Source: a virus
Direction: 5' to 3' (one strand)
IMG/VR virus record: IMGVR_UViG_3300038403_000006
Coordinates: 1-25,496 of that record
Length of the DNA: 25,496 bases
Shown here: piece after piece, positions 1 to 25,496 of the stretch
Position numbering within the stretch: position 1 is the stretch's first letter
How the letters are laid out: every line of letters begins with the position of its first letter
Translations under genes and position numbers: made by a program
Notes under the pieces: model-generated
What the model saw: the letters and a program-made list of their open reading frames with translations, nothing else
What the model was told of the DNA's origin: nothing
Databases searched by the model: none

Positions 1-119
1 CTTTCCTTGCGACAACCAAGGCAATGAGAAGGCGTTAACCGATTATTTCTCAATACGGCGCTGCGCAACCCTCCAAGTTCAGGGTGTTTTTGACAAATGC
101 TTCCAATTATATTGGCCAT
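1..119 (-). CDS. Small KHPE/cysteine-motif protein, N-terminal part (cut by window edge)
   Basis: An open frame starts at ATG 119 on the minus strand, one base after the stop of the glycosyltransferase gene, and runs off the left edge after 39 codons. The visible part has the pattern C-x-KHPELGGLR followed about 20 residues later by CLGCRKE. Short phage proteins with a C-x-KHPEL motif and a later CxxC, sometimes annotated as HNH-endonuclease-like or zinc-ribbon proteins, have this shape (family knowledge); the cysteines suggest a metal site. No nuclease residues are visible in the part present, so a nuclease call would be a guess. The tight spacing suggests co-transcription with the glycosyltransferase. 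Confidence 0.5.
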   Translation of the reverse strand, partial: MANIIGSICQKHPELGGLRSAVLRNNRLTPSHCLGCRKE

Positions 120-120
120 A

Positions 121-2421
121 TCATCCGCTCAAAGAATTGGTGACGACCTTTCCCCGGTCTTCCGGCTTGGTATTCAGGAAGGTATTGAAGTTACCCGTCC
201 AGCCCTGTACCCCGAAATGGCTGATTGTTGCGTTGGGGTAGATAAAGAGGGGTACGCCCATGTTCGTGAGTCTATTTGAGAAACAATAGTCCTCTCCCAC
301 GAAGTCTCTCGGTTCCTTCAGCTTCTCGAACCTTTCTTTAAAGGGGGTCATGTCCAGATGAGAACCATTCTTCTTCATCTCTTCATGAATATCCCTTAAT
401 AGATTAACCTCGGGTTCCCGGTCTATCCCACAGGCGAAAAACTCCACTTGGGGTATTCTTGCCTCCGGTATCGGGTGAGTGTCCCCGTAGTGATTCATGG
501 GGTAGAACTCGATATATCTCTCAAGGACCGACCTTTTGATCCTCAAGAACCCCCCGGCAAGACGGGAGGCTTTTATCAGAGAAGACCCGTCAGGCATGGG
601 AATACCGATAAAGTGGGCGTTAGGGGTATCTCTTTCAATGATCTCGGGCTGGGAGGTCCAGAGGTCCCATTTGTTCTTGACTGGGTAGCTTCCACCAATC
701 ACCGGCTCTGGCCTGAACATGATATCTATAAAGGCTCTTGGGTCCCATGCCATGTCGGAGTCGATGAAGAAAAGATCGGTCGCCCACGGATCTTCCAGGA
801 AGTTCATGCACATGGAGTTTCTGGCCCTGTGTACATAAGAGTCTCCAGATAGGTCCATGAACTCCCACTGGATACCATGCATTGTTAAAAGTCTGGTGGT
901 CTCCGTCATAGACTTTATATACGGAGAGAAGCCCTTCAGTTCATAAAAGGGTGTGGCGATGACGACTTTAGGCATCGGCCTGTAATAAGGCTTCTGGGCG
1001 TTGTAATACTGCCTTTTAAGGTTCTTCGCCTGAGCCATGTTCAAAAGGCTCTGATTCGCCCCATGAATCCGGGTGTGTGTTAGGGGTTCTTCTATGATCT
1101 TGCAGTTGTATCTTGGAAGAAGCTTGAGATACATCTCGTAATCGGAAATCACCCCATGGGAGGGGTCCCAACCCCCGACTTCTCTCAAAGCGGAAGTCCG
1201 GTACATCCCTATACCAAAATAAACATTCCCCAACCTCAGGAGATTCATCCAGTCGTTAGCTGAAGGAAGATTCGTAGCCTTCCTGATGGTCTTTAAAGGA
1301 TGGGGTTCGGTGTGAGGTTTCCCATCCTCGGTCATGAAGTCGTTCTGGGAGGCAACATACTCAAGAAACGGGTCCTTTTTGAATTCCTCTCTACACTTCT
1401 GGATGAAGTCGGGACTCATGGTGTCGTCTGCTGAATAGGAGATGAAGAACTCTCCATTTGCGATCTTCAGCATCTTGTTCACCGTGTTCATGTGACCGAT
1501 GTTTTCTTCCGACCGGAAGAACTTGATCCTGGGATCGGGGAAGTCCTTTAGAACCGAATGAGGGTCATCCTTAGATCCGTCATCGCAGATCAGGACTTCA
1601 AAGTTCTGGTCGGTCTGGGCGAAGAGGGCCCTTAAGGAGTCTCCAAGGTACTTGGCGTGGTTGTGTACGGGTATCGCAACGGTCACCAACCCATCACATC
1701 TCGGTACCTGTAGGGGATGCTCCTGTCTAACCCTTTTAAGTTCCGCATCAAGCTTTTCGGCGTTCTGGAGAGTCCGGGTACAGATCGTCTTGTGTCCCGG
1801 AACCTCGTTCATGAACCGATAAGGAAGAATCCTTCCCTGATGCTTCTCGAAAAGGGATAGGAACCATTCATGGTCCGAGAAGGCGGTCAGGTTGTCATCG
1901 AAATACCCAATGGAGTCGAATAGAGACTTCCTCCACAACGCAGATGCTCCGCCTATAGGAATACCTTCAAGCAGAAGAAAGCACTTGATCCAATGCTCTC
2001 TAGACCTGTTATGGGCTTGGTAGGCGTACTGCTCCCAGGATGGGACTTCTCCCATCTTTTCATTTCCCGGAACCCCCCAGACACAATCTATCTCCGGGTG
2101 TTCATCGAGATACTTGACCTGAACTTCAAACTTCCTCTCCCAGATGAACTCATCACAGCCTAAAGACTGGATGAACTCGCCTGTAGCGTGTTTGTAGGCC
2201 CAGTTTGCTCCATGAGGAATGCCTCTATTCTTATCAAACCGGTGAAAGATGAATCGTGGGTCGTTAAAGGCATCCACCACGGGTTTGATAGGAACCGTTG
2301 ACCCGTCGTCAACGACGATACACTCCCAGTCGGTGAAGGTCTGCTTCTGGATGGACTCCAGAGTTTGCTTCAGAAGCTCCGGCTGGTTAAGGCATGAAAC
2401 ACAAGCTGATACGCGGGGCAT
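121..2421 (-). CDS. Three-domain glycosyltransferase (GT-A type, family-2-like)
   Basis: This 766-residue protein looks like three glycosyltransferase units in one chain. Domain 1 (about 1-235) opens with the GT2 pattern SACVSCLNQPELLKQTLES, with DDGS at 38-41, GCDE at 88-91 and a catalytic-type SDHEW near 182-186. Domain 2 (about 244-470) repeats it with VTVAIPVHNHAKYL, CDDGS at 279-283 and SADD at 330-333. Domain 3 (about 484-766) is more divergent, starting KVVIATPFYELKG and holding the DxD-like FFIDSDM at 551-557 and a late EDYCFSNRL. GT-A enzymes of this type transfer a sugar from a nucleotide sugar in the cytoplasm; acceptor and sugar cannot be read from sequence. AAAGGGA precedes ATG 2421. 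A terminator lies between it and the head genes, so it is probably expressed separately or by read-through. No membrane segment is evident. Confidence 0.88.
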   Translation of the reverse strand: MPRVSACVSCLNQPELLKQTLESIQKQTFTDWECIVVDDGSTVPIKPVVDAFNDPRFIFHRFDKNRGIPHGANWAYKHATGEFIQSLGCDEFIWERKFEVQVKYLDEHPEIDCVWGVPGNEKMGEVPSWEQYAYQAHNRSREHWIKCFLLLEGIPIGGASALWRKSLFDSIGYFDDNLTAFSDHEWFLSLFEKHQGRILPYRFMNEVPGHKTICTRTLQNAEKLDAELKRVRQEHPLQVPRCDGLVTVAIPVHNHAKYLGDSLRALFAQTDQNFEVLICDDGSKDDPHSVLKDFPDPRIKFFRSEENIGHMNTVNKMLKIANGEFFISYSADDTMSPDFIQKCREEFKKDPFLEYVASQNDFMTEDGKPHTEPHPLKTIRKATNLPSANDWMNLLRLGNVYFGIGMYRTSALREVGGWDPSHGVISDYEMYLKLLPRYNCKIIEEPLTHTRIHGANQSLLNMAQAKNLKRQYYNAQKPYYRPMPKVVIATPFYELKGFSPYIKSMTETTRLLTMHGIQWEFMDLSGDSYVHRARNSMCMNFLEDPWATDLFFIDSDMAWDPRAFIDIMFRPEPVIGGSYPVKNKWDLWTSQPEIIERDTPNAHFIGIPMPDGSSLIKASRLAGGFLRIKRSVLERYIEFYPMNHYGDTHPIPEARIPQVEFFACGIDREPEVNLLRDIHEEMKKNGSHLDMTPFKERFEKLKEPRDFVGEDYCFSNRLTNMGVPLFIYPNATISHFGVQGWTGNFNTFLNTKPEDRGKVVTNSLSG

Positions 2422-2440
2422 AAGTCCCTTTCAGTTAAAG

Positions 2441-2476
2441 AAAAACCCCCCACCGCTTTTGAGGGCGGCAGGGGGG
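2441..2476 (-). terminator. Intrinsic terminator after head genes
   Basis: Read on the minus strand there is a GC-rich stem (CCCCCC plus CCGC pairing with GCGG plus GGGGGG, with a small internal mismatch) around a short CCTCAAAA-type loop, followed directly by TTTTT and a further T-rich stretch. It lies 28 bases past the stop of the small head protein and just upstream of the glycosyltransferase start, so it should end the late head transcript. Confidence 0.85.
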
Positions 2477-2503
2477 AAGTTTTACATCAATTCTCCGGGG
2501 CTT

Positions 2504-2776
2504 TTACACCCAGAGTCCAAGTAACCTACCAGCAACAGTGATAGTAGATACTTGAGTCACCATGGATTCAAAGGCTGCTTGTGACTTAAAAGCCCAAGTA
2601 CTGGTGCTGGCAGTGGCAGAAGACCCCCCGTTATGTATCACGTAGGTAGAAGCCGCCCCGACCGATGCGTACTGCGTGACCGGAGTGACCCCATACATTC
2701 CCAGCATATCGCTCGAACTACCACCCCACTGGGAGCCATCAGGCGAACCATAATCGAGGCGTTCATAGGTAGCCAT
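2504..2776 (-). CDS. Small head accessory protein, copy 2
   Basis: A 90-residue protein beginning MATYERLDYGSPDGSQWG, the same N-terminus as the upstream neighbour (2786-3001), which makes the two genes paralogs. After this comes a variable S/T/G-rich segment containing MYGVTPVTQ, corresponding to the FYGGTPVAQ of the other copy, and a C-terminal helix-like stretch ending VAGRLLGLWV. Short proteins with the F/Y-G-x-TPVAQ motif and a C-terminal ALGL-type end commonly sit beside phage coat genes and are sometimes called head fibre or decoration proteins (family knowledge). AAGGAG sits five bases before the ATG. It is the last gene before the terminator. This copy is longer, with an insertion of serine and threonine residues in the middle. 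Confidence 0.62.
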   Translation of the reverse strand: MATYERLDYGSPDGSQWGGSSSDMLGMYGVTPVTQYASVGAASTYVIHNGGSSATASTSTWAFKSQAAFESMVTQVSTITVAGRLLGLWV

Positions 2777-2785
2777 CGAGTCTCC

Positions 2786-3001
2786 TTATAAATCTACATA
2801 GGTTACTGTGCTGAAAAGCCCGAGCGCACCCAAATCGACAATCAAGCTCGATATCACCGTGGAAATCTGAGAAGCAGTAGAGATATTGGCAATAGTCGTT
2901 TGGGCAACTGGCGTTCCACCATAAAACGCGATTCTTGCGGTGGCATCGCCCCACTGAGAACCATCCGATGAACCGTAATCCAGTCTTTCATAGGTAGCCA
3001 T
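2786..3001 (-). CDS. Small head accessory protein, copy 1
   Basis: A 71-residue protein starting MATYERLDYGSSDGSQWG, with FYGGTPVAQTTIANIST in the middle and a hydrophobic end containing IVDLGALGLF. The TPVAQ motif followed by a short helix ending in LxxLGLF is typical of small proteins encoded next to the coat gene in many phages, proposed to be head decoration or head-fibre base proteins. It follows the coat gene by nine bases, with AAGGGG before the ATG, and is followed by its paralog. The codons used for the shared N-terminus differ between the two copies, so the duplication is not recent and the protein sequence has been kept. Role inferred from position and motif. Confidence 0.68.
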   Translation of the reverse strand: MATYERLDYGSSDGSQWGDATARIAFYGGTPVAQTTIANISTASQISTVISSLIVDLGALGLFSTVTYVDL

Positions 3002-3010
3002 ATAGACCCC

Positions 3011-4231
3011 TTAGACGTTCGAGCCGATGATGCGGCAAGCCCATTGGGGTCTAATTGCGGCAAACCCCCACAGGATGTCGATTCTCGTCAGCTTCTCGTC
3101 GTTGCGGATGTCGGAGCCTTCCCAGACCCTTAGACTGATGCCATCATAGGTCTTGACGACGCATCGAATGGAGTCGTCCATGAGGGGAAGCGCAGCGGTT
3201 GCGAAGGTAAAGGCGTCCCGATGATACATCAGCGGTGTTGCATAAGTCGAAGCCGCCGCCTTCTCGATCAGCACCATCGTGGTAACTCCGGCCCCGCTCG
3301 TCGTCAGGTCCGTCCCATCGGAGTTGGCGATATTTTTCCTCGCTCCGGTGGTAAAGATCGGCGGCGAGAAAGTAACGGTCGAAGTCGCAGGAGTCCAGGC
3401 GGTTACGGTGAACTGCATCGCCTGTGGGTAGGCTGCCTTGGTTTCCGGGTGAACTGCATAACCCCGGACGGTGGAACCAGCATTTCTCAACGAGAACACT
3501 GATCCAACGGTGATGTTGAAAAGCGAAGTCACGACCAGCGTATTTGTAGGTGCTACGATTGCGGTTGAAATCCACCCCGCCACCGTTGAAGCATTGGTGT
3601 GGGAATAGACTCTCTCGTTCTCGTACCAGTCTGCCATGGCTGTTCGTGCAATCAACCCTTCCCGGTACTGCTCGGAAATCGCGCCCGAGGGGTTGAAGTA
3701 GGCGGCTACGGAAGACACCACATTCGCCATGTTGACTGAATCGACCTGGATCGCACGGCCATCCTTGGGGGCGAGGAATTGATTTAGCTTCGCCCTTGCA
3801 AGTCCGGTCTGTCCCAATCCGGAGATTGCCGTACCTGCCACCCCTACTTCATTTGGGGTTTGCTGGGTCGCTGACGAAAGACAGGTTCCATCCAGATAAG
3901 AAACCAGTTGCGCCATCGCCGGTTCCAAGTGAAGCTTCTGGAAGTTAACCAGGTCCTGCGACATTTCCTGCGAGTTGTACCTCAAGTCAACGCCCCACTG
4001 GGTCGCCACAGTGAGCGCGGTTGATTGTTGAACCCCGTCCTGGACATCCATCACCCGTCCGGAGCGGGTCGTGTACTGCGAGGGAATCCTGATCCGTATG
4101 GTTTGTCCATAACCGGGCTTGTAGGTTTCGTCAAACTCCCGGTTGATGGTACCGATGAAACTAGCCTTTTCGTGAGCCAGTCTCAGGGCCTCATTCCCTA
4201 TCCAATCTACGGTTAGGTTTGTATTAGCCAA
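3011..4231 (-). CDS. Major capsid (coat) protein, P22 gp5-like
   Basis: A 406-residue protein, close to the 430 residues of P22 coat. The N-terminus (TVDWIGNEALRLAHEKASFI), the segment GYGQTIRIRIPSQYTTRSGR and the following VATQWGVDLRYNSQEMSQDL fit the P22-coat-like family, in which an HK97-fold protein forms the procapsid lattice around the scaffold. It lies directly downstream of the scaffold gene, the P22 order. The start codon is TTG (4231 to 4229), six bases after AGGAG; there is no ATG at the expected N-terminus. A weak start codon is unusual for the most abundant virion protein. The region around residues 225-330 (many T/S/V) may be the variable insertion or telokin-like part; that is a guess. 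Confidence 0.85.
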   Translation of the reverse strand: MANTNLTVDWIGNEALRLAHEKASFIGTINREFDETYKPGYGQTIRIRIPSQYTTRSGRVMDVQDGVQQSTALTVATQWGVDLRYNSQEMSQDLVNFQKLHLEPAMAQLVSYLDGTCLSSATQQTPNEVGVAGTAISGLGQTGLARAKLNQFLAPKDGRAIQVDSVNMANVVSSVAAYFNPSGAISEQYREGLIARTAMADWYENERVYSHTNASTVAGWISTAIVAPTNTLVVTSLFNITVGSVFSLRNAGSTVRGYAVHPETKAAYPQAMQFTVTAWTPATSTVTFSPPIFTTGARKNIANSDGTDLTTSGAGVTTMVLIEKAAASTYATPLMYHRDAFTFATAALPLMDDSIRCVVKTYDGISLRVWEGSDIRNDEKLTRIDILWGFAAIRPQWACRIIGSNV

Positions 4232-4245
4232 TTTAATCTCCTAAA

Positions 4246-5121
4246 TCAGGCCCTCCGTCCCCTAGAGAACATCTTGTTCCCTATTTTCAGATACTTCTCG
4301 AACTCCATACGGGGTTGCAATTCATCTGTCGATTTTGCATCGCCCTTGACGGGTTCAATTGGAGCGGGAGCCTTTGAGGGTTTCTTGGGCGGCTCAGCGG
4401 GTGCCTGAAGCTTCAGTTCTAGCTTGCCAATCTCACGAAACTGGCTCGAAGGAGAGAGAGCGGCAATTCTCCGTACTTCGGCTGGGTGAGAACCGAGGTA
4501 GTAGGCGATATCAGGGCCATTGTCAGCTTCCATCATGGCGTAGGCCCATGGTGTAGTGGGCTTGATATCTCCGACCACTTCATCCCAGTCATCGTACTTT
4601 GCCTGTGCTTTTGAGACACCGGACTCCCATCCCTGAACCAGTTTCTGGTTCTGGACAGCGATTGCGGCATCTCTTTGTTTCTTCTCATAGTCCTTTATTG
4701 CCTGATCTTTCTCGTAAGCGGCGTAAGCCTTTGCATACTCCTGGACGTCGGTGAAATCCTCCATCCTCGGAGCGTTAGACGGTGCTACGGGTTGGGATTT
4801 GGCCTTGATTTCAGCCAGTTCCCGCTCCAGAAGCTCCGCTCTTGCCTGTGCTTCAGCGGCCCGTTTATGAGCCCTGTCGATACGTCTCTCAAAACGACGG
4901 CTAGTCGCTTTTTCCGGATCTTTCTCCGTGGTCTGCTCGGGCTTTTCAGCCTCCGCTTCGGCAGTCGCCTCAACTACCTCGGCCTTTTCCTCAGGTTTAG
5001 CCTCAGGAACAGGCTTTTCCGGCTCTTTAGGAGCCTCGGCGGGTTTGTTTGTGAGTTCCGAAGGAAGTACGAACTTCGGAATCTGATCCACGTAACGATC
5101 AGATATCACTGATTCCGGCAT
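4246..5121 (-). CDS. Scaffold protein (capsid assembly)
   Basis: A 291-residue, highly charged protein. The first roughly 70 residues are rich in P, E, K and A (PKEPEKPVPEAKPEEKAEVV), then a long coiled-coil-prone stretch follows (about 75-160, with RRIDRAHKRAAEAQARAELL), then a helical part and a basic C-terminus ending FSRGRRA. P22 scaffold (gp8, 303 residues) is likewise all-helical and uses a basic C-terminal hook to bind coat protein. Position between the portal side and the coat gene, length, composition and basic tail all agree. GGAGG lies eight bases before ATG 5121. No protease gene was seen nearby, so as in P22 it may leave the head intact. Confidence 0.8.
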   Translation of the reverse strand: MPESVISDRYVDQIPKFVLPSELTNKPAEAPKEPEKPVPEAKPEEKAEVVEATAEAEAEKPEQTTEKDPEKATSRRFERRIDRAHKRAAEAQARAELLERELAEIKAKSQPVAPSNAPRMEDFTDVQEYAKAYAAYEKDQAIKDYEKKQRDAAIAVQNQKLVQGWESGVSKAQAKYDDWDEVVGDIKPTTPWAYAMMEADNGPDIAYYLGSHPAEVRRIAALSPSSQFREIGKLELKLQAPAEPPKKPSKAPAPIEPVKGDAKSTDELQPRMEFEKYLKIGNKMFSRGRRA

Positions 5122-5144
5122 ATGAAATGCCTCCGTAAAATGTC

Positions 5145-5173
5145 AATAGACTACAAAAAATAACCAAAATCAA
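5145..5173 (-). promoter_or_regulatory. Possible promoter for scaffold/coat genes
   Basis: The 48-base gap before the scaffold gene is A+T-rich. On the minus strand it contains TTGATT (5173-5168), a 17-base spacer and TCTATT (5150-5145), followed by GGAGG and the ATG. The match to a sigma70 promoter is weak, but this is one of the few non-overlapping junctions in the minus-strand block, and a separate boost for the head genes would make sense. Confidence 0.28.
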
Positions 5174-5592
5174 ATCAAGGTGCTGAGCAAGAGAGAGATA
5201 GCATCATCATCCTGCATCTTCTTTCGTAAAAGTCTTCCTATTTCCTCATGGATCAGCCTTTCCCTTTCCTGATTCATCAGTTCTACATATCTGGAATCCC
5301 ACTCAATCGCCTTTAACTGAAGTTCTCGCTCAAGTTCCTCCAGACGCTTTAACTCATCGAGTTCAAGGGCTGCCGCCTGTCGAGCAGCGACCGCCTCAAT
5401 AACTGCCTGAATTACATCCTTTTCCTCGTATTTCCGGCGTCTCTTGGGTCTTGCATACCAAGGTAATCCCCCGGCAGGAGCGGGACCCTCGGCAACCGGG
5501 GCGGGGGTGGGTGGAGTGACCCCACTCGACCCCCAGGAGATACCCCAAGCTCCGTTATCCCCGCCCCAGGAAAGGCCCCAAGCATTAGCCAC
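5170..5592 (-). CDS. WG-rich N-terminus, charged helical C-terminus; unknown structural protein
   Basis: A 140-residue protein starting at GTG 5592, directly after the stop of the repeat protein. The N-terminus has four W-G pairs (AWGLSWGGDNGAWGISWGSS), followed by a P/A/G linker and LPWYARPKRRRKYEEKD, then a long amphipathic, probably coiled-coil helix (residues about 60-130, rich in E, L, R). Short proteins with SWG repeats at the N-terminus occur among phage structural genes; the function is not known to me. The position between the repeat protein and the scaffold suggests a virion or assembly role. The extended aromatic N-terminus could dock into another virion protein. No catalytic motif is seen. 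Confidence 0.6.
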   Translation of the reverse strand: MANAWGLSWGGDNGAWGISWGSSGVTPPTPAPVAEGPAPAGGLPWYARPKRRRKYEEKDVIQAVIEAVAARQAAALELDELKRLEELERELQLKAIEWDSRYVELMNQERERLIHEEIGRLLRKKMQDDDAISLLLSTLI

Positions 5593-7860
5593 TTACACTG
5601 GCCCCCACGGAGAACTACTGGTGCCAAGCCCAGTAACCGCTATACCCACGACCGAGGTGATATCCACCCCCATTGGGAAGCTTGAGACACCGACAGGAAG
5701 ACCAAAGGACGACACCCCGACCCTACCCACCCCCAATGTCCCTGCTGCGGTTGTGACTAATGGCGACCCGTAGAAGGAGGTCACATCCACCGACCCTACT
5801 GAGACCGATTGGCTCGAAATCGAGAGGCTTGAGAAAGTGACGGTCGATGTGCTGTTGTTCGTCAGTCCAAGGTCGAAGTAGGTTGCGGGATAACCGGCAA
5901 AGGTCGTCACCGCAGCCGTATCCCGGTAGGAAGTGACGTTAACGCCTATCGGGTTGGAGGAAATCCCGACCGCGAGACCAAAGGAGGAGACCCCGACTCT
6001 CTGGTCAATGGAGGAGACGCCCACTCTTATGCCGAAAGAGGATACGCCGACAGCCCCCACGCCCAAGACTCCGGCGGCAGTCGTAACAGCCCTCGATCCA
6101 AAGAATGTGGAGACATCTACCGAAAGTTTGCCCTGAGTCACCGTCACCGCATTACCTGAGAATGAAGTAACGTCCACCGATCCGACCGATACCGATTGAC
6201 TGGAGATCGAGAAACTAGACAATGCGACAGTCGAGTTGTGGCTGGAGATGTATTGAAGGTCGAAACTCGCAGCCAACACTCCTGGGTAGTTCGTCACCGC
6301 TCTCGTCCCGAAAAACGAAGTTACATCCACCGATCCCGAGAAGGACACGCTCGACATCACCGTGGAGATGCTGAAGGAGGATAGCCTCACCGTGGAGTTG
6401 TGAGAGGAGATGTACTGGAGATCCATGCTTGCTGCGAGGACCCCAGGATAGTTGGTAACAGCCCGAGTAGCGAAGAACGAGGTCACATCCACCGGAGCCG
6501 ACATCGTGGTAACTGCAACACCGATATTGAGTGAGGAAACCCCCACTCTCTGGTCTATGGAGGAAACACCAACTCTTGAATTGAAGGTGGTGACTCCAAC
6601 TCCGATAGCCATCGAGGAGACGCCAACCGGAAGTCCGAAGGACGAGACGCCGACTCTGCCGACGCCAAGTGTTCCGGCTGCGGTCGTTACCACTCCAGAA
6701 CCCCAGAAAGAAGTGACATCCACAGACCCCACGGTAACTGAACCGAGTGGGAGGGAACTTGCGGTTCTGGCGGTCCCGAATATCTTATAAGTTACAGGCC
6801 CGGAAGAGGTAGAAGTCAGATTATCGAAGAAAACCCGTCCAGTTGACGCTTCACTACTGGCAATCATTCTTTGCTGCCAGAATCCCAGATTCGCATCGTT
6901 CATGATGATGGTGGCCCCCGTGAGAGAGCCACTAGGGAAGTCATAGCCACCAGAACGGAGCATCAGGGTGGAGATGGCGGTAGATTGTGCCGCCCCTTGG
7001 TCGATGATGTTTACCCACGGAGCGGAACTACCACCACCTGTAAAGGTATCCGAAATATTTTGTGCGGCAACGTCATCACCGGCAATTTGGATAGCATTGA
7101 CATCAAGTAACCCCGGTGCGCTGGTAATAATCCCATCACCATAGAAGGAGGTCACGCTCACCGGAACACTCATGGTGGTGACTCTCACTCCTATCGGATT
7201 GCTCGATATGCCCACCGCGAGACCGAAGGACGACACTCCAACTGCTCCAACGCCGAGAACACCTGCCGCTGTAGTGACTGCTCTCGAACCAAAGAAGGTG
7301 GAGACATCTACCGTGAGTTTTCCTTGCGTCGTGACAAGACCCACGGCGTAGAAGGAAGTCACATCGACGGGGGCCGACATAGTAGTGACGGCGACACCAA
7401 TCGCCATGGAAGAAACACCCACCGGGAGACCGAAAGAGGAGACTCCGACCGGCAATCCAAAGCTGGAAACCCCTACCCTGTTGGCGTTCACGACCGAGGA
7501 TTGATTGTTCGTCCTCGTAATCTCCAGCTCCATGACGACCGGAGCCATGGAGGGATGCCCATACATATGAACCGCACAAGTCGAACCCGCAGCCCAGACT
7601 CCGTTTGGAAGGCAGAACTGGTACCATCCCCTCATGAAGGTAGAGTTGATCTGCAGGAATTGACCTGAAGACCATGTTCCGAGCGTCCCTGTAGATACCA
7701 GGGTCACGCTGGAGGTCGAGGTCATGTCAGAACGGTAGTAGTAACTGGAGAAGGTCGAGATGACTAGATTCGCCAGACCTGATCCGGTAGAGACGGTCGC
7801 ATCCTGAACGAAGATGGGGACCAATTCTTCTATGGTTCCGACTTGACGACTTATTTTCAT
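5593..7860 (-). CDS. Large nonapeptide-repeat virion protein (fibre or adhesin-like)
   Basis: A 755-residue protein. Residues 1-128 are non-repetitive. From residue 129 on most of the chain is built of nine-residue units of the form V-[GADR]-V-[ST]-[ST]-x4: about fifteen VGVSS or VGISS units (VGVSSFGLP, VGVSSMAIG, VGVSSIDQR, VGISSNPIG), several VxVTT units, and about eight VDVTSF segments that open longer 20-45-residue modules (VDVTSFFGSRAVTTAAGVLG). A non-repeat insert (about 260-370) interrupts it. Such regular V/S/T strands predict an elongated beta-solenoid or fibrous stack. No catalytic residues are evident. It overlaps the upstream gene by ATGA. Its position inside the head and virion block suggests a virion surface protein such as a fibre; this is inference. 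The C-terminus ends SSSPWGPV. Confidence 0.7.
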   Translation of the reverse strand: MKISRQVGTIEELVPIFVQDATVSTGSGLANLVISTFSSYYYRSDMTSTSSVTLVSTGTLGTWSSGQFLQINSTFMRGWYQFCLPNGVWAAGSTCAVHMYGHPSMAPVVMELEITRTNNQSSVVNANRVGVSSFGLPVGVSSFGLPVGVSSMAIGVAVTTMSAPVDVTSFYAVGLVTTQGKLTVDVSTFFGSRAVTTAAGVLGVGAVGVSSFGLAVGISSNPIGVRVTTMSVPVSVTSFYGDGIITSAPGLLDVNAIQIAGDDVAAQNISDTFTGGGSSAPWVNIIDQGAAQSTAISTLMLRSGGYDFPSGSLTGATIIMNDANLGFWQQRMIASSEASTGRVFFDNLTSTSSGPVTYKIFGTARTASSLPLGSVTVGSVDVTSFWGSGVVTTAAGTLGVGRVGVSSFGLPVGVSSMAIGVGVTTFNSRVGVSSIDQRVGVSSLNIGVAVTTMSAPVDVTSFFATRAVTNYPGVLAASMDLQYISSHNSTVRLSSFSISTVMSSVSFSGSVDVTSFFGTRAVTNYPGVLAASFDLQYISSHNSTVALSSFSISSQSVSVGSVDVTSFSGNAVTVTQGKLSVDVSTFFGSRAVTTAAGVLGVGAVGVSSFGIRVGVSSIDQRVGVSSFGLAVGISSNPIGVNVTSYRDTAAVTTFAGYPATYFDLGLTNNSTSTVTFSSLSISSQSVSVGSVDVTSFYGSPLVTTAAGTLGVGRVGVSSFGLPVGVSSFPMGVDITSVVGIAVTGLGTSSSPWGPV
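5600..7476 (-). repeat. Protein-coding 27-bp repeat array (nonapeptide units)
   Basis: The DNA encoding the VGVSS/VxVTT units repeats with a 27-base period, but copies of the same peptide use different codons: VGVSSFGLP near 5665-5720 and near 7420-7475 differ at many third positions. The repeat is therefore conserved as protein rather than as recent DNA duplication. Composite modules such as FFGSRAVTTAAGVLGVGAV and LQYISSHNSTV occur two or more times. Confidence 0.85.
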
Positions 7861-8084
7861 TCGCCCCTACCTCCGGGGAAGATCCCCCCGTGACCTATTC
7901 CATCCATTCTTATCGGGAACATCACGAACATCTGCTCCGTCACTGGAGGCGCAGCAGTCGAGACCTCGACCTCGTTGATGTATTTGGCAAGACCAAAAGT
8001 AGGTATCAGGCGTTGATAAGTACTGACCTCATCAATGTCGTTGTGATACGCCCCTCCCGGTATCTGTCTGTATGAATCGGTCAT
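7857..8084 (-). CDS. Small protein of unknown function in virion block
   Basis: A 75-residue protein that overlaps its upstream neighbour by ATGA and its downstream neighbour by ATGA, so it should be translationally coupled to both. It starts MTDSYRQIPGGAYHNDIDEV and has a hydrophobic middle (VTEQMFVMFPIRMDGIG) and a glycine-rich end. It is not membrane-spanning by eye. I do not recognise a family. The coupling to the beta-helix and repeat proteins suggests a virion-associated or assembly role, for example a joint between them. Confidence 0.55.
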   Translation of the reverse strand: MTDSYRQIPGGAYHNDIDEVSTYQRLIPTFGLAKYINEVEVSTAAPPVTEQMFVMFPIRMDGIGHGGIFPGGRGE

Positions 8085-9412
8085 GACAGTTGAATCACCG
8101 GGTCAACGTAGATAGCTTTTGAGCTTGCGGCGAGCATCACCTTGGCGTGGATGAATCCCGCTTCCTGAGCGGTGATGACGGTACTCAATAATTGCGGATT
8201 GGGATTCGTCATCCCCGTGGTATCCCAAGTCGCTCCTGAAGCCGCTTGAGCCGTGGAAGGAGCGTTATAGGGTGGATAAGTACTCGCAAAGAGACTTAAC
8301 GGCCTACCACTTGTCCCCAAATACTGAATATCCATCCAGACTTCTCTGTTTGTAAGGGCAGTTGCGGAGTCGTGGATGATGTCTATTGCACAGGTAATCG
8401 GTGAGGCTACCGTGGTATTCCAGCGCACGATCTCAGGAGTGTCAACAAATCGTTCTATCCACTGGGCCTTGGGATTGCTCGAAACTTGCCATGAGATGGG
8501 GGTTACTCCATCGGTCGCGCCCCCGGTCTTTACGATGGTCGTTTCATGAATAACTGACCCATAAGACTGTTCAGTTCTAAGACGATAATTGGTATCTCCA
8601 TCATCCGAATTCATAAATTCATAAACACTTCCGACTGCAATAACGGCATTGCCATTTATTTGGCCGGACCAGTTATTAGGAAGTTTTATATTTCTTACCC
8701 TAATCGCGATTATGGCCGACGGTGTATTTATGAAATTAAATGAACTAATCAGGCTACTACAATCGAATCCCTCTACTTGAAATTCTGATCCAATTCCAGA
8801 AGTTTCAAAAAGGGGATTGGGTGATGTTGAAATAGTTTGTCCACCACGAATCTTGACCCGTGAGACGGAAGCACCGCGAAATGAAGTATTATCATGTAGT
8901 ACAATTGTCGTACAATTATCAAGAACAATTTCTCCAGCAGCGTTCGTCATAATAAAATCCGATCCACTAGCTTGCGCCGCAACTCTGAAGTTGCATCTTT
9001 CAAATACAACTTTCCCAACACCTGAGTTCAACGTCAAATCCGCAGAAGTTGAGGCGGTTCCACAATTGAAATTTAATCCATAGAAATAGTCCCATTCAGT
9101 TGAACTTGCCAATGTCATGTTATTATTAGCCGTGGTCGATATGCTCGCCCCATTCGCTCCCCAACACATGGTTGATGGCGGTTCACCACTCAATTTGTCG
9201 GCGCAGATAATCCTGGTAGTGGAAGTGCTCGTTCCCAGCCATCCGAAACTGACCGCAGCGGCGGTCGCCTCGGCGTGTGTGGAGGCGACATAAACTGTGT
9301 CGCCGGAAGAAACGAACCTCGCAGCGGTCGATAGAAATCTTGCGGCGGTGGCCCAGGTCGAGAACGGGCTTGAACTCGTCGCTATCGAGTTATCGACGTA
9401 ATAGGTTGCCAT
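8081..9412 (-). CDS. Parallel beta-helix-like virion protein (tailspike or fibre-like)
   Basis: A 443-residue protein beginning MATYYVDNSIATSSSPFSTW. The start (YYVDNS, then ATAARFLSTAARFVSSGDTVYVASTHAE) is the pattern seen at the N-terminus of right-handed beta-helix proteins, where each coil sets up a repeated VYVA-type strand. The body has many short alternations of S/T, N and hydrophobic residues (DLTLNSGVGKVVFERCNF; GEIVLDNCTTIVLHDN), consistent with pectate-lyase-like coils. A GDTVYVA segment followed by coils is common in phage surface proteins. No clear glycosidase residues can be named. The C-terminal about 120 residues look like a separate beta-sandwich. It overlaps the previous gene at TAATG. 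Probably a surface or adhesion protein; inference. Confidence 0.62.
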   Translation of the reverse strand: MATYYVDNSIATSSSPFSTWATAARFLSTAARFVSSGDTVYVASTHAEATAAAVSFGWLGTSTSTTRIICADKLSGEPPSTMCWGANGASISTTANNNMTLASSTEWDYFYGLNFNCGTASTSADLTLNSGVGKVVFERCNFRVAAQASGSDFIMTNAAGEIVLDNCTTIVLHDNTSFRGASVSRVKIRGGQTISTSPNPLFETSGIGSEFQVEGFDCSSLISSFNFINTPSAIIAIRVRNIKLPNNWSGQINGNAVIAVGSVYEFMNSDDGDTNYRLRTEQSYGSVIHETTIVKTGGATDGVTPISWQVSSNPKAQWIERFVDTPEIVRWNTTVASPITCAIDIIHDSATALTNREVWMDIQYLGTSGRPLSLFASTYPPYNAPSTAQAASGATWDTTGMTNPNPQLLSTVITAQEAGFIHAKVMLAASSKAIYVDPVIQLS

Positions 9413-9882
9413 TACTCACCCACAGCCGATTCAACAGAGGTAATCGCAGCAGAAAAGGTGTCCATTCGACCGTTTATGGAATTCCACTGGGCGGGGGTCG
9501 CATTGAAAGCAGTTCTCATTTGAACCACCGTCACCGACCCATCATCAAGACGGTCAACGATCCAGCGAGCGATTTTGCAAGTTTCCTCTCCAGTAGACTT
9601 CAAGTACCGTTCTCTCACTTTCAGAAGTTCCTCATCCTCAGTCTGGAACCGGGCTGTGGGCTGCTTTCTGTTATCAACATCATCTATGGCTTCATTATTT
9701 GCGCGTTGTCTTATTAAATCCGGCTCTCTATCTGTGGCAATCCGATTGAAATCAGTAATATCAGTGTTGGGAGGAGAAAGATAGGTGATGTTGGCATAGT
9801 CACCGAAACTGTCACTATGGGTCTCGGTTACATACCGTCTGCCATCTCTCTGAAGATGACCAACTGAGATGCGAAAGGCCAT
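9412..9882 (-). CDS. Conserved-type phage protein, unknown function
   Basis: A 156-residue protein starting MAFRISVGHLQRDGRRYVTETHSDSFG. The N-terminal third looks beta-rich (VTETHSDSFGDYANITYL), the centre is a charged helical region (REPDLIRQRANNEAIDDV, then EDEELLKVRERYLKSTG), and the C-terminal part (TVVQMRTAFNATPAQWNSIN) is helical. It starts right after the stop of the 66-residue protein and ends by overlapping the start of the beta-helix protein. Small proteins beginning with a similar RDGRxYVTxxHxD pattern may occur near fibre or portal genes of related phages, but I cannot assign a role. A chaperone or attachment function for the neighbouring surface protein is possible. Confidence 0.55.
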   Translation of the reverse strand: MAFRISVGHLQRDGRRYVTETHSDSFGDYANITYLSPPNTDITDFNRIATDREPDLIRQRANNEAIDDVDNRKQPTARFQTEDEELLKVRERYLKSTGEETCKIARWIVDRLDDGSVTVVQMRTAFNATPAQWNSINGRMDTFSAAITSVESAVGE

Positions 9883-10083
9883 CTAGACAACCTCTTCGGT
9901 ACACTTTGCGATAATCCCGACATAAGGAGTCGTTTCGTAATTTCTCCTGAATTCCTCGAACTTGATATCCATCTCTGACGCACATTGCTCGTAAGCTTCA
10001 AAGTATTGCCTGAATACGGAGGTGTTCAGCAAATCCCCATCAGGAGTAAATGTCATCAATTTAATAATCAAAAGCCACTTCAT
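9883..10083 (-). CDS. Small protein, unknown
   Basis: A 66-residue protein starting MKWLLIIKLMTFTPDGDL and coupled to the upstream gene by ATGA. The first nine residues are hydrophobic, but the stretch is too short for a clear membrane segment or signal peptide. The remainder is acidic with FRQYFEAYEQCASEMDIKFEEF and ends GIIAKCTEEVV; the two cysteines could form a disulphide if the protein is exported. The function is not recognised. Confidence 0.5.
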   Translation of the reverse strand: MKWLLIIKLMTFTPDGDLLNTSVFRQYFEAYEQCASEMDIKFEEFRRNYETTPYVGIIAKCTEEVV

Positions 10084-10262
10084 GGTTTACCTCTCCTTTG
10101 CCAGAAAAGTCCTGGTCGTGCTCCGTATTTAGGAGCTTTCATCGCCCCTACTAAGGCGAAGATAACCAACTCTCTCGGGAAACCCTTCTCCTCCAGAAAG
10201 TCTATGGCAGCCTCCACGCCCATCTGCATCTTCACGCAAAGGGCTTCTTCCATTAGAGTCAA
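10080..10262 (-). CDS. Small protein after portal gene, unknown
   Basis: A 60-residue protein. The best-placed start is TTG 10262, ten bases after AAGGA and overlapping the portal stop as TTGA; an ATG three codons later is the alternative. It contains a likely helix (GVEAAIDFLEEKGFPRELVIFAL) and a basic C-terminus (PGLFWQRRGKP). The family is not recognised. Position between the portal and the virion-protein insertion suggests a head or assembly role only by neighbourhood. Confidence 0.45.
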   Translation of the reverse strand: MTLMEEALCVKMQMGVEAAIDFLEEKGFPRELVIFALVGAMKAPKYGARPGLFWQRRGKP

Positions 10263-12643
10263 TGTTTGATGATCCTTGAAGAAGCACCAATGATGTTCCC
10301 GGACTTGTCTCGCTTGATGACAGCCTCTCTATCCGCCCCTGAGGCGGCTGACATCTGAGCGGCGGCTTGTGCCATTGCCAGCATGATCTGGGAGTTCTCT
10401 TTCATGGAGTCTGTAAAGGTCTTGGTGATGTTTTCCAAAGCCTCGACGAACTTCGGCATGACGTTCTCGGCCAACGGTAGTGCTTCTTTCGCCGTTTGAG
10501 CCTCCTGCTTGTCCTTTATCTCCTGGGCGACTTTAGCTCGCTCAAATTCCACTCTTTGCTGCTCAACGCCGTGTTCGGCTGCCGCGATATCTCGCTCAAG
10601 ACGGGCTTTTTCCTCCGCAACCGCCCTCTGGAGTTCGAGTTTCGCCATTTCTGACTGTTTTTCGAGTTCGAGCTTCTGTGCTTCATAAATTCTCTCTAAT
10701 TCGAGTTCCTTCATCTTGGCATCATGTTGGGAGGCGATTTTCACTTGATCTACCTTCGCCCCAGACTCCAATTCCTGAACTTTTTGCCCCTGAATCTGGA
10801 TAATCTGCTTCATCTGGTTCATCTGGGCGGCGACTTGGGGAGGAACCTGCGGTTGGCCCTCCTGTTTCACGATTCCCGGAGGTAGAAGCTTCTCCATCAT
10901 CTCCGCAGCCTCGTCCCTGCCAGGGATGTCGGAGTTCTTGATGGCTAAGTAACGCATCACTGTTCCAGAAACCGGGTCTTTAGAGGTATTCGCTAAGTCT
11001 GTAAACATCGTCGCAGCTTCCATTCTCTTAGTATTGAAGGAAGGGCCGACAGTGACGGTAACGTCATATGTTCCTACTGCGAGGTTGTAGATACTTTTGA
11101 CTTTCCCCATGGGGTCTGCGACTCGGGACATGGAAGTTGGGGCTTCGGGGTCCAATTGGGCGGTTTTCATCTTCCCGTCTTCACCTAAAATCTTCACGAC
11201 CCGCTTGGTATCGTAGATTTTGGGTATCAGGTCGATCAAAATCCGGCCCCCATGCTGGATTGAAAGACTTTGGTTGTCGGCAAAGTGAAAAGTCCCGGTG
11301 TCGGACTCTCTTGTAAGAGCTAAAATCGCCTTACCACTCTGATTGGGCTGTTCCTTACCCAAAGAAGCCTTGAACATCCCCAAAGAGGCCTGAACGTCCT
11401 CCCTGATTTGCTGTAATTGCTGCACCATCGCCACTTCCATAGGAGCGGCCTGTTGTCTTTGGGGTGGAGGAACGATATTTCCCCCGATTTCTGTGGGGTT
11501 GTACTCAAGGTAGGGGTAGTTATAGACGTTCGCCATCTGCCAGCGGTCTTCAACACCTTCAAATTGGCCTTTAGCTCCGATAAAGGGCGTCTTGGGAGCC
11601 AAAGCGATCTTCTCGGTAATGGTAGAAGCCCAGTAGTTGTACATCCTCAAAGAGTCTTTAGCGGGTCTGACGAGCCCCCAGTTACAACGTTTACCATCAA
11701 CCCATGCCTCTTTGCCGATGACCTTGATAATGGGGATGTACTTACCCGCCCAGTCTCTCTTTTCCAGGATTTCTATCCCGGTCATCTTCACCCACTTGAC
11801 CATTGGGATGCGGGTTTTCCTCTCGTCTATCGCATCCGGAGGCGTGGGTTCACCCGGCTTCTTCACTTTGGTAGTACCATCGGCGTAAAGACAGACGGTG
11901 GCCTTCTCGTAGTCTGTGTAAAAGTACTCCGCGACCCTTATGTTCTTCTCCTCATGCCAGTAGGAGGCATAGTCGTGAAGATCGTCAAAGTCAGTAGACT
12001 GATATTTCGCCTCGGGCCATCTCCGTCTGAAGACTTCCAGTGGGAGGTCTTCGTAAACGAACCCGTATTCGGCATCACTCCCATCTGGCATCTGATGCGG
12101 CCCCAGATAGACGCAGAACATGTCTGGGATTCGCTGGATCTTGATGACCTGATCGAAGGAAGTCTCGTCCTCGTACTCGGTAATTATTCTGAAATATCCC
12201 TCTCCCACCCTGACCGCAGACTCCCCGGCTGTGGCGTAGGCGACCTGCGCGGAAGACTGGTCTTCAATCTGTCTCACAATCCCCTGAAAGACTTCAGCGG
12301 TCTCCAGGTCAGCGTAATCATCGACGGGACGGACCTTGACCGCAGGTCTGTTTTGCCGCATGTCGTTCACGACCTGGACGATGTACTGGTTGATCTGGTC
12401 GATGGTCAGGCAAGGTCTAGAGCCGTTAGGGTCATTTTCTCTAGCCGACCGGATATCCGAGGGCCACTGTTCAAGGGTGGAAAATAGGAGGTCATCCTTC
12501 TGCTTTTTCCTCTCCTCTTCGTAGTTCTCGATGGAGTCTTTAAGCCTCTGACGGGCTTCTTCGAGAATATCCTTCTCGGATCTCGCCTTTTTAGGCTCGA
12601 CACCGGGAGGCGTGGATTTCGGATCTATTTTTGGATCAGCCAT
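10259..12643 (-). CDS. Portal protein, P22 gp1-like
   Basis: A 794-residue protein (P22 portal has 725). The N-terminal part, with RLKDSIENYEEERKKQKDDL, then GSRPCLTIDQINQYIVQVVN and DMRQNRPAVKVRPVDD, is characteristic of P22-type portals, as is the later ETAEVFQGIVRQIEDQS. The portal is the twelve-subunit ring at one head vertex through which the terminase packs DNA. The C-terminal about 200 residues hold a long coiled coil (ELELERIYEAQKLELEKQSE onward), matching the barrel helix of the P22 portal, and then an A/M-rich end. GAGGAA precedes ATG 12643. It lies downstream of TerL, the P22 order, and overlaps the small gene 12636-12890 by eight bases. Confidence 0.9.
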   Translation of the reverse strand: MADPKIDPKSTPPGVEPKKARSEKDILEEARQRLKDSIENYEEERKKQKDDLLFSTLEQWPSDIRSARENDPNGSRPCLTIDQINQYIVQVVNDMRQNRPAVKVRPVDDYADLETAEVFQGIVRQIEDQSSAQVAYATAGESAVRVGEGYFRIITEYEDETSFDQVIKIQRIPDMFCVYLGPHQMPDGSDAEYGFVYEDLPLEVFRRRWPEAKYQSTDFDDLHDYASYWHEEKNIRVAEYFYTDYEKATVCLYADGTTKVKKPGEPTPPDAIDERKTRIPMVKWVKMTGIEILEKRDWAGKYIPIIKVIGKEAWVDGKRCNWGLVRPAKDSLRMYNYWASTITEKIALAPKTPFIGAKGQFEGVEDRWQMANVYNYPYLEYNPTEIGGNIVPPPQRQQAAPMEVAMVQQLQQIREDVQASLGMFKASLGKEQPNQSGKAILALTRESDTGTFHFADNQSLSIQHGGRILIDLIPKIYDTKRVVKILGEDGKMKTAQLDPEAPTSMSRVADPMGKVKSIYNLAVGTYDVTVTVGPSFNTKRMEAATMFTDLANTSKDPVSGTVMRYLAIKNSDIPGRDEAAEMMEKLLPPGIVKQEGQPQVPPQVAAQMNQMKQIIQIQGQKVQELESGAKVDQVKIASQHDAKMKELELERIYEAQKLELEKQSEMAKLELQRAVAEEKARLERDIAAAEHGVEQQRVEFERAKVAQEIKDKQEAQTAKEALPLAENVMPKFVEALENITKTFTDSMKENSQIMLAMAQAAAQMSAASGADREAVIKRDKSGNIIGASSRIIKH

Positions 12644-12890
12644 TCCATTTCCTCGCTATTTCCTGAGCTATCTTTTTCGTCGTAACCCCGGTCAGGATTC
12701 CCCTTTTGAGAATATTGGAATGGGGATGCCTTTTCTCGGCAATTCCGTAATACCCCCCCTTCAACTCTTCGCAGACCACGTAAGGACCAGAAGTTTTAAA
12801 TGCACTTCTAGCTCCCCTAGGAGATTTGAAGAACCACAAACTTGTTGAGAAAACCGGGTCTTTAATGTGAAGGACCATCACATCATCCAT
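12636..12890 (-). CDS. Small protein between TerL and portal, unknown
   Basis: An 84-residue protein whose start overlaps the end of the terminase gene by 13 bases and whose end overlaps the portal start by eight bases, so the three genes are translationally linked. It is predicted alpha/beta, with FSTSLWFFKSPRGARSAF, a GPYVVCEELKGGYYGIAEKR hairpin-like segment and a basic helical tail (TTKKIAQEIARKWNG). I do not recognise a family. A role with the terminase or portal is suggested only by location. Confidence 0.5.
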   Translation of the reverse strand: MDDVMVLHIKDPVFSTSLWFFKSPRGARSAFKTSGPYVVCEELKGGYYGIAEKRHPHSNILKRGILTGVTTKKIAQEIARKWNG

Positions 12891-14428
12891 GCGGTTTGGG
12901 AGTGCTGCCGGTGAAAGACTCTAGGCGGGTCGATCTGGGTCTTCTGTTCCTTGGGCCACACCAAAGGAAATTCGGGTTCTTCCATTCTGGCTAGGCTGTC
13001 CAGCATGTCATCGTGAAGACCTACGGGAAAGGCAACGTACTCCTCTTCAATAAAGACCCTTACGAGGTCCTCGGTCGTCTTTTCATAATTCGTCTTATGA
13101 AGGGATCGCGGGAGGTAAATCTCTCCCTTTTCAAAAAGAGGGATAAGTCGTCCAATGCGGTCAGGTTTCTTAACCTGGCCGCCAACTTCTCTGATCGAGA
13201 AGCGGTAGTTCTCGCTTTCCTGTCTTGCCTGGATATGTTCAATGTCTGCCTGTAACCCGTACTTTTCGTATCTGACTTCATAAGGCTTCCATTTACGGTG
13301 AAGGTCAAAAACGCGATCAGCTCGTTCAGTTAATGAAAGGCGGTCTCTAATAATGTCCAGAACGTATCTGTTACCATCAGTAGCAAGACCCACTACCCAC
13401 ATGCAGGTGTAGTCCGATCCTTTCTTTTTGGAAGAAGCAGGATCTACCAGTAAATAACGGGTCATCTTCTTCCATGCTTCACCGACACTCTGGTAGTGCT
13501 TCAGCCAGTCACGTTTGAATCCCTGAAGGCTGTCGGCTCGGGGGTTTAACAGAATCTGGGAGGCGTAACTGTAAGGCCCCATATCCCGGCGTTTCTGGTT
13601 GTGGAGTTCTTCGGTCCAATAAACGGGCTTTCCTTCTTCCTCACCATTCTCCCTACCGGGGTGGAACCTGAGTTTGAACGTCCCTCTCTCCAAAACTGTC
13701 CGGTAGGCGTCGTCGAAGTCCCAACGAGTACCTAGCATCCTCCTCACCCCATCCATCTGACCGAGGTTGTAGGAGAGTTCCAGTTGACTCATGGTCTTCT
13801 GCTTCATCTCCGGGGTCGTCACGGAGTCTTTAACAACTACGTCGTCGTACAAAAGGACACGGAAGTGTTTAGAGGTCGGTTGACCATCCACCACCCCCCA
13901 AGCTTCCACAGTCGCCTCGTTGGGGTTGGACTTCCGTTTAACGATGATCCCCTCGTCCTCAGACCACTTGGGGGCGTCTTTCAAGTCTTTCCCCCAAAGG
14001 ATGTCGGGAAAGGCTCCTTGTAGAACGACGTTATTCTCCAGTTCCCGCATGATCTGTCTTAAGAAAGCCTTCGCTATGGGTCGGGTATGGCTGAATATAC
14101 CAACAGTGATATCAGGGTCTTTAAGGATGTTCTGGATGGTCAAACCGAAGGTAATCAGGGTGCTTTTGTAGTGTTCTCTCGCCCAGAGGTCCAAATGCCC
14201 ATTGGGGTCGTTCTCGATCTCCCGACATCTTGCGTAGATCCAGGGATGTAATAGGTCAACCCGTTTACAGACTCGTACCAAGAGGTAGAAAAGGTCATTT
14301 AAAGCAAGCTCCCGAACGACGAGGTTCGACTCCTTTCTCTTCCTTCCCACCGCCTCCAGGGTGTCCCACAAGGACATCGCATCCTTCATGGGAAGACCCC
14401 TCAGATGCTGAGCATCTTCAGCCCGCAC
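12878..14428 (-). CDS. Terminase large subunit (packaging ATPase and nuclease)
   Basis: A 516-residue protein (P22 gp2 has 499). The ATPase part has the site DLWAREHYKSTLITF around residues 80-94, an atypical Walker A that keeps K-S/T but lacks GxxxxGK, a Walker B LLYDDVVV at 192-199 and a coupling-type MLGTRWDFDD at 231-240. The RNase-H-like nuclease part starts RYLLVDPASSKKKGSDYT (acidic residues at 329 and 339) and ends with HDDMLDSLARME. TerL drives DNA into the procapsid through the portal and cuts concatemers. It overlaps the upstream 60-residue gene by 11 bases. Replacement of the first glycine of Walker A by a WARExxKS/T-like loop occurs in several phage terminases (family knowledge). 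Confidence 0.92.
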   Translation of the reverse strand: MRAEDAQHLRGLPMKDAMSLWDTLEAVGRKRKESNLVVRELALNDLFYLLVRVCKRVDLLHPWIYARCREIENDPNGHLDLWAREHYKSTLITFGLTIQNILKDPDITVGIFSHTRPIAKAFLRQIMRELENNVVLQGAFPDILWGKDLKDAPKWSEDEGIIVKRKSNPNEATVEAWGVVDGQPTSKHFRVLLYDDVVVKDSVTTPEMKQKTMSQLELSYNLGQMDGVRRMLGTRWDFDDAYRTVLERGTFKLRFHPGRENGEEEGKPVYWTEELHNQKRRDMGPYSYASQILLNPRADSLQGFKRDWLKHYQSVGEAWKKMTRYLLVDPASSKKKGSDYTCMWVVGLATDGNRYVLDIIRDRLSLTERADRVFDLHRKWKPYEVRYEKYGLQADIEHIQARQESENYRFSIREVGGQVKKPDRIGRLIPLFEKGEIYLPRSLHKTNYEKTTEDLVRVFIEEEYVAFPVGLHDDMLDSLARMEEPEFPLVWPKEQKTQIDPPRVFHRQHSQTAWMM

Positions 14429-14600
14429 GTCGTTCTTTACCCTTGTACGTCATGGAAGCGAGTTTCCCCTTCTTCCTTCTCTCCCCCCTTATGTGCATGG
14501 CTAACTTCCCCTGACTCGGGTATTCATGCGCCCACTTCTTGGCAATCTCTGGGTGCTTCGCCCACATGAACCTTCTCTGAGCCTCTGACTTGAAAGGCAT
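14418..14600 (-). CDS. Small conserved basic phage protein before TerL
   Basis: A 60-residue protein starting MPFKSEAQRRFMWAKHPEIA and ending with a very basic stretch (GERRKKGKLASMTYKGKERR). Proteins opening with MPFKSEAQRRFMWA are frequent in phage genomes near packaging genes (family knowledge); the function is unknown, although the high arginine and lysine content suggests nucleic-acid binding. The end overlaps the TerL start by 11 bases. A run of W, H and R residues (WAKHPEIAKKWAHEYPSQGK) could be a small folded helix pair. Confidence 0.7.
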   Translation of the reverse strand: MPFKSEAQRRFMWAKHPEIAKKWAHEYPSQGKLAMHIRGERRKKGKLASMTYKGKERRAG

Positions 14601-14601
14601 G

Positions 14602-14892
14602 TTATCTCCTTAACCCCTGACCGATACCCCTGTACCCGGCGAACAACTGATCCAAAGAAGGCTTGGTAGCCGTCCCAGAGGCATCCGGAGCCACACCAAG
14701 GAGCTTCGCCAATTGATACAACGGTATCGCCGCCGAAAGACTCGGTACCGCCACCCAGGGGTTCTCCCTCGTCCACTCCCTCGCAAAGGCCATATGCTCA
14801 AAGGGGGCTAACAGGGGATCATCCATACCACCGGGTTGAGATAGCCTCTTCCTCAAAAGCTCCTCATGAGCCATCTCTTCCAGACTGGGCAT
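14602..14892 (-). CDS. Small protein downstream of TerS, unknown
   Basis: A 96-residue protein starting MPSLEEMAHEELLRKRLSQP and ending DQLFAGYRGIGQGLRR. The body has LAPFEHMAFAREWTRENPW and a hydrophobic helix (PSLSAAIPLYQLAKLLGVA), too polar at its ends to be a certain membrane segment. The ATG at 14892 has no clear Shine-Dalgarno site; a second ATG seven codons in has GGAAG just upstream, but the MPSL start looks like that of comparable small proteins near terminases. It is followed one base later by the 60-residue gene. The function is not recognised. Confidence 0.6.
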   Translation of the reverse strand: MPSLEEMAHEELLRKRLSQPGGMDDPLLAPFEHMAFAREWTRENPWVAVPSLSAAIPLYQLAKLLGVAPDASGTATKPSLDQLFAGYRGIGQGLRR

Positions 14893-15113
14893 TTATTTGG
14901 AAAAAAAATATTAGCAGCGCACAAAAGCGATGTTTTCAAGGAAAACGATAAAAATCAAGCGAACTACAAAAGAACTACAGAATTACGGGGGAAACTGCGG
15001 AAAGGAGAGAGGGGGGGTCCTGGGTATAAAGGGGGGAGGGGTCAAGCTCCGATGGTCCATACCCCCCCTGGGTGCCGGTCCTCACCCATTTGACATAACG
15101 TTCGTTCTACGCA
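14893..15113. other. Structured G-rich spacer between TerS and the TerL operon
   Basis: This 221-base non-coding gap is the largest inside the minus-strand block. The part next to the 14892 start is A+T-rich. At 15011-15041 the plus strand has four G tracts (7, 3, 6 and 4 G) separated by loops of 4, 6 and 1 bases, a regular four-stranded G-quadruplex motif. The same bases can instead pair with a downstream C run: GGGTAT at 15022-15027 is complementary to ATACCC at 15059-15064. No clear promoter or terminator was found. It could be a packaging (pac or cos) element or a transcription pause; inference only. Confidence 0.6.
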
Positions 15114-15662
15114 TCACTCCTTCTTGTCCTCGATGGGTATTGGAGTGATATCAATAGGTTGGGATTGATTGCCTCTGATCTTGTTGAATAGATCTGTAAT
15201 CTCTGTCTCCAGGCCTTGGGAGACTGTGACATGGTGATCCACTGTTAATGCAACCTCTTGTTTCACTGAGTATTCATCGTCCAATCGCTCTAAATCCCAT
15301 TGACCGGACTTTAGCAGCTCTCGCGCACGTGCGAGGGAGAGGGCATCATTGGCGTCTTGTATTCCCTCGTCTGCATCCTCTTTCTTGGTCAGTGCTCTAA
15401 TGATTTGGACTTGTTTCCATTCTTTGGGTCTTTCTTGTCTTAGCCAGCGTACTAGGGCTTTACGTGATAGTCCGTATTGTTTGGCGATCTGGGAGGTCTT
15501 GTGGGCTGCCAGGTATTCCTGCAGCACCTCGTCTGGATTAAGTCCTGCGGGGATCTGCCATGTTCCGAGGTCGGCAACGTCGCTCCGGGGCTTGTGCTTG
15601 TTCCTCGGGCCTCTCTTGAGCCCTTTGTCTATTCGGGTATTCTCTCTTAGGGCTTCGGTCAT
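15114..15662 (-). CDS. Terminase small subunit-like DNA-binding protein
   Basis: A 182-residue protein (P22 gp3 has 162). A basic N-terminus (DKGLKRGPRNKHKPRS) precedes a helix-turn-helix (EVLQEYLAAHKTSQIAKQ then YGLSRKALVRWLRQERP, about 45-80). The C-terminal half has ARARELLKSGQWDLERLDDE followed by YSVKQEVALTVDHHVTVSQG, the WDLER..-Y-KQEV pattern seen at the end of phage small terminases. TerS recognises the packaging site and hands DNA to TerL. It is the first gene of the minus-strand block, next to the control region. GGAG lies about 13 bases before ATG 15662, so initiation looks weak. Confidence 0.72.
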   Translation of the reverse strand: MTEALRENTRIDKGLKRGPRNKHKPRSDVADLGTWQIPAGLNPDEVLQEYLAAHKTSQIAKQYGLSRKALVRWLRQERPKEWKQVQIIRALTKKEDADEGIQDANDALSLARARELLKSGQWDLERLDDEYSVKQEVALTVDHHVTVSQGLETEITDLFNKIRGNQSQPIDITPIPIEDKKE

Positions 15663-15880
15663 AAGTTAGTGCTCACTCCATAGGCACGGCGTCAGCATTG
15701 ACCTCCCCCTGTAGCTGGAAAGGCACTTGCTAATTCCCTCCGGCGATGATACCTTGCCGCTTATCTGTCTAGGCAAGTGATCGCCTCGGGGTCAGGAGCG
15801 CCGGTTAAACCCGGTTCCTGGCCCTTGTCATTTATCCGGTGAGCCGTATCGTGGCCCCAGCCCGCTCATTTCAAATCGCC

Positions 15881-15895
15881 TTTCACGATGTGAAA
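15881..15895. promoter_or_regulatory. Operator-like palindrome
   Basis: TTTCAC-GAT-GTGAAA is a perfect 6+3+6 inverted repeat. A flanking CATTTCA (15867-15873) pairs with TGAAATG (15891-15897). The half-site TTTCAC with GTG three bases on recurs at 16092-16103, nearer the plus-strand genes, as expected for a repressor with several sites. Confidence 0.5.
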
Positions 15896-16054
15896 TGGTC
15901 GTAGCTGTTATCCGGTTTATCCGCTTCATCAGACCTCTGATAGCGGGGGTCGCCGTGTGCAGTTAAACCCTGGCGCGAGGACTTGCCTACCGCACATACT
16001 GGCGGCTCCCAGCCCTATCTCGCAACACTTAGACTCTACCCAATTATTCGATGG

Positions 16055-16106
16055 GACGCAAATTGCGTCACTTTGTGACCTTCTACGTCACTTTCACAAT
16101 GTGGGA
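16055..16106. promoter_or_regulatory. Cluster of overlapping palindromes upstream of early genes
   Basis: Three symmetric sites follow one another: GACGCAA-A-TTGCGTC (16055-16069, perfect), GTCAC-TTT-GTGAC (16067-16079, perfect, sharing bases with the first) and TTTCAC-AAT-GTGGGA (16092-16106, partial). CGTCACTTT occurs at 16066 and again at 16086, exactly 20 bases apart, about two helical turns. This is what cooperative binding by a phage regulator would need. Confidence 0.55.
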
Positions 16107-16158
16107 TCAATGAAATCAAGGGTCTTGATCTGGCATGATTGATGCTTAGCATTAGGGC

Positions 16159-16341
16159 ATGAATAAAGCACTGATTCCGGTAGTTTCCAGAGATGGTCGA
16201 GTATTAGGCCACCTTCCCATTATCGCGCACAAACAAGCTGCGGCCCTGCTAGGGAATGACGCTGCCCGAGGTTTCAGGGATCTCAATGGGAAGCGCGTCC
16301 TGTGCTGGATAGCCGCTTCTAAGTTTGTCAGGCCGTGGTGA
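16159..16341 (+). CDS. First early-type small gene, unknown
   Basis: A 60-residue protein beginning MNKALIPVVSRDGRVLGHLP with HKQAAALLGNDAARGFRDLN in the middle. The beta-turn-beta start and following helix suggest a small alpha/beta fold. It is not a recognised family. The ATG lies only one base after AGGG, too close for a normal ribosome site, so it may be poorly translated or leaderless. Its stop overlaps the next start (TGATG). It is the first open frame past the operator-like cluster, which favours an early-expressed gene. Confidence 0.45.
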   Translation: MNKALIPVVSRDGRVLGHLPIIAHKQAAALLGNDAARGFRDLNGKRVLCWIAASKFVRPW

Positions 16342-16532
16342 TGCTTAAAAATATCCGCCGCAAGGTTGTGGGTTTCGAGACTCGGGAAAATCCACATCCT
16401 GAGAGTAGCAAGCTTTGGCCACTATGCTCAACTGCTATTTTGGAATGTGGCCATAGAATCAACCTAGGAATTGGGACAGATTACAGACCCAAGCGCATGG
16501 CATGTATTCAATGTGGCATCAAGTCTGCTTGA
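16341..16532 (+). CDS. Small zinc-ribbon-like protein
   Basis: A 63-residue protein. I chose ATG 16341, which overlaps the previous stop in TGATG, over the upstream GTG codons. It contains LCSTAILECGHRINLG, then YRPKRMACIQCGIKSA at the end. The C..CGH....CxxC arrangement could bind one zinc ion. Small proteins with an LECGH...CxxC pair are common in phages and have no fixed function. The last bases of this gene contain the -35 element of the promoter for the next one. Confidence 0.5.
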   Translation: MLKNIRRKVVGFETRENPHPESSKLWPLCSTAILECGHRINLGIGTDYRPKRMACIQCGIKSA

Positions 16533-16557
16533 CATGCTTAGCGTAAGAGAGTATTGT
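16529..16557 (+). promoter_or_regulatory. Sigma70-type promoter
   Basis: TTGACA (16529-16534), a 17-base spacer and TATTGT (16552-16557) give a perfect -35 with a good -10. Transcription would start near 16564, about 20 bases before ATG 16585. The spacer shares ten of 17 positions with that of the promoter at 19581-19609. Confidence 0.75.
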
Positions 16558-16565
16558 GGGAGCGT

Positions 16566-16584
16566 AGTCTAACTGACAGGAGCA
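16566..16584 (+). repeat. Translation-leader repeat, copy 1
   Basis: AGTCTAACTGACAGGAGC followed by A and the ATG of the next gene. AGGAG is the ribosome-binding core. The 18-base string is identical to that at 17671-17688. Here it is non-coding; in copy 4 it includes the end of an upstream gene. Confidence 0.8.
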
Positions 16585-16776
16585 ATGACCGTGACCACCA
16601 AGAAAAGCCGCGCAGCATACTTCGCGCAGATCGAGCGCCCGGTAGCGTGGTGCAGCAACGCGCACGTCGTAAACGGTTGCGGGAATCGCCGGGCGCGATT
16701 TAGCGTGAAAGATGGCCGCTTTTTATGCAAGGCATGTCGCCTGCAGCTCCGTGTATTCGGAAACGTAGCGCGGTAA
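16585..16776 (+). CDS. Small basic zinc-finger-like protein
   Basis: A 63-residue, strongly basic protein. CSNAHVVNGCG followed by CKACRLQL gives four cysteines (plus a histidine) in a C-x8-C...C-x2-C order that could hold zinc. The start is supported by the leader repeat with AGGAG six bases upstream and by the promoter at 16529. An arginine and lysine content this high in so short a protein suggests binding of nucleic acid. No family is recognised. Confidence 0.55.
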   Translation: MTVTTKKSRAAYFAQIERPVAWCSNAHVVNGCGNRRARFSVKDGRFLCKACRLQLRVFGNVAR

Positions 16777-16786
16777 TCAGTATGTT

Positions 16787-16806
16787 AACTGACAGGAGCC
16801 TGAGAG
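16787..16806 (+). repeat. Translation-leader repeat, copy 2
   Basis: AACTGACAGGAGCCTGAGAG lies immediately before ATG 16807. It is the longest form of the leader and matches copies at 17351-17370 and 17676-17693 nearly base for base. Confidence 0.8.
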
Positions 16807-17007
16807 ATGAAACCTGCATTTGTTAAGCTATACGATGGCCGTTATTGGGATGGCGTGGAACTGCACGATACCCAACCTACAATTCCGTTTTCATCCATGA
16901 CGGCTGCACTGCAAGCGGCAAAAAACAAGGAATTTAGCTGTCAAGTTCTTACGGGTAAGACTGCGTTCCCTGGCGGCTATTTTGTCATCTGTTCAGATTT
17001 GGCCTAA
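16807..17007 (+). CDS. Small protein, unknown
   Basis: A 66-residue protein starting MKPAFVKLYDGRYWDGVELH, with a helix SSMTAALQAAKNKEFSCQVL and a beta-like end GGYFVICSDLA. It looks like a compact alpha/beta domain. The start follows leader copy 2 directly. The ORF is 23 bases from the next start. The function is not recognised; early location suggests a host-takeover or regulatory role, as is common for such genes. Confidence 0.5.
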   Translation: MKPAFVKLYDGRYWDGVELHDTQPTIPFSSMTAALQAAKNKEFSCQVLTGKTAFPGGYFVICSDLA

Positions 17008-17029
17008 ATATCGACAGGTCACAATCAAT

Positions 17030-17374
17030 ATGTCGAAATATACCGCTACTTCTCTGGAGGACATTGCGCGGATGTTTGACTACCTAGCGCAATCTGCTAG
17101 GGATGCCGAACCTGCTTGCCCTACTCAACGAGCTGTTGTAATGACGAAAGGCCAAGCTATCGCCTACGCAGACGCGGCAGACATCATACGAAACACCGAT
17201 CTACGTGCGCCTGTCACTGAGGCAGAACTAGGTCTCTGCGAGAAATGCGGCATTGATCTAGTCCCATGTTGCCCCATTTGCACAACGCTAAAGCCCCTGC
17301 ACTGGCAAGCTGCTGAACAGGGATACGTTTTGGTAAAAATTGACTCACCTGATAAACAGGAGCCTGAGAGATGA
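17030..17374 (+). CDS. Four-cysteine small protein, unknown
   Basis: A 114-residue protein; I chose ATG 17030 because the frame upstream overlaps the previous gene and lacks a ribosome site. The N-terminal two-thirds is helical (TSLEDIARMFDYLAQSARDA; then QAIAYADAADIIRN). The end has GLCEKCGIDLVPCCPICTTL, a CxxC...CCxxC cluster that probably binds zinc. Its last codons encode leader copy 3, and its stop overlaps the start of mini-gene A as ATGA. No family is recognised. Confidence 0.55.
   Translation: MSKYTATSLEDIARMFDYLAQSARDAEPACPTQRAVVMTKGQAIAYADAADIIRNTDLRAPVTEAELGLCEKCGIDLVPCCPICTTLKPLHWQAAEQGYVLVKIDSPDKQEPER
17351..17370 (+). repeat. Translation-leader repeat, copy 3 (inside a gene)
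   Basis: GATAAACAGGAGCCTGAGAG directly precedes ATG 17371. It lies within the C-terminal codons of the upstream gene, so the same bases serve as coding sequence and as ribosome site. Confidence 0.72.
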
Positions 17375-17478
17375 GCCGTCCGCTTGCCCGTTGCTGCTAT
17401 TGGCTCGCCATGAAGATCTTGGACCCTCTTGAAACCTTGTGGATATGGATAAGGAGGAAGATATGGAAACGTGGATAA
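17371..17478 (+). CDS. Mini-gene A: duplicated 35-residue Trp/Arg peptide
   Basis: A 35-codon ORF, MSRPLARCCYWLAMKILDPL and then ETLWIWIRRKIWKRG. It overlaps the upstream gene by ATGA and contains the AAGGAGG (17451-17457) and the ATG (17463) of the next gene. A close copy lies at 17966-18070 with the same overlaps. Differences between copies are largely synonymous or conservative, arguing for selection on the peptide. The sequence is amphipathic: a hydrophobic and cysteine start and a cationic, tryptophan-rich end, like membrane-active peptides. It may act on the host membrane, or serve only to couple translation. No known family. Confidence 0.6.
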   Translation: MSRPLARCCYWLAMKILDPLETLWIWIRRKIWKRG

Positions 17479-17681
17479 AATTAGCCCGTAGTGAACGGGC
17501 CCGGTTCGGTCACTTGGAGTGTGACGTATGGCGGTTTGGTCATGGGGCCCGGTATAGCGTTCAGGATATCCGCAATGGCGTCTATCTGAAAGGCGGACAA
17601 TGCAGGGATTTGGACTGGGCGAAGGAAGTATCGCGCGGTTTCGCCCTTAGCATAATTGCCATACTTGAGCAGTCTAACTGA
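17463..17681 (+). CDS. Small protein, unknown
   Basis: A 72-residue protein. I chose ATG 17463 because AAGGAGG ends six bases upstream. It starts METWIKLARSERARFGHLEC and ends LDWAKEVSRGFALSIIAILE. It is predicted beta-rich in the middle (CDVWRFGHGARYSVQDIRNG) with a C-terminal helix. Its start lies inside mini-gene A, and its stop inside leader copy 4. The function is not recognised. Confidence 0.5.
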   Translation: METWIKLARSERARFGHLECDVWRFGHGARYSVQDIRNGVYLKGGQCRDLDWAKEVSRGFALSIIAILEQSN

Positions 17682-17693
17682 CAGGAGCCCGAG
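17676..17693 (+). repeat. Translation-leader repeat, copy 4
   Basis: AACTGACAGGAGCCCGAG directly precedes ATG 17694; with the five bases before it, it matches copy 1 over 18 identical bases. The TGA inside is the stop of the preceding gene. Confidence 0.8.
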
Positions 17694-17969
17694 ATGACCA
17701 AAGCCGAAGAATATCGTGGAATGCCGGTGGAACCGAGAGCGTGGCTGGATTACGGCCCGGACGGATACGTTGAGGTCATCAGTAAAGCCGATTATCAAGT
17801 TCTCTGCACCTGCGTTATCTCTCTGCGTTCGCAGCGCGATGAACTGCGGGATGCGTTGGAAGATTGTGAAACAGCGTTAAATGACGCCCTTCGAAAAAGG
17901 CGTGATCTAATCATCACTCCCGAAAATGCGCTCGCAAAAGCCCGCGCCGCACTTGAAAAATGCAAATGA
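17694..17969 (+). CDS. Small coiled-coil protein, unknown
   Basis: A 91-residue protein starting MTKAEEYRGMPVEPRAWLDY. Residues about 45-88 form a long charged helix with coiled-coil spacing (RSQRDELRDALEDCETALND; ALAKARAALEKCK). Such helices suggest dimer formation. Its stop overlaps the start of mini-gene B by ATGA. The initiation region is leader copy 4. No family is recognised. Confidence 0.55.
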   Translation: MTKAEEYRGMPVEPRAWLDYGPDGYVEVISKADYQVLCTCVISLRSQRDELRDALEDCETALNDALRKRRDLIITPENALAKARAALEKCK

Positions 17970-18070
17970 GACGCTTCCTCGCCCGTTGTTGCTATTACCT
18001 AGCCATGAAGATTTTGGACCCCCTTGAAACCTTGTGGTTGTGGATAAGGAGGAGACTATGGAAGCCCTGA
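17966..18070 (+). CDS. Mini-gene B: second copy of the Trp/Arg peptide
   Basis: A 34-codon ORF, MRRFLARCCYYLAMKILDPL and then ETLWLWIRRRLWKP, nearly the same as mini-gene A. LARCCY, LAMKILDPLETLW and WIRR are shared exactly. It too overlaps the upstream gene by ATGA and carries inside it the AAGGAGG (18046-18052) and ATG (18058) of the next ORF. Codon changes such as TGC/TGT, ATC/ATT and CCT/CCC leave the protein unchanged. Two such copies 595 bases apart indicate duplication of a functional unit. Confidence 0.6.
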   Translation: MRRFLARCCYYLAMKILDPLETLWLWIRRRLWKP

Positions 18071-18150
18071 CCATTGCAGCTCTAGCCTGGTGGGCGGTCG
18101 CTACCTTGGCCATTCTTCTGATCGAGTGGATCTGCGCCTGGATCGGGTGA
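18058..18150 (+). CDS. Tiny single-pass membrane protein
   Basis: A 30-residue ORF: MEALTIAALAWWAVATLAIL, then LIEWICAWIG. Nearly all of it is one hydrophobic helix with tryptophans near the ends, a clear membrane segment. AAGGAGG lies five bases before the ATG, the best ribosome site in the region. It starts inside mini-gene B. A small holin-like or inhibitor peptide is possible; the function is not known. Confidence 0.5.
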   Translation: MEALTIAALAWWAVATLAILLIEWICAWIG

Positions 18151-18154
18151 TGAG

Positions 18155-18247
18155 GTGGGTCGCCTGTTCGTTATCATCCTCGCTTGGGTCTTCATGCCTA
18201 CAGGCTGGGCGGTGGTGGCGACAATCGTGTTGTTAACCTGCGGTTGA
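18155..18247 (+). CDS. Possible tiny membrane protein (GTG start)
   Basis: From GTG 18155 an open frame encodes a 30-residue hydrophobic peptide (VGRLFVIILAWVFMPTGWAV, then VATIVLLTCG). It would be another single-pass membrane peptide right after the previous one. The ribosome site is weak (GGGTGATGAG), and a competing short ATG frame starts at 18150, so it is a candidate only. Confidence 0.3.
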   Translation: MGRLFVIILAWVFMPTGWAVVATIVLLTCG

Positions 18248-18251
18248 CCCC

Positions 18252-18343
18252 TTAGAGCCTCCAGGAGCTTAGTGGCGCGTCCCAGGGGCCACCAAAGCCT
18301 CGGGTCAAGGGGTAACACTATACCGGGCTATTAGAGCCTCCAG
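18252..18343. repeat. Direct and inverted repeats at convergent junction
   Basis: TTAGAGCCTCCAG occurs at 18252-18264 and 18331-18343, 79 bases apart. TTGACCC (18244-18250) is complementary to GGGTCAA (18302-18308). The second direct-repeat copy lies inside the end of the NinG-like gene. No U-tract terminator is seen. Confidence 0.5.
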
Positions 18344-18742
18344 ATCGGCCCTAGACCACTTTTTCACAATGCGGGATGAGGCTAGTTTAGCCTCCCACCA
18401 GTCCATTCCCTTTTCCTGGATAAGCTTGGTGGTGAAGACCGTGTAGTTACCCCTCAGGAATATGTTGCAGCGCACACACTGAGGCCGGATGAGGTCAATA
18501 TCGAAGAGAACGGAACCGCCCCGACCGCCTATTGCATGACCCGCCTGGAGGTTCTTATATCGGTCTCGGGCCCCGCAGGTATAGCAGGTAGCGTATCCCC
18601 AGGAGTTAGCGGCTTGGCGACGGAGGTAGAGGCTTAGAGTCTTCCAGGCTTTCTTTTTGAGGCTTGCGAGACTCAGCCCTTTGGAGCTGCGCGAGGCGGG
18701 TAGCGGTTTTCCTTTTCGCACGGTCAAACTCATTACGCTCAT
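18305..18742 (-). CDS. NinG/Rap-like recombination nuclease (HNH-type)
   Basis: The conserved part reads SLKKKAWKTLSLYLRRQAAN, followed by ATCYTCG, then LQAGHAIGGRGGSVLFD and RPQCVRCNIFLRGN. This matches the NinG family of lambda-like phages: a YIR-type helix, a CxxCG knuckle, a GH motif and a PQCxxCN knuckle, giving a zinc-containing HNH-like nuclease used in recombination. I chose ATG 18742 (145 residues, AAAGG upstream); the frame is open to 18868, but that extension overlaps the GNAT gene. A second frame from ATG 18779 (57 codons) also reads as plausible protein, so a frame change near 18660 cannot be excluded. It is last in a three-gene minus-strand island. Confidence 0.72.
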   Translation of the reverse strand: MSVMSLTVRKGKPLPASRSSKGLSLASLKKKAWKTLSLYLRRQAANSWGYATCYTCGARDRYKNLQAGHAIGGRGGSVLFDIDLIRPQCVRCNIFLRGNYTVFTTKLIQEKGMDWWEAKLASSRIVKKWSRADLEALIARYSVTP

Positions 18743-18765
18743 TGGGTTTGTAGCCTTTGGAACGT

Positions 18766-19365
18766 TTAGGGGTTTCCATCTTTTTTTAAAAGCAAAGCCC
18801 GATAATCGTGCATGGTCTTTCCGCGAACAAATTGTGTTACTGTGCCTGTTTGTTTGTTCTTGCGCCATAATGAGGCATCAGCTATCCCCGCAGCGGCTTC
18901 AATTGCCAATGTCTCAAATAACTCGGGAGAAAGCTGTTTGCGCCATATATTTATCGTCCTCATGCGCCGCACACCGCCCATTTGATGCGCGATGCAAGAA
19001 TAACCCATTGCTTTCCAGAATTCATTTGCCTCAAGGTCAAATCCGCAACGTAAAGTGATGCTGGAGGCTTTTCCCTCATTCGCATATTGTTCCATTACAG
19101 CCACAATAGCAGCCCCATATAACCGCCTACGCGCATCATATTGAATACAGACTTGATGGCATTTTACATCCCGCCCCCGTGCGCCAACGTACAGGTAGCC
19201 ACATGGCTCCCCATTCAACATGCCAAGGAATAGCCTTCCTCTTGCCTCTTCGCGCTCAAATACTTGGCGCGGATAGAACGATAATGCCTCTGCATTTTTG
19301 CGTTGCAAGTTATCCACATAATCAATCATGCATGGATGTGTTTGCAGGACAACAAAATCATTCAT
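18766..19365 (-). CDS. GNAT-family acetyltransferase
   Basis: A 199-residue protein. The central part FLGMLNGEPCGYLYVGARGR, then VKCHQVCIQYDARRRLYGAA and IVAVMEQYANEGKASSITLR, and FDLEANEFWKAMGYSCI follow GNAT strand and helix order: beta4, the acetyl-CoA loop with R-RRLYGAA in place of Q/R-x-x-G-x-G/A, and the FW-x-x-x-GY end. The C-terminal 60 residues are an extension (ETLAIEAAAGIADASLWRKN). GNAT enzymes transfer an acetyl group to amines on proteins, tRNA or small molecules. It starts three bases after the HTH gene stop and ends overlapping alternative NinG starts. The target is unknown; counter-defence or host-protein modification is possible. Confidence 0.75.
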   Translation of the reverse strand: MNDFVVLQTHPCMIDYVDNLQRKNAEALSFYPRQVFEREEARGRLFLGMLNGEPCGYLYVGARGRDVKCHQVCIQYDARRRLYGAAIVAVMEQYANEGKASSITLRCGFDLEANEFWKAMGYSCIAHQMGGVRRMRTINIWRKQLSPELFETLAIEAAAGIADASLWRKNKQTGTVTQFVRGKTMHDYRALLLKKDGNP

Positions 19366-19368
19366 TCG

Positions 19369-19578
19369 CTATCCGTATGCCACCTTCAGCAGCCGATACC
19401 GCATGATGCGCTTGCCCTGGGAAGTCCTTTCCGGTTCATGCTCGATCAGATAGCCTTGGCGTTCTAATTCTCGACATCTTTCGGACAATCTTAAAATGCG
19501 TAACCGCTCCATCGCCTCAAGAGTACTGATCCCATCATGGGATTCTAGGTAGGCCAATAATTGCTGGTTTTGTGTCAT
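19369..19578 (-). CDS. Winged-helix/HTH regulator
   Basis: From ATG 19578 (AGGA eight bases before) the protein is MTQNQQLLAYLESHDGISTL, then EAMERLRILRLSERCRELER, then QGYLIEHE and a basic beta wing (SQGKRIMRYRLLKVAYG), 69 residues. The open frame extends 19 codons further, but those lack a ribosome site. The pattern LxYLxxxxGISTLEAMxxLxIxRLxxRxxELxxxGY is that of the small phage winged-helix proteins (HTH_39-like family). It is divergent to the 19609 gene with only 30 bases between them, so it could bind that shared region and regulate both directions. Confidence 0.75.
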   Translation of the reverse strand: MTQNQQLLAYLESHDGISTLEAMERLRILRLSERCRELERQGYLIEHEPERTSQGKRIMRYRLLKVAYG

Positions 19579-19580
19579 GC

Positions 19581-19609
19581 TTGACATCCTAACAGGTAAG
19601 GAGTATAAA
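19581..19609 (+). promoter_or_regulatory. Sigma70-like promoter overlapping a ribosome site
   Basis: TTGACA (19581-19586), 17 bases, TATAAA (19604-19609) match consensus closely. But AAGGAG (19598-19603) and ATG 19609 sit inside it, so a transcript from here would begin past that ATG, near 19616. Either translation uses ATG 19618, or the gene is mainly read from upstream. Confidence 0.55.
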
Positions 19610-19785
19610 TGCAAGCTATGGCTAAACCTGTGCAATTAACTCGTAAGCAATTATCCCAGGCCATGCGCCTGATTGGAAGGAAGGGCGGTAAATCCCGTGC
19701 TAGGAGATTGAGTCCCGCCCGTCGTCAACAAATCGCTAGAAAGGCTGCTAACACCCGATGGAGCTACCTCTATGAGCCATCCTGA
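19609..19785 (+). CDS. Small basic protein, unknown (possible DNA binding)
   Basis: A 58-residue, very basic protein beginning MQAMAKPVQLTRKQLSQAMR and with GRKGGKSRARRLSPARRQQI and ARKAANTRW near the end. The GGKxRAxxLSPxRRxxIARKAAxxRW pattern recurs at the ends of many small phage and mobile-element proteins and suggests nucleic-acid contact (family knowledge). AAGGAG lies five bases before the ATG. A second ATG is three codons downstream. It overlaps the next gene by 14 bases. Confidence 0.6.
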   Translation: MQAMAKPVQLTRKQLSQAMRLIGRKGGKSRARRLSPARRQQIARKAANTRWSYLYEPS

Positions 19786-19945
19786 TCCCACCAGGGAATA
19801 TGAAGACGAGCAACAAAGAAACATCGAGGCCGAAAGGCTTTGGAGATGCCTTGAGATATTGCAAAAAGTACGCGCCGCCGGTTGTCTCGATGATGACGAA
19901 TTGGAAAACTTGAAGATATTTCTCGGACTGAAAGGTGATCTATGA
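19772..19945 (+). CDS. Small acidic helical protein, unknown
   Basis: A 57-residue acidic protein: MSHPDPTREYEDEQQRNIEA, then ERLWRCLEILQKVRAAGCLD and DDELENLKIFLGLKGDL. It is nearly all helix with charged and leucine positions. Its start lies inside the previous gene and its stop overlaps the next start as ATGA, so it is part of a coupled chain. It could be an acidic partner of the basic protein upstream; that is a guess. Confidence 0.5.
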   Translation: MSHPDPTREYEDEQQRNIEAERLWRCLEILQKVRAAGCLDDDELENLKIFLGLKGDL

Positions 19946-20397
19946 AAGGCGTCGTTTCTGAAGTAAAGCAGTCTAAAAGTGGGAAATCATATTCAGTGAT
20001 GATCGGCGGGGCGCGCTATAGCGCAAAGCTTGATAGCAAGATAGACCAGGCTATGGGTAAGGCTATCGACTTCTCGGTTGATCCCTCTGACTACAAGGGC
20101 ACGACGATCAACTGGGTCAGGGATTGGGACTTCGATAGAAATCCGGCGCAAGAGACAACTACCTTGGGTGCGATTGTCCCGGCAAGCGCGAAGGTCGCTA
20201 CTCCAGTTGATCGCTTTTACATGCCATTCATATCTAACGTGATCGCCCATGCCATCCAAGCCGGACTCATTAAAGACCCAACTCAGCTCGGGCCTTGGGC
20301 GAGAGCAGCCTACCGGCTTGCGGTGGTGGAACTTGACCGCGCCTTCGAAGAAAAGAAAGGCAAGTTTGAGGACTCGATGTCCGATGTCCCGTTCTAG
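19942..20397 (+). CDS. OB-fold/SSB-like protein with a D-x-P-F tail
   Basis: A 151-residue protein. Residues 1-60 (KGVVSEVKQSKSGKSYSVMI then GGARYSAKLDSKIDQAMGKA) read like a single OB-fold: alternating strands with a KSGKSY turn. The C-terminus EDSMSDVPF ends with acidic residues and P-F, like the tip of bacterial single-stranded-DNA-binding proteins (DDxPF) that recruits repair enzymes (established). The middle (about 75-135) is hydrophobic and helical and unlike SSB. A role in phage DNA replication or recombination fits the nearby NinG-like gene. The last codons overlap the start of the HTH gene. Confidence 0.5.
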   Translation: MKGVVSEVKQSKSGKSYSVMIGGARYSAKLDSKIDQAMGKAIDFSVDPSDYKGTTINWVRDWDFDRNPAQETTTLGAIVPASAKVATPVDRFYMPFISNVIAHAIQAGLIKDPTQLGPWARAAYRLAVVELDRAFEEKKGKFEDSMSDVPF

Positions 20398-20548
20398 GCG
20401 CATCCGTAAACTCACGAACATTCAAGTCTGCCTCATCCGCAGGATGGTATCTTTAGGGAAGTCCTACCAACAGGCTGGCAACAAGTACGGGGTAACAAGG
20501 CAAACGTGCTTTTATTGGGTGAACCGTGATAACCGAAGAGGAGGTTGA
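20384..20548 (+). CDS. Small helix-turn-helix protein
   Basis: A 54-residue basic protein, starting at ATG 20384 inside the end of the previous gene. MSRSRRIRKLTNIQVCLIRR, then MVSLGKSYQQAGNKYGVTRQ and TCFYWVNRDNRRGG match a single resolvase/homeodomain-like HTH (helix LIRRMVSLGKS, turn, recognition helix GVTRQTCFYWV). It is a likely DNA-binding regulator. Its end overlaps the next ORF. Confidence 0.6.
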   Translation: MSRSRRIRKLTNIQVCLIRRMVSLGKSYQQAGNKYGVTRQTCFYWVNRDNRRGG

Positions 20549-20846
20549 CAAGGCTTTACACTGGCTGGTCGATACGGCCTCTGAATGCGCCATGAAGCGG
20601 GCGCATAGGTTATATCTGGACGAGTTCACCAGAAGTCTTCGGGCTCAGATAATGAGTGAGCATCTTGCTGAGACCCTAGGGGCCCAGGAACGCTTTGCCT
20701 TATCTGACATACGCTATCGCAATCACTTGGAAGCCCTTAAGATTGCAATCTTTCAGGATGAGAATGCAAGGTTCTTGAGAGAGGCGGCGGTAATCAAGAT
20801 TGATGCTTATCGAACGCAATGCGCCAACGATAGGGGGAAACTATGA
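20526..20846 (+). CDS. Helical protein of a conserved phage type, unknown
   Basis: A 106-residue protein from GTG 20526: MITEEEVDKALHWLVDTASE, then CAMKRAHRLYLDEFTRSLRA, then a central AETLGAQERFALSDIRYRNH and a C-terminal REAAVIKIDAYRTQCANDRG. Proteins with this order (TEEEV-x-KAL, RAHR-x-YLEEF, AQER-x-A, REAA-x-x-I-x-x-x-RT) occur among phage early genes; the function is undetermined. Mostly helical and charged. The start has no strong ribosome site and overlaps the previous gene, implying coupling. The next gene overlaps by ATGA. Confidence 0.55.
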   Translation: MITEEEVDKALHWLVDTASECAMKRAHRLYLDEFTRSLRAQIMSEHLAETLGAQERFALSDIRYRNHLEALKIAIFQDENARFLREAAVIKIDAYRTQCANDRGKL

Positions 20847-21061
20847 GTGAAGATGACATCTTCGTATCAGCCATCACCGGAGCTACAGACGCCTACAGAC
20901 AGGGTGCGGGGCTTCCACCTCTGGAGAAGGTTTGCCCTTGGTGCAAGTGCAAGCACAGCGGACCATTCAGGGCATGTTCAAAGTGCAAGGCATCGATTGA
21001 TTCGGGAGAACGGGAGTCTTTCTCCGGATATATCGAAACCATCTACTCCAGGAGGGACTAA
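20843..21061 (+). CDS. Small zinc-ribbon protein
   Basis: A 72-residue protein starting MSEDDIFVSAITGATDAYRQ with the zinc-ribbon pair VCPWCKCKHSGPFRACSKCK (CxxC, then CxxC). Such a ribbon binds one zinc ion and often contacts nucleic acid or protein. Overlaps both neighbours (ATGA at the start, TAATG at the end). No specific family is recognised. Confidence 0.55.
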   Translation: MSEDDIFVSAITGATDAYRQGAGLPPLEKVCPWCKCKHSGPFRACSKCKASIDSGERESFSGYIETIYSRRD

Positions 21062-21174
21062 TGGAATCTTGGGAGACCATTTTCTGGATTGTCATAATTG
21101 TCGGTGGCCTTGCGGGGATCTGCTCCCTGATGGCCCTCGTTGCTGACTTCTGCGAATGGCTGGCAGACAAATGA
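21061..21174 (+). CDS. Tiny single-pass membrane protein
   Basis: A 37-residue ORF: MESWETIFWIVIIVGGLAGI, then CSLMALVADFCEWLADK. Residues about 8-27 are a clear membrane helix. AGGAGGG sits immediately before the overlapping start. Its stop overlaps the start of the lipoprotein gene as ATGA. The two could form a membrane pair, for example in lysis or exclusion. Confidence 0.5.
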   Translation: MESWETIFWIVIIVGGLAGICSLMALVADFCEWLADK

Positions 21175-21371
21175 TTAAACTGATAATTGTTTTTTTGATG
21201 GCGGGGCTGCTGGTTGGCTGCGCTCCTCAGCGGAGTTTTGAGGAAATCCTGCTGGCAAAGAAAGAAGCCTGTGAGAAATTAGGCGGGACTTTCAGAGTTG
21301 AGAGGATTGAGAGGATCTGGTTCGGTCAGAAGATTGAGTTAGGGACGAGGGGTGTCTGTTATCTTCCATGA
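21171..21371 (+). CDS. Small lipoprotein
   Basis: A 66-residue protein from ATG 21171: MIKLIIVFLMAGLLVGCAPQ, a signal peptide ending in the lipobox LVGC, so the cysteine at 17 should be lipid-modified. Mature part RSFEEILLAKKEACEKLGGT, then FRVERIERIWFGQKIELGTR and GVCYLP. An upstream ATG at 21156 is the alternative, but it would add a polar stretch before the signal. In phages such proteins can be outer spanins or superinfection-exclusion lipoproteins; the short, non-proline mature part gives no choice. Confidence 0.62.
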   Translation: MIKLIIVFLMAGLLVGCAPQRSFEEILLAKKEACEKLGGTFRVERIERIWFGQKIELGTRGVCYLP

Positions 21372-21583
21372 GACACATCGATAAGCCCATTCTTCTTCCG
21401 ATCATCTTTGCTTTATTGATGATCCTGGTTTACGCAGCACCGGTTAAGCGGATGGCCCTCCCTCCTGCCGCTGAGTCGGTCTCGCCCGAGCCGGTTGCTG
21501 CTTCTGCTTCTGAAATCATATGGACGCCAAAGAGGGGGCCGCTAAAGGAATTCACGGTCAAGCTGACTGAGGAAAGACGGTAA
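21368..21583 (+). CDS. Small membrane-anchored protein, unknown
   Basis: A 71-residue protein: MRHIDKPILLPIIFALLMIL, then VYAAPVKRMALPPAAESVSP and a proline/alanine/serine-rich, then basic, end (WTPKRGPLKEFTVKLTEERR). Residues about 8-24 form a membrane helix or signal anchor; YAAP could be a cleavage site. It overlaps the lipoprotein gene by ATGA. The order tiny membrane protein, lipoprotein, anchored P/A-rich protein suggests an envelope function. Confidence 0.5.
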   Translation: MRHIDKPILLPIIFALLMILVYAAPVKRMALPPAAESVSPEPVAASASEIIWTPKRGPLKEFTVKLTEERR

Positions 21584-21586
21584 GTA

Positions 21587-22648
21587 ATGGACCGCTTCAG
21601 AATAGATTCCACTAAGATCCAGTTCCACCCCCAACGGGTGGCGCAATGGTTGGACTCGGGAGACGATTGGGAAAAGGCGAAGAAGGTCTATCCCCCGTAC
21701 TGGGAAATTACTACCTCTGCGGCATGTAATCATCGCTGTACCTTTTGCTCAGTGGACGCGATAGGGTACCCCGCAATACTGATAGAGCCACTGATTATCA
21801 TCCAGCGCATGAAGGAAGCGAAAAGCCTGGGAGTTAAGTCGGTAATGTACGCGGGAACCGGTGAACCCCTGAGTCACAAACGTATTAACACCATTGTTGG
21901 CGCGGTGATGGATATAGGACTCGATCAGGCATTTACTACTAATGGCGTTCTGCTCGATAAGCTCGCCCGACCGGAGTACTGTTCATGGATAAAGGTGAGC
22001 CTCAACGCTGGTACTAAAAAATCCTATGCCCAGATCCACCAGACCGATGAAAAGGATTGGGATAAGGTCTGGGCCAACATCAAAGACTTAATGAAACGAA
22101 GGGGGGGGTGTTCTGTCGGTATCCAGTGCGTTGTCCTCCCCGAGAATTACATGGACATGGCGAATCTAGCTTACCTAGCCAGAGATGCCGGGGTGGATTA
22201 CTTTGTGATGAAACCCTATTCACAAGGCACCTTCTCAATTATCCAAAGGCACGATATCAATTACGCGGAGATGGAAGATGAACTTCAGGCGGTCACGCGA
22301 TTCTCTACCCCCGAGTTTCAAGTCGTTTACCGGGAGAATGCGGTCAAGCAGGAGATGGAAGACCATCACTATGAGAAATGCCTCGCCACACCGTTCTTCT
22401 GGACCTACTCAATGGCAGATGGAAGGGTATTCACTTGCTCAGCCCATCTTCTGGACGAAAGATTCTGTATCGGAAACCTTAATGAGCAGAGTTTTCAGGA
22501 GATTTGGGAGGGTGAGGGGCGGAGGAAACAATGGGAACTGATGAAGGAATTTGACATCAAGCAATGTCGCAAGAATTGTAGGATGAATTCCGTCAACATC
22601 TATCTTGACCAGTTGAAGCACCAAGTCCCGCATGTCAACTTTATCTGA
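21587..22648 (+). CDS. Radical SAM enzyme with SPASM-like C-terminus
   Basis: A 353-residue protein. EITTSAACNHRCTFCSVDA contains CxxxCxxC at 47, 51 and 54, which binds the 4Fe-4S cluster that cleaves SAM; GTGEP at 90-94 is the SAM-contact motif; TTNGVLLDK and WIKVSLNAGT are further barrel strands. The last 85 residues hold the cysteine set CLATPFFW, FTCSAHLL, RFCIGN and DIKQCRKNC, characteristic of SPASM-type auxiliary clusters. The length is normal for the family. SPASM enzymes modify peptides, sugars or small molecules; the substrate is not predictable. It starts the metabolic cassette and its end overlaps the ThDP gene by 17 bases. Confidence 0.9.
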   Translation: MDRFRIDSTKIQFHPQRVAQWLDSGDDWEKAKKVYPPYWEITTSAACNHRCTFCSVDAIGYPAILIEPLIIIQRMKEAKSLGVKSVMYAGTGEPLSHKRINTIVGAVMDIGLDQAFTTNGVLLDKLARPEYCSWIKVSLNAGTKKSYAQIHQTDEKDWDKVWANIKDLMKRRGGCSVGIQCVVLPENYMDMANLAYLARDAGVDYFVMKPYSQGTFSIIQRHDINYAEMEDELQAVTRFSTPEFQVVYRENAVKQEMEDHHYEKCLATPFFWTYSMADGRVFTCSAHLLDERFCIGNLNEQSFQEIWEGEGRRKQWELMKEFDIKQCRKNCRMNSVNIYLDQLKHQVPHVNFI

Positions 22649-23165
22649 TTACATCATTGAATTCCTGGAAGACAAGGGAATCGAGCATTGCTTCACCGTC
22701 TCCGGTGGGGGTTCGATCTTTCTAGACGATGCACTTCAACGAGCAAAGAGGATGAAATATGTCTGCACCCACCATGAACAGGCAGCGGCGTATGCAGCAG
22801 AGGGATATGCACGAGCAAGGAATGCAGTTGGCTGCTGTATTGTCACTTCTGGACCGGGCGGCACTAATGCTGTATCGGGAGTTGGGGCAGCGTTCCTTGA
22901 CGGCATCCCGGTCTTCTACATCTCGGGCCAAGCCTTCCTCAAGCACACAATCACGGGGAAAGAAGGACTCAGGCAGCTCGGGGTCCAGGAAATAAACATC
23001 ATCGACATTGTGAGACCGATAACGAAATTTGCTCTCATGCTTGCTAACGCATCGCGTGACTATATCGACTACAACTTGAACAAGGCTTGGGAAGTGATGA
23101 CGACCCCGAGAATGGGTCCTGTTTGGCTGGATATACCCGGAGATATCCAGAATGCGCGTATCTGA
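22632..23165 (+). CDS. ThDP-dependent enzyme, N-terminal (PYR) part
   Basis: A 177-residue ORF: SDYIIEFLEDKGIEHCFTVS, GGGSIFLDDA, then YVCTHHEQAAAYAAEGYARA with the catalytic-type glutamate (E49) that activates the ThDP ring, then CIVTSGPGGTNAVSGVGAAF and GPVWLDIPGDIQ. This is the PYR domain of the acetolactate-synthase-like family. A normal enzyme is about 550 residues; here the stop comes just after the PYR domain, and the rest follows in another frame with a 14-base overlap. The pair totals 576 residues. Both ORFs keep their motifs, so a working two-subunit enzyme is plausible. Confidence 0.88.
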   Translation: MSTLSDYIIEFLEDKGIEHCFTVSGGGSIFLDDALQRAKRMKYVCTHHEQAAAYAAEGYARARNAVGCCIVTSGPGGTNAVSGVGAAFLDGIPVFYISGQAFLKHTITGKEGLRQLGVQEINIIDIVRPITKFALMLANASRDYIDYNLNKAWEVMTTPRMGPVWLDIPGDIQNARI

Positions 23166-24351
23166 AATTGCCGATCTTCTCTTAAAAGCGAAACGTCCTC
23201 TCATCCATATCGGTCAAGGAGCGAGACATGCTGAGAAAGAATTTAGACAACTCATCGAACGTCTATCCCTTCCCTATGTCACGGCGCGTAACGCGAACGA
23301 TATGGGATATGCAAAAGACCCTCTCTACATTGGAAGACCTGGAACATTCGCTCAACGCGGAGCTAACTTCGCAGTCCAGCTTTGTGACCTCTACCTGGCA
23401 ATTGGAACCCGACTATCGCTTACTCAAACTGGATACAACTCTAAAGACTACGCCCGAAACGCCAGAATCATCCAAGTCAACATCGACCAAGCGGAGCTGG
23501 ATAAAGGCACTCTCCGAGATCCTGTCTCGATTCGGGCTGACTCACGGGAATTCCTCGCCGAACTGCTGAAGCACATAGACCGCACACCGGACTGGTCAGT
23601 ATGGTTGAAGCGTTGTCAGTACCTAAGGGACAAGTATCCGGTCTGTCTGCCTGAGTACGAGAAGGAGAAGGATTATGTCAACTCGTTCTATCTCATTGAC
23701 ACGCTCTCAACGCTTGCGACACCGGAAGATATCATTGTCACGGACATGGGTTTCGCATTCCAGAACACGCATCAAGCTTGGAAGGTCAAGCAGGGCCAAC
23801 GATTGTTTACGAATTGTGGTCTTGCGCCGATGGGGTGGGGCTTACCTGCTGCCATCGGAGCGGCTACGGGAACTCTCAAGAGAATTCTTCTCATTACAGG
23901 TGATGGTGGCCTGATGATGAACATCCAAGAACTCGCCACGGCTGCTCATCACAATCTCAACCTTAAGATATTCCTCCTGGATAACGGCGGTTATCTTACA
24001 ATCAAGCAGACGCAGCAATTGGGCTTTGAGGGAAGGCTGATGGGAGTGAACAAGGAGACCGGGCTTTCATTCCCTCATTGGGCTACGGTCATGGCTGGAT
24101 TCGGGATAGGATGGGAATTTCTGAACAACAATCACCGCAATCATTACGGCAATCCCTTCAAGGATGGATTAAGGAGCATCCTCAGGACAAAGGGGCCTTA
24201 TGTGACTATCTGCCGCATGAACCCAGACCAGCCACAAGCCCCGAGATCTGTGAACAGGCGAAACCCGGATGGGACAATGAACCCCACCAAGCTGGAAGAT
24301 GCCTTCCCATTTTTGGACCCAGCAGAAGTTGAAGAAATGATGAGACTATGA
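23152..24351 (+). CDS. ThDP-dependent enzyme, central and PP parts
   Basis: A 399-residue ORF starting MRVSEIADLLLKAKRPLIHI. Residues 1-140 are the central (TPP_enzyme_M-like) domain with IGQGARHAEKEF and LCDLYLAIGTRLS. Residues about 175-345 are the PP domain with MGWGLPAAIGAATG (228-240) and the ThDP diphosphate/Mg motif GDGGLMMNIQELATAAH (from 250) ending in LLDNGGY. Relatives use pyruvate-type 2-keto acids in decarboxylation or acyl-transfer; acetolactate synthase itself is one case, but the substrate cannot be named. It begins inside the end of the PYR ORF, one frame on. It is followed by the DJ-1 gene with ATGA overlap. Confidence 0.9.
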   Translation: MRVSEIADLLLKAKRPLIHIGQGARHAEKEFRQLIERLSLPYVTARNANDMGYAKDPLYIGRPGTFAQRGANFAVQLCDLYLAIGTRLSLTQTGYNSKDYARNARIIQVNIDQAELDKGTLRDPVSIRADSREFLAELLKHIDRTPDWSVWLKRCQYLRDKYPVCLPEYEKEKDYVNSFYLIDTLSTLATPEDIIVTDMGFAFQNTHQAWKVKQGQRLFTNCGLAPMGWGLPAAIGAATGTLKRILLITGDGGLMMNIQELATAAHHNLNLKIFLLDNGGYLTIKQTQQLGFEGRLMGVNKETGLSFPHWATVMAGFGIGWEFLNNNHRNHYGNPFKDGLRSILRTKGPYVTICRMNPDQPQAPRSVNRRNPDGTMNPTKLEDAFPFLDPAEVEEMMRL

Positions 24352-24893
24352 AAGCCCTTATTCTCACTGGAAAGCTCGCAACCGACCAAGAGGTTTTCTA
24401 TCCCCTTTACCGCATGGACGAGGAAGGATGGGGGGTAGATATCGCGGTGAGGGGTGGGAAAGAAGTTCTTGGTGAGAAGGGAATCCGCATCGTTCCTACC
24501 CGGGACATTGATGATTCCCTCTATGGGGAATCCTACGACCTCCTGATTCTGCCCGGGGGGGCGAAGTGCATGGAATACATGAGACAGGACCAAGAGATAT
24601 TAAGGTATATCTCGGCCTTTACCAAGGTCATAGGCTCAATCTGTCATGGCGCGCAACTCTTGATCTCATCGAATCGAGTGAGAGGACATAGGATATCGGG
24701 TTACTATTCCATCAAGGACGATATCCGAAACGCGGGTGGTACATTTGTCGATGCTCCATTTGTAACTTCGGGGAAGATTGTCTCGTCACCTCATTACAAA
24801 TATCTGGGACCATGGATGAAGGAAGTGATTAGGGTCACTCAAATACAGCCACAGCCTCGCGGGGTGGGAGAGGGAGACTTCGGTGTTGAATAG
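24348..24893 (+). CDS. DJ-1/PfpI-family protein
   Basis: A 181-residue protein: MKALILTGKLATDQEVFYPL, then YRMDEEGWGVDIAV, YDLLILPGGAKC, VIGSICHGAQLLI and FVDAPFVTSGKIVSSPHYK. The Cys99-His100 in the nucleophile elbow (SICHGAQ), the early acidic residue E15 and the LPGG loop are the DJ-1/PfpI hallmarks. Family members are amidase-, glyoxalase- or redox-type enzymes, and some act in small-molecule pathways; the role here is unknown. It overlaps the ThDP gene by ATGA and the next ORF by eight bases, so it is translated as part of the cassette. Confidence 0.88.
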   Translation: MKALILTGKLATDQEVFYPLYRMDEEGWGVDIAVRGGKEVLGEKGIRIVPTRDIDDSLYGESYDLLILPGGAKCMEYMRQDQEILRYISAFTKVIGSICHGAQLLISSNRVRGHRISGYYSIKDDIRNAGGTFVDAPFVTSGKIVSSPHYKYLGPWMKEVIRVTQIQPQPRGVGEGDFGVE

Positions 24894-25496
24894 TCCTTTC
24901 TACAAAGCGTGGGTAGCGATGGAAGCTGCCTATCCTCCCCCTACTAGAGTCAGGATGCTCCGGTATTGGGGCTGGCCTGAGTTCGAGAAGATGGTGCTTA
25001 ATCCAGACTTCGATTTCATCTGGCAGATGGTGACGACCCTATACGCCGGAGATGTATATATCATCGGAGAGGCGTTTCCCAAGGAATTCATGCGGGAATT
25101 AAAGGAGAAGGCATTTCACTATGGAAAATCCCGACCCTCCGAATTCCACAAGATGCTTGAAGGGACACCCGACTTTCATCGGATCATCGACCTCGAAACT
25201 GGCAAGAAATACTCCTTTCAGGTTTGTAAGCATTCCTGCTTCTTCTACCCCTGGAACGACGACCCCCTCGGTATCTTCCCTACCATCTATTCAAGATGGC
25301 GGGTCATCAAATGGCTGATGGGTTTACCAAAGGATGCCTATGAAAGAAACACCCCCAAAGACGGAGTAGTTGACCGGATTCAGATTGCTCAGTATCCGTC
25401 CAAGATCGGATTCCTTGAGCCTCACTCAGATCCCTATCTCCACCAGCGGCTATTCTTCTCGGGTTATATGACAGAGAGGGGGATGGACTATCAGGG
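24886..25496 (+). CDS. HxD-containing protein, 2OG-Fe(II) oxygenase-like (cut by right edge)
   Basis: An open frame runs from TTG 24886 (AGGGAG nine bases before) to the right edge, about 203 codons. An ATG eleven codons in (24919) is the alternative start. The protein has FYKAWVAMEAAYPPPTRVRM, FDFIWQMVTTLYAGDVYIIG, DDPLGIFPTIYSRW and then RIQIAQYPSKIGFLEPHSDP. A PHSDP motif (His180, Asp182) preceded by an R-x-x-YPxxxGFLEPH strand matches the iron-binding H-x-D of 2-oxoglutarate/Fe(II) oxygenases; the second histidine and arginine would lie past the edge. So the call is tentative. It overlaps the DJ-1 gene by eight bases. Confidence 0.6.
   Translation, partial: MNSPFYKAWVAMEAAYPPPTRVRMLRYWGWPEFEKMVLNPDFDFIWQMVTTLYAGDVYIIGEAFPKEFMRELKEKAFHYGKSRPSEFHKMLEGTPDFHRIIDLETGKKYSFQVCKHSCFFYPWNDDPLGIFPTIYSRWRVIKWLMGLPKDAYERNTPKDGVVDRIQIAQYPSKIGFLEPHSDPYLHQRLFFSGYMTERGMDYQ

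Follow-up and report, generated by a model that had tools for sequence, protein, structure and literature searches.

The window, the whole stretch of DNA analysed here, is the entire IMG/VR record IMGVR_UViG_3300038403_000006, which is 25,496 bases long. Its right-hand end (positions 21587–25496) is filled by five forward open reading frames (ORFs) that overlap in succession by 17, 14, 4 and 11 nt (Table 1). The first-pass annotation had listed here a radical SAM/SPASM protein, a split ThDP enzyme, a DJ-1/PfpI protein and an HxD oxygenase-like protein; all of these ORFs are in place, and the first three types are supported by Pfam. That annotation had also described the run as translationally coupled. 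It is the ORF overlaps that argue for such coupling, because the Shine–Dalgarno-like motifs of the cassette ORFs are weak, no stronger than those at other ATGs of the window, and therefore uninformative. The contig stops inside the oxygenase ORF, so the cassette may continue beyond it.

Table 1. Cassette ORFs and glycosyltransferase gene of the window
Feature	Position	Strand	Basis
Radical SAM/SPASM protein, 353 aa	21587..22648	+	Pfam Radical_SAM and SPASM above cut-off
ThDP enzyme, N-terminal PYR domain as a separate ORF, 177 aa	22632..23165	+	Pfam TPP_enzyme_N
ThDP enzyme, central TH3 and C-terminal PP domains, 399 aa	23152..24351	+	Pfam TPP_enzyme_M and TPP_enzyme_C
DJ-1/PfpI protein, 181 aa	24348..24893	+	Pfam DJ-1_PfpI
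Predicted 2OG-Fe(II) oxygenase, N-terminal part of at least 204 aa, open at contig end	24883..25494	+	Relatives, fold
Glycosyltransferase protein, 766 aa: two GT2 domains and C-terminal phrog_1574 region	121..2421	−	Domain matches

The window is clearly of phage type, as the first reading had assumed: its left part carries on the minus strand the genes for a portal protein (1.5e-114), a terminase large subunit (3.9e-55) and a major head protein (1.4e-52). Also on this strand lies a 755-aa ORF (5593–7860) of repeated VGVSSFGLPVGVSS-type motifs, with a tail-fibre- or adhesin-like appearance.

Enzymes encoded by the run

The first protein matches both Radical_SAM (5.5e-16) and SPASM (7.7e-9), and its CX3CX2C cluster motif is present as CNHRCTFC. 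An ortholog with 49% identity is encoded by phage contig L041; the radical SAM protein of phage L010 was not counted as an ortholog, because its alignment with the window protein covers 79 residues only. A second radical SAM-like ORF of L041 (16118–17080) has a Hint (intein-type) domain immediately after the CX3CX2C motif.

The three domains of a ThDP enzyme all exceed their Pfam cut-offs and are spread over two ORFs, with TPP_enzyme_N (7.6e-33) in the first and TPP_enzyme_M (1.7e-31) and TPP_enzyme_C (3.3e-28) in the second. The PYR half, which is 59% identical to its counterpart in phage L002 and 51% to that in phage L003, retains the catalytic Glu in HHEQ, and the PP half retains the ThDP/Mg cofactor motif GDG...N as GDGG...DNGGY. 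The solved structure nearest to the TH3–PP half is JanthE (8rph, equated with JanthE via its citation in the JanthE paper), at 223 bits vs 153 bits for the next, acetolactate synthase isozyme 1. For the fused enzyme of phage L004, the scores are 431 bits for JanthE and 269 bits for the next solved protein. JanthE belongs to the YerE-like lyases and couples 2-oxo acids to ketones; enzymes of the YerE-like group serve in making branched lipopolysaccharide sugars such as yersiniose (PMC12188165, PMC12247030). By this wide margin the window enzyme would be a JanthE-like, ketone-accepting lyase rather than an acetolactate synthase. It has in common with the JanthE/YerE-like lyases the same three domains, the catalytic Glu, the cofactor motif and relatives in glycan clusters, but it consists of two polypeptides and shows the canonical GDG in place of the CDG of JanthE.

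The DJ-1/PfpI protein scores 111.8 bits (3.8e-32) against a Pfam cut-off of 26.6, carries its Cys nucleophile elbow as ICHG and is 57% identical to that of L002. Its closest solved chains include PfpI/PH1704 and DJ-1D, and it misses the NCBIfam cut-off of the PfpI/YhbO deglycase–protease subfamily TIGR01382 (114.7 vs 139.05 bits).

The fifth ORF is 52–55% identical to the oxygenases of L002 and L004. The window part has no match in Pfam, PHROG or NCBIfam, its full-length relatives have no Pfam match at E ≤ 1, and no related PDB sequence was found for them. The HxD motif is present in the window and invariant across the aligned relatives; the distal His is seen in those relatives that reach that far, and its position lies beyond the contig end in the window. 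We modelled the L004 relative from a nine-sequence alignment (pLDDT 75.7; a four-row model had reached 58). A Foldseek search with this model gave 342 PDB matches at E ≤ 0.001, the best 50 of which all have the 2OG oxygenase (DSBH) fold. As the TM-scores are modest (~0.41–0.48), we claim membership of the 2OG-Fe superfamily only, and the ranking among 2OG folds is uninformative. Judged from its full-length relatives, the fifth ORF is thus a predicted 2OG-Fe oxygenase by fold, in line with the initial HxD-based reading. The family is scarce: a pattern scan of the genome collection confirmed five members, and matches were found in 1/400 genomes of the phylum of the SAR202 genome, 1/395 of the phylum of genome G002 and 9/297 of the Pelagibacter order, some of the latter distant. 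By sequence, it appears to be a new 2OG oxygenase family that lies outside present libraries and lacks a Pfam match.

Division of the ThDP gene in phages

Between the PYR and TH3 domains of the window enzyme, about 25–30 linker residues are missing, and the two ORFs are read in different frames. Because these residues are absent as well, we rejected a single-base sequencing error as the cause of the split. Phage L003 is split at the same PYR/TH3 junction. In L010 the gene is distributed over PYR, TH3 and PP ORFs, with an HNH endonuclease (NUMOD4, HNH_3) after the PYR ORF; in L005 an HNH endonuclease sits between TH3 and PP, and the break in L011 holds a NUMOD3-bearing ORF with HNH-like residues that is probably also an endonuclease. 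The gene is therefore broken in five of ten phage copies, those of L002, L004, L009, L041 and L045 being fused. The break in the window contains no endonuclease ORF. Self-splicing introns in the breaks of the relatives were rejected, an Rfam search of these breaks having given no match.

Bacterial JanthE-like copies, hand-counted from matches above 145 bits, lie in frames of at least 500 aa in 28/28 cases in the Pelagibacter order and 17/19 in the phylum of the Acidobacteria genome (about 45/47 together); the two short copies may be contig ends. The difference from the phages has a Fisher p of 0.001, which is only a guide because the compared rows are related. In the ThDP tree the window groups with fused copies, and L003 groups with L010. 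A single origin of all PYR/TH3 splits was rejected by the AU test (p = 2.6e-5 with four rows and 1.4e-5 with three), in a tree with long branches and with groups named after a first tree. These sequences suggest that the split has recurred in unrelated phages.

Free-standing homing endonucleases can divide a phage gene into halves that still function, as in Aeh1 nrdA (PMC2988022). The ThDP gene resembles that system in that one enzyme is encoded by two ORFs whose products would need to reassemble, and in the HNH endonucleases found in the breaks of L005 and L010; it differs in that the window's break is free of an endonuclease. Because of that absence, an endonuclease origin of the window's split is suggested by analogy. 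The split enzyme could be inactive. In a different arrangement, the bacterial contigs L012 (4174–6777) and L016 (1023–3584) each encode a cupin–ThDP fusion whose cofactor motif is degenerate, reading CEDR instead of GDG, and which lies next to a second ThDP gene; these fusions are possibly non-catalytic partners.

Gene company in relatives

The oxygenase occurs in four phage records (the window, L002, L004 and L005), each of which also carries the DJ-1 gene and the JanthE-like ThDP gene; L002, L004 and L005 additionally encode a cupin. The first-pass annotation had proposed looking for the gene set in other phages and in bacterial glycan clusters, and the trio recurs in both: in these three other phage contigs and in glycan clusters of L012 (SAR202) and L016 (Acidobacteria), whose genes include a methyltransferase, SDR, NUDIX, DegT aminotransferases, FkbM and TIGR04372 glycosyltransferases. 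The comparison turned up no characterised operon whose product is known, and the sequence flanking the cassette is phage, not bacterial chromosome.

Contig L041, which is of phage type by its terminase, portal and head genes, lacks the oxygenase and carries in order the radical SAM ortholog, a Tad2-like gene, an NAD-epimerase, HldE II, HldE I, a GmhA-like isomerase, DJ-1 and a cupin–ThDP fusion. GmhA-like isomerases also occur in L002 and L005, and HldE-like genes are located upstream of the oxygenase relative in bacterial L027 and near that in bacterial L015. It is because of these HldE/GmhA-like genes in the relatives' neighbourhoods that we use the label 'heptose-type'; the window itself contains no heptose gene. 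Not all bacterial relatives link the trio: in L014 and L015, the oxygenase occurs without ThDP or DJ-1 within the stretch covered.

Several further features of these neighbourhoods were observed. The Tad2-like (Thoeris anti-defence 2) gene of L041 (9092–9373) has the radical SAM ortholog on one side and the epimerase on the other. HldE domain II of L041 (10902–11348) changes frame close to its beginning, through either a slip or a real break, and adjoins a 220-aa ORF with an HNH-like look and no Pfam match. A HemN gene above the NCBIfam cut-off is present in the SAR202 glycan cluster (L012, 19012–20445), and HemN-like ORFs occur near the oxygenase in L014, L015 and L028.

A possible sugar pathway and its precedents

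What might this run of genes do? The initial suggestion of a pathway that makes or modifies a small molecule or sugar fits the glycan and heptose-type clusters in which the relatives' genes are found, and, judging by these sequences, the five genes most likely help to build or modify an unusual sugar. Rather probably, in our estimate, the cassette was taken from bacteria and represents one piece of a surface-glycan cluster whose enzymes make or alter an activated sugar of an unusual kind, probably heptose-type and carbon-branched; the phage hallmarks of the window and L041, and the GmhA and HldE genes of the latter, agree with a phage surface-glycan cassette. In such a pathway, the radical SAM/SPASM enzyme, together with epimerase- or SDR-type relatives, would prepare a keto-sugar or donor. 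The PYR and TH3–PP polypeptides would then form one YerE/JanthE-like lyase, which would decarboxylate a 2-oxo acid and join the acyl unit to the ketone, creating a branch with a tertiary alcohol. The 2OG-Fe oxygenase might hydroxylate or oxidise the product, the DJ-1/PfpI protein might handle a reactive carbonyl intermediate or by-product, and glycosyltransferases would finally place the sugar either on the host surface glycan, blocking superinfection, or on the virion. The 766-aa GT2 protein of the window is a possible user of the sugar.

Other readings were considered. Radical SAM/SPASM, ThDP and 2OG oxygenase genes are frequent in natural-product clusters, and the Tad2 family, a member of which follows the L041 radical SAM ortholog, binds signalling nucleotides; a non-glycan small-molecule or natural-product pathway, for example for a signalling or defence-interfering metabolite, is nevertheless unlikely, in that no carrier protein, synthetase or precursor-peptide gene was seen and the relatives' neighbourhoods are dominated by sugar genes. 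About equally unlikely is phage DNA hypermodification, in which the 2OG oxygenase and the radical SAM enzyme would act on bases or base-linked sugars. 2OG oxygenases and glycosyltransferases do modify the DNA of other phages, thymine-7-hydroxylase ranked first among the 2OG oxygenases in the Foldseek search, and the cassette of L002 lies among replication-type genes. Against this, bacterial glycan clusters contain these oxygenase, ThDP and DJ-1 genes as well, no base-modification gene was seen within the window, and a ranking among TM-scores that all fall at ~0.41–0.48 carries no information. Decay of the cassette into cargo without present function, the split ThDP gene being a broken pseudogene, would account for the lost linker and the shifted frame, but seems improbable: the halves are open throughout with a tidy 14-nt overlap, retain 55% identity and their catalytic and cofactor residues, have lost a linker that one sequencing slip would not explain, and share their break with other phages. 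Finally, ordinary amino-acid or pyruvate metabolism with incidental neighbours is very improbable, for although the best NCBIfam names of the ThDP halves, scanned separately, are acetolactate synthases, their scores (139.8 and 172 bits) are far under the curated cut-off of 538.35 bits and stay below it even when added together, the enzyme is 33% identical to IlvB vs 54–56% to the JanthE-like set, no regulatory subunit was found, and the sugar-cluster company is conserved.

The sugar pathway that we favour has precedents, since phage cassettes combining sugar and radical SAM genes are already known as a kind. The hypervariable regions of pelagimyophages contain LPS-type and radical SAM cassettes for glycan synthesis, with rfaE (HldE), radical SAM proteins and glycosyltransferases (PMC7029224); the part of that paper drawn on here names no ThDP, DJ-1 or window-type oxygenase gene. 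Use on the host surface, the view held there for other phages, is suggested by analogy for the window phage. The complete podovirus ctQWt234 (MW202801) has an annotated cassette with radical SAM (24% identical to that of the window), glycosyltransferase and phytanoyl-CoA dioxygenase genes in one run; in contrast to the window, no ThDP or DJ-1 gene is annotated in the stretch, the oxygenase is of another family, and the cassette is located among structural genes. The idea that the cassette might be previously undescribed in phages hence falls for the general type and stands for the exact combination: neither this gene combination nor the JanthE-like ThDP enzyme nor the oxygenase family was found in deposited phages. 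Matches to the ThDP half in isolate phages were set aside, being 20–33% identical and mostly IlvB-like, in records that resemble host contamination; those in plasmids are only ~30–35% identical and of acetolactate synthase type. What appears new, by sequence comparison, is the recurring set of JanthE-like ThDP, DJ-1 and oxygenase genes, the oxygenase family and the repeated fragmentation of the ThDP gene.

As a bolder possibility, we tentatively propose that phages harbour a mobile module for a surface sugar that is undescribed, carbon-branched and possibly derived from a heptose. This module would include a new 2OG oxygenase family, and its ThDP enzyme would have been cut repeatedly by homing endonucleases, at the domain boundaries, into enzymes of two or three polypeptides that still work. 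The cassette points to an uncharacterised bacterial sugar pathway that is also carried by phages. It offers natural split forms of a C–C bond-forming enzyme that is currently an engineering target for the production of tertiary alcohols, and the recurrent breaks provide a direct test case for the activity of fragmented phage enzymes.
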